From Dermatophagoides farinae (taxonomy: Eukaryota; Arthropoda; Arachnida; Sarcoptiformes; Pyroglyphidae), in contig NC_134685.1 of the NCBI RefSeq assembly GCF_024713945.1, forward strand, positions 1,736,001 through 1,800,000: a stretch of DNA of 64,000 bases, written 5' to 3'. Below the pieces are notes generated by a model that made no database searches, was not told the DNA's origin, and saw only the letters and a program-made list of their open reading frames with translations. Made by a program: the position numbers and the translations under genes. Of this stretch, positions 1-64,000 are shown piece after piece. The first letter of the stretch is position 1, and each line of letters opens with the position of its first letter.

Positions 1-81
1 ATCATTTGATTGTGATATAAAGAAAATAGGATGAGGGCAACATCATCATCATAGAATATAAGTGTAAAAACAAATTTTCAT

Positions 82-1122
82 TCAGATTTCTTCGATTTCG
101 TTTGATGATGATGATGATGGTGATGATACTGTTTGACGAATTTTTTCAACAAAATTTTTTTGAACAATTTGTTCACATGAATACAGGAAATAAAGACCAA
201 TTGCTCTTAATGGGCCCATTGTACTGATTTGTAATAATCGTTGTGACCATGAATAACATGGCATCATACCCGAACATAATGTTGTGACAACAAAACCATT
301 CAGACCGACTGTAGATATGAATTGATTATTGAGAAAATCATTCAAAGATTTTTTTGCAACCTGTTCGGGTGTAAAAAGGCCACCTTCATCAGAAATTAAT
401 TCGGTTATTTTTGGTTTTCCATGTTGTTCATTAGCGAAACCCGGTGTATCGGTATCTGGTGGAAATGATACCGTTATACGAATATTATGCGGACGTAATT
501 CCATATCCAATGATTCAGCCAATCCAACTAAGGCAAATTTGGCAGCTGAATATGCTGAATAGCCATAAAGGCCAAATAAACCGGCAATCGATGAGAATAT
601 CATTATTCTTGCTGGATTCATTTGGCTTTTTTTCAACGATTGTAAACATGTTTTAATCGTATTCACTGTACCAAAATAATTAACATTCATCATACGATGA
701 AATTCATCCAATGAACATTCATTGAATGTACGTGCGATGGCCGTACCAGCACAACAGATAAGTAAATCTATTGGTCCTGAATCGGATTCAGCATCAAATA
801 TAGCTCGTTCCAATTGAAATGGTTGTCGATTACTGATATCCACTGAAAAGGTAAGAATATTCTGTTGATCACAATTGTTTGCCATCGAAATCAGATCGAT
901 TTTAGTTTGTTGTAAACATTCTTCATCACGAGCAACAATCGTAACATTTGCACCATTTTTTACACAAATTTTTGCAATCTCCAATCCAATACCTTTAGTA
1001 CCACCGGTTATAAATACATGTCGTCCATTCAATTGTTTCAGATGACATAATGATTTAAACCATTCATAAAGATAGATTATAGCTAAAATAATGATGAATA
1101 TTGTCAATAATGTATAAATCAT
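82..1122 (-). CDS. KDSR: 3-ketodihydrosphingosine reductase (short-chain dehydrogenase)
   Basis: Reduces 3-ketodihydrosphingosine to dihydrosphingosine with NADPH, the second step of sphingolipid synthesis, at the ER membrane. Using the Met at 1122, the protein is 346 residues. A hydrophobic anchor covers about 1-20, then come the cofactor loop TGGTKGIG (39-46), NVNYFG, the catalytic Ser of FSSIAG (about 178) and YSAAK (Tyr191, Lys195). The segment after it, with PPDTDTPGFA, is typical of KDSR rather than of other short-chain dehydrogenases. A hydrophobic C-terminal part fits the family's membrane-bound tail. The frame is also open from an upstream Met at 1179, which would add 19 Phe/Leu-rich residues. 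I prefer 1122 because the anchor then starts immediately. There is no intron. The Ser-rich tail is low complexity. Confidence 0.88.
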   Translation of the reverse strand: MIYTLLTIFIIILAIIYLYEWFKSLCHLKQLNGRHVFITGGTKGIGLEIAKICVKNGANVTIVARDEECLQQTKIDLISMANNCDQQNILTFSVDISNRQPFQLERAIFDAESDSGPIDLLICCAGTAIARTFNECSLDEFHRMMNVNYFGTVNTIKTCLQSLKKSQMNPARIMIFSSIAGLFGLYGYSAYSAAKFALVGLAESLDMELRPHNIRITVSFPPDTDTPGFANEQHGKPKITELISDEGGLFTPEQVAKKSLNDFLNNQFISTVGLNGFVVTTLCSGMMPCYSWSQRLLQISTMGPLRAIGLYFLYSCEQIVQKNFVEKIRQTVSSPSSSSSNEIEEI

Positions 1123-3192
1123 GATGGAATTTTTTTTCAAAAATAAATCAAAAAACAGAAACAAAAACGAAAAATCCAACTCAAATCGAAATCACATGCA
1201 TCATTTATAGATAGTTGATCACAGAAATCCTAGATGGCCATCCAATCGATTTGGCTCCTTTTATAATTGTCATTTTGTACGATGTGTGTGTGTGTGTGTG
1301 TGTTTGTGTTACGAACAAATGTATTCGATTGTGTTCATCGATCGATCGATTGATTGATTGATTTGAGTTTTGACTTGATTTGATAATGCTATTGTAATAA
1401 TAATTGTCATCATTTTTGCCTCATCATCATTTTTAATGATAAAGATGTCGTAGTCGTCGCCGTTGTTGTTGTTGTTGTTGTTGTCGATCAACTGTTATTA
1501 TTATTATTATCATATAACAACAACATAAATGTTTGTTTGTTCGAATAAAATAAAACGATTTGAAAATAAAAAATTTATAACAAGATTATTCATTTCTTCA
1601 AATAAACACCGACGCACGATCCTTGCTCAAGTCAAAAAATCGACAAAAACAAAAAAAAAAATTTTTTTTCATCAATATTGTAGTAGTGTAGCTGCTGGCA
1701 AACTTGCCAAAAAATAAAACCCGACTACGAACGATCAAAAAAAAAAAAAAAAGTTTTTTTGGTATATTTTTGGCCCAATTTTTTTTCCACTTTCACTTTC
1801 ACTTTCACTTTTATCATCATCATCATCATCCATTACCATTTTGGTCGGGTTTAAAATTATCTTCTTCTTTACCATATACATTATCATCATCTTCAAATGC
1901 ATATATAATCGAAGCCAGAACGAACAAAAAAAAAGAAAAACGATCATTGCAGCATTTGAAACAATCGAATTCAATCATGATGATGATGATGATGATGATG
2001 ATTTGATTTTCATTTTTCTTTCCGTTTGTTCAATTTAAACTACATACCCGATGGCCAGCTAAATATTGTTGTTGTTGCAGACTCTTTGACGCCCGTTTTG
2101 GCCTATATTTTTTTTTTTTATCTTTCACACACCACAAACACACACACATAGATAGAGAGAAAGAGAAAAAAATTTTTTTGACTCTCACCATTCAAATCTT
2201 CATCATCATCATCAAATTTAGTGTTTTTTTTCACTTTTACTTTTTAGAATTGTAATTTTCTTTTCTTTTCCTGTTTTCTCTTGTTGTTATCGCCAATTTT
2301 TAGTTGAAAAATTATCCTTTTTTTTAAAAAAAAAATGATAATAACCAAAATAGCCGTGTATAGTTGAAATTAGACACAAAAAAAAATTTTTTTTTTCCGG
2401 ATTGTCTCGACATCATCATCATATAAATAAATATAGATTCGAACAACAACAACAACAACGATTGATAAAAAAAAATCCGGTACGTACACACTTGATTTGT
2501 TTTTGTTTTCATTCATTCATTCATTCATTCAATTCAATTGACAACAGATAGATTTATTTGTGTTTTTTGCCGGTATTTCGGTCCGGCTCGATGAATATTT
2601 ATCAACAACAACAACATCCTCATAAAAGAAGAGAACGAATGATTATGAATTCGAATAATATCAATCATTCGATCGAATCAATCATCATCGATATAATCGA
2701 TAAAATAGCCAAAAAAAATACATACATTACATTGAAGAATTAATTCGTGAATTGAATGGAAAAATTTCTTTATTAATTTTGATTGATTTCAATTTAATCA
2801 CCATCATCATCATCGTAATTGTCCATTTTTTATAAATTAATTTTCAACTTTAGCCATCCTTCCATACTACTGCAGTATAGAAAATCAGACATACAGACTG
2901 ATTTTTTTTTGTTGTTGTTGTCATTGTTGTCAATTTATAATTCATCATTCATTTCATTATCATTTTTCGTCATCATCGTAGTAGTTGTATTCATCATCAA
3001 TGCCGTTGTTGAATTGAAATCAAATAGATTTTTTTTCATCCTTTCTTTCTATTGATTGTGGCCACTACTTTTTTTTCTTCATTGAACAAAATCTGCCAAA
3101 ACGAGCCGAAAATATCAACCAATCAATCAACCAACCAACCAAAAAAAAAACACTCCAAAAAAATAAATAAATTATATATATTGACAATTGTA
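1123..3192. other. intergenic region, repeat-rich
   Basis: Divergent spacer between KDSR and the coiled-coil gene. It holds a GT run near 1280-1303, GAT/ATC and GTT runs, and long A and T tracts. The short open frames here are Asp/His/Phe runs produced by those repeats. I see no gene. Both flanking promoters should lie here, but I could not pick out elements. Confidence 0.6.
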
Positions 3193-3683
3193 ATGGATTA
3201 CAAGGACCGTATCGAAGTGAATCAATTGATTAAAGATAAAATCAATGAACGTATTACAAAACGTGAAACATTGAAACAAGAATTACGCCGTTTGAATAGT
3301 TGCCGTGTACAGATTGAATGTCAAATTAATGAACAGCATAAAAATTTACATTGTGTAAGTAAAAAATTATGTGGTATTATTAGAAATTAATCCAATATAA
3401 GTTAATCTGAATCAATTTTTTTTCTTCTTGTTCAAATTCAGATGGGCATAAAAATTGATGATCCAATATATGATAGTAAATTGAATGAATTGGATGATTC
3501 AATGCGTTCGAAAGTAAACACCTGTCGAGATAGAATCTATGGTATGTATAAATTGAAATTCATTGTAAGCAAAAAAAAAATTTTCATTTAATTTTTTTTC
3601 CCCCATTAGATCTTCGTAAAGAACTTGATGTCGTTTTAAATGATATTAAATCAACATTTATTGAATATAATAAATTATTATGA
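3193..3683 (+). CDS. small coiled-coil protein, unrecognised
   Basis: Predicted three-exon gene: 3193-3354, 3442-3541 and 3610-3683. The introns are 87 and 68 bases with donors GTAAGT and GTATGT, and both joins keep frame. The product is about 111 residues, rich in Lys, Glu, Leu and Arg, with heptad-like helices around residues 5-55 (KRETLKQELRRLN region) and again at the C-terminus (DLRKELDVVLNDIKSTF). It has no signal peptide or membrane segment. The consensus introns and in-frame joins support a real gene, although no single open frame covers it. It could be a small subunit of a coiled-coil complex (kinetochore, augmin or Mediator-like), but I do not recognise a family and assign no function. 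The start at 3193 opens the charged region; upstream in-frame Met codons lead into low-complexity sequence. Confidence 0.62.
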
Positions 3684-5081
3684 CGCTTGTAATAAATTAT
3701 TATGATATGAGATGGACAATCTATGATATCTGATCATCTTCATCTCCATACAGATCATCATCATCATCGATGCTCATCAAATTTTTTCAATTTTCGCAAA
3801 AAAAAAAATGTGCACACACAAATGTGATTCCGAATTATTCTGGCTGGCTATTTTTTGTATCAATTGATATTTTGCATAATATTTTTTGGTTATATCCGCA
3901 CATCAAACCAATTGTTAAATTTTTTTTTTGTTTCTTTTCTTTTTTTGTTTTGTTTTTTTTTGTTTATTATTATTCTACTGCTTCACAAACATTCGATTCT
4001 TATTTTGTTGTTGTTGTTATTATTATATTTTTCACCAATGAAATGATGAATTCCATGAACAATTATTTTTATCCCATTTTATCGGTTCAAAAACATTTGG
4101 TTTGCAAAAAAAAATGGAAAAAAAATTTGAAAATTTTCTTTTTTTTTCTATGATTTAATAATAATGATAATAAATGATACTCGGAAGTGATTTTTTTTCT
4201 CGTCTTTTTTTTCTGGATTCGTATTGTGTTCCATTTGTTGAAAATTGATGGCTGTCAGTCAAAGATAATAATAATAAACTAAACTGTAAGCCGGCCCACA
4301 CCCAGTATTTTACATCAATCAAATCAAATTAAATTAAATCATCCATTTGTTCTGAATTTAGTCTTTTTTTCAAAAAAAAAAAAAAAAAAAAAATGGATGG
4401 TCAGTTTAATTATAATAAATCAAAAAAAAATCCTGTTCATCATCATACACGCGTTAAATTTTTTCATTTAAATCGTGTAGATTTTTCTTTTTTGTCCATC
4501 ATTTCAACACAATTGAAAAGTTGAATCAGAAATTGAAATTGTTTTTTTTTCTGCAATCCGTTCTTATTATAACGTCCATCATTTGTTTTGGAAAAGTTAT
4601 TTTTATTATATGGTTTTTTATTTTTCTCTGGCATGTTGTATTTTCATGTTGTGTTGTGTTGTTTAATTTTTCTGAAAGAAAAAAAACATACAACCAAATT
4701 ATATTATTATTATATATTATTATGAACATTTGTGTGTTTGATCATAGCGAAGTGAATTACTAGGAAAAAAAAAGAGAAAGAGAAAAACTAAAAATAAAAA
4801 TGATCTGTATAATAATGGTGATGATGATGATGATGATAATTATTATTATTTTGATCATCAATGTAACCAAAACATTTACAGAAAAAAAAACTAAAAATAA
4901 AATGATCATATAAAGGAGACTTTGATTCGAATATTCGGATATTCGAATGATTTTTTTTTTTTTGAAATCATCAAATTCGAATCCATTAAAATGTGATGTT
5001 TTCATACGTTACACGTTACACACGTTACATGTTGTTTGCATGATTGTGTAAAAAAAAATTTGGAATAAAAATAATGATGAG
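3684..5081. other. intergenic region, repeat-rich
   Basis: About 1.4 kb of T-rich and A-rich tracts (A20 near 4373-4393), ATT repeats and an ATC/GAT stretch near 4815-4850. Open frames are Phe/Ile/Val runs without coding character. The SMYD4-like promoter presumably lies at its right end. Nothing else is seen. Confidence 0.55.
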
Positions 5082-6755
5082 ATGATGGTTGAAACTGAAC
5101 AATTATTCAATTGGCTCGAATTTATCGATAGAATCATTAAACATGATGATAAATTCATTGAAAATAATTGTATAATTGATTATAAGAATATTAAATCATT
5201 ATTGTGTCCAATTATTTTTCGTAATCCACATTCCATCGATAGATTATGTATTGATTATATTGAAAATGATGGTAAATTGTTTGAAAAATGTTCCAATATA
5301 AATCGTAAAGATTCGAAAAAATCCAATCATTATCGTTCGAAAGGAAATAATAGCTATGGTCATGGATTATGGAATCAATGTCTTCATTTTTATAGCCAAT
5401 CACTACAGTTTGCTCCAGTATCATCATCAGTTGATTATGAATCCGAATCATTACCATTAGCATATGGAAATCGTTCAGCAGCAAATTTCAAACTTGGCCG
5501 ATATGAATCATCACTTTTTGATTTACATATGGCAATCAAATATGGTTATGGTAAATTTAAATCCGAAAATAAATTACGAAATCGACAAATTGAATGTCTA
5601 TTACGATTGAATCGAATGGATGAGGCGAAAAATATTTCCAATGAATTTGGAATCGATTTTGCTGAATTGAATTCGAAACCGATTGATAATCAAATACAAA
5701 AAGAATCTGAAAAAATGGAATCTGAAACTATGGAATTTCGTGATAAAAGCAACAGAATATTTTCATCAAAAGTTCGATTATCATGGAATGATCAACATGG
5801 TCGTGGTGTTTGGGCTGGTGATAAAACCATTAAATCTGGTGAAATTGTTCTCATCGAACGTCCATATGTTCATGTTTTGTTATCATTTTTCGAACGTCGC
5901 TTTTGTCATCATTGTTGCCGACGATTGTTGGTGGATGATCAATTTGAAATTTGTCACAACTGTTCCAATGTATCATATTGTAGCCATGAATGTCAAAAAA
6001 ATTCCTGGCACGAATATCATCAATATGAATGTTCGATTCTACCGTTTCTTTGGCAATTTGGAATCGGCCATCTTGTGTATCGTTTAATGGCCAAAACAGA
6101 TATAGATTTGATTGTCAATACTTATCAAACATTTATGAATAAATCATATGAAGAAATTGAACAAAACTTGGAACCATTTATAGAGCCGCCATCCAAATCT
6201 ACATTACAATCATCAACATATAGTTCATTATTTTCATTACAAACTCATCAAAATCATACAGATTCAATAAATCTTGTTGCTTATCGAATAACGGCAACAA
6301 TCATCATTGAATTATTATTTCGAACTAATCGATATCAAAATCAAAATAATGATAATATGAATCAAAAATCAGATCTAAAACAAATTCTTATCAATGTTTG
6401 TTTTCGTCATCTTTGTCAAACAATCATAAATTCACATACAATAATGGTTCCCAGTGGTGATCATGATGGTGGCCATTCTATTACACCGATAGCAACGGCA
6501 TTTTATCCTTCTTTATCTTTATTAAATCATAGTTGTGATCCAAACATTCAAATCAATTATACAAATGGAATCGAATGTATTGTACGTACGAATCGAACAA
6601 TTCAATCAAATGAACAAATCTACAATTGTTATGGAATAGATCATTGTTTACATAATTACAATGAAAGACAACAATTATTGTTGGATCAATATTTTTTTCA
6701 TTGTAAATGTCAAATTTGTTGTTTGCAACATAAAAAAGATTCAAATTCAAAATAA
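5082..6755 (+). CDS. SMYD4: SMYD4-like TPR-MYND-SET protein lysine methyltransferase
   Basis: Intronless 557-residue protein with the SMYD4 order of parts: an N-terminal TPR-like helical region (about 80-190, with SKGNNSYGHG and LAYGNRSAANFKLGRYESSL), then a split SET domain interrupted by a MYND zinc finger. SET part one is near RGVWAGDKTIKSGE (241-254). The MYND Cys/His series runs from Cys275 to Cys317. SET part two carries LLNHSCDPN (480-488) and NCYGIDH (515-521). A post-SET cluster CKCQIC follows at 541-546. The family uses S-adenosylmethionine to methylate protein lysines. The substrate in arthropods is not known to me. The canonical NCYGPH-type loop reads NCYGID here, so activity is plausible but unproven. 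The length is shorter than vertebrate SMYD4 (about 800 residues). Confidence 0.82.
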   Translation: MMVETEQLFNWLEFIDRIIKHDDKFIENNCIIDYKNIKSLLCPIIFRNPHSIDRLCIDYIENDGKLFEKCSNINRKDSKKSNHYRSKGNNSYGHGLWNQCLHFYSQSLQFAPVSSSVDYESESLPLAYGNRSAANFKLGRYESSLFDLHMAIKYGYGKFKSENKLRNRQIECLLRLNRMDEAKNISNEFGIDFAELNSKPIDNQIQKESEKMESETMEFRDKSNRIFSSKVRLSWNDQHGRGVWAGDKTIKSGEIVLIERPYVHVLLSFFERRFCHHCCRRLLVDDQFEICHNCSNVSYCSHECQKNSWHEYHQYECSILPFLWQFGIGHLVYRLMAKTDIDLIVNTYQTFMNKSYEEIEQNLEPFIEPPSKSTLQSSTYSSLFSLQTHQNHTDSINLVAYRITATIIIELLFRTNRYQNQNNDNMNQKSDLKQILINVCFRHLCQTIINSHTIMVPSGDHDGGHSITPIATAFYPSLSLLNHSCDPNIQINYTNGIECIVRTNRTIQSNEQIYNCYGIDHCLHNYNERQQLLLDQYFFHCKCQICCLQHKKDSNSK

Positions 6756-7056
6756 TAAAGTAAAAAAAAAAATTCTAATGATTCGAATCACCGTCAGATG
6801 GCAATAAATTCGATATTTTTTTTTTGTTTTGTTCTGATGCGTTCTTGAACATAAGATATCAAATGAAATGAAAAAAAACCTGATTTGGATGTATTGAGAT
6901 GAATATATTGATTGTTTAATCGATCAAGCATTGATGATTAAAAAAGAAAATCAACGATCAGGCCATAAATGATTAGTAATCATAGCAATAATATATTAGT
7001 GTGTCACCTTTGGAAAAGACATCATTCTTTAAAATTTCAAAAAAATAATAATAAAA
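6756..7056. other. short intergenic spacer
   Basis: About 300 bases between the SMYD4-like stop and the ALDH6A1 start, A/T-rich. It must hold the 3' end of one gene and the promoter of the next. No clear element was recognised. Confidence 0.4.
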
Positions 7057-8896
7057 ATGTCATATCGTCAATTAATCAACGGTAATTCTATTTTTCGCCA
7101 AAATCTTATTGATTCATTTCGAACTATATCAAATGTTCGTTCACTTTCATCGATTGTAAGTAAAATTAGTTTTTTTTATTTATTTTAATATGATAAAAAA
7201 AATTAAAATTTCAATCACATCAATCGATAGCCAAAAACAAAATTATTCATCAATGGAAAATTCATTGATTCACAATCAAATGAATGGATCGATTTACATG
7301 ATCCGGCAACGAATCAAGTATTGACGCGTGTACCAATTTCAACAAGTGATGAAATGAATTCCGCAGTTGATGCAGCTAGACAGGCATTTAAAACATGGTC
7401 ACAAACATCGGTGCTCACCCGACAGCAAACAATGTTTCGGTTACAGAATATTATACAGAAAAATAGTGTAAGTCGAGTTGAAATGATTTATCTAATGAAA
7501 ATTAATTTCATTTCCATATAGAAACGTTTAGCGGAAAGCATTGTTCAGGAACAAGGTAAAACAATGAAAGATGCTGAAGGTGATGTTTTACGTGGTCTTC
7601 AAGTGGTCGAACATGCTTGTAGTGTAACTAGTTTATTACAAGGTGAAACAATGCCATCGATTAGTCGTGATATGGATACATATTCATATCGGATACCGTT
7701 GGGTGTTGTTGCCGGTATTACACCATTTAATTTTCCCGCTATGATACCATTGTGGATCATTCCATTGGCAACAGTTTGTGGCAATACATGTGTAATTAAA
7801 CCATCAGAACGTGATCCAGGTGCATGTATGTTATTGATGGAAATGTTGGAAGAAGCAGGTATGCCACCAGGTGTTGTCAATATTATTCATGGCCAACATG
7901 ATGCCGTCAATTTTATTTGCGATCATCCGGATATTCGTGCCATATCGTTTGTCGGTTCTGATCAGGCCGGAAAATATATCTATGAACGTGGTTGTCGCAA
8001 TGGTAAACGTGTTCAATCAAATATGGGTGCCAAAAATCATGGTGTAATCATGCCCGATGCAAATAAAGAACATACATTAAATCAGCTGGTTGGTGCTGCA
8101 TTCGGTGCTGCTGGCCAACGTTGTATGGCATTGTCGACGGCCGTATTTGTTGGACAATCACGGGAATGGCTACCAGAATTGGTTGAACGAGCAAAAAAAT
8201 TAAAAGTTAGAAACGGTATGGATCCGGAAGCCGATCTTGGACCAGTCATATCACCACAGGCTAAACAACGAATCTGTTCGCTTGTACAAAGCGGTGTGGA
8301 TGAAGGTGCTCAATTATTACTTGATGGTCGTGAAATTCGTGTGCCAAACTATGAACAGGGAAATTTTGTTGGACCTACAATTTTATCCGATGTAAAAACT
8401 TCGATGAAATGTTATCGTGAAGAAATATTCGGTCCAGTTTTAGTCGTTCTTACCGTTGACACATTGGACGAAGCAATCGAATTAATTAATCGTAATCCAT
8501 ATGGAAATGGTACGGCTATTTTTACGACAAATGGTGCAGCAGCAAGAAAATTTACACATGAAATTGATGTTGGACAAGTTGGTATTAATGTACCGATTCC
8601 AGGTATGATGATGATCGATGAAAAATTTTTTGATTGAAATTTTTAATCTATTTCTCTTTATAGTTCCATTATCAATGTTTTCCTTTACCGGTTCACGTGG
8701 ATCATTTTGGGGTGATTTAAATTTTTCTGGAAAAGCTGTAAGTTATTCAATTTTTTTTGTGTTTTTTAAATTTTTCTAATTTTTTTTTTCAAAGGGAATC
8801 CAATTTTATACACAATGGAAAACGATAACCCAGTTATGGCGTGAACAGGATGCAAGCGGTTTTGTATCGGCAACAAATTTCCCAACCATGAAATGA
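7057..8896 (+). CDS. ALDH6A1: methylmalonate-semialdehyde dehydrogenase (acylating), mitochondrial
   Basis: Five exons: 7057-7155, 7231-7467, 7522-8602, 8664-8737 and 8795-8896. The introns are 54-75 bases and every join is in frame, giving about 530 residues. The enzyme oxidises methylmalonate and malonate semialdehydes to propionyl-CoA and acetyl-CoA in valine, thymine and uracil catabolism. The N-terminus ([15 protein letters not shown], then [11 protein letters not shown]) looks like a mitochondrial targeting peptide. Family marks are [27 protein letters not shown], the catalytic Cys (about 313) in [11 protein letters not shown], and the ending [15 protein letters not shown]...[10 protein letters not shown]. 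These are diagnostic for the CoA-dependent MMSDH branch. It lies 784 bases upstream of ABAT on the same strand; ABAT can produce its substrate. Confidence 0.95.
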
Positions 8897-9680
8897 AAAA
8901 AAAATAATAATTGAAACAAAAATAATTCCAAATAATTCAGAATTTTTAATTTGAAAAAAAATCTCAAATCCATCTGCCCATAGTAAAGAAAAAAAAAACA
9001 TTCATAGATTATATCCTTGAACTTGATGGCAAAAATAAACTTTTATCGGAAAGATTTTATCATCAACATGACAGGATAATTTTTGGGAAATTTTTTTTTC
9101 TTTCTTAAACATCAATGAATGAATGATGATGATGATTGTGGCTCATTTTATTGATTTCCATTATTTCGATGATTTTTAGTAACCAATTAATTGATCATTA
9201 TCAATTTATTTGGCACATCAACTCACACTTTGATTGATTATAATTTATATTCATCATTACTGAATGAATGAATATCAGTTTTGTTGTTGTTGTGATGGTG
9301 GTTGTTGTTGTTTAGTGTGCACGCGTGTTGGACAAGTATAGATTTTTTTTTTTGGTGGTGATAATACACACAACCCCATCAATTATATAGCATCGAATTT
9401 TTTTTTCGTATTCTCATTTTGATTTTTTGGGAACCTAGCCCAGAGATTAATACTCAGACGCAACAAATATAAACCAGAAAAAATCAAGGTGACCGTCCTT
9501 GGTTTTTTTTTCTATTCTGTCCCTGATTTGTTTGGATGGTCTGACATCCTTTTATTTTTTGTTCGATTGTTTTTTTTCAATTCACTCTCTGTCTGCCAAT
9601 ATACCATTGTCTTCCAATTTCTTCTAATTTTTTTTTAAATTATTAATTTTGAAATTTAAACGCACACTTTAACAACAAAA
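8897..9680. other. intergenic region between ALDH6A1 and ABAT
   Basis: 784 bases with poly-A/T tracts, a GTT run (near 9281-9315) and no coding signal. It probably contains the ALDH6A1 3' end and the ABAT promoter. Confidence 0.45.
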
Positions 9681-11336
9681 ATGTATCCTTTAATACAACG
9701 ATCATATCGTAAGATGATGATGATGATGATGATTAATGGTCATCACTATCAACGATTATTATCATCATCAACAGCGACAACAAATTATGTGCTAAATGAA
9801 CCTAGTGAACCAAATATTGTTACTGCTGAAATACCTGGTCCACAATCACGACGATTAATTGATGATTTGAATAAAATTCAAAATGCAGGTGCCATACAAT
9901 TGTTTGTCGATTATGAAAAATCTATTGGCAATTATCTTGTAGACGTGGATGGTAATACATTTCTAGATATTTATAGCCAAATATCATCAATGCCACTTGG
10001 CTATAATCATCCAGCATTGATTGAAGCCGTAAAAGATCCACGAAACATATCATCATTTATTAATCGACCTGCATTGGGTATACTACCACCGAAATCATTT
10101 AATGATCAATTACATTCGGCTTTACTTTCGATAGCACCATCTGGTTTGAATGAAATTCAAACGATGGCCTGTGGTAGCTGTTCGGTTGAGAATGCATTGA
10201 AAGGTAATTTGAATGAATAAATCAACAAAAATTTTTCCAATTTAATAAAAAAAAAATATCGTTTCTTCCATTATATATAGTTGTTTGTTTCTATTATCGA
10301 ACATGGCAACGTGGTCAACCACCAACCGAAGATGATATGCTTACATGTATGACAAATGAACAACCTGGTAGCCCAAAATTAAGTATCATGTCATTTATGG
10401 GTAGTTTTCATGGCCGTACATTTGGAGCTTTAAGGTATGAATGATGATGATGATTTGGATTCGATATCAGATTTCAAAAAAAAAAAATTTTTTTTGTCCA
10501 GTTGTACACATTCAAAAGCAATACATAAAGTCGATATACCGGCATTCGATTGGCCTATTGCCGATTTTCCACGTTATAAATATCCACTAAATGAATATAG
10601 TGATTATAATCAACGTGAAGATGATCGATGTTTGGCTAAAGTTGAAGATCTTATTGAAAAATATAACCGTAAAGCAATACCTGTAGCCGGTATGATTATT
10701 GAACCGATACAAAGTGAAGGCGGTGATTATCATGGATCGAAATATTTTTTTCAACAATTAAGAAAAATTTGCACAAAACATCATGTTGCAATGGTTATTG
10801 ATGAAGTACAAACTGGTGGTGGTCCAACCGGTAAATATTGGGCACATGAACATTTTGAAATGGATCAACCACCAGATATTGTTACTTTTAGTAAGAAAAT
10901 GTTAATAGGCGGTTTCTATTATCGGCCAATGTTTCGTCCGGATAAACCATATCGTATATTCAATACATGGCTTGGTGATCCATCAAAATTAATACTTTTG
11001 GAACAAGTAGTACGTGTTGTAAAAGAACAACGACTATTGGAACGTATAGCTGAAACTGGTGATTATCTATTAGACCATTTGAAACGTATACAAAATCAAT
11101 ATCCATCAATATTGATGAATGCAAGAGGTATTGGTACATTTTGTGCAATTGATTTTCCAACACCATCATTAAGAGATCAAACTATTAAACAATTACATCG
11201 TAATGGTGTACATTGTGGTGGTAGTGGTTCAGCTACATTACGTTTTCGTACAACATTAACATTTGAAAAACATCATGTTGATCAATTTATTGAACGTTTT
11301 GATCATACACTTCGATCATTATCGAATAATAAATGA
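9681..11336 (+). CDS. ABAT: 4-aminobutyrate aminotransferase, mitochondrial
   Basis: Three exons: 9681-10203, 10281-10434 and 10502-11336, with introns of 77 and 67 bases. The joined product is about 503 residues, the usual size. It is a PLP-dependent class III transaminase that degrades GABA to succinate semialdehyde in mitochondria and also accepts beta-alanine and 3-aminoisobutyrate. The N-terminus is basic and Ser/Met-rich, fitting a targeting peptide. Motifs in order are [51 protein letters not shown] (cofactor Asp), FSKKM (PLP Lys about 357), [10 protein letters not shown] and RFRTTLTF. The second join rebuilds a Ser codon (AG+T) and lands exactly on THSKAIHK. A six-Met run near the start comes from an ATG repeat. 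Confidence 0.95.
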
Positions 11337-11518
11337 AAAAAAAAGATTACAAATCCCAATATTTTTATTTTTCATCTCTTTCATCTAATATTTTGGATTG
11401 ATTGCATTTGTTCTTAAAATATTATTAAAATGATTAATTCATAATAATAGAGTAATAAATTGATGATGAAAAAATGGTGGTAATTTCTTCTATTTTTTTG
11501 TTTGTTTGAAAATTTTCT

Positions 11519-12315
11519 TTATACATCATCAAACAGATAATGTTGTTTTCTTTCCTTTAATTCTGGATAATGCGTATAGAATCGTAAATCTGGATTACCC
11601 CAAATACTACCACGTTCAGTAAATTTATCCAATTCTGGATGAATTATATAATTATCACTACGTGAAAATGCTTTACATGCCATTGCTATCAATGCTACTC
11701 CAGCAGCAGCTAATGATCCATATGCAGATGATTTATCTGTTTTTTTAAAATTATGAATTAAAAATTTGTTAAGTAAATTAAATTTTTCTATGATGATTCG
11801 AGTTGAAAAGAAAAACATACACAAATAACCATAGATAAAACCAACAGATCCACCACCAATCAAATGATTGAAAAGATCATCTTTTTGACCACGTATATTG
11901 GCTACAACATTTGACACGGCACCATATGTTGCAAATGATGCGGCTAAAAAATTATTGATTTAAAAAAAAAATTATTAATCAATTTTCAAAAAAAAAAAAC
12001 AATATACATACTAACTAATGATGCACGTTTTGCAAACAATAAAATTGATGGTTTCCATCGGCCATATTCAGCAGCACAAACATCAAATGTACCCCAAGCT
12101 GTACCAAATTTCAATCCTAATGCAGTGCTATAAAACAATTTTTCATGTGGCACAGCATAATCAGGTTTTGAATAGAAATAATTGATGAGAAAATCTCGTT
12201 TTTTGTCATAATTTTCTGGATCTTTAATATATTCTTTTTGAATATGTGGTATGAACCGTCGGAATGGTGCATGATGTAAATCAAATCGGATGTCTGGTAT
12301 ATCGGAAATTGTCAT
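11519..12315 (-). CDS. NDUFA11: NADH dehydrogenase 1 alpha subcomplex subunit 11-like
   Basis: Three exons on the minus strand: 12315-12012, 11943-11821 and 11736-11519. Introns are 68 and 84 bases with GTATGT donors. The product is about 214 residues. NDUFA11 (B14.7) is an accessory inner-membrane subunit of complex I related to Tim17/22/23. Visible parts are an N-terminal soluble segment (FDLHHAPFRRFIPHIQKEY), then hydrophobic helices with Gly-rich turns: YSTALGLKFGTAWGTF, SFATYGAVSNVVANIRGQKD, NHLIGGGSVGFIYGYL and YGSLAAAGVALIAM. The conserved block ANIRG-K-DDLFNH-IGG fits arthropod B14.7. The start at 12315 is chosen because the longer upstream frame is low-complexity Lys/Arg sequence. 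Its promoter is shared with the ANKRD49-like gene. Confidence 0.78.
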
Positions 12316-12567
12316 TTTGATTGCAAAAATCTGTATCAAACAAATCAAAAAAAAAACACGAAGACAACAACAAACCAAAACAATCCAAAAATTAATATTC
12401 GACCTTTTTTTTCTTGATTTTTCGGAAAGTTTTTTTTCGGTGCAATGATTCAAAACATTTATTTTCGGCATATTTCTCGCATGTTTTATTTTTCTATCAA
12501 CAACAACAACAAAAACATCATCATCGGTCATCATTTTTATTAAATAGAAATTTTTTTTTTAAATAAA
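12316..12567. promoter_or_regulatory. divergent promoter, NDUFA11 / ANKRD49-like
   Basis: Only 252 bases separate the two start codons, which point away from each other, so both promoters must be here. It is A/T-rich with an AAC run near 12499-12511. No TATA box was confidently recognised. Confidence 0.55.
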
Positions 12568-13173
12568 ATGCTTGGTGCATTTGTTCTTGGTGATGAAAAT
12601 TTCGATAATGATGATATCGATATAAATGATTCGAATGAAATGAATAAAGATAATCCTATTTATCAATTACGTTTACTTGATCCAAATCATAATGATGGCC
12701 AAATGTTAAATGTATTCGAAGCAGCTGAAAAAGGTTCAATTGAATTGATGAAACAATTTCAACGAATGGATCCAGAATTAATTAATAGCCATGATTCTGA
12801 AGGTTATACACCATTACATCGTGCTTGTTATCAGAATCAAATCGACATGGTTAAATGGCTGATAATGAATGGTGCAAATGTTTGTGCACGTACCAATGAT
12901 GGTTGGCAACCAATACATTCGACTGCACATTGGGGTCATACGAAAATCCTGAGAATATTATTAGCATATGGAGCAAATATAAATTCACGTACAAATGGTG
13001 GTAATACACCATTTCATTTGGCTGCCATGCGTGCCAATTCAAATCGTCATCTAATTGAATATCTATTATATCATCCTGATATTGATCACGATATACGTAA
13101 TGATGCTAATGATACGATTTTTGATGTTTGTAAACGAAATTCAATGCTCTATAAACTATGGAATCTTTTGTAA
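12568..13173 (+). CDS. ANKRD49: ankyrin-repeat protein, ANKRD49-like
   Basis: Single-exon 201-residue protein. An acidic N-terminus (about 8-30) precedes three to four ankyrin repeats: about 45-74 (weak), 78-107 (EGYTPLHRACYQNQIDMVKWL), 111-140 (DGWQPIHSTAHWGHTKILRIL) and 144-176 (GGNTPFHLAAMRANSNRHLI). It ends in NDTIFDVCKRNS, which resembles the short cap of ANKRD49. The length and repeat number fit that family (vertebrate about 240 residues). Ankyrin repeats mediate protein-protein contacts. ANKRD49 is a nuclear protein of poorly known role. Other short ankyrin proteins cannot be excluded. Confidence 0.7.
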   Translation: MLGAFVLGDENFDNDDIDINDSNEMNKDNPIYQLRLLDPNHNDGQMLNVFEAAEKGSIELMKQFQRMDPELINSHDSEGYTPLHRACYQNQIDMVKWLIMNGANVCARTNDGWQPIHSTAHWGHTKILRILLAYGANINSRTNGGNTPFHLAAMRANSNRHLIEYLLYHPDIDHDIRNDANDTIFDVCKRNSMLYKLWNLL

Positions 13174-15138
13174 TTTAACTATTGGTTTTCAATCAATCAA
13201 TGTACATACATACCTACATAATTCTTTGTAAAAAAATAAAATTTATCTCTGTTTTTAGAATGTCCACTGGATGTATTGCAATAAAATCAGCCGAAAAAAA
13301 GAATCTAAATTAAAAAAAAAAGAAAAAAAATTCAATCATTCAAGGACAAAATGATCATAAAACAAATAAGATGATAGACAAACCATAAGATGATAGTAAA
13401 AAAAAATAGCAAACAACATTCTTATACCGGATGATTACTAAAAAAAAAAGAAAACAAAACTTTGTCCATCGTGTATCATCATCATTATTTTATGTTACTT
13501 TCATCTGTTGATGAAGATCATTTTAATTTTCATTTTAGCCACAATTTAACCACAATTATTATGGATGATAATTATCATCATCAAACGAGGCATTTGACAA
13601 TTTTCTTCTTCTTCTTCTTTATTTAAAACACCCTTAAGGTTTTTCCGTTTGTTTATTTGTTACATTCGAATTCGAATCATTGTCACCATCAACAACATAC
13701 ACATATTCAGTGACAGGAAACAATGATTTTATTCTAACAAAATTGTAAAAAGATTCCATAACCTTTAAATGTTTCAAATTCATGATCTGAATTTGAACAA
13801 CAAAAATTGAACAATGCTAACATGTGTGATAAATTATCATGCAACACTCTTTTTTTTGCCTTTTTTTTGATTTAAATCACATTTCCGGTGTACGATGAAT
13901 GATTTGAATGATAAACAAGGTAACGTGATGGTTAATGTTGTTGTTGTTGTTGATGACGATGTTTCGATTGGCAGCATTTTTTTTTTTTTTTTTTTGATGA
14001 TGATGGTCATTATTTATTGTTGTTGCTGTTGTTGTTTTTTTTGCTATTTAATTTTGAATTTTGGCTCACACAATTTTGTTCATTTTCCCATGATCATGAC
14101 ATTCAATGATGATGATGATGATGTTCATCGAACTTATCATCATCATCATCATCATCTCTTTCTTTCTTGTGTTAAAATCAAGGTAAACACTCTTAATTTT
14201 TTTTTATTTCCACAACATCAACAAATTCAAGTGTTTTACCAATTTGATTTTTTTGTTTTGGTTTTTTGGTTTAAATTTTGATATAAAATGAAAAGGACCA
14301 AAGAATTATTATTACCTGATTAAATTTCCAAAAAAAAGTGTGACCTGAATATGATGCATGTCCTAAAAAGTGTCATGGCCATTTTGATTTTTTTTTGGTT
14401 TCTGGAAAAAAAACCCAGTGTATAACATGCTTAGCAAGCATTTACCAAATTTTTTTTTCTTCCAATCTTTACACACACACACAATTGTTGTGGTTATATT
14501 TTTTTTTTGACTGGCTTGGCCATCCTCCCACCTCCACACCACCAATGTATTCATGCATGCATGCATGCATATTTAACCATTGAAATGAAAATTGAACCAA
14601 CTTTCTAATATATACAAAATATATATACAGATCCACTACCCCCTCCGCATTTTTTTTGTCGTTGTCGTCAATTGACATTACAATAACAACAACAACCAAC
14701 TGCTGCTGCTGCCACTATCACACACACAGGACTAAATAGAACAAAACAAAACAAAACAAAAAAAGAGCGGGAAAATAAATCTTACTTATATCACACATCA
14801 TGAATATTGTGAAAAAAAAATGGCTGAGAAATGATGAGGATTGTTTGCAATTTAAACTTCTCTCTCTCTCAATCTGCACAACATATAGAATCAATATATG
14901 TAAAGTAGTATACAGCATGATGATCGTTGCGCGAGTTTTTTTTTTTTGTTCATCACCCTCATCATTATGTCGATTTTTTTTCTTTACTCTCTCTCTCTCC
15001 CTCTCTGTGTATGTATCAATGTTTAGTACAATTCTTTATCCCTCCCTCACTCTATCTAGTGTGTTGTTCATGGCCATATATATAATAATCAATATATTGT
15101 CGGTTGGCTTGCTGAGAAGCACATTTATGTGTTTCATT

Positions 15139-15152
15139 AAACGCGCGCGTTT
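15139..15152. repeat. 14-base perfect CpG-rich palindrome
   Basis: The sequence AAACGCGCGCGTTT equals its own reverse complement. Four consecutive CpG steps stand out in an AT-rich setting. It may be a protein-binding site; this is inference. Confidence 0.6.
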
Positions 15153-15873
15153 GCTGAAAACAAAAAATAAAAAAATGTTAAATTCGGTTGTTGAGCCCCT
15201 TTTTTTTCGTAAATAGAAGAAGAAAAAGAAAAAGAAATGTGAGAGGGTGGGAGGGAGGTAAAGAGAGAGAGAGAGAGAGTGTCGAATGTTATGGTCCTCA
15301 TTGTTTCGAGCACTATATATTTACCCCGATATACGACCAATTTGGTATGCATTCATTATCGATGACTTGTTGGGTCAACATCGTCGATATTGAATCTTTC
15401 TATTTTTTTTTTGTCCTTGTTACACATGTTGTTTGTGTGTGTGTTTGTGTTTGTGAAATTTTTTTTTTCGTTCAATCATCTTACACGCCACACACAAATT
15501 TCATCATACATTTCATGCCATTTATTTTACGACCGGAAGTTTCAAAGTCCGATCTTTCGTACAAAAAAAAAATTCTTTGAATATTTTTTCAAATTCATTA
15601 TGAATGAATCAACCAAATCACTATATATATTGTAAACGAGCAACAAGTTCTTTCTACATACAACATACACACACTAATCAATGTCGACAATATTAAAAAT
15701 CAACAATACGAAAGTTATGACGATGATGGCCATGATGATGATCATGTCTCGTAAAAAAAACGTTCTTAATCATCATCATCATCATCATTAAACATAATGG
15801 TGGTGGTGGTGTGTACAACTTGATGATGATTGTATGTATATGGTGTAATACCATTTGTCCATTGTTCAAAAGA

Positions 15874-15916
15874 TTTTTCTGTTTCTCACACTTTTTTTTT
15901 GAGAGAAACAGAAAAA
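15874..15916. repeat. perfect 14-base-pair inverted repeat (hairpin)
   Basis: The left arm TTTTTCTGTTTCTC (15874-15887) is the exact reverse complement of the right arm at 15903-15916, with a 15-base loop rich in T. The loop T run makes a simple stem-loop RNA possible on the plus strand. No miRNA seed known to me is present. Confidence 0.65.
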
Positions 15917-18157
15917 GTGGAAAAAAAAGAAAGAGAAACAGTATGAGGTAAGCGTTTTATATTTTAAATTCTGATTGTCTGATTTCTTTTTTTTTTTTTT
16001 TTTGTTTAGTTTCCATAGAATTTTGTCGTTTTATTATCATCATCATCATCATCATTCGAAATAATGTCCCATCTCATCATCATATATATAAGATACTCAT
16101 AAGCAGGTCTGGATTCGTGGCGATATTTCATAATGATATATATATGGAATATTTTTTTCTATTCATTTTTGTTGTTTATTTAAAAAAAAATTCGAATATT
16201 ATTCATTTTGGAACAATGATCTGAAATGTTTTTTTTTAAATATTTGAAATTTTTATAAACAACAAGTCAGAATAGAATAGATATTACAATATATATATTT
16301 TAATACAAATCGATAATATTGCACTAGTCCCGGCCTGTTTAGAGTTGAATATTCATCATCATCATTTTTTATTATTTTTTTTTTTTTGCTAATCTTGATT
16401 TTTTTTATTTAGAAAATAAAAGCTGTAGTATTTGTGATAATTTTAAAGCTTGTGTCGAAATAGCGTTAATTTTGAGCCTAGTGGTGGTGGTGATGGAAAT
16501 AGCTTCATAATGAATTTCCGTTTTAATTTGGCTCAAACAACCGCGCAATCTATAATAATGTAAACAGTGAGTGAAAGAAACAAAAATGACCCATGTCTGT
16601 GTGTAAAGGTATTTTTCATTGTTCCAAATTGAGGAGGAGGAAAAAGAGGAGAAAATGGAATTTTTTTTTCGAACAATGAAAAAAAACCAAAGCTGCAGCA
16701 TTAAGTTTTCAGTGTTTATGTTTCATAACCCCAGTAATAGTCAAAAGGTCGCTATTGTAGTCAAAAAAAAAAAAAATTTAGATCACTTGGATCTCTCGGT
16801 TCAGGTATTAATGTGAATTACCATTTTTTTTTCCACACCACACCATTGTCCTCTATATTTCATCATATGTGACCTATGTGCCGAACAAAAAGAAAATGTT
16901 CCTGAAACTTTGGGCCAAATGTCCCATGTTTGTTCTGTCCTGGTGGCCATTTAGATTATCATTCAGATTGATGACTATTGTTGGGTGTTATGATCGTTCG
17001 TTTTTGTTGTTGGTAATCAAAATTCAAAAAAAAAATTGTCGACATTTGTTGTTTTGTTGTCCCCAAAACACACGCACACACCTACCGATCGTGTGTGACC
17101 CTTGCAATGTAAATCTCAATTTCAATAACAACGACAACAACAACAACAACAAACAACAGGGAACCTAGATTTTATTATTTCCTTGGGTTTGGTCGCCATT
17201 TTGATTGCCAAAAAAAAATCACAATTTTTTTTTCCAATGGATCAACACACATTAGGGTACCAATTTTTTTTTTACTACTCTGGAACACACACACACACAA
17301 ACACACCTGAATCAACCCCATCCGTTACCCCTATTATGTGTGTGTGTGTGTGTGAAAATAGTCATCCGTTTTTTTTCACTGAGAAGGATTGTTTTTGTTA
17401 AAGATTCGAATGTCAATCAGGTCTCTTTCTCATTCTCTTTTTGTGTATTTTTTTCCAGATTAAAATTTCAATGTCTAACTTGTCTCTTCACTGTTTGTTG
17501 CCTACAACCCAAAACAAAGCAAAAAAAAACTTTCGATTAAGCAGATGTTTTAGTTTTCGAATCATTTTATTACTGTTTTTTTTTCACAGATAACTGAAAT
17601 GATGATAATGATGTTTGCTTTTCGATGAAACGTTAAGCAGATGATGATAATGATTTTCAAAGTTAACGGTTGGTGTGGTGGTGGTCGGTAACCAAAGATG
17701 ATGAACAAGAAGAAGAAGAAAAGGTGAAACCTTGAAACAAATTTTTTTTTCAAGCTTTGACTTTATTTAGGATCCAGAAAATTTTGACCAAGAAAAAAAA
17801 CCACATGATCATCATTTTACATCGATCCTAAAAAAACCATTATCATCAGCAATTACGCAGTAACGAAAAAATCATTTTTTTTTATTTACCAGACAAAATC
17901 AAAAGCCAAGCAAGCTTTCATTTCAACCATCCATCCATTCATCAATCCATTTTGTGTTCATTTCCTTTTATCAGCGAATGTCTGAATGGCAATTACAAAT
18001 GGTGTGTTTGTTGTATACATGCTGCTTGTGCTTTGGATCGTTTCCAAACAACACACACATACACACACGCACATACAGGCAAAAGAAATGAACGATGGCC
18101 ACGAATAATTTTTTAGACAAATGGGCCATTATCATTGTTTTCAAGCTTACCGAACAG

Positions 18158-18186
18158 CCAACCAACCAACCAACCAACCAACCAAC
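18158..18186. repeat. CCAA tetranucleotide repeat
   Basis: About seven consecutive CCAA units followed by degenerate copies up to about 18200. A similar short CCAA array occurs near 44200-44222. Confidence 0.8.
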
Positions 18187-21032
18187 AAACTAACCAACCG
18201 AAAGATAGTGTAGACCAATCAATCCAGTGAAAAAAAAACTATGCCGACATTATGATTGAATAAATGAATGTGAAATTTTTTTTTTATTTTTTTATTTTGG
18301 CAAAGACGAAGAAGAAACAAATGAACATTCTTCTGAAAAAAAAACGAAAGAAAAATTTGAGCCTATAGCAGGCGCGGACAGACACGCCATATACAAATAC
18401 AAACTAAATTTTGAAATTGTTGAAAAAAGAACCGTTGCCAACAAAAAAAAACCATTGCCCATAATAATAATCAAGAACCTCTCTCTTTTCCCATTTAACC
18501 TTGAACGACAAACTGCATATATACTATATACATATTAACCTAAAGCAACCTTCGACTTTCGATGATGAAAATAACAAAAAAAAAAAATAATGGATGAAAA
18601 ACAGATAAAAACAAACGGTCAGAATTGTATGTAGAATGGTATGGTGAAAGCATACAAAGGGAAAGGGTCATCATCATCATCATAATGGATCAGCGAATGC
18701 GCCAAGTTTTTTTAAAACACAGAAAAAAAGGCACATGACTATTACAATCATCATCATCATCATCATTTGATGGTCCAAGGTCAAATGATGATGATCATGT
18801 GTGGCAGCCATGTTAAATGAATGAAATGAAAATAAAGATAAATTCGGATAGCAACAAACAACCAAAACAAAAAAAAATGCTGGTTTTGAACTATAGCACC
18901 AACTATAGACAACTTCAGACAAACATAAACATAATATAATAACCGCCACCGCCCTTGTTTTATATCATCATCCGTCCGAAACACACACACACACGAACAT
19001 AAATCTCAAGTCGCCACATCCATATTTCAATTTCGGTTATTATCGGTGGAGCCATCCATTTTCAAATTCCAATTTCATTTCATAAGACATGGCATGGCAT
19101 TTCACCCCAATATATACACGATTGTCGTACATATTGAACATGAACCGAAAAAAATTTTTTTTTCGGTTTTACAACCCTCCAGTCTATTTTTTTTTTTATT
19201 ATTAGTTTATATAAATGGTGGTTGGTTGGTAAACTTGTAACAAAAACAAAATTTTGGTTCGTCGTCGCCGTCATCATCATCGAAGGACATGAAACCAAAA
19301 TCAAACCAAAAAATAAAAATACCGAATTAGTCGTATCATGTTGATCATCATCAGATAGTGAAGACATGAAAACAACCAAAAAATCAAAATTGCAATGATG
19401 ATGATGATAAATAAGTAAAAAAGAATTGTATGCCATGTTTTCGGTTTATTTTTTTTTCTCTCGTCTTCTCCTTCAAATATAGAATATAATTGATGTCGTG
19501 TCCTTGATTTTGGCCAAGTTTATAATATTATGGGGTTTTTTTTATAGGTTCTGCTGCTGTTATTATTATTATTATGTGTGTGTGTGTGTGTGTGTGTCTG
19601 TGTGTCAAACAAACAAACAAACGAACGAAAAAAAAAATCTTCACATTTCAAAAGTCATTTCATTTACATTTTTACATACAGACCAATGTTTTTCAATGTC
19701 ATATCATTTTTAGTTTTTAGTTTTTTTTTGGAGGATAAACAAAATGAAAATGAAGAAGAAAACCAACCACCACCCACCACCAATTGTTTCTACTTTGTCG
19801 ATTGGTAATAATAATTTCGAATCACACAAATTCTTCATCGAGAATAATCCAAGATTCTTGATTGATTTTCTATATTTCAAAATTTTTTTTTTTGCTATTC
19901 TATCCTATGCCATATAAGCGGATTGAAAAGTAGAAAAATGGACATTTTATGATTATCATCATCAACACCGAACAAGCAATAATGGCCCTAGGGACACATA
20001 TATATGGAATTTATTTATATGACCCAATATTGTACAAGAATTACAATTCTTTTATTTTTTTTTCGTGAAAAAAAAGTGAAAGATTATATTTTTTTTCTTC
20101 TTCTTTTACAAATGACAGAATTTCTGTTTTTTTTTCCTTATGAAAATCACAAAAACATTCATTCATTGATCGGTATTTGTTGCTTTTAGTTGTTATGGTT
20201 GTCGATCATAATTCGAATCAAAAGAAAAAAAAACATATGAAAAGAAGGAGAAAGAAAAAAAACCTTGAACCTTGACCATTGGCCATGATGATGATGATGA
20301 TGATGGCCAATCATAATGGATATTCCTTTCATGTGTGTGTGTAAGTTCATGGTGTATGTATGAATATAGTGTTTATGGTCATCATCATCATCATCATCAT
20401 CACCTGAAAGTTATTGAATTTCTTACCATTTACCTGCTGGCCATTATTATTACTGCTTTCTTCTTGTTTTTGCTGATTTTTTTTGGCGGGCCATATAATC
20501 ATCAAACTGAATGAACGAGAATAAGTTTCACATGACAAAAGAGTTCTTCTTTTTTCTTGGTTGCGAATTTGAAAATTTTCAACAACAAAAAAATATGGCC
20601 ATATTTTCTTCTTTTTTTTATAAATACAAAAAAGATTTGTTTCACTGTGTGTGTGTATGTGTATAGCGTAAACGTACCAATTGTTGCTGTTGTTCAAACA
20701 CGGATTTCACAGATGGACATTTGTAAATGATTTACGTTTGCTTTCTTTTTCTTATTTTGTTTTTGTTTGGTATTAAAACCAAAGGGGACCATAAAGAACG
20801 AAATGGAAAAAAAATCAAAAACAGATTTTTTTCCGAAAACGGAAAGGAAAGGAAAAAAGACGATTTTCAGGTTTTTTCTGCTGGTTGGTCGGTTGGTTGG
20901 TTGATTGGTTGAATATGAATTTCATATTTGAAAAGCTTTTTCTTTGATTTTTGGGCACAAAGGATTTTTTTTTCTTTACATTGAACATCTGGACACAAAA
21001 TTGAATTCATTGAAAATGATTGAAAAAAGAAA

Positions 21033-22226
21033 TCAATTTGTCTGTATTATCAATACGAAATAACTGAATGCAAACAATATGATTGTAAAGAAAAATTTAC
21101 CATCATATATAACCAGATCGTAGATATTTAGTAGAAAATATTCATGATAAATTTCAATCATTTCAAAATAACGAATTTTTGGATTGATTTTCGCTTTTTG
21201 CCATCGATTGAAAATCTGATCCATTATGGTGATCATTGCTGTTTCATTGTTGATGGTCATCTCGGTGCCGGATTGATATTGATATAATTTGTTCAATAAT
21301 TTTTTCATCATTTTCGATTTTAATGTTTTTATCATAATGATTTTTGATGATTGTCGTCCATTACGTTGATGATGATGAAAAACATTGACAATTTCATTTA
21401 ATTCTGTTTGAATATTCATATCCAAATAAATACAGTAAATAGCACCGATAAAATGTATACTAGATACAATGGATTGCATCAAAGCTGTTTGACCAATATA
21501 ATAACTTAATGGTGTCATTATCATATAGAATGTTTCACCAATTACATAGGTAATCATTGCATAGCCCCAAATTTGATGAAATTCTTCACTGGTTGTAGCC
21601 ATCAATCGAATCCGCATCATACATTCTTGTTCATTGATTGTGTTTGATCGAATATCGTTTAACATTTGATGAATTGTTTGTTGGATGCCAAATTTGAAAT
21701 AAATAATAACAAAATATGTTAATGATTCATTCATAAAAATCATGGATAATACGTAGATTTTCAAACATTTTGATATGGTTGGTGGAAATTGTATTGATTC
21801 TACATTGGATAAACCAACTGCATAATAAATGAATAGACCATTTAAATTACAAGCAATTAAAAGTATAATCGTTATGATTCGATGACGTTGATTATTTGGT
21901 AGATAAACGGCTTCAAATATAGATGAATTGAACAATGTAATTAATCGTTGTCCATTTAATGTATAGTAGATATAGAATGATATAAATAACACAAAATACA
22001 ATGCATCATTGACCAATTCAATCATTTTGCCAAATAAATTCGGACTAACTTGCGATATTCGTTTTGTGTAACGATAATATTCATTTTGATAAAAATCATA
22101 TATGATAAAAACATATGAATAGATGAACAATGTGATTAGAATAATACTTTTAATCAATGATCGACGATGATGATGATGATGCCAATCAAATTGGCTAAAT
22201 GTGAATCCAATTGATCTAAAATTCAA
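21033..22226 (-). CDS. gustatory-receptor-like 7TM protein (5' end not found)
   Basis: Open frame of about 397 residues rich in Ile, Phe, Tyr and Leu, with seven hydrophobic segments. In order they start near SLIKSIILITLFIYS, ALYFVLFISFYIYY, IITIILLIACNLNG, IYVLSMIFMNESLT, ITYVIGETFYMIMT, SIHFIGAIYCIYLD and FFFTIILFAFSYFV. The layout, with intracellular loops between TM4-5 and TM6-7 and a very short tail ending FSYFVLIIQTN, fits the arthropod gustatory receptor (GR) superfamily, whose last helix ends near a TYxxxxxQ-like motif. GRs are ligand-gated cation channels for tastants and other cues. The frame opens with TTG and has no ATG until about residue 64, inside the membrane domain. A TTTTAG acceptor lies at the open end, so a 5' exon is needed. 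I could not identify it. Divergent family; identification moderate. Confidence 0.6.
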   Translation of the reverse strand: MNFRSIGFTFSQFDWHHHHHRRSLIKSIILITLFIYSYVFIIYDFYQNEYYRYTKRISQVSPNLFGKMIELVNDALYFVLFISFYIYYTLNGQRLITLFNSSIFEAVYLPNNQRHRIITIILLIACNLNGLFIYYAVGLSNVESIQFPPTISKCLKIYVLSMIFMNESLTYFVIIYFKFGIQQTIHQMLNDIRSNTINEQECMMRIRLMATTSEEFHQIWGYAMITYVIGETFYMIMTPLSYYIGQTALMQSIVSSIHFIGAIYCIYLDMNIQTELNEIVNVFHHHQRNGRQSSKIIMIKTLKSKMMKKLLNKLYQYQSGTEMTINNETAMITIMDQIFNRWQKAKINPKIRYFEMIEIYHEYFLLNIYDLVIYDGKFFFTIILFAFSYFVLIIQTN

Positions 22227-22874
22227 TGTGAAAAAAAAAAATTAAAAATGAAATTACAAAGTAAAAAAATCATTTTTATACGTATAATAGTTGACAAAAA
22301 TCCGAAGTGGAAATATTCGAATATTCATCATTTTTTTTTTCGAATCGAATTTGCCCAATTCAAATGATGAATGACATTTTGGACACACACACACAACTCA
22401 ATTCGATGATGATGATGATGATAATGTATGCACCACATTGTTTATCGATCCAATTTCAATATAACAGATCAATTAATCAATCAATTGATTAATTAGTGAA
22501 GACAAAAAATATAATCAAAATGTTTCGAAACGAAAAAAAAGCAAAAAAAATTCCGACTAGTGCTGCCATCGTGAGGACATTGAGCTAAAAATTAAAACAT
22601 GCACACACACACACACAAACAACCGGATGTATATTTTCTACAACAGAAATGAATGGTTTTTTTTAAAAAAAAGAAGAAATTTTTAATTTATTTTCATATA
22701 TGATTGATTGACAAAAAAAAGATGGATAATTTCCATGGGAAAATACAAAAAGATTATAAAAATACAATTCGAAGTGTAGTCAGTTAGTGAATATTTGAAA
22801 AGAGAGAAAAAAGATTTAGTTGAATTTGATGAATACAAATATACCATGATTATTGATTTTAATTATTATTATTA
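22227..22874. other. spacer between GR-like gene and TPX2-like 3' end
   Basis: About 650 bases, A/T-rich, with a CA run near 22599-22618 and a GAT run near 22405-22421. It probably holds the missing 5' exon and promoter of the GR-like gene. I see no clear exon. Confidence 0.4.
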
Positions 22875-24842
22875 TTACACTTTGTTGTTTTTATTGTTGT
22901 TGTTGTTGTTCTTGATTCTGTTCATCTGATTGGCAGCAGCAACACGAGCTTGAATTTTTTTAAAATCCGGCATTGGACGTGCACGAAATACGACCGGCGG
23001 CGGCGGTTGATTTGTTGATGATGATGTTTTGCCATTTCCATTATCATTACGATGTTTTAGTTGATAAATTTTGGAACGATATTCAGTACAAAAATTTGGT
23101 GTTCGAGCTTTAGTCAATGGACGTTTGGATTTAATTTTCATTGATTTAATTAATGGAATTTCAGCAATTGGTTTGGCCGGTGGCTGTTGTTGTGCTACAT
23201 CATTAGTTTCTAATGATGATGATGACGATGTTGTTGTTGACTGAACACGATTGGATTCAGTTTCAATTCGGCGACGAGATCTCGATCGAATTTCAGTCAA
23301 TAAAAGTGGTGGCCGTGGTTTGGTCAATTTATGTCGTTGCCATAAAGTTTTTGGCTGATATTGCCGTGCTGAATTCAAAAAACGTTGTGTTTGTTCGGCC
23401 ATCGATACGTATTTTTGTGATGGTCGTTCAGTTTGAATTCTTTTTGGCAAAGCAGTTAATCGATTAATAGTATCGATAGACATTGTTTTTTTAGTTACTT
23501 TTTTCGATTTTGGTGTTACTGGTTCACGATTTTCTTTATCAACGATGACAAGATTTACATTCTTTGTCGATTGTTTATCATCATGATGATCCAATTCTTT
23601 TTTATCATTATTAGCATCATCTTGTTTATCATCATCTTGATTCAATGTACGTGAAAATCGTTTCCAATATTTTTTCGATCGATCTTTGCTAATATTCATC
23701 ACCATTGGTTTTGATTTTGTCACTGTTTCATCATTTTTATTCTTGTTATTAATAATACCATGTTTTTTAAATATGAACATTGGTGTTGCTTTACGATTTT
23801 TAATTTTCAATTTTTTTTCTTCATCAACATTCAATGTCGATGGTGTTTTAATCATTCCATCGACATCAAAAGATACGGCCAGAACATTGGTCGAAGATTC
23901 TTTTTCATCATCATTAAAACGTACAATAGGACTTTTTACCAAATATGAATGACGTTTACATGATTGATCAACATTGGATTGTGCCGGTTCTTTCAATTCA
24001 TCCGAGGATATTTCATGAAAGTTATCCATTGTTTCTTCTTGTTCGGTTTCGGACAATAAATCTTCAACAACAACAACATCATTAGTTATGTTTGATACGC
24101 CATCCATTGATTCATCATTAATTTCATTCGAATTTTTTTGGATACTATTCTCATCATCCTCATTGTTATTTGATGGTTCTGGTGGAATCATTTCTTCTTG
24201 TTGTGATTGTACCTGCTGGTCACCGGTCAATTGTACTTGATCCAATACTTGAACCATTTTTGTCATATTGAATGAAACATTGTTGATTTCATCATCATCA
24301 TTATCATCAATTTTTTTTGAGCTTTGAACAGATTTTCGGGATTTTCGATATGAAAGGCTTTTTCGTTTACCGAATTCAGCAATGGTTGAACGTTTTTGCC
24401 GCAATGGTGTATGACCATTCTGATATAAACATCGTAATGGTGTTTCACGCAATTCATATTTGGATGAAAAATTTGGTAATGATGTTTTATCCAATTTAGA
24501 TTCCGGTGTTTGATATAAAGATTTTGAAGATTCATCAGAAAAATTTTCTTTGATTGATTCATCATCAATAGCATCATCATTATATTCATGATTTTTCACT
24601 GTTTTATGAATGTAAATTTTTATATTAAATTATTAGACAAAAGAAATTATTATTTTTTTTTTGTTTTACTTACAAAAATAATTATCATCACCATCATGAT
24701 TAGATTGGTCATCCATTTGGTTGAAATCAAAAAAATGTGGTGCTTCATATTCCCAAACTTCGTTTGTATTTTTAGACGATTTATTATGATCGGCGACAAT
24801 TGTCGAATCCAATTCATCACCAACATTAAGATTATCAGCCAT
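22875..24842 (-). CDS. TPX2: TPX2-like spindle assembly factor
   Basis: Two exons: 24842-24674 and 24598-22875. The intron is 75 bases, with donor GTAAGT and acceptor ACAG. The product is about 630 residues, very Lys/Ser/Asp-rich and mostly disordered. The first exon carries WEYEAPHFFDFNQMDD (30-45), which parallels the Tyr-x-Asp-Ala-Pro...Phe-x-Asn-Phe segment with which TPX2 binds and activates Aurora A. Later blocks resemble TPX2 repeats: YVSMAEQTQRFLNS, LTKPRPPLLLTEIRSRSR, RPLTKARTPNFCTEYRS and VFRARPMPDFKK. Two KEN boxes (24543-24551 and 23529-23537) would mark it for APC/C-Cdh1. TPX2 promotes microtubule nucleation at spindles and is a known Cdh1 target. It is divergently paired with the RhoGAP gene. 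The C-terminus ends in an Asn/Lys run. Vertebrate TPX2 is longer (about 750 residues). Confidence 0.7.
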
Positions 24843-25353
24843 AATTTATTTATTATATATTCGTCGATAAATTACAAAATCGAAATTCGTTCGTTAAATA
24901 TAAAGTCAATGGTAATGGTAATGTGATAATAATAATGAAAATAAAACAAAAAACAAAAAACGAAAAATGAATCGAATTTCACAACGTTTTTATTGGATTA
25001 CGAATTTGACGGTTGTAAAATTTGCAAAGAAAAAAAAAAGTGCTACTGCTGCTGCTGCCGCCGTAGTCGCCAATGGAGTGAGAGAATAGAGCAGAAAAAA
25101 AGCGCGCGCGATAAAAACTAATAATAAACATTATTGTTCGATTTACACATGCGTAACGGCTAAATTTTTCAAAAAAAAAAAAAAAAAAAATTTCTCTTGC
25201 CTTTCTTTCTCATCCTCCTCCTCCTCCTCCTCCTCAGCGTTCTCATCAGCAAGTTATGATTTGATATTTTTTTTGTGTTTTTTCATTTTGGCCAATTTTT
25301 TTTCTATTTGATTTTTTTTTTCGTTATTGATTTACATCATTCCAATTCAAATA
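24843..25353. promoter_or_regulatory. divergent promoter, TPX2-like / ARHGAP19-like
   Basis: 511 bases between opposing start codons. It is locally GC-rich compared with the surroundings: a CTG/CCG stretch near 25044-25064, the sequence AGCGCGCGCGAT at 25101-25112 flanked by A runs, and a TCC array at 25213-25235. The GCGCGCG core next to A/T tracts recalls E2F-type sites, which would fit cell-cycle genes. This is inference only. Confidence 0.5.
25213..25235. repeat. TCC trinucleotide repeat
   Basis: Eight TCC units (the last partial) in a pyrimidine-rich stretch upstream of the RhoGAP start. It is a possible core-promoter pyrimidine tract. Confidence 0.75.
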
Positions 25354-27605
25354 ATGGATCCACATCCAACTTTACGAAAAGTAATGTCTACATCTGAATG
25401 TGCATATCGTTCAATGATAACAACACAATTAGCACGTCTATTGGACATTGATTCGGAATTCAATTTTGACCATAACCATAATAATGATAATGATAATCAT
25501 TCAATCAATGACAATCAACGATCAGCTACGGGTAAATAAATTGAAAATTTGAAAATTAATTCAAAAAAAAAAATTAATCAATTAATTTCAGTATTTGGTG
25601 CACCACTTACACATGAAGGTATATGTTCGATTAGTCAACTGATTGAATACATTTCAAAACCAGATCAAATCATTGAAGAAGGTATTTTTCGTAAAGCTGG
25701 TGTAAAATCACGACAAAAAGAATTACGTTCATTGATTGCTACTGGTCAAACAATTGATATTGATTATCGAAAATTTTCCGTACATGATTGTTGTGATCTA
25801 TTGAAACGATTCATATCGGAGTTGCCACAATCAATATTGACGAATGGTTTGCAGAAATTTTTTCTACAATCATTGAAATTAGAATCAGAACAAAAAAAAT
25901 TGGACACAATACGTTTGTTGATATTGTTGTTGCCGGCACCAAATCGAAGTTTTCTGTTCGAACTTCTTACACTGTTCGATAATGTTGCTAAACATTCGAA
26001 TCAAAATCGAATGAGTATTGAAAATTTGGCAACAGTTTTTGCACCATCCATTTTTCATTGTCAATGGTCAATGTCATCGAAATCTTTATCATCATCATCA
26101 TCATCGACGACGACGACCACTATGGCAACAAATTCATCACAAAATCTTTCATCAAATTCTGTTCAAAATATGCTTATTGCTAATCAAGAATCGATTCAAT
26201 GTTTAACAATGATGATACATAATGTAAGGCTGATATTTGAACCACCAGAACAATTGATTCGTGATGCAACCGTTTTTATTTCCAATCATATTCGATTACA
26301 AAAACGAACATTACAATCATCTGGTTGTGAAAATTTGGTTAGTGTAACAAATTTATCGGCAATTCCAGCAGCTAAATTCTGTGCCACAACTGTACAATCA
26401 TATTCAGCAAAGGATTATACTGAAAGACAGGTTTGTTTGTTTTTTTTTGTTTTTTGTTTTTTTTTTAATTGGAATTTTTTCTATTCGAATTTTCTTCATC
26501 ACCTATATAGTTGGCTGAATTATATGCACAAATGCAATCGATGGCAAACGAATCACCATCGATACAGAAAAAATTGAAAAAATTTAATCATATTAAAACG
26601 GGAACACCGAAAACAGTATTGAAACGTGATAAACAGCAACAGGAATTGATAAAACAATCGTTGAAAAAATCTTCATCCGTTAAAAAATCTGATAAAGGAT
26701 TAAAATCATTGTTCAAAAAAATGATGACACCAAATAGTGAACGAAAACGATCGATCAAGTTATCGTCTTCTTCAGTATCATCTTCCACAGCATCTTCGCC
26801 TATTATTACGCCAAAAAATAGATCGAAAATTTCAACACCAAAACATCGACGAGAATCAATGTCACCGCGATCGATTATTCCTATTGATGAAAAATTGATG
26901 GCCGAATTACCGCCAACTCATGTTGCGCGTAACGATTCAAAATTGACAATAATTTCTAAACGAAAACCAAGTCAGACATTTCATGAAACCAAATTACCGA
27001 TTGCAGTGACTACTTTCGTATCAAATGAACAACAAAACAAGAAAAAACAACATTTACCAACGCCAATTCGTTCATGTTCGAATTCTATTATTTCATCCAC
27101 ACGACTATCATGTCGCTATTCACAAACTCAAATTCCATCAATATCGGATCGAATTGGCAAAGAAAATCATTTGAATAATAATGTTAGATTGCCAATGAAA
27201 ATTCTATCATTACCTACACCATTACGAAATAATAATAATAACAATGATGATGATACAAATTATAATGATGGTGAAAATATACGACGAAAACGTGTAAAAT
27301 ATCTAACATCAGTATATGAAGAATTGATTGCATCAAAAAATTCATCATCATCATCATCATCGACTACTGTCAAACAACCATCATCACGAATACCCATCAT
27401 TAATCGTTCACTCATAAATAATGCTGATTCAAATGAAGATCTTTCGGAATATGTATCATTAACAACAGTGTATACAAAAACACCATTGATTGAACATAAT
27501 CGACATTTATCATCAACATCATCATCATCATCGACAACAATACCAAAGATTCATCAACGTACATCAAATTCAATGCGTTTATATTCAAAACATACTCGAT
27601 TATAA
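25354..27605 (+). CDS. ARHGAP19: RhoGAP-domain protein, ARHGAP19-like
   Basis: Three exons: 25354-25531, 25592-26430 and 26511-27605. Introns are 60 and 80 bases and joins are in frame, giving about 703 residues. The RhoGAP domain (about 60-230) begins VFGAPLTHEGICSISQLIEYI and carries the arginine-finger region EEGIFRKAGVKSRQKELR. It continues through DLLKRFISELPQSILT and LLPAPNRSFLFELLTLFDNV to NRMSIENLATVFAPSIF, a series closest to ARHGAP19 in my judgement. After it, EPPEQLIRDATVFISNHIRL matches the family's post-GAP helix. The C-terminal half is basic, Ser-rich and disordered, with many SP/TP sites and a KEN box (27159-27167, about residue 556). ARHGAP19 inactivates RhoA and acts in mitosis and cytokinesis. 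An ARHGAP11-type identity is the main alternative. Confidence 0.78.
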
Positions 27606-27920
27606 GAGATATAAAGATAAAGATTCTTAATTAGTAATTGCATAATAATTGTTTTTTTTTTTTAATTGAAAAATTTTAACCATTAATATTAATAATAATA
27701 AAATTCATCGAAAAGTCATATTGTTTTTTATTCATTTATATAGTGCACAGAGATTATTATTATTTAGTAGTAGTTTGTAAATAAAGAAAGAAAAAAAACA
27801 ACAAAATATAAATGGAAATGAACAAAAAAAAAAGAAGTGCCATTTTTATATATTTATTTGAGTTTTATTATTATTTTGATATATATTATTCATTTATTTA
27901 TTTTTTTATTTCTTCACATT
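27606..27920. other. shared 3' spacer of convergent RhoGAP and FZR1 genes
   Basis: 315 bases holding both 3' ends, A/T-rich with several AATAAA-like stretches on both strands (for example AATAAAATTC near 27695-27704). No gene is seen. Confidence 0.5.
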
Positions 27921-29881
27921 TCAACGAATTGTCGAGAATAAATCCAATGCTGATTTTGTTTCTTTTTGTGATCGTGCTTTTGAGAATACATTCCAGAAAC
28001 GTAATGTTTCATCACCGGCACCTGTAACAATTGATTCACCATCTGGTGACATTGCCTATGTTTTTTTTTTTTTTTTTTTTTGATGGGGGGGGGAAGATGA
28101 AAAACAGAAAAAAAATGATGATGATGATTAGTGATAATCAAATTAAATATTAGTTAAATAAATAAAAACATACAAGATATAAAACACGACATGTATGGCC
28201 AGTTAATTTAGCCACCTGTACTAATGATGGATATTTCCATACAAGAATTTGATTCTGTGAATAACCATGTGTTGAAACGAGTTCAGATGCATGTTTAGAC
28301 CATGCTAGATTGCAAACTTGTGATCCAGTATCTACACATTGTATTGGCTGCCCGGTTAATGTATTCCAAAATCTAATATGACGATCAGATGTACCTCCAC
28401 CGCTTGCCAATAGACCATGATGATGTGGTGACCATGCGATTGCTTTAACAGCGGCTAAATGTTCTGTATATGTTTGTACCGGTTGATTTGATGTTTGATT
28501 CCATATGAATATCCGATTGTCATTTCCGCCCGATGCTAATAGCTGATTATCTGGTGACCATTTTAAGCCACAAACCTCTTGTCGGTGGCTAAGTAGTTTA
28601 CGTTCAGGTATTAATGAAGCTGAACGTATATCTCGTTGATATATATAACGATCACGGGAACCACTTGATAATGAATCACCATTCCATGCTAAACAACCAA
28701 CACGAGAAGAATGGCCATCAAATTGTTTGATACATTTGAGTGTGGCTACATCCCAGATTTGCACGAACCCACGTTGTGTACCGACAGCGACCAAATGTCC
28801 CTGAAATGAATAAAAAATGAATAATCCGTTCAATTTAATCTTAACCAATTGAACTTACTCTTTCGGACCATGAGACTGATGTAATTGAATTAGCGGTTGA
28901 TGAAAAATCGCATAAACGTGTAACTTGACTGGTGCAAGCACTCCATAAATAAACGCTATAGCCAAGACCAACGCTTAGAATATTCGTTGATGACCAATCG
29001 ACCAGATTTAAATAGAAATCATCTTGTAATTCTGGTGCATCAAGTATTTTGAATGGCATTTTTGATATTTTACGAGCCGTCTTTCTTGGTGATCGTAACA
29101 TTTTCTGACTTTTTGGACTAATTGGTGATAATGAATATGGACTGGTTGGTTCGCTACGTATTTCACGTGTACGAAACTATACGAGTAAAAAAAATGAATA
29201 ATTAATGATCATTGCTTGATAAATTGGGTAAAATTTCCCAAAACTTACCCGAAAAACATTGCGATTCATTAATGGTGTCAATATTTTATGTTCTTCAATC
29301 TGTTTATATTCATTAATATCTTCAATTTCAGCACCCAATAATTCATTTTTCAATAAACATTGATATGCAAGACCATTACGAAACATATCGGATTGAGATG
29401 AACTACCGTTATTATTATTACCACCACCGCTACCACCTACATTACTACCCGATCCATTAATACCACCAACATTTCCCGGTGTAGTATTCATATTTGTTGT
29501 ACCATTAATAGTTGCTGATGGTGATGATGATGATGATGATGACGAATCTTTTGGTTTATGACGCATCATTGATGATCTAGTTGTTTCTTTTATCATATTA
29601 TAACGTAAATTCCAATTATGTGGTTCACGTATCGGTATAAAACGATCTGAACATTCAGGTGTAGTACATGAACGATAATATTGTGCTGGTGATTTTAATG
29701 GTGGTGAATATAATATCGATGGTGGTGTAAATACTGATCTCATTGTATCCGTTTTTAATGTTGATGATGATGACGATGATGGTGATATTGTTGTTGATAT
29801 TATGTATGGATCACAATCAAATTTCGATTGTGATGATGATGATGACGATGTTGTTGTTGGTGATTTTACAATATTATCCAT
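27921..29881 (-). CDS. FZR1: Fizzy-related / Cdh1, WD40 activator of the APC/C
   Basis: Four exons: 29881-29249, 29176-28859, 28800-28174 and 28055-27921. Introns are 58-118 bases, all phase 0, and the product is about 570 residues. It is the coactivator that brings KEN- and D-box substrates to the anaphase-promoting complex for ubiquitination in late mitosis and G1. Visible features are the C-box DRFIPIR (79-85), SPYSLSPISPKSQKMLRSPR, KILDAPELQDDFYLNLVDW, seven WD40 repeats (for example GSRDRYIYQRDIR, SGGNDNRIFIWNQ, EHLAAVKAIAWSPHHHG and STHGYSQNQILVWKYP), and a C-terminal TIR tail (Ile-Arg), which docks on the APC/C. Ser/Gly/Asn runs enlarge the N-terminus. The 118-base intron contains long T and G homopolymers (28060-28092). 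Identification is very secure. Confidence 0.97.
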
Positions 29882-30835
29882 GATTGATGATTTTTAAATA
29901 TTTCGAAAAAAAACGGTTCCAAATATATCATGTCATCATCATCATCATCATCATCATTCATCAAAGTATATTATTTTGTTGTTGTTGCTGTTGAGTAGTT
30001 GTCGATCGATGATTTATCAATATATATATCCAATATATAAATTCAAATTTCTATCGAACCAAAAAAAAAAAAAAAATACAAATGGATATGGAATATTTAA
30101 AAAAAATAGTACAAAAAAAATACACAACTATCAAAAGATTGGATCGATGATAATAATATAAGAAAAAAAAATAACAGAAATAATCAAAAGAAGAAACAAA
30201 AAATCAAAACACTCATCAAACACACACACACACACGTCGAATCATCATCATCATCATCATGGATTATCAAGGGATGGATAAAAAAAAATAGTAGTGGCAT
30301 TAGTAGTAGTAGTGGTAGTAGTAGCATTGCTTTTATTTTTGATTTAAATGAATTTAGGTAATAACAAAAAAAAAAAAAATTCCAACGACCATTTTAACTA
30401 GTGGTATTGTATTGTATTTTTTTTTTGTCTCACTATGACAAACCATTTTTAAATTTATATGCTGCTAGATTCATTAGTAGTGGTACTGTTTTGTGTGGAT
30501 CAGTCCATAATAATATTATTTGATTCGATTTAAAAAAAAAAACACAAAAATGATGTCGCATATATCGGTGATGTTTTTTAAATTTCCGTTGGAATAAAAT
30601 CCAAATGGCCACGCCTTTTCTGTGTGTTTGTGTGTGTGTGTGTGAATGACATCATCCACCATTGGTTGGGATTTAAATTTTTTTTTTGTATTCCATTACA
30701 AAACAAGAATCGTGATGAACCGGGAATTTTATTTTATTTTCTTTTGATTTCAGAATTTTTTTTATAAATCCAAGGGGAAGTAAGAGAGTGGAAATTACGA
30801 TAAAAAAAATTTAAAATTTAAAATTCAAAAATATT
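29882..30835. other. intergenic region upstream of FZR1
   Basis: About 950 bases with ATC, GTA and CA/GT short arrays and A/T tracts. It contains the FZR1 promoter and the GNPDA 3' end. No gene is seen. Confidence 0.5.
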
Positions 30836-31769
30836 TCATTTTTCCTGTTGTTGTTGTTGTTGCTGTTGCTGTTCATCAATTTCATCATCTTCAATCAATT
30901 TATTGTGTACACGCATTAATCCTTTAAAATATTTAACCGTTTTTACACGTAATTCCAATGTAGCATCTTCATCACAAATAAACAATGTTTGTGGATGTAA
31001 TTGAAATGCTGATACTGTCCACATATGATTAACACCTTCTTCGATTGCTTTAGATAATGCTAATGCTTTATGTACACCGGTAATCAATATGATTACTTCA
31101 CGTGAATCCATTACGGTGCCAACACCTACGGTCAATGCTTGTCCTGGTACTTTTGTTAGATCATTTTGAAAAAAACGTGCATTAGCAACAATAGTATCCA
31201 ATGCTAATGTTTTAACACGTGTACGTGATGTTAAACTTGATCCAGGTTCATTGAATGCAATATGGCCATCAGGACCAATACCACCGACAAATAATTCAAT
31301 ACCACCATAATGGCGGATTTTCGCTTCAAATTTGTCACATTCCTCATTCAAATCATTTGCATTACCATCCAAAATGTAAGCATTTTCTGGTTGTATATCA
31401 ATATGTTTGAAAAAATTTTCATACATAAATGAATGATAGGATTCTGGATGATCACGTGGTAAATTAACATATTCATCCATATTGAATGTGACCACATATT
31501 TAAATGAAATGGTTCCTTGTCTTTTGGTGGTGAGATAAAAAAATTTTTAAACAAAAAAATCGATTTTTTTATTAATTTTTTTGTTTTTGTTTTAATTACC
31601 TATAGAATTCAATCAATTTACGATATGTACCCAATGGTGTTGAACCGGTTGGCAGGCCAAGTGTAAAATAATGATCTGGTCCTGGTCGAAATCGACGGAT
31701 ACGTTTACGAATATATTTGGCTGTCCATTCGGATACCATATCATAATTATCTTGAATGATTAATTTCAT
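30836..31769 (-). CDS. GNPDA: glucosamine-6-phosphate isomerase/deaminase
   Basis: Two exons: 31769-31600 and 31520-30836. The intron is 79 bases and the join rebuilds an Arg codon ([13 protein letters not shown]), giving about 284 residues. The enzyme converts glucosamine-6-phosphate to fructose-6-phosphate and ammonia, controlling hexosamine supply for chitin and glycans; it is cytosolic. Motifs are [14 protein letters not shown] at the start, [54 protein letters not shown] (active-site His and Glu) and [12 protein letters not shown]. The C-terminal tail is acidic then poly-Gln (about ten residues), absent from typical homologues, and probably a repeat expansion outside the fold. Metazoans have one or two paralogues (GNPDA1/2), which I cannot separate here. 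Confidence 0.95.
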
Positions 31770-32621
31770 CGTCTTCTTCTTCTTGTTGTTGTTGATGTTG
31801 AGTTTTTTTTGCTATGTTTGAAGAATTAAATTTCGCAAAACAAACATTCAAATGAATTGAAAAATTGATCAAAACTGGTTTTTTTTTGTTGCTGTTTGTT
31901 TGTAATAAGTAAATTAAAATGAAAAAAAACAAGCTCATTAATTTTTTATCTCTGTTTTTTTTTTTGTTTATCTTATATGTGTGGAGATGTGCAACGACAA
32001 CAACGACAACAACAACAACAACAACAACAACAGCAACAACAACAACAACAACAACGATGGCTTTTATTTTCTTCGTTTTTTTTTATCGTTCAACACATCA
32101 TGCATTTCACTTCATTTATATCGTTAATAAATCTGGTTATTATTATATTTGTATGATTGTCACTATGAGCAACCATATATTGATATTTGTTTGTGTATGA
32201 GAAAAAAAAAGATAGAGAAAAAAAAATAACAAGTGTCATTTAGGATTTATGCGACACAATGATTATCATTCAGTCATATCGATAATCAATCAATCACTGA
32301 TATATCGATACATCCTGTCTATACATACTGTATTTGTGTTGTTCATATGTGCGTTCGATGACACACACACACACAAATGGAAAACACATTCGAATATTGA
32401 TGATTTTTTTTACTGTATTGATTAATTGGTTATAAAATTGGATGACCATCTCAATAAATTGGCCCATTGGGGTATATGATTTGCGCTTTTGGATTGATTG
32501 ATCAATTGGGCCCATGTCATGTGTGATATAATTTGAAATTTTTATTTTTATTTTTATTTTTAATAATTGAAATAAAAAAAATCAAAAAAAAAATCTTTCT
32601 TTCTGTTTTCTGTTTTTTTTC
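31770..32621. other. intergenic region with CAA array
   Basis: About 850 bases with a long interrupted CAA array (about 31996-32055) and A/T tracts. It holds the GNPDA promoter and the 3' end of the CUB gene. No gene is seen. Confidence 0.5.
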
Positions 32622-33662
32622 CTATCCAAATGCTGAACAATGAATATAAGTCGGTTTTATCTGATCTTTTGATTTGGTCAAATCACCATAATCAAACATT
32701 GAAAGTTCATAATTAAATTGAAAAAAATTCTTTATACGACCAGCAGAATGTAAACGTATGACAGCATGACGACAACGTATATTGTATGTTATATTTGTTG
32801 GTTTTTTTTCTTCTGAACAAATATCTTTCACCGATTCAGGTGTTCCATCAATTTCCATTGTTGTTGATGTGCCACCAATTTCAACATAATCATTCACAAA
32901 TTGACTACATGGTCTACGAATATATGGAGTCTTTAAAACTTTAAAACCAAGCTGATAATTAACAATATGAACATTTATAGTTGGAAATAATTCAATACGG
33001 CCACCAAATTGTAATAGATAAACAGTACAAATTGGATAATATGAATCTATTGTATGTGTACCATTCCAATCTGGCTGTCTATATGGTATGATGAGTACAT
33101 TACATGGTTTTGGATTCATAATGAACATTACTTGTATATCAAATCTAGAATGTTGATATGGTAAATAAAATTCAATTTGCATAAAATTCTGTGATGATTT
33201 ATAGCTAATATTTGGTTTACAAAATTCATGTAATCTTTTTCTAGATTTTCCTTCATTCACTAATTTATGTTCACCATCAGTTGGTATTGTCCAACCAGAA
33301 TAAACATTCCAACCATCAAATAGATCAATATATGACATTTGATATGAATTACTATCATTACATTGGAAATTAATGGCAATCAATCGTACACGAATCAATG
33401 TATCCACTGGTGATATTATACGTGTTAAACAATGTTTTTCTTCACGTATACTTTGTTCATTTGGATCAGGCCAATCAACTTGAAAACGAAAATAACCAGG
33501 TGAATGTGTTAATGTACGACAATTAAAACGTTGTATTGGAAATTTTTTTTGATATTGATATTGTTGATGTATTGAAAATATATCATTATGGTCATCTGTT
33601 GTCAAATATATTGCCAATATGAATGGATAGATATGAAACATTAAAATGATTTTTGCGAACAT
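32622..33662 (-). CDS. secreted two-CUB-domain protein
   Basis: Single-exon 346-residue protein starting with a hydrophobic signal peptide (about 1-21). Two CUB-like domains follow. The first has Cys48 with SPGYF, Cys78, Cys101 with YIDLFDG, and Cys148. The second has Cys187, Cys212, Cys252 with YVEIGG, Cys282 and Cys297. The spacing of about 30, 23 and 47 residues between cysteines and the alternating beta pattern fit CUB modules. CUB domains are extracellular binding modules in developmental and matrix proteins. There is no transmembrane segment or protease domain, so it is probably secreted, perhaps anchored to a partner. I do not recognise a specific orthologue. It is divergently arranged with the IAPEDY-repeat gene. 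Confidence 0.65.
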   Translation of the reverse strand: MFAKIILMFHIYPFILAIYLTTDDHNDIFSIHQQYQYQKKFPIQRFNCRTLTHSPGYFRFQVDWPDPNEQSIREEKHCLTRIISPVDTLIRVRLIAINFQCNDSNSYQMSYIDLFDGWNVYSGWTIPTDGEHKLVNEGKSRKRLHEFCKPNISYKSSQNFMQIEFYLPYQHSRFDIQVMFIMNPKPCNVLIIPYRQPDWNGTHTIDSYYPICTVYLLQFGGRIELFPTINVHIVNYQLGFKVLKTPYIRRPCSQFVNDYVEIGGTSTTMEIDGTPESVKDICSEEKKPTNITYNIRCRHAVIRLHSAGRIKNFFQFNYELSMFDYGDLTKSKDQIKPTYIHCSAFG

Positions 33663-33956
33663 TTTTCTTTTCTTTCGTTTTTTTTTTTTTTTTTTTTTTT
33701 GCTTGCTTGAAAACTAGAATTTCACAGTAATAATAATAATATGATTATGATGAATTTTGTGGAATTTTTTTGTTTGTTTGTTTTTCTACACATTCATAAT
33801 ACATTGTTGTATAGAGAATAATTTGATTTTTTTTTTTGAGAAAAACAATTCATTTGAATCAATTTATGAATCAGTAATAAAAACATTCGATTTGATTTTA
33901 ATCCGAAACGGTTCGATTGATTATATAATAATTATTATTATTATTGTATTGATTAC
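33663..33956. promoter_or_regulatory. divergent promoter, CUB gene / IAPEDY-repeat gene
   Basis: 294 bases between opposing start codons, with a T/A homopolymer (33678-33700) immediately upstream of the CUB start and ATT repeats at the right end. No defined element was recognised. Confidence 0.45.
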
Positions 33957-34886
33957 ATGCCAACAGGTGGTAATCATCATCAACAACAACATCATCACCA
34001 TCATCATCATCGTCATCATCATCATAGCCATCAACAAAAGTCTGCAAAATCAATGCCTAGACATCAAAAACCACATTCAAAACAAACATCAAAACAACGT
34101 CAACATCATCAACAAAGACGTACAAGTACAACATTGATTCGTAGACCAAATTCGGATACTAACAAACAACAACAACAACAACAACGTTATTCACCACCGG
34201 TAATTAAACCAACACAAGGACAAGAAATAACATCGGAAACACCAACAGTTATGATTGCACCAGAAGATTATATGCACATCTATCATAAACGTTTACCACC
34301 ATTACAACAATCACAACAACCACAATTAAGCGATGTGAATAGTCCAAATAATCAAAATAATAATGATCAATTGGATAATCTACCTACAGTTATGATTGCA
34401 CCAGAAGATTATAATCATATTTATCATAAACAACAACAACAACAACAACAACAATCGCCCGAAGACGAAACCATTAAACCACCAATGGATGATACAAATA
34501 TTGATTGTTGTCAAACAGCATTGATTGCACCAGAAGATTATATTCATATCTATAAACGTCAACAAAGATCATCGATGATAAAATTAACGAATCGTTCATC
34601 ATCACAACAACGGATAATTAAATTTTTTTCGATTATTGATAATGATCTTTTAGATAATAATAATAATGATAGTGGTGAACAATTAAAACAACAAGAAACG
34701 GAACAATTATTTAAATGTTATCCACGTTGTCCATCATTATGCAATAGTAGCATTACACGGATAGGTTTACGACGAGAACAACAACAACAACAACAACAAC
34801 AAACGGCCAGTTTGACTGCTTCACAACAATTGATACCAACAAGATTAATGGATGCCATAAGAAAGTTTATTACATCACAAAAATAA
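33957..34886 (+). CDS. Gln/His-rich protein with three IAPEDYxHIY repeats, unrecognised
   Basis: 309-residue open frame. The N-terminus is His/Gln-rich (7-30), followed by a basic Arg/Lys/Ser/Gln stretch. Three near-identical motifs stand in otherwise low-complexity sequence: PTVMIAPEDYMHIYHK (96-111), PTVMIAPEDYNHIYHK (143-158) and TALIAPEDYIHIYKR (187-201), 47 and 44 residues apart. The tail contains IIKFFSIIDNDLLD, a Cys pair region YPRCPSLCNSS and an Ile/Leu-rich end LMDAIRKFI. It has no signal peptide or membrane helix. The repeats keep their protein sequence while flanks are degenerate, so the motif is probably functional, perhaps a tyrosine-containing docking peptide. I do not recognise a family. 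An upstream exon is possible because CCAACAG just after the start resembles an acceptor. Confidence 0.6.
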   Translation: MPTGGNHHQQQHHHHHHHRHHHHSHQQKSAKSMPRHQKPHSKQTSKQRQHHQQRRTSTTLIRRPNSDTNKQQQQQQRYSPPVIKPTQGQEITSETPTVMIAPEDYMHIYHKRLPPLQQSQQPQLSDVNSPNNQNNNDQLDNLPTVMIAPEDYNHIYHKQQQQQQQQSPEDETIKPPMDDTNIDCCQTALIAPEDYIHIYKRQQRSSMIKLTNRSSSQQRIIKFFSIIDNDLLDNNNNDSGEQLKQQETEQLFKCYPRCPSLCNSSITRIGLRREQQQQQQQQTASLTASQQLIPTRLMDAIRKFITSQK

Positions 34887-36307
34887 TAAAATTTGTTTGT
34901 TTTTTTTTGAAAAAAAATAAATTCTTAACAGCAGCAGTCTGTGTTAATTATAATTCGTTTGTTTTTGTTATAAATCACTTGAATTAACACATCATAAGAA
35001 AAATCATCTTTCAATCAATCCATTTGATCATTGAATGGATTTTTTTTTGTTGTTGTTTGTTGATGGCTGGGCCCTATTTTTTACCTGTTGATTGATTCGA
35101 AAATAAAATATGATGATGTCATACGACTTGGTTGATTCAAAATACAACCAGTTTGTTTTTCATTGAAATTGCATAACTATATGTGGATGATTTATATAGA
35201 TGACCACCAATATTGAATATATATGGTCAAGGTGTGAATTCCAAAAAAATATGAAAGTGAAAAAATTTGCTGTAATCAACAGGTTTTTTTTGTTGTTGTT
35301 GCGCCACTGGTACTATAATAGTTGCAATATTTTTATTTGAATTTCTCATGAAACATGAAACATTTCAAATTCATAAATTTTTCCATCGATGATAACTGAT
35401 GTACGAACTATTTGAGCAGAAAAAAAGAGAGAAAAAAAAGAATTAGTTTTTTTTTTGTTACTTTGCAAATACCGAATGGTTACCAAAGAATTTCACAATT
35501 TATCCCTTATTTTTTTTGATTTTCTTCTTCGATGGTTTAAAATCATAAAATTATCGATTATCGATCAGTTTTTTTCCCATATTAATCATTCAATGATAAT
35601 TGGAAATCATTATCATTTTAATGATCAAAATTAACCACTCAAAAAAAAATCAAGGATGATAGCCTGAAGAAAGTGTAACTTGGAAAATTCAAAGAAAAAA
35701 AAAATTATCAAATTTCATATTTAATTAGTATGATGTGAAGTGATGTGTGTGTGTGTCACAATATTATTATAATTAATATCAACACCATCATGATTATTTT
35801 TATGATTTAATAAATTCAAACAAGATGATAATGTGTGTGATTTAAAAATCAACAAAGATAACAACAGAATCAAACAGTGGTTTTTTCTATTCATTCATCA
35901 AAACCAATAATATTGCAATATATTAATGGTCAATAAATCGATGACGATGATGATGATGATGTTGGTTGTTATCGTTGTCGTTGCCGCTGTTGCTGTTGCT
36001 GTTGACAGGTTTTAGCCGTTATAAGCCGTTGCAGCAAACAAAATTGAATGATAAATATTTCAAAAAGTACAAATTCGAAAAAATTCGAAAAAAAAGACTA
36101 TATTGGCGGCCATATTCGAAATGATTAACCTTTACAAAAAAAAATTGGAAAAAAAGAGAAGAAAAAAAATCTAGATAAGATAAGCAAACTTAGATGGATC
36201 GAAAAAGAGTATGGAGAAAATTCAATTTTTCATTTTTTTTCAAAGATGGACAAAGTCGGCCATCGATTAATTAATGATCTTCATCAAGGACTTTGGAAGA
36301 AATGATT

Positions 36308-36339
<32 letters not shown>

Positions 36340-36623
36340 CAAAAATGAAATGAAATGTCCATCATCATGATCAAATATCGGAACATGATGACGAAAGAAA
36401 TTCATTCATTCAGTCATCATCTGAACTTCGAATGAAATTTCATCCAATAAAAACTTGTTGTTGTTGTTGATTCTTGTTTGATTTTTTTTTCATTCGGCTT
36501 TTCACTAAACTCGTTTATCATTTTTTGATCTTATTCAATTTTCATTCATTTGATTCAATTTTCATAAGTGCGATAATCGAAAAATTCTTGTGGCATTATC
36601 ATCATTGTTGTCACATCCTGAAA
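34887..36623. other. intergenic region upstream of NRF-6-like gene
   Basis: 1.7 kb of A/T tracts and GAT/GTT arrays (for example 36310-36340), plus a GT run near 35745-35755. No gene is seen. The open frame upstream of 36624 continues without a Met and is probably 5' untranslated. Confidence 0.5.
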
Positions 36624-39215
36624 ATGAATTTTTCGACCACAATGATAAAAATTAAAAGTCCATGTCCATTATGGTTAACCATAATGGTCATTACAGTGTC
36701 GATTGTTTATGTTAGTACAGAAATTTCAATCAAACAAAATTCTATTGATCATCATCAACATGATAATCATCGATCGAATGTGATTATGAATAAAAATTCA
36801 ATTGTTGATCATGAAGAACATGGTGAAGAGGATGATGATGACGATCATGATGATGATGATGAAGATGAATCCATTTCTGGTCGTATAATTTCAATATTTT
36901 ATGAATTGGAATTATTGCGTTCGAAAATATTTCGGGAAATTTCCACCATTAATAATAATCGAAATAAACAACATGATGATGATAAATATGATGATTATAG
37001 TGAAATTTTCAAACAAATCAGTAAACCATTACATGGTTTAGCATCAATTTTTATTAAACTTCAATATGAATTATCACAACCATGTAATGATGCATTGATT
37101 CATTGGCTCAATTCATTACGTGATCAACATTTATGGGCATTTCGAATGCTTGATTCCAATGGTCTTATACCACATTTAGGCATTCTTTCTGGTCCAATAT
37201 CAAATTTTGGTGCATATGATCAATGTTTAGCTATTAAATCTGGTGAAATTCGTGGCCAATATTGTATGATTGAAACAAGATTATCATCATCATCATCATC
37301 ATCATCAGTATTGAAACAACGGCAATCCGAATCATTAGATGAAAAGGATCATTTATTTATGAAACATTCATCATCGAATGATACAATTTGGATGGAAATC
37401 CAAAGAAATCGTCGATTATTACCGGCAGCACGTTGGTATTTAAGCGTTTGTCTACCATCACAATGTACACGTAAAGATGTTCAATATCTGATTGATGATC
37501 AAAAATTATTAGCAGAAGTGAAAAATTGTCATCATTTAGATGATGGTAACTTACCGAAAAACAATGTAATATTTCTCACTATTTTCATCATCATTTTAAT
37601 CATCATTTTGTTCACCATCATTGATCGACGATATGTGAATCGATCGAATAATGTCGGAGAAAACAAATCTATTAACCAGATTAATCAACCACCATCAAAA
37701 GATAGAATCGAATCCATTATTGATTCTGTTCGTCTGGTAAACATTATTCTTATTATATATTGGCATACCTATATGTTTACATGGAAATCATCGATTCGTT
37801 TATCAATGGAACTTTTTCAAACATTTCTTCAATTATCACCCATACAATTGATGATAATTGGTTGGCCATTAATGGAATCAATGTTATTTTTGGAAGCATT
37901 ACGTTTATCATATCAAATGTTTCGTTCATCAAAACAATCCGATGAAAAAAATTTTCAAAACATTTTTCAACATTTCTTTTATCATTTCATACAACGATGG
38001 TTCAATATTGTCATTTTATTATTCTGGATGTTTACATTCATTCCAATCCTATCGAATGGACCACAATCATTTCGATCCGTCGAAGCATTAAATGAATGCC
38101 GTAATGAATGGTGGAAAATATTATTGTTTGCATCGAATTTCAGTGATCATCAAAATAGTTGTCTATCACATATATGGATCATTGCGGTTGAATTTCAGCT
38201 TTTCATAATTATTCTACCATTCATTTATATAATAAAACGTATGAAAATGTCTCGTAAAACGGTAATTAGTTTCGTTTTGATTACAATAATCATTGCTTGC
38301 ATTGTAACCACATCTTATTATCATCAATATGATCGTAATATTAAACAACTTGTTCATGGTACAATGATATCGGAAACAGATTTTATGGAAGATCTTTTTG
38401 CAATGAATATATCACCATTATTTCATCTATGTTCATATATTTTGGGATTATTATTCGGTTATTGGATATCGATAAAATCTAATCAGAACAATAATAATAA
38501 ATGGCCAAATCTTACGCGACGATCCAAAGCTATGATGGTGGCAATCATATTGGCCATAAGTATTGTGATTGGTTGGTTTTTACTATTTCATCAATCATCA
38601 CATTGGTCACCAATGATATCAAGCATTATACTTGGATCATATCGTTTCATTTGGTCAATGTGGTTGATCATATTATTCATTTTTATTTGTGATTTTAATG
38701 CAATACTGGAATATTGTTCTGAAAAATCCAATTTGATTCATATGATTAGCCCATTAGCATTTCAATCATATCTAATACATTATTTGGTCATTATTGTTCG
38801 TGATTCACAACGTCGTCAACCGATTGTATTTGGCCATATGAAAATGTTTGAAGAATTTCTACTCAATCTTTTCATTAGTTTATTATTAGCATGTTCAATA
38901 CGATATTTTGTTAGTGAGCCATCGTGTCGAATCATTCGATATTGTTGGAAAACAATGGCCAGAGTGAATTCGGAAAAAAAATCCAAATGGCCATCAAAAT
39001 TATCAATAAAATCTTCTTCACGATCATCATCTTATCAAGAGATGGCAAATATTGTCGACAACAATACAAATGACAATCATCATCATACTGCAAATAATTC
39101 AAATGAAACAATCATTGATCCAGCAAGTATATCGACATCAGTTGAATTAACAGCATTATTATCATCATCATCATCATCATCGAATTCTAATGGAAAAAAT
39201 ATGTCACAAAATTAG
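36624..39215 (+). CDS. NRF-6-type membrane acyltransferase (acyltransferase 3 family)
   Basis: Single-exon protein of about 863 residues from the Met at 36624. A hydrophobic N-terminus (WLTIMVITVSIVYVS) acts as signal or anchor. An acidic Asp/His run follows, then the extracellular NRF domain (about 150-300: PCNDALIHWLNSLRDQHLWA, GPISNFGAYDQCL, GQYCMIE, RWYLSVCLPSQCT). Then comes a polytopic acyltransferase-3 domain (about 360-780), starting RIESIIDSVRLVNIILIIYW with the conserved His in WHTY and ending PLAFQSYLIHYLVI. Founding members are C. elegans NRF-6/NDG-4 (fluoxetine resistance, lipid and yolk transport) and the family is expanded in arthropods. The substrate is unknown. A Ser/Asn-rich cytosolic tail closes it. 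Confidence 0.9.
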   Translation: MNFSTTMIKIKSPCPLWLTIMVITVSIVYVSTEISIKQNSIDHHQHDNHRSNVIMNKNSIVDHEEHGEEDDDDDHDDDDEDESISGRIISIFYELELLRSKIFREISTINNNRNKQHDDDKYDDYSEIFKQISKPLHGLASIFIKLQYELSQPCNDALIHWLNSLRDQHLWAFRMLDSNGLIPHLGILSGPISNFGAYDQCLAIKSGEIRGQYCMIETRLSSSSSSSSVLKQRQSESLDEKDHLFMKHSSSNDTIWMEIQRNRRLLPAARWYLSVCLPSQCTRKDVQYLIDDQKLLAEVKNCHHLDDGNLPKNNVIFLTIFIIILIIILFTIIDRRYVNRSNNVGENKSINQINQPPSKDRIESIIDSVRLVNIILIIYWHTYMFTWKSSIRLSMELFQTFLQLSPIQLMIIGWPLMESMLFLEALRLSYQMFRSSKQSDEKNFQNIFQHFFYHFIQRWFNIVILLFWMFTFIPILSNGPQSFRSVEALNECRNEWWKILLFASNFSDHQNSCLSHIWIIAVEFQLFIIILPFIYIIKRMKMSRKTVISFVLITIIIACIVTTSYYHQYDRNIKQLVHGTMISETDFMEDLFAMNISPLFHLCSYILGLLFGYWISIKSNQNNNNKWPNLTRRSKAMMVAIILAISIVIGWFLLFHQSSHWSPMISSIILGSYRFIWSMWLIILFIFICDFNAILEYCSEKSNLIHMISPLAFQSYLIHYLVIIVRDSQRRQPIVFGHMKMFEEFLLNLFISLLLACSIRYFVSEPSCRIIRYCWKTMARVNSEKKSKWPSKLSIKSSSRSSSYQEMANIVDNNTNDNHHHTANNSNETIIDPASISTSVELTALLSSSSSSSNSNGKNMSQN

Positions 39216-39611
39216 TCATCATAGTTGATAATGAATTGTACAAACCATAAATGCCAGTGTTCCATATATTATTTGCCAAAAAAATTTCACAAAAAAAACA
39301 TACACACTATTTGTATGAATCATTAAACAGATTATGTTGAATTTCATTTTTTTTTTTTTTGGGTTATTTCTCATTTTCACTAAAAATAACATCTATGAGT
39401 GCTTCCCAATACACAAACAAACTAGCTAGAATATATAAAGAATTAAAATGAAAAGAGAATCAAAACATGATAAAAATAGAATCTCACCACATTCATAGAG
39501 GTTTCGTCGAGGTTATACAAAGTTTTTCTTTAGCCATTGTTGTTGTTGTTGTTGTTGTTATGTTGATTCTTTCCATTCAGCACAAAACATGATCATGTTG
39601 ATTTTGAATTG
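39216..39611. other. spacer between NRF-6-like and glutamate receptor genes
   Basis: 396 bases, A/T-rich, with a GTT run (39538-39559) 53 bases before the receptor start. It holds the 3' end of one gene and the promoter of the next. Confidence 0.4.
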
Positions 39612-42600
39612 ATGAACAGAAAAAAAATGGATTCACGATTAATTTTGATATTAATATCATCATTGATCATCAATATATTAATTATTGATCAAAATCAAAT
39701 TGAAGCTACCACTGCATTACCATCAGAGATTAATATTGGTGCTATATTCAAAAAAGATGATCAACATCTATTGAAAGCATTACATGATATTGTTGATCGT
39801 ATTAATAATGATAAAAAAATTTTACCACGTACAAATCTGACTATAAAATCACAATATATACTATCAAGAGATAGTTTACGTGCAGCAAAAATAACATGTC
39901 AAATGTTAAAGGAAAAAGTATGGCTTATACTTACATCACGTTCTGATTCAGCAAATCGTTTTGCAAGATCAACAGCCGATATGTTACATATACCACATCT
40001 ATCCATTCAATGGGATTATCGTTCTGCTTATATTGATAATGTAAATTTTCCTAAACATATGAAAGATTCATCATCATCATCAATTTATGATGATGATCCA
40101 GCATCAATGTTGATACGTGGTCCAAACGGTGGTTTCTATATGATGGATCCATCCATTTCAGGTAATGCTGAAACTGGTTTTCGTTTTTCTTCAACATCTG
40201 GTTCATCAACATTTCGATCAAGAAAACCATCATCATCATTATTACCACCACGTAATTATCAACATCAAGAAACAATAACAAATATTCAACATTTAACATT
40301 GAATATATATCCTGATGCAACAGAATTATCGGAAGCATTAAAAGATTTTGTCGATACACGATCATGGAAATCATTTACATTAATATATGATAGTGATGAT
40401 GCATTAATACGTTGTAAAGATCTACTTACATTGGCAAATCTATCGAAACCAGGAAAACCAAAAATCAAAGTTTCTGTATTAAATTTTGTTGAATTTGATG
40501 CAATGGCAAGATTACAATCAAAAATGTTGCAAAAAGTTCGTCGTCGTAGTAGTATTCAAGATCGTTTTAATATGTCAATAAAAGATCATCGTGGTGCATC
40601 ATATTATCACCGTAATCGTTATCGTCCATATAATCCAATGCAAGATCAATTACATCATTATCATCATCATCATCATCATCAGCAGCAGCAACAACAACAA
40701 CAACAACATCAACATCAATGGTCATCAAATCTGGAAGATCTTGAACATCAAATGCAACAATATGTCTATATGAAATTATGGAAAGAGATTAAATCATCGG
40801 AACATAATTTTATATTAAGCTTACGTTTTGATCGTGTTCTGGATATTCTACGTGAAGCAAAAAAAACAAAACGAATGAGTGAATATGATAATTATTTTAT
40901 CATAACAATGGACCTACATATGTATGATCTGATGGAATTTCAAAATATTGAACCATTACCAAATATAACGGCATTATCAGTGGTTAGTGCACATGGTCAA
41001 GAAATCAATCTCGGTACTGAAGATGAATTATTTGCGCGTGGTGGTGGTTTTTATTCATCACCATTTCTAGTCACAGGAAACGGTATACGGTCGACAAAAA
41101 AATTAAGCACAGATGAAGCATTAATATATGATGCAATGACATTGTTTGCACGTGCATTAGATGATTTAGATCGTTCACGGCCAGAATTGATTGTTGAACC
41201 ATTTGTTGAATGTGATATTATGTCTAATCCAAGTGATAATAATAATAATAATAACGATAATCAAGATCAATATCAATATCATCAACGGCCATGGCCATTA
41301 GGCATTCATATTATTGATTATATGAAAAATTTACATAGTCGTGGCGTAACCGGATTGCTAATGTTTAATGATCAAGGCCTAAGGGTTAATTTTACATTGG
41401 ATGTTTTACAATTGAAACCAAATGGTTTGAAAACAGTAGCCAAATGGACACGTTCAGGTGGAATAATTTCACTTTCAAATTATACATTTTATGATTCATA
41501 TCGTGAAATATTGGAAGCAATGAAATTTAAAGAATTATTGATTACGGTACCACCATCATCAATACCATATGTATCGTTACGTGAAGATCATGAAAATCAT
41601 ATTGGCAATGATAAATTCTATGGTTATTGTGTGGATTTATTACAAGAAATTGCCAATGTTTTTCGTCAAGATTTTCAAAGTGATTTTAAATATAGTATAC
41701 AAATATCACAGGATGGTCAATACGGAAGACCAGATAAAGAGACTGGTGAATGGAATGGAATGTTCGGCGAACTAATACGTCATCAGGCTGATTTAGCTAT
41801 TGCCGATTTGACTGCCACCTATCTTCGAGAAACAGCAGTAGATTTTACAATGCCATTCATGAATTTAGGAATAGCGATTTTATTCAAAAAACCAAGCGTT
41901 CCAGAACCGGAAATGTTTTCATTTCTTAAACCATTTTCCGTTGAAGTATGGTTATATTTGGCAAGTGCATTTTTGGGCATATCATTAATGTTATGGATAA
42001 TGTCAAGAATATCACCATATGAATGGGAAGCACCACATGGTTGTGATCCAGAACCAATGGAATTATGTAATCAATTTTCTATTGGCAATAGTCTTTGGTT
42101 TACAATTGTAAGTAGATGATATTGAATAGTTGAATGAATTATTCTTTTGTGTATCTTTCAATCAAAGGGTTCTCTTATGCAACAAGGTTCCGATCTGGGA
42201 CCACGTGCATTATCAACACGTTGTTTGGCAACGATTTGGTGGTTTTTTACATTGATCATTATTTCATCTTATACGGCTAATCTTGCTGCATCGTTAACAT
42301 TATCCAGAATGGCACCAGCAATTTCATCGGTTGAAGATCTTGCAAAACAAACACTGATACTTTATGGTTGCCGCAAAGGTGGATCAACATGGGAATTTTT
42401 TGCTCAATCAAACAATACAATCTATCAACGAATGTTCAATACAATGGAATCAAATCCTGAAGTTTATATCAATAAAGTTACCGATGCTATTGAACGTGTT
42501 CGTAAAGGTGGCTATGCATATCTTGCTGAATCATCAACAATTGAATATCTTATTCAACGACGTTGTGATTTAATTCAGGTGGGCAATTGGTTAGACAATA

Positions 42601-43487
42601 AAGGTTATGGAATAGCTACGCCACCGGAATCACCTTATCGTACACCGATATCGAATGCAATCACCGTATTACAGGATCGTGGAACACTTTATCAGCTAAA
42701 AAAACGTTGGTGGGTTGAAAAAGGTGGTGGTCTTTGTACTGACGATACGGTATTTACATCGGCTGCTGAATTAAAAATTGAAAATCTTGGTGGTGTTTTT
42801 CTCGTACTAACCGTTGGTGTTGCTATTGGTCTACTGTGTGGTTTCATTGAATTTGTATGGAAATCATTGAAAATTGCCCGTGATGAACGTGAATCGATCG
42901 GTAAATTGATTTGGTTAGAAATGTTTCGTATCTGTACTGGTGGTGGATCATCACGTCCAGTATTTCAACCATCATCATCAACAATCAATATGACAGCATT
43001 AGATCAATCAATTATACAGAATCCAAATCAAAATGATAATGATAATGATTCACCACGATCATCTACTTATCGTCGTACAAGACCATTTTCAAAAATATCA
43101 TCATTTACATCGAATTCAATGGCACAATTTGATAATAATAATTATTATCCATCATCACCAACAGCTATTACTGGAAGTATCAATGGTGGTGGTGGTGATC
43201 AAACAACAAGTGGTGGTGGTGGTGGTATTGGTTCAAATTCTGATTATGGATCACCATTACGAATGCGTCCAACATCATCATCGAATCGTGGTAATAAAAT
43301 AATGGATAATAAGAATAATCAAGATAATAATAACAATGCATCATCATCATCGGCAATAATGTCACCATTAATATCGATGAATTCAACAAAATCATTGAAC
43401 AAATTGAATAATATTAATTATAATGGTCAAATGGCATTTGGATCACCAACAAGTTTTAAATCACAACAGCCATATAATATGTATTGA
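39612..43487 (+). CDS. kainate-type ionotropic glutamate receptor subunit
   Basis: Two exons: 39612-42107 and 42168-43487 (60-base intron, donor GTAAGT), about 1271 residues. Parts in order are a signal peptide ([14 protein letters not shown]), an amino-terminal domain, ligand-binding S1 ([51 protein letters not shown] with the binding Arg), TM1, the pore loop GSLMQQGSD, and TM3 [19 protein letters not shown]2 follows ([29 protein letters not shown]), then TM4 and a long Gly/Ser/Asn tail. The Thr of GGST and Glu of AESSTIEY fit a glutamate site; the overall match is closest to GRIK subunits. Oddities are low-complexity insertions in the amino-terminal domain (about residues 146-220 and a His/Gln run near 350-373) and SLTLSRM where FLTVERM is usual after TM3. 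A start at 39627 is also possible. Confidence 0.93.
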
Positions 43488-43664
43488 TTGATTAAAAATT
43501 ATCGTTTGAAATGTAAAAAAAAATTGGAATTGGAAATTGATTAAAGAATTGTTTTGGTTTTTTCAAAAAAAAAGAATTTTCAAAAATCCAGAATATCGAT
43601 ATCAACAATCGATTCGAACGTTTAGGTTCGATTGTTTTCGATCATCATCATCATCATCGTGATT

Positions 43665-43901
43665 TTATTTACGTCTTGGCCATGTTCCTTCGGTCATACG
43701 ATAGAAAATTTCATCATTTTTATCACGTTGACTTTGATTTCTTGCTGCTGATGATGATCCATCATGACGATTAGTATTATCATTGGTCATCGATCCTGAT
43801 TGTTGTTGTCCATTACGGCCATTTCGTTGCTGTGGACGATTATCATCCATCGAATTTTGGCGATGATTAGAACTGGTTTTTTTATTATTATTATTCATCA
43901 T
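43665..43901 (-). CDS. possible terminal exon, Asn/Gln-rich, uncertain
   Basis: Open frame of 78 residues from an ATG, running further upstream without stop through Thr and Ser runs. The end, NDEIFYRMTEGTWPRRK, is less repetitive than the rest and hydrophilic. It converges on the glutamate receptor 3' end 178 bases away. It may be the last exon of a small gene or a chance frame in repeats. No family is recognised. Confidence 0.25.
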   Translation of the reverse strand: MMNNNNKKTSSNHRQNSMDDNRPQQRNGRNGQQQSGSMTNDNTNRHDGSSSAARNQSQRDKNDEIFYRMTEGTWPRRK

Positions 43902-46162
43902 TATGCTGCTGCTGTTGAATATTGTTGTTGTTGTTGTCGTCGTCGAATCAATTGTTTGATTATGAAAAATATGAAATTTTCATTTCACATTTCATTCATC
44001 AAATGAAATTTGGAATGTGGAATGCTTGTTTTTATATATGGCCGATGTGTTTTTATAAAAACCATAATGATGATGATGATGATGATAATGATGATTATGA
44101 TATTGATACAATGTATAATAATAGTTCATCGACACCGGATATTTTTATTACTATTATTATCCAGTTGACAATCAATTTGAATGATGAAAAAAAAAGAAAC
44201 AACCAACCAACCAACCAACCAACAACAACTACTACTGCAAAAGAAAAAAAAATTAATGTCTAGCCAAATTGAAAATTGCCAATTAGATACAATGTATCTT
44301 TGGTTAATAATAATTCATTCATTTGTCATTGTGATTCAGTGATTTAGTGATCATCATCATCATCATCAATTAATTCGTTTTATTTCACATCCTGATTATC
44401 ATTCATTATGAAATATAATTATTATTATGACATTATCGTTGTCATTAAAATGATGATCATCTAATTCAATTCATTCATTTCAGCCACCATCATCGATTAA
44501 TCAATCAATCAATCATCATCTCAGTCAATTAATTTGAAAAAAATGAAAAAAATCCTTGATGTTTTTTTTTGAAAAATCCACATCGATAGATGGCATCACG
44601 TTTGCCGACAATGAATTCTGAATGATGATGAAGAAAAATAAATAAACACAAAGGTAATCATGATAATTAACCAATTTGAAAGATTGAATATAATTGAATC
44701 ATCATCAACATACACAATATATTGTGAAGAATCCGGGTGAAGTTTTTTTTCTGATGTAATCTATAGATTCTCAATATTTTTTTTTTCTTTCCAATCTCTA
44801 GGTTCAATGAAGATATGATCGAACAGCAATAACAACAACAACAGCAACAACAACAACAACAACATGCTTTAATTAGATTTTCGATCAAAAGAAACGAATT
44901 TCTTTCCATTATCCATCCATTTATGTTATTATTATGTTCATCCTGGATGATTTTTTTTTGATGGATAACAAAAAGTTGTGCAATGGACTCGTTTGTTTTC
45001 ATTCTTTTTTATTCTTCTAATACATACAAAACATAACGCATAATACATCAGTCATAAGTCATTGAAAACATTTTTTTTTCGAAGAAAAAAAAATTTATTA
45101 TTATGTTTTGAATGTGTCTACAAATTGTTCGTTTGTTTCCACACACAAACAAACGACGAGAAAATTTAAGCACGAATTCCTTTTCCATCCAAAGATCATG
45201 AATGTCAAATTGTATTATCATCATCTTCCTCTTGTTCATCGTCATTGTATATAACCTATATTATTTAGTACAAGAGAAAGAAAATAATTTATGATCCTTT
45301 TGGATTCTATTCTTATTCTATCTGCCATTGTTATGTGTGTGTGTGTGTGTAAGTTTGTATATTCACACACACACACAACCAACAAAGATTCCTTTTTTTC
45401 CCCTCATAAAAGACTTTCATCAATTTATGAGATGAATTTTTTTTCACGTTTAGTACCATCGTTTTTTTTTTGTTTTTTTCTGTTTTTCCAGAAAATCTAA
45501 ACGTTTTTTATTTTTTTTTTTGGAGCATCATCATCAATAAAGCTAATGGAACCTTTGGTAAGCATCATCATCATCATCATCGTCATCATCAGCATTGCAC
45601 AAAACGATTTCAAGGATCATATTTTTTTCTGTTTGTTTATTCGAAATTATTGGTTGGAATTCAAACCTAAACACACACACACACACACACCACTCATCAT
45701 TATCATATATCGATTTCAGCAGCAACAACAACAAAAAATATGTGATTCCAATAAATGCTTCAGGTATAAAGATAAATTTTGGAACAAACAAACAAACAAC
45801 AACAATAAAAAAAATTATTATTATAATTCATAAGGTGTGAAATGGTACAAAATTCGTGAAATGAAATGAAATGAATTCACACTTGATTGAATCATTTTAA
45901 TCAAAAAAAAAAATTTCTGTTTTGTTTTGTTCAGCCTTCAGGCTTTGATGTGATGAATTTTGAATTCAATCATCGAAAAAAAACAACAACAACAAAAAAC
46001 TTTTCATTTCTTCTTGCTTGCTTGCTTCTTCAAATTTTCTTTTCAGTGTTTTTTTCTTCTGATTTTTGCATCTCATAAGAATGTAGAGAATTGATGAGAA
46101 AAAAAAATCAATTTCACGTATCTCAACACACACCATAGGCTATTTCAAATTATAACAGAACA

Positions 46163-46259
<97 letters not shown>

Positions 46260-47742
46260 ATTACGTGATTTGTTCCAGAATCTTTTTATTTTTCTACCGC
46301 TTGCAATTTCATTCTCTTTTTCTCTCACTCAACAATTGAAAATCAACAACAACAACAACAACAGTGATCAACATTTGAATTTATTTTAAACTAAAAGTTT
46401 TTTTTTCATTTCAAACAAATAGTTCAACAACAACAAATGAAAATGAAAATTTCGTCATTAAATCTCTGTGTGTCTTTTGCTTACTACCAAATTGAATTGT
46501 CATAGAATTAATTAGATACATCATCATCATCATCGTCATCATCATCATGTTATGTGATTTGAATTTTTTGTTTGTTTGTTTATTTGTTTTTCAATAAACT
46601 ATACAAAAAATTACAGGAAAATTTCCGCTCCGTTTATTGATAATTTTGTTTGTTTGTTTGAAATTCCATGAGATTTTATTTTGCACTGAAAACTTTTTTT
46701 TTTTTTTTTTTTTTTGGTAAAATTTCCAGAAAACAAACAATGAAACGGGAGAAGAAAATTAAACTGAGTAATAAATAAATCAAAAAAAAAAAAAAATGAA
46801 AATGAATGATTCATTTCATTTATCACATTTTTTTTGTTTTGTTTTCAAAACTTGTCAAAATTGAAAATTTTTCATTTCATTTCATTTCATTTTTTGTTTT
46901 TTTAAATTCTTTGTTTTTTTTCATATGTGTAGGTATATGCATAATAATGATGATGATGATAGTGGTATAATTGAATGAATACAAAAATGACACATTTTGG
47001 AATATTCCAGAATAACAATATGCTCCACCCATTTTTTTCCATATCGGAATGTGTGTATGAATTCTGGAAAAAAATCGATACTGTAGCCAACGACAACGAC
47101 GACGACGACGACGAATCTCTAAACATGAACATTTTGTCACAAAAGTGAATTTGAAGTGGCAATCGGAATCGTTTGAAAACAACGAAAAAAAAAATTAGAT
47201 TCAAATTGACGCATGCGTTCGGATTTGTGTTTGGTTTTTTTTATGATTATCATCGATAATTTCAATAATTTTTTTTTTGTTTTTTTTCCAACGATAAAAA
47301 AAATGAAATTTAAATTTATTATCAATTTTTTGTTTTGTTTTTTGTTTTTCACTCGCCTTTCAAAACACATACACAGAACTTGATGGATAAAATGAAGAAT
47401 TTCCTGAAACGGGTGGGAGTAGAGTAGTTTTCTTTACAGCGATATTTTTTTCTCTCTCTCTCCAAAACGATAACAACAACAACAACAACAACAACGGCAG
47501 TAGCAATAATGAAACACGGATAAATTGTTTTTGTTCAGATAAAAAAAAAAATTATTAATTTAATTAAAATATTTTAAATGGCTGTCTCGATATATTATAT
47601 GGATATAAATCATCCAAATGTTTGTTTCATCATATTCATATTTATGCAAAATGAAATACGATGATGATGACGATAATGTTGATGATGATGATGATGATGA
47701 TGGAAATTTGATTCGAATTGTACCATGGTTGTGTTTATTTTA
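43902..47742. other. gene-poor, repeat-rich region
   Basis: 3.8 kb of short tandem repeats: CCAA (44200-44222), CAA/CAG (44823-44862), GT and CA runs (45334-45350 and 45671-45689), GA (46171-46257) and T20 near 46696-46715. A 9-base-pair inverted repeat (CGTTTGTTT, 45130-45138, with 45147-45155) is present. No supported gene. Confidence 0.5.
46171..46257. repeat. long uninterrupted AG microsatellite
   Basis: 87 bases of perfect AG repeat, about 43 units, extended leftward by an imperfect stretch from 46162. GA/CT tracts of this length can bind GAGA-type factors or form triplex DNA. It is also a likely length polymorphism. Confidence 0.95.
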
Positions 47743-48330
47743 TCATTTATTATTTGAATATTTAGAATATTTTTGTTGATGATAACAACATGATGATGAT
47801 GACGATGATGACGATGATGATGAACAATGATGGCAACAACTAGTGAAACAATCGATAATTTTTGATTGTTTTTTCATCATTTTTTGATGGTGATTATGGT
47901 TATGGTTATGGTTATTATTTTCATTATGATTCAATGATGAATATGAATTTGATCCATTATTATTATTATTATTATGATTATTATTATCATTCATAAATGT
48001 CGATGAATTTGAATTTGAATGTGATGCTGGCAAACTGCCAAAATTACCATTGGAATATATGACAAAAGAAAAAGAGAAAAAAAGAAACAGAAATGAAAAT
48101 TTGAAGGGAAAAAATTGGAAAAATTTATGGCAATATCGATAAGATAGTAGGTATGGTTTGTTTTTTCTTTGGAACATGATTTTTTTTCTTTTGCAAAATT
48201 TTGAAAATTTACTAGGGACTGGATGTGCATCAATCACTTACCTATTTAATGTATTGTTTACAATTTTTGAATCCTGATTCATAGCAACAAATAATGTTAG
48301 ATATAGATTATTTGAACCAAATAAAGACAT
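47743..48330 (-). CDS. small spliced Asn/His/Ser/Cys-rich protein, hypothetical
   Basis: Predicted two-exon gene: 48330-48242 and 48034-47743. The donor is a perfect GTAAGT after AATAG, and the acceptor is TTTTGGCAG. The join rebuilds a Ser codon and keeps frame, giving about 126 residues. Exon one gives MSLFGSNNLYLTLFVAMNQD and a short polar end. Exon two is Asn/His-rich, then KKQSKIIDCFTSCCHHC, a Ser run, and CCYHQQKYSKY. The Cys/His cluster could bind metal, but the spacing fits no finger I know. An unspliced frame also runs from 48237. The intron would be 207 bases, longer than most here. No family is recognised, and it is an isolated gene in a gene-poor stretch. Confidence 0.4.
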
Positions 48331-51003
48331 TATATTTTGATCAAAAGTTTATTATTTGATTTGGTTTGTTGTTGAAACGGAAGTTGTTGTTGTTGTTCGA
48401 CTGTTGTTGATTACTCGATTCGACGTAAATGATGATTTTTAATTTGGTTTTTGAGTATTGTATTGTGATGAACCAAAAAAAAAAATTGATGTTTTTTTTT
48501 TGTTGTTGATCGGATGATGATCTGATTGCCAAGTTACGCCAGTTATGTCTGTGTGTGTTTTTATCCGAATAACGATTCGTTATTAAAACTTGTGGCTGGA
48601 TATTTTTTTTTTTTTGGTTGAACTTCCCCGGTTGACGGACCAGTCGACCATAGACTTTGCCTCTCTCTCTCTGTCTCTGTCTCTCTCTCTTTTTTGATTT
48701 TTTTTTTTGCTTTATCTATACCGAAATGGTGAAAATATTCAAGTTTCAGGTCAAGTTTGTTCTTCTTGCTTATAATGATGATGATTTTAATGGTTGTTGT
48801 TGTTGTTGTTGTTCTTATTGGTGGCAATGGCAATGATGATAATAGTTGTAGTTGTTGTTGTGGTGGTGGTGGTTGTGGTGATGGTGGGGCATTGGTTAAC
48901 TGAAACGGTAGGTTTTTTGTTGTTGTTATATCCATATGAATAGCTGGTTGGTTAGTTGGAAAAAAAACGAGGTCAAAGTTCATCGAAATTATTATCATCA
49001 ACATCATCATCAAGTTTGTTATTCGACTATGGCTATATATTTTGGCTGATTGATCCAAACAACAACAACAACAACAAAAAACAACAATCGTGTTTGTAGG
49101 TCAAATGACGCGACCGACATGACCCGTATGGCCAACAAAGAGTGAGTCATCAAGAAAATGAAAGAAAAAGAGAAATAGGGTCGTTATTTATTGTCGACAA
49201 ACAAACACAGATACACACACACCCACACCCATACACCCAATCATTGTTGAGATTATTGAACTTTTACTTTTTTTTTCTTGTCGTTCTCCTTATCATCATC
49301 ATCCACTGTTGATATGCATCGAAATTTAAATTTATTAAATTTCATTGGTCCTTGGAATAATAATATTTTTTTTCCGGGTTTGTTCTTCAAGTTGTTTGGC
49401 CCGTTTTTTTAAAATTTCTCGAACATTTGATTTGACCTGATTTAATAATCATCATCATCATCATCATCCCGGTAGTATTACCACCATTAATAATGATGAT
49501 GGCTAGTTTTTTTTTGTTTGTATTTTGGTAATTGGGTCTACAAGTCACCCGGGTACTGTGTGTGTGTGTGTATGTATGTACGACCCGTTCATTCATTCAT
49601 GAATATAAAGGTCGTTGAACTTTTTTTTCTGGTTTTACTGATTTGACTGAGAGAGAGAGACAGAGAGACAGTGAGATCGACAAATTTTTTTTTATTTATT
49701 CAAGTCAATTTGGAATGAATAAAAAAAAACTTGAACTTGATACGAATGATGATGATGATCTATTCACGTATTCAAACAAAACAAAACACAAAAGACAAGA
49801 TCATCATCATCATCTGGTGGTGGTGGTGGTGGTGGGATGTAGCATCATGAATGAATGAAGATAATCAAGAGAGAGAGAGAGAGATAGAAAAAGCCTGGAT
49901 AGATAATTCATTCATCCAGATCATTTAAATCCCGTTCAATTTCCACACACATTTTGACCTTGTAATGCAACTCTTTTTTTTTTCTCTCTCTCTCTCTCTC
50001 TCTCTTTTTATTCTGTTTCTTTTTGGTTGATTGAGTTGAACTTTTTTTGTTTTTTGTTTTTTGTTTTTTTTTTTTTTTTTTTTTTTTTGATGAAAAGTTT
50101 TGTGACCCTTTATTTACGAATGAATAAATGAATGATTCGATTATTATTCCTATTACTAGGAAGTTTTTGTTGTTGTTGTTGAAAAATTTGAAACTACATG
50201 GCGGAAATGATAAAAAAAATGAACAACTTCCGTGATTCTGTCCCTCTCAATAAAAAAAATTCACTAATAGGATAGGATTTTATTAATATGTCTCTAAATT
50301 TATACCTCTGTGAACATAGATTAGATCAAACGTATGATGATGATGATGATGATGATTACATAATTCTGTGTATTACGTACGTTTTGAATGATTCTTCATG
50401 TTCATCATAATCATCATCATCTTGCGAAAGAGTTGATTGGAAATCATTATCGTTTGTGTGTGTGTGCATGGTTTATCTCATGGGATTCATTGTTGTTGTT
50501 GTTGTTGTTCATTTTTGGCAACAAGATGCAATGATGAACCATAGATTGAGATTATTAGAGAATAAGTTTTCAATCTATAAATAAAGTTTTCGTTCAAAGC
50601 TTGTAAACAAATAAAAAAAAAACAAAAAAGAATTCTTTCGACAGACGAAAAAGTTTTTCCTGAATTTTGTTTTTTTTTATGCAAATGAATTCATCATCAT
50701 CATCATCATCATCATTGGTTTTGTTGTGTTGAAATACAACAAAAGTTGATCAACAAAAAACAAAACAAAAAACACTGAAACATCCACAACAAACAATGTC
50801 TCATTAAACGGGAATTATTTCTCATCATCATCATCATCATCATCGATTGTATGTGATTGATTAGTGAAATTTTTTTTTTATAATTCTGGATGGATTTCTC
50901 CACGCTGTTGTTCGTCAATTTCTTTCCAAAATCCGTTGCCCGTTGAAACAAAAGTTTTTTTTTCACGAAACAGAAAAAAAAATTTGAAATTTGATTTTGG
51001 TTT

Positions 51004-51066
51004 TGTTGTTGTTGTTGTTGTTGATTTTTTCAATCCAAAAAAAACAACAACAACAACAACAACAAC
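51004..51066. repeat. GTT array facing AAC array (large hairpin)
   Basis: About 20 bases of TTG repeat (51004-51023) are followed 21 bases later by about 22 bases of CAA repeat (51045-51066), so the two arms are complementary and can form a stem of roughly 20 base pairs. Confidence 0.8.
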
Positions 51067-52232
51067 AAACTTAAACCAAGAGAATGGTCATTATATTTTG
51101 CAAGTTTTTTTTTGGTGGATTCTTCTTAGAATTCGTTAGTCCTGTGTGTGTGTGTGTGTGTGTGTGCGTGTGTCGATTGATTCAATCATTGATTGAATTT
51201 ATCTGGTTGGCTAATGGATGGATGTGCACTAACCATGAAAAAGTTTTTTTTTGTTTGTTTGTTCGCAATTGAAATTTATATGAAAGACAAAAAAAACGAA
51301 AAATTTTTTTTTTCATAAACAAGAAAAAAAAATTTCCAAAAACTTTTTTCTTCCTATTACTCCTTCCTCTTTGTTTTCGGGGATTTTTTTTTTGTTTTTT
51401 TTTTTTTTTTTTTGTTTGTCATGAATTTTCAATTAAATCTCAATTTATTTATTTTGTCATCGTCCAATTTTAATGATGATGATGATGATGAACAGAAATG
51501 AATTTCCAAAAAAAAAATTCAATGATTTTTTCTCGATTTTTTAAAATTTAAAAAATTCTGAAATTTTTTTCCACCATCCGTTTCAATCATTATTACCGTT
51601 TTTCTTGTGACAAAAAATAACATAACATCAACTACAACAACGACAAAAATTTGTAGTTTGTCATCATCGTTGTAGTTGTTCAAATCAGAATCAAAATAAC
51701 AACAACAACAGCAAAAAAAAAAATTCATGAATTCCATCGAATTGAACAATGGAATTGATAGTAGGAAATTCAATGGATGAATAGACCAATAACAACAACA
51801 TCATCAACAACAACAGTGGCAGTAGCAGCAGCAAAAAAACAGGAAAAATATTTCCAAGCAACAAGCAAACAATGGTTTGAAAAGAGAAAGAGAAGAATTT
51901 GAAAATTCTTTCCATTTTTTTTTGGACCGATGTTGAAACATGAAATTGACGTTCTTTTTTTTCAATTATTTGGAACAAAAATAATTATGCAAAGTGCTTT
52001 CATGCAATGATCTTGCTTGTTTAGTTACGATTCACTCACGAATTTTGTGTGTGTGGACGGGGAAAAATAAGAAGAAAGGAGAGAATTCAATCTATTATTA
52101 TTATTACTGAATTCAATAAACAAACAAACAGGAAAAAAACAAAATAACAACAACAACAACAACAACAAAAAAGAAACAAACAAAAATGTATTCATGATGA
52201 AAATGATGATCAAGTGATGTATTATGATGATA

Positions 52233-52297
52233 CACAACAACAACAACAACAACAGCAACAACAACAGCAACAACAACAGCAACAACGACAACAACAA
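52233..52297. repeat. mixed CAA/CAG repeat array
   Basis: About 21 trinucleotide units, CAA interrupted regularly by CAG, followed by three TCTAG-type pentamers (52300-52317). Translated on the minus strand it gives only a Leu run, so it is not taken as coding. Confidence 0.85.
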
Positions 52298-53490
52298 GTA
52301 TCTAGTCTAGTCTAGTTAGCCATTTATTCTCATTCATATTTGGTTCATTATTATTTAATGAATTTCATTATTGTTGTTGCTGCTGTTGTTGTCGTTGTGA
52401 ATATACACATCAAAGAATCAAGAATCGAGCAATAATCTAATTCATCATTCCAGTTATAAGATGGTTACACTGCGAAAAGTGGAAAATTGATTTTTGAAAA
52501 TTTTCTTTTTTTTTCATAGAGAGAAAAAAACTTTTAATTTTTTTTTACTCTTTGTTTGGTTTGGTTTTGTATTTTCATCAACTGCTACTTGAATCATATA
52601 GTAAGCAACTACTTGAACCAAAAAAAATGATCAAATTATTCTGTAAGTCTTTATTCTTTCAAGAATTCCTTGGAGATTTTTTCCTACTTAAAGATTGAAA
52701 TTGAAAATCTCATCTGTGAATTTTGAGTTTTTTGTTTGTTTCTCTCTGTGTTTGTAATTTTCCTGTTCCCGTATATACCGATAAATCTTTTACGAAGAAA
52801 AAAAGAATCACTAAATTTGAAATAAATGAATGAAAATGAAAATGGCTCGCTTGGGTCTAATCATCATACAGTGATCAAACAATGAACGAAAAAAAACTAC
52901 ACCAAATACACCGTAAATGAAAATGGAAAAAAAAAGAAATTTTCTTGCTGCTGCTTTTTTTGAAGTACATTTGAAATGTTCCAGAAAATGTGTTTTCGTT
53001 ATTCAGTACACTGTCACTGTGTTTATTTTGTATGGATTTCGAATAATAATAAAGATAATTGTTGTTTGGAAATGAGAACAGAAAAAGAAAATAGAAATTT
53101 TGTTGTTTTTTTTCCAATTTCTGCTGCAATCATCATCATCATCATCTTCATCTTAGTTTCATTTACACACACACACACTTGGAATTTTCAAGAATTTTAA
53201 ATCTCCAAAATTGATAAACGATTTTTGATTGAAATTTAATCCAATTTTTTTTTAAAGTAAACATTCAATTCATTCATTGATTGTTTTTTTTTGTGTGTGT
53301 GTGTGAAAAACGAGAGAAAAATTCAATTTTTCTCTCCCCCCAAAAAAAATTCCATTTTCATTTTCAGGAATATTCCAACAGAATTGAAATGAACTTTTTT
53401 TCCGGTAACTTTCTCACGCCAATGTTTTTTTTCGTTTCCTCGTTATTCACATTGATCACATCGAGCCAAACACCTTTAGCCATGGCGATC

Positions 53491-53524
<34 letters not shown>

Positions 53525-54590
53525 TGGAAAAAATCCCGGAATTTGAAATTCTTTTTTGTTGTTGTTGTTTTTCTCAACTTTTGATATTTTCATTTGACTA
53601 TGAAAATGGCTGGTGTTTCATTGTGGATGAATAAGAATCAAGAATTTCGGGTAAAAAAAAGTAATTAAAAAAAAAATTTTCGTTTTTTTTGGCCAGAAAA
53701 AAAGGGGCAAAAATTCCATGACAACAACAATGGCCGATGGAACTTTTTCTTTTTTTTTGGCCATTAACTTGTTGTTTATTCTCGAATCGATTCTGCGTCC
53801 AAATCGATTCTTTTGCATTTTTTTTCTGATGATAAATTTAATGCCACCAGAGAAGAAAAAAAAATACCGGAAAAATTGAAAGAATGAACCATTGACAATG
53901 ACTAATGAGAGCGAGAGAAAATGATGATTTTGGTTCCTGAAATTTCTATTTTTGGTTTTTTTTATTCTTGATGATGATGATGATGAAATTTCCAAGGTTT
54001 TTTTTTCTTACTCATGTTCAAACTAATTGTTTGTGATGATAAAGAAATGAGAAAGATAATGAGCCCGGAAAAACAAATGAAAGAAAAAGACTTTTGAATG
54101 TGGGGAACAAAAACAAAAAAAAATTCATGCAAATAAATTCTTTTCCCTTCATCACCACCACCACCACCAAAACGAAAAGAAAGTTTCAAAATCCATTTTA
54201 ATTGCAATTTGCAATTTGTTTTGTCGATTTTGTTTTGTTTATTTTTTCAATTTTTTCCCCGAACAATTCCTGTACCGAGCTATTCATTTTGTTGGCAGCG
54301 GTGGGTGGTGGTGGTGGTGGTGATGGAAAATTTCTCATTTGAAATAATTTTTTTTTTTTTTGTTTATTTTTATTTTATTTTTTTTTATCAGAAAAAAAGT
54401 TATATTGAAAAAAAACAAAAAAAAGCAAAAAGAAAAAGTTTTTCCACATGCACAGATCTGAATATATATCAGCTGATTACAAATTATTCAATTTTTTTTT
54501 TGTTCTCTGACTTGCAAGTTTGATTCTGAGAGCTTGACAATAATAATAATATTCTTGCTGACTGTGTGCATGTGTGTGTGTGTGTATGAG

Positions 54591-54605
54591 TGACCCTTGG
54601 GGTCA
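54591..54605. promoter_or_regulatory. possible nuclear-receptor everted repeat (ER3)
   Basis: TGACCC, three bases, GGGTCA: two receptor-like half-sites pointing outward. It stands out as a GC-rich dyad in AT-rich sequence. Chance occurrence is possible. Confidence 0.25.
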
Positions 54606-56426
54606 ATGTTGATGATGATGAAATTGTTTTAAAAAGCAAAAGAAAATTTGAATAATAATAATAAGAAAATCAATCAATTTGCCGATTATAATAATGATGA
54701 TGATCGATGATGAATTGAATTTGAGAAAAAATATTGGTTGTTTGTTTTGTTTCGTTTTTGGTTAACAGTGTTTTTTTTTGTTTTTTAGTATTGATTTGAT
54801 ATTGATTGATAATAATAGTGACCACCGGTTTGTTTAACGTCCTTACATTTAATGTGCATATGCATTGTTGATTCATTCAATGAATTTTTGTGGTTTAATT
54901 TTTTTGGTTTTTTCTGATTGTTTGTGATACAATCGTATTGATACAATTAAATGTGTCAAGACGTGGTAAAAAGTATTGTTCATCATGTGTGTGTGTGTAA
55001 TTTTAAACAAACAGAATGAAAATAAAAAGAATAAGAATGAGAAATAATGAACATTTGATAATAATAAGAATCCTAGAGAATTTGATTAATTTGAATATTA
55101 TCGATCATCATTGATTGATTAATTGTAATAAAAAGTAGCTTTTAGCTAATGTTTGTTTATGTCTGTGTGTGTGTTCGTGTGAATCATTGTAGCAATGAAT
55201 GAGACATAGAATGATTGATTAAAAGAATGAAATAGAATGAAATCAATTAATAACAAATCCTAGTTATTATATATCCTAATGAAATTTTTTTTGGTTACAT
55301 TAATGAATATTCTGTATGCTGTTTTGTTATGAAATTTCTCATTTTTTTTGTTCTTTCTGTCAAACATAATTCGAATAAGAGGGGTACATGTGTGTGTGTG
55401 TGGGTGTATCGTGTTTTTCTCTCTGTTTCATTTGATTCCATTTCAAGAAAATGGAATTTTTCAAACATTGAAATCAATCAATTCTTAAGATGTCGCAATT
55501 TTGTATGTTTTTTTTTGGTATTTGAATAAGTGAAAAAATTTTTTAGTTTATAATCAGCTAGCAGTTTTGTAACACAACTTGTTTGATGATGATGATGATA
55601 ATGATGATGATCGTTGTTTTATTGTCTCTTTGAGACTTGATTTGTGTTTTGTTTTCAAAACATTTGCAAAAAAAAAAATTATTCAAACAAGAAGTGTTGA
55701 TCACCAGTATTATTGTGTGATGATAATTGAAAGAAAACGAAAGAAAAAAAAAAATTCCAATTTGAATACAATTGAATTACAATCCTAAATGAATAAAGTC
55801 GCTTGTTGATGTTGAGAAATTTTTTTGTTTGTTTGTTTTGTTTTAACTATGATATGATGATCCATGATGATGATGATCCATGATGATTTGGAATCCAAAT
55901 GATGCTGATGATGAAATCAATATTTCAAATATCAATGATTTGTGATAGCCAGATGATTCTGTATTTAAAAAAAAAAATTCTGTATTGAAAATGAATGAAA
56001 TTTTTTAAAACACTTACGTTATATGATGATATAATATATATGTATATATATGGTGTGTGCGTGAATCCAGGCCAATTTGCCCAAAAATTACACAGCTCAT
56101 TGAATTGGAATATTGTTGAATATTCTTTTTTGTTTCTGTTGTGAATGAGAAATGAATGTTTTTTTGTTGTTGTTATAAATTTCATTCAATCAAATTTAAA
56201 ATTCATCACCACACAAACAAATCAACAATCAACAAATCAACAAATCAAATCAGTGAGAGATGGAAAAAAAACCTTGGACTGGTTTGTCTGCGTGTGTGTG
56301 CGTGTGTGTGCGACTGGATTTTATGTTTTTTTTTTTCATTGAGAATTGTCGTTTGTCGTAAAAAAAAATAAAAATATAAACGTTTGTCATGGCCATTTGG
56401 AATCAAAATTTGAGCACAAATTTTTA

Positions 56427-56443
56427 TTTGCTACAGTAGCAAA
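56427..56443. repeat. 17-base palindrome TTTGCTAC-A-GTAGCAAA
   Basis: Perfect 8-base arms around a single A. The same core (TTGCTACAGTAGCAA) recurs at 58446-58460, with A runs following in both copies. Confidence 0.75.
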
Positions 56444-58445
56444 ATAAAAAACACACATTTCACATTCCCTGATCATCATCATCATCAATTGAAAACAATA
56501 CAATGACACTATATGTATGAATGGTGAAAAGAAAAGAAAAAAAAACATCCAAACAACAACAAAAACTCAAATTTAAATTATAAAAAAAAAATATTCAAAC
56601 TCATCTCTCTGGGGAGTGGTTAGAAACCAGAATCATCATCATTATATATATATAATCAGCATCAGCAGATGCATTATTTGATTCGTTTTCAATTTTAAAA
56701 TTTTAAATTTTACCCACACATACACACACACCGAATCCAAGAGATTGGATTTTTTAAATTTAAAAGAAAAATTTCTGATACGCGTTTGGAATTATTGAAA
56801 ATTTTTAAATTATTCTCCCCCTCATGCCCTTGATCATCACCACCGCTTGCACCACCAACACCACCACCACCACTCTGTTGTCTTGTTTTTCATTATAATC
56901 GACCATAATTTTTGGCTTTTTTTCTGAATGATGATGAGCCATTTTGTGTGTGTATGTGTATGTCTAATGGAAAAGTTTTTAAGTTAATAAATGTTTTTTT
57001 TTTCGTTGAAAAAAAAACTGATAAAATAATGACTAAAAATCATATTGGATTTTTTTCCCTGTGTTTTCTATTTATTGGTATATAAGAAATTGAAAAACTT
57101 TGGCCGTTTTGCGTTTGGTTTTTGTTTTTTTTTTTTTTTGTTTTTTTTTTTTGGTTGACTAAAGAATATTCTCATGAATTAAAACACAAAATTCCAATTA
57201 TGTTTTTTTTTCTTTCTCTCTCTCTCTCTGATTCAATCGAACGAATCGAGACGTCCCCATGAATTTGATGATATTTTTTTTTTTTTTTTTTTGATTATCC
57301 TGCAAAAATGGCATATAATTGGCCACAGAATAAAGTTTTTTGTTTTTGTTTTTGTTGCTGTTTTTCAATGTTGTCATAAATCGAAACTTTGAAAATGAAC
57401 AGAATCTTTTTTTTTCTTGATGAGAAATTTTTTTTTCGGTATCATCATCATCATCATCATTGAGTTGTAATAGAATTTTATTCAATAAAATTCTTGTAAT
57501 AGAATTAGATTCATCATATTGAATTTGAGAATTGGTGGAACAAACAAAAAAAAATTGAAAATGAAAAAGTTCATCATCATCGTTAGATTTGGAAACAAAA
57601 AGCTAAATATTGAAAACCAATTCAATTCAATTCGATTCAATTCAATTCAATCTAATCATCATCATTATCATTATTTCGATGTCGAAATCGTATCGAAACG
57701 AAATCTATTTATTTTTTTTTCTTCTACTTCCAGAGATTCCAGAGAAAAAAGGTACAAAAATGTACAAATTTCCCCCCCACACCATTCTACGCATGTATGT
57801 TCATATATGAATCTAATGTAGCGAAATGATTGCTCGTTTGTTTGTTTGTAAAAATTCTAATGAATTGTAATTTTCCATCTCTCTCTCTCTCTCTCTCTTT
57901 TTTTTTGCTTTTCAAATGGATTCATTAAGATTTGATTGCATGATTATAACTGATAGATTTTAATAATCAATCGTTTGATTCTGTTTTTTTGTTTTTCATT
58001 TTCATTTAAATTTTTTTTTCAATTTTCTCATTCCAATCATTTGTTGATTAGCTTGCATTCGTGTGTGTGTGTATCTGTACCAAAATGTTCATTTTATATC
58101 TATTTCTGTGTGTGTGTGTGTATGAATGTAATAAAAAACAAGAATAAAAATTGCAAGAATATGGCATTTTTCCATTTCTTTCTTTCTTTCTTTTTTTGTT
58201 TTTTTTTCATGGAATGGGAGCTCAAAGTGAAAATAAAAAACAAAAACAAAAAACAAAAAAATTTATGTGCCATTTGTATTTGTTTCCAAAATGTTAATGT
58301 TCATGAGAAATAAAGAATATTCTTCAACATACACACACACACACACAGAGAAAGACAAAATGAAATGACATGCCATACAATAATGCTGAAATGAAAATAC
58401 TGTGCATATAATGTGTAGCGAACAAAATAAAATAAAAAAATCCGA

Positions 58446-58460
58446 TTGCTACAGTAGCAA
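58446..58460. repeat. second copy of the TTGCTACAGTAGCAA palindrome
   Basis: Identical 15-base dyad to that at 56428-56442, about 2 kb away. A weaker GTAGC dyad (ATGTAG...CTACAT) is at 62735-62758. Confidence 0.75.
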
Positions 58461-59894
58461 AAAATGAAATTGTACGAAAACGACAACGAGTAATTAAACT
58501 CTAGAGAGGAAAATATAGCAACAACAATGATGAGAGAGAGAGAGAGAGAAAAAAAACACATTTTTCGTTCATATTAACAATTCTGTCTTTTTTTTTGGTC
58601 AACGGAAAAATTCTGTAAGAATAAAGAATTTATTCTGGAGGGATACATACATGAAAACACAGTGGATGGAATCGTTCTATGGAACGAATTCATTCATTCA
58701 TTTTGTTGTTGTTGCTGTTGTTGCTATTCGAATGATTCATGGATATGGCCATATATTCATTCATTTTGAAGCTCGTTATTTTTTTTTTTTGCTTTCAAAT
58801 TGCCCGGTTTTTTTTACTTCTATAGATTCTAGAATCACCAGAATATTTCTCTTTTTTTTTGCTATTTTTGCACATTTTTTTCTCTCTTTCTCTCTTTGCT
58901 TTACAACATTGAAAAGAATTGTTCCAGAAACTTGGAACCGAGAAAAAAATGAGCGATAAAAATTGTCAGTCATTTTTACTTTCTTTCCATCTTGTGTTTT
59001 TTGTTTTGTTTTTTTTTTTGCTATAAAAAACATCAATATTTTATCGTTTTTTCATATAAACAACAATTTGCAATTATGACAATCTTATTATGCAACTATT
59101 ACGCACAAACACCCCCACACACCCACAGACCAGAATGTGTATTTTGAACAAACCAAATGGCTTGTGAATAAAAATCCATAGAGAGAAAAAAATCAAATGA
59201 TTTGATTCATGGATCACCACCATTCATTTGGGAGATGAAATGTTGTTCCAATGTTTTCTTTGGCGCCATGTATTATGGATCATTGAACAAACAGACAAAA
59301 TAAACAATTAGTTTAGTTTAGTTATTTAGTTTATATATTGAGCTATGGCCAGAGTTTTTTTTTCTCGTTTCTGCTTGTATCGATTCTTTGTTTTTTTTTT
59401 TTGAAATTTAGAAATTTCAATTTTATGAATTTCTTTTGAATGGTGGAGATCTGTTGACCGATGATTCATGTTAATGACCATTTTCTGTACAGTTACAAAT
59501 GTCCTTTTATCCTTTTTTTTTTTTTTTTTTTGGTTTGTTAATGAATAATTTGTCCTTTTCATTTTTGGTTCATTACAGTTTACTCCCATATTTCTCATTT
59601 ATGGAGGAATTTTTTTGATTATTCCTCATTTACACACACATACGCACACACAAATAGATTATTCAAGTGGTCAGATTCTTTTATTTAAATGGCATGTGGT
59701 TATATCATTTATAAATGGACCATTCATGATGATGATGATGATGATGATGGGTCATTATATTCATGGATGGTTTATAAATTATCATCATTATCATTATGAG
59801 ACCCAAGTGGGCGATCACTAACGAAGAAGAAGAAGAAGAAGAATAAAAAAAATCGAACTCAAAGAAAAAAAAAGACCAAAATTATCCAGTGATT

Positions 59895-59896
<2 letters not shown>

Positions 59897-59962
<66 letters not shown>
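59897..59962. repeat. CA microsatellite, 33 perfect units
   Basis: 66 bases of uninterrupted CA, the longest CA array in the window, about 160 bases 3' of the stop codon at 60120. It may lie in that gene's 3' UTR. Confidence 0.95.
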
Positions 59963-59966
<4 letters not shown>

Positions 59967-60119
59967 CCATCAACCATTTCTAACGGAATAATGCTACCAC
60001 GGAATACTAATCAATTGATTCATAGATCGATTATAGATTTGATTATAACTTACCCAAATTTTTTTTTTTTGAAATGAACAAAATTTCAAGAATAATTCAT
60101 ATCGATATATTCGTCATCA

Positions 60120-62044
60120 TTAATCGGATGTATTGACTAAAGATGTAGTAGCTACATTAGCAGTAGCAGTAGCAGTTGTAGATATTACTGCCGCTGCTGC
60201 TGCTGTTGTTGCTGTTGATGATGATGAAACATTATTCGTATGATGATTTGAATTTGCCGTTGATGTTCTTCGAAATGCTGATGGTGTACGACTTCTATTA
60301 ATCAATGATAATGGTTCTGGTGAATGTTGTTGTTCTTGATGTTGATTTGACGACGATGATGATGTTGTGGATGATGATGATGATGATGATGATGGTGATG
60401 ATGATGGTGATGGTAATGGTGATGGTGTACTATTTCCACCATTATTATTATTATCAGATGTTTGTTGCTGTTGTGATTGACTATTTTCATCATTAATATC
60501 GGTAATAACATCAACCGATGGTGATTCTCGACTATCCGGTCTTGATATTGGCAATGGCAATGGCAATGGTGATTGCAATGGTGATGATGATGATGATGAT
60601 GATAATTGTCCTTCACGATTACCATTATCATTCATCGTTGTCATTGTTTTTGTAGTTGTATTTATCATCGTTGTTGATGTAGTTGTCGATGATGGTGTTG
60701 ATCGATTATTTGTTGCTGATGTTGTTTGAATATTTGATCCATGATGATTTGTCTGTTGTTGTTGTTGTTGTTGTTGAGATTGATTCAATGGATGATTCGA
60801 AATAATTGATGCTAAATGTGATGTTAAATGAGCAGTCCATGCTGATTCAGCCAATGTTTGTGGATGATTTAAATTTGAATTTATAGTCATATTGGATGAA
60901 CCGGATCCAATCATACCATGATGATGATTATGATTAAAATGACCAACATGATTCATTGATGATGATGGATGATGATGTGCAGTACCAGTTGGACTGGGTG
61001 ATAAATTTCGATTTCTTTGACCATTAATTGTTGATGATTGATGAGAATTAATGTTTCCATTATTCGATGAATTTATTGTTGTTGTTGTTGTTGGTAAATT
61101 TGTTGTTGATGATGATGATGATCCAGGAAATAATCCAGCAAAATATGATCGTGGATGTGGAAATGCTGGACCACCACCAATATTTCCATGATGTTGTTGA
61201 TGATGATGATGATGATGATGTGGGAATGTTCCATTTCCACCACCACCACCACCAACACCTGATGATGAACGATTACTGCCGCCGCCACCACCACCACTGG
61301 CAGCAGCAGCAGCAAATTGAGACCAAGTAGCTGCATTCTGTAAATCAGCAAAATGACTAAAAGCAAGTAATGGATTTAATAATGTATGTGATGGAGGCGG
61401 TGGTGGTGGTATTGTTACCACCGGTGGTGGTGGTAATCCACCGGATATTTGTTGTTGTTGTTGTTGTCCACCAAATGGCGATGAAGATGATGTGGATGAT
61501 GATGATGATGAAAGATTACGATTCAGACCAATTAATGCCGTTGGTAATAAACCATTGGTCATCATCGGTGTTGTTGAATGCTGTTGATTATGATGATGAT
61601 GATGAAGATGAACATTTGTTAAATGTGATGAATGATGATTCGATATTGATTTTGCTGTCATTAAATTAGCAATCGATGATGATGATGATGATGATGGATT
61701 TGAATTTGTTCGATTATTAGCATTGTTCGATATTGTTCTTAAATCACGATCATCATTATCTTTACCAGTAATTGTAGCAGTTGTTATAACCGATGTTGTA
61801 TTGTTATTGTTATTATTTTTACCTAAAGAATTTAAATCCAAATTAAAACCAGATTTCGATGTTCTTGTTGGTGATAATGATGATGATGATGATAATTTAC
61901 CATTTCTTTGACCATTCATCAATAATGTTGTTGATGATGATGATTTAGATGATTTAGATGATGTTGATGATGATGCCGATAATGGTGGTGGTGGCGGTGT
62001 GGTTGGTGACAGGTTTCCATTTATAATTAATTGATTATTTGATA
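60120..62044 (-). CDS. 3' exon of a large low-complexity, probably regulatory protein
   Basis: About 640 residues open from a CAATAG acceptor at 62045-62046 (phase 1 join) to the stop. A single-exon start at the Met at 61919 is the alternative. Composition is Ser, Asn, His, Gln, Gly, Pro and Ala runs, typical of the tails of developmental transcription factors. Less repetitive islands are SGFNLDLNSLGK, SIANLMTAKSISNHH, TNGLLPTALIGLNRNL, HTLLNPLLAFSHFADLQNAA with TWSQFAAAAA, SYFAGLFPG, LAESAWTAHLTSHLASII, SRPDSRESPSVDVITDIND and SPEPLSLINRSRTPSAFRR. SIANLMTAKS and PLSLI look like short corepressor- or cofactor-type motifs, which is inference. No DNA-binding domain is in this exon; it would be in upstream exons at higher coordinates. 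I cannot name the gene. Confidence 0.6.
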
Positions 62045-64000
62045 CTATTGATTTGTTGTGGACGAAAGAAATGATTGAAAAAAGAATATTTTAAAATGAT
62101 CAGGTTAATAGGTATAAAATTCATAAGAAAAAAAAAAGAAATTCTGGTTTATTTTCGGGGGGAGAGGACAAGAATCCTATCAAATTTTCCATTAATCCAT
62201 CCATCCATTCATCATGGAATATTCTTGTGTTTTGTTTTTGTTTTTGTTTTTTTGTTTTGCCTGATAAAATTCTTTAATAATTTTTTTTCTCCCTAAATTC
62301 AAATTTATTTTTTCCAGAATTTTATATTCATTTATTTTTTTTGTTTGTTTTATTTGTTTGTTGCTACATCGTTCCGTACATGCTCCTTTTGTTGTCGTAT
62401 CCTGCCTGTAGACCTTCACAGAATCATCCGAACGGACAGACAGACAGACGGACATTTTGAAAGAATTTTTATTTGGCTACAAAAACAAAAAAATTTTTTT
62501 TTGCGCATGAATTTTCATCAAAAATTACAAAAATGTGTGTGTGTGTACGAAAAAATGAATGAATGAATGAATGAACCAAGGATGAACCTTTAGTTTTCAC
62601 ATTTTTTCCTCTATTGTAACAAAACAATTTTCAAAGAATGGCCAAATAGAAAATGAACAAACCAACCAACCAAACAACCAATCGACCAACGAAAAAATGC
62701 GAAAGAACCGCCTACATTTCTTATATGTGCAATAATGTAGCTACTTTGTTGGCTACATAATCATCATCAATACATACATACAGAATTTTTATATATATGT
62801 AATACACACACACACACATGCGTAGTGAGAAAAAAATTCTTGATTTTTTTTTAAATGGCTACAAAACAAAATTTCATTTTTTTTTAAATGATTTAACGAG
62901 AAATAATGCAAAAAAAACAACAAAAAAAGAACGAAGAAGAAGAATTGGCATTGGACATGACAATAGCAAAAAAAAAACCTGAAAAGAATACGAGACTATA
63001 AAAAAAACAGTGATAAAGAAACAAAATGTATGTTTCAACAAGAAATAAAAAAAAAACAAACGTCCAAATCGAGATGTATGTCTGTGTGTGTGTGTGGGAT
63101 ATAAATCAATTGGTGGCCAAAAGAAAATATGGAAATGTGGAGACAGAATGAGAGAATAAAATTCAAATTATTTGAAACTATGAAAATTTTCTTATTTGCA
63201 TTTTGATTTATATGTGTATAATGAAAATGACAAGATAATGATAATCATAAATAAAAATAGTGGTAATATACATTAACCGTAGTGCAATTCCAACAACAAC
63301 AACAACAACAACGAATTCAAATAAATAACTAGAATCACGCAATTCTCATATATATCCAATCAAACAATCAACAAACCCCGAAGGAATTACAGATAAAAAA
63401 ATCCACCAATTGTGAATGTGGCCATCGCCCATACATAACCAACCAATCAAGGGAAAAAAACCTAACCAAACAAATGTACGAAAACATTTACACAACGACA
63501 ACGAAAAAAAAACTTGAAAATATATGGATAATACAACAAGTACGAAAATTGGCCATTTACACATTTATCGACGCCCAAAAAATTTTCAGTGTTTTTTTTT
63601 TTTTTTTTTTTTTGAAAGTAGAAAAAAAACATTCTTGAAAATGTAGCTTTGACAAGCTTTTTTTCATTGGCCTATCCGCACATGATGATGATGATAATAA
63701 ACTAACCAACTGATGACAACGAAATGATGCGTGCGCATCAATTTGATCATGCAGTCGCAAGAATTGGATACATTTTATACAATTGCAGTTGAGCACCAAG
63801 AAAGCTTTGGTATCATTGCACCAATATGAGAAAATATTGAATACAATGAATGGCTTCTTAAAAACGGTAATGTTGTTGTTCCAAAGTGTATCATTGCATA
63901 ACAACATATTGGACACATTCCAAAAAAATGGCCAAAAACACACACAACACACCATTGAACTTTTGGATAAAACCACTACTACAAAATTGAAAATCCATAT
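62045..64000. other. probable intron or upstream region of the 60 kb gene
   Basis: About 2 kb on the 5' side of the minus-strand exon. Mostly A/T tracts and short CA/GT runs; no exon was recognised. The last 350 bases (63650-63990) are less repetitive than the rest and hold the dyad GATGCGTGCGCATC (63726-63739) and a 139-residue minus-strand open frame without recognisable domains. Confidence 0.4.

Follow-up and report, generated by a model that had tools for sequence, protein, structure and literature searches.

The question raised by this locus is what a protein of largely low-complexity sequence does with several copies of one short peptide. The stretch of mite DNA analysed here, 64,000 nucleotides long and referred to as the window, contains an open reading frame on the + strand (33957..34886) that runs from ATG to stop and encodes a Gln/Asn/His-rich protein of 309 aa with three motif copies. 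The initial annotation described these copies as near-identical and about 45 residues apart. This description is confirmed, with start-to-start spacings of 47 and 43 residues, except that copy 3 diverges more than was claimed, having QTAL in place of PTVM and KR in place of HK. The finding holds and goes further than first described: the window frame belongs to a gene family dispersed over the genome, and the peptide is the element under selection.

The frame itself is longer than those of simulated sequence. From stop to stop it spans 321 codons, and the longest open frame among 40 simulated 64-kb windows (first-order Markov) reached 205. Its GC content by codon position is 0.51/0.34/0.13, a profile for which CAA repeats account in part. 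We took the first in-frame ATG as the start; a further 5′ exon may exist. This ATG lies in a weak context and is followed directly on its 3′ side by an acceptor-like CAACAG. The frame sits between a divergent minus-strand gene and a nose-resistant-to-fluoxetine gene (Table 1). Elsewhere in the window, Pfam identifies two long frames as an ionotropic glutamate receptor gene (39567-43487, +), and three long open frames on the minus strand have no Pfam match at E<=0.01: 22878-24629 (584 aa), 60123-62090 (656 aa) and 21036-22241 (402 aa).

Table 1. Coordinates of the features discussed, in the window and at the other loci of the family
Feature	Position	Strand	Remarks
Motif copy 1, PTVMIAPEDYMHIY	34242..34283	+	
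Motif copy 2, PTVMIAPEDYNHIY	34383..34424	+	
Motif copy 3, QTALIAPEDYIHIY	34512..34553	+	
C-terminal stretch with predicted helix, IPTRLMDAIRKFITSQK	34815..34883	+	resembles the C-terminal part of C1b, ILPQSIIQIIDKFISKQK
AATAAA, putative polyadenylation signal	34916..34921	+	begins 30 bases past the ORF stop; judged from sequence alone
Divergent single-frame gene	32622-33662	-	weak CRF-binding-protein similarity, both domains sub-threshold at 24.2 and 20.6 bits (cut-offs 25; Pfam)
Nose-resistant-to-fluoxetine gene	36474-39215		NRF domain, 78.3 bits (Pfam)
C1a	contig C1, ~2.4437 Mb		8 copies; 436 aa from ATG
C1b	contig C1, ~3.5457 Mb		3 copies
C2			2 copies
C3			1 copy
C6			1 copy
C8			3 copies

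Pattern and protein searches of the 62.4 Mb, 22-contig mite genome recovered 21 motif copies at seven loci on six contigs. These numbers are a lower bound, as the genome searches score best candidates only. A group-2 allergen homologue of this genome, the best of seven matches and the one that was read, clearly resembles Der p 2/Der f 2 yet is far from identical to them, in keeping with an astigmatid mite. Copy number differs between the paralogues from 1 to 8 (8, 3, 3, 3, 2, 1 and 1 per locus). The genome-wide DNA pattern for APEDY gave 11 matches against none for the reversed control, and 10 of the 11 fall inside family frames; the match on contig C7 reads PAPEDYFESL and is a chance match. 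The looser DYxHIY pattern gave 42 matches against 16 for its reverse, with 12 inside the family, while 16 of the 42 were reported without a locus and the sequence there was not read. Beyond the family, no motif copy is present at the loci reported among the first 20 of these matches. Several other candidates were rejected: C6:1969070 and C2:3561371 have no open frame of at least 60 codons carrying the motif, the 81-codon frame at C4:2085937 lacks the IAP half, and the match at C1:2604377 is low complexity. The family count leaves aside weak unread matches at C6:4661279, C2:7461132, C4:299688 and C2:7769021, unread matches to query parts outside the motif at C4:6299059, C4:986050, C8:813374, C3:1016361 and C1:7534202, and the weak matches of one further genome search that fall outside the family loci. 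At two members the reading frame shifts at a CAA tract, in C6 (L052:3800-3870) and in C8 (L017:2400-2440), in both cases forward by one base. This may stem from an error in assembly, from splicing or from decay; the pieces of both frames were kept separate, and the upstream frame of C6 was assumed to be part of the same gene.

Aligned, the 21 copies define a 14-residue consensus, P-T-[AVI]-[LMIK]-I-A-P-x-D-[YF]-x-H-I-[YF]. Within it, T, I, A, P, D, H and the second I are invariant, partly by construction, given the strict pattern used to collect the copies. The first P is present in 20 copies (Gln in window copy 3) and the central Tyr likewise in 20 (Phe in C1b copy 3). At the final aromatic position, 13 copies have Tyr and 8 have Phe. 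When the sequences were rescanned with relaxed scoring and without the collecting pattern, every one of the 21 copies matched at 11-12 of 12 informative positions. No other stretch in the family frames scored above 5/12, and the best non-copy stretch in 87 sequences read in six frames scored 7/12. Copies are therefore all-or-none, and half-decayed copies are absent from the sequence read. In C3, a fragment IPSDTPSLLV resembles the left half of the motif. Relative entropy is 3.1-5.0 bits over the 12 positions under constraint, compared with 1.9 and 2.2 bits at the two that vary. Shoulders of 1-2.5 bits flank the motif, corresponding to [IV]xSD to the left and K/S and R/K to the right; farther out, values are mostly 0.4-1.0 bit. 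The Asp-Tyr-x-x-Ile-Tyr core singled out in the initial annotation does not stand as a unit of its own, since the conserved unit is the whole of PTxLIAPxDYxHI[YF]; the suggestion of docking attached to that core survives as the best reading.

Divergence between copies reveals constraint on the peptide. Synonymous and replacement divergence, pS and pN, are 0.593 and 0.086 between copies within genes, 0.597 and 0.163 between copies of different genes, and 0.60 and 0.15 over all copy pairs. With synonymous sites near saturation and replacements rare, selection acts on the peptide, and the high synonymous divergence within genes means that copies within a gene are not recent duplicates. The motif copies are thus old and constrained. 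Protein-level selection had been proposed earlier from codon differences among the three window copies. The direction of that argument is upheld by the seven-locus comparison, but the window pairs alone differ only modestly, with 2 to 3 synonymous differences over ~8 sites and 2 to 4.5 replacement differences over ~34 sites per pair, so that the signal from the window copies taken by themselves is weak.

Outside the motif, members are Q/N- and K/R-rich and in places H- or D/E-rich, and the linkers between copies, which are Q/N- and K/R-rich, give start-to-start distances of 30-65 residues. AlphaFold2 models the window protein with a mean pLDDT of 40.8 and a pTM of 0.16; the input was a single sequence, so this low confidence is no strong proof of disorder. 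The model contains weak helices at residues 184-187, 240-257, 269-277 and 295-307, the last with pLDDT block means of 59 and 68. This last predicted helix lies in the C-terminal stretch that resembles C1b. Tails were compared, with Q/N runs masked, in 15 pairs from six of the seven loci, leaving out C2, which has almost no tail. The window-C1b pair, one of these 15, scored 45, a value equalled by 1/500 shuffles. For window-C3, 1/500 shuffles likewise scored as high, over a separate stretch for which no helix is predicted, and for each of the remaining 13 pairs at least 23/500 did. The evidence for a C-terminal helix as a second common element of the window protein and C1b is no more than suggestive. 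A likeness of the window tail to those of C1a and C6, seen by eye, failed the shuffle test.

The ends of other members add separate observations. C3 (L053:1434-2750) terminates in CCSCQII, which resembles a lipidated (prenylated or palmitoylated) CaaX end. C1a (L014:4093-5400, -) and C8 (L017:2023-2427, +) have similar starts by eye, Arg-rich at first, followed by a Gly run and after it a Lys/Arg-rich KRKP. No hydrophobic signal stretch is seen by eye after the first ATG in C1a (MAHSERRR), C1b (MMPVKVV) or C8 (MSDRRNHRR). The C1b frame directly upstream of its first ATG is hydrophobic and without Met, and the family genes may have further 5′ exons.

The initial annotation assigned the protein to no known family, and this is borne out in the families searched. 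The motif frames of all seven loci gave nothing above the curated cut-offs of Pfam or NCBIfam, nor did 16 of the 21 single copies in Pfam, and the window ORF has no Pfam match at E<=1. The best sub-threshold matches are C1a to PBECR3 (28.0 bits against a cut-off of 30) and C8b to BUD22 (19.4 against 37). In the PDB, a profile of 16 of the 21 motif copies found no confirmed relative, and the window ORF gave 29 weak matches (E>=0.036), all within its His/Gln-rich residues 9-93. Among viral contigs, 10 stretches fit the peptide pattern in a search with a profile of 16 of the 21 copies, and none was confirmed. A profile from five of the seven loci found no confirmed relative in prokaryote genome contigs, nor did C1a in phages; in PHROGs, queried with C1a and the window ORF, a match to phrog_27846 (E 8e-4 over 12 residues of C1a) was judged to be chance. 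These viral, phage, bacterial and archaeal collections are not informative about other mites. Of the motif strings looked for in the literature, those of 6-8 letters occur in none of the papers searched; the five-letter strings 'hiyhk' and 'apedy' do occur.

What, then, is the peptide for? The combination of an ungapped constraint over 14 positions, a variable copy number and otherwise dissimilar low-complexity proteins argues for a linear docking motif. With slightly better than even confidence, we favor the reading that the window gene is one of a scattered family whose products are mostly disordered intracellular scaffolds, presumably cytosolic or nuclear, carrying tandem docking motifs for one conserved partner. 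Each copy of PT[AVI]LIAPxD[YF]xHI[YF] would bind the same groove of one folded partner, and having several copies per chain, separated by low-complexity linkers that differ in length, would increase avidity or bring several partner molecules together. The run T-x-L-I-A before a proline, followed by helix-like spacing, suggests a strand-turn-helix shape on the partner: the run would form a short strand and the proline a turn, after which a helix begins that offers Tyr/Phe, Ile and Tyr/Phe. Successive spacings of 3 and 4 separate the two free positions (one between P and D, the other between Y and H) and the residue that follows the last aromatic, which, few as these positions are, would place them on one exposed helix face. 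Phosphorylation may tune the binding and is probably not required, as the Phe at the centre of one copy speaks against a strict need for it.

That same Phe bears on the first of the alternatives, a repeated phosphotyrosine site, in which an acidic-directed tyrosine kinase would act on the motif and pYxHI would recruit an SH2 protein, or the motif would serve as a YxxPhi sorting signal, in the manner of other multi-tyrosine scaffolds. In its favor, Y-x-x-I and the familiar YxxPhi pattern each occur in 20 of the 21 copies and Y-[ED]-x-I in 13, and an Asp precedes the aromatic in every one. An obligatory phosphotyrosine, as suggested in the initial annotation, is nevertheless opposed by Phe at the centre of C1b copy 3 and at the last position of eight copies, and recognition by SH2 domains or as YxxPhi, as generally understood, leaves the conserved upstream T, I, A, P and the His unaccounted for; we regard this reading as unlikely. 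An extended Atg8-interacting (LIR) motif, as in selective-autophagy adaptors with several LIRs, would permit the Tyr/Phe exchange, and the genome contains Atg8 genes, as expected of any animal. By the definitions in PMC5119064, xLIR fits 15 of the 21 copies and canonical LIR nine, while the core [WFY]xx[LIV] fits all 21 but is loose enough for chance matches to be expected often. Only one of the three window copies fits xLIR and the other two fail, and PTxxIAP and the fixed His lie outside the pattern, which makes this explanation quite unlikely.

The repeated units and variable spacers could also be those of a secreted precursor from which peptides ending in HIY or HIF are freed at basic flanks as bioactive peptides. 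KR directly follows the motif in three copies, and the hydrophobic frame ahead of the first ATG of C1b would fit such a protein, but 18 of the 21 copies have no KR there, two loci are single-copy and no signal stretch is visible at the first-ATG starts of C1a, C1b and C8; we hold this to be very unlikely. Least probable, to the point of being highly implausible, is a non-functional remnant or a chance open frame in CAA-repeat DNA. The low complexity, the CAA-tract frame shifts of two paralogues and the weak context of the window ATG are what such a remnant would present, yet the motif is kept at the protein level across seven loci despite high synonymous divergence, with no half-decayed copies, and the frame in the window is unbroken and exceeds every simulated one in length.

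Returning to the multivalent docking scaffold as the preferred reading, we also propose, with somewhat less than even confidence, that PT[AVI]LIAPxD[YF]xHI[YF] is an undescribed interaction motif and that the seven genes are mite-lineage multivalent hubs whose evolution has been coupled to that of a single dedicated partner domain. Docking motifs tend to be short and loosely defined, and they are difficult to recognise in sequence alone. Here 14 residues persist through 21 copies amid surroundings that have mostly drifted, which would mark a strong interaction whose partner might be captured in a pull-down with a single synthetic peptide, for example PTALIAPEDYEHIYKR. If confined to mites, the family would represent an interaction system specific to a lineage with allergy-causing as well as parasitic species.

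Set against known systems, the upstream half of the mite motif is explained by none of the patterns compared. Multi-tyrosine docking scaffolds such as the p130Cas substrate domain, ITAM proteins and bacterial EPIYA effectors likewise carry several copies of one short Tyr motif in disordered sequence, whereas the mite unit is 14 residues long, has Phe for Tyr once and occurs in members without a Pfam domain at the cut-off. The calcineurin PxIxIT pattern, as commonly given, shares the P-T-[VI]-x-I start found in 11 of the 21 mite copies; the mite motif, in contrast, has Ala at the sixth position in all 21 and at the third in 10, and the pattern fits none. A SUMO-interaction-like pattern of the usual form fits 10 of the 21. 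As for PBECR3 (Pfam PF18812), whose sub-threshold match is to the eight-copy C1a, neither the 16 single copies scanned nor the other members match it, and the C1a score probably represents summed weak similarity. With the LIR/AIM proteins that bind Atg8, as described in PMC5119064, the mite motif has in common an acidic residue followed by an aromatic, two residues and Ile, and differs by its added PTxxIAP half and His. The Aurora A docking peptide of TPX2 (7-YSYDAPSDFINFSS-21; PMC8786283) has upstream aromatics that are missing from the mite motif, and the TPX2-derived pattern Y-x-[YF]-D-A-P fits 0 of 21 copies, but the peptide shares with the mite motif the order AP-x-D-[FY]-x-x-hydrophobic, which in C1b copy 3 reads APSDFQHI.
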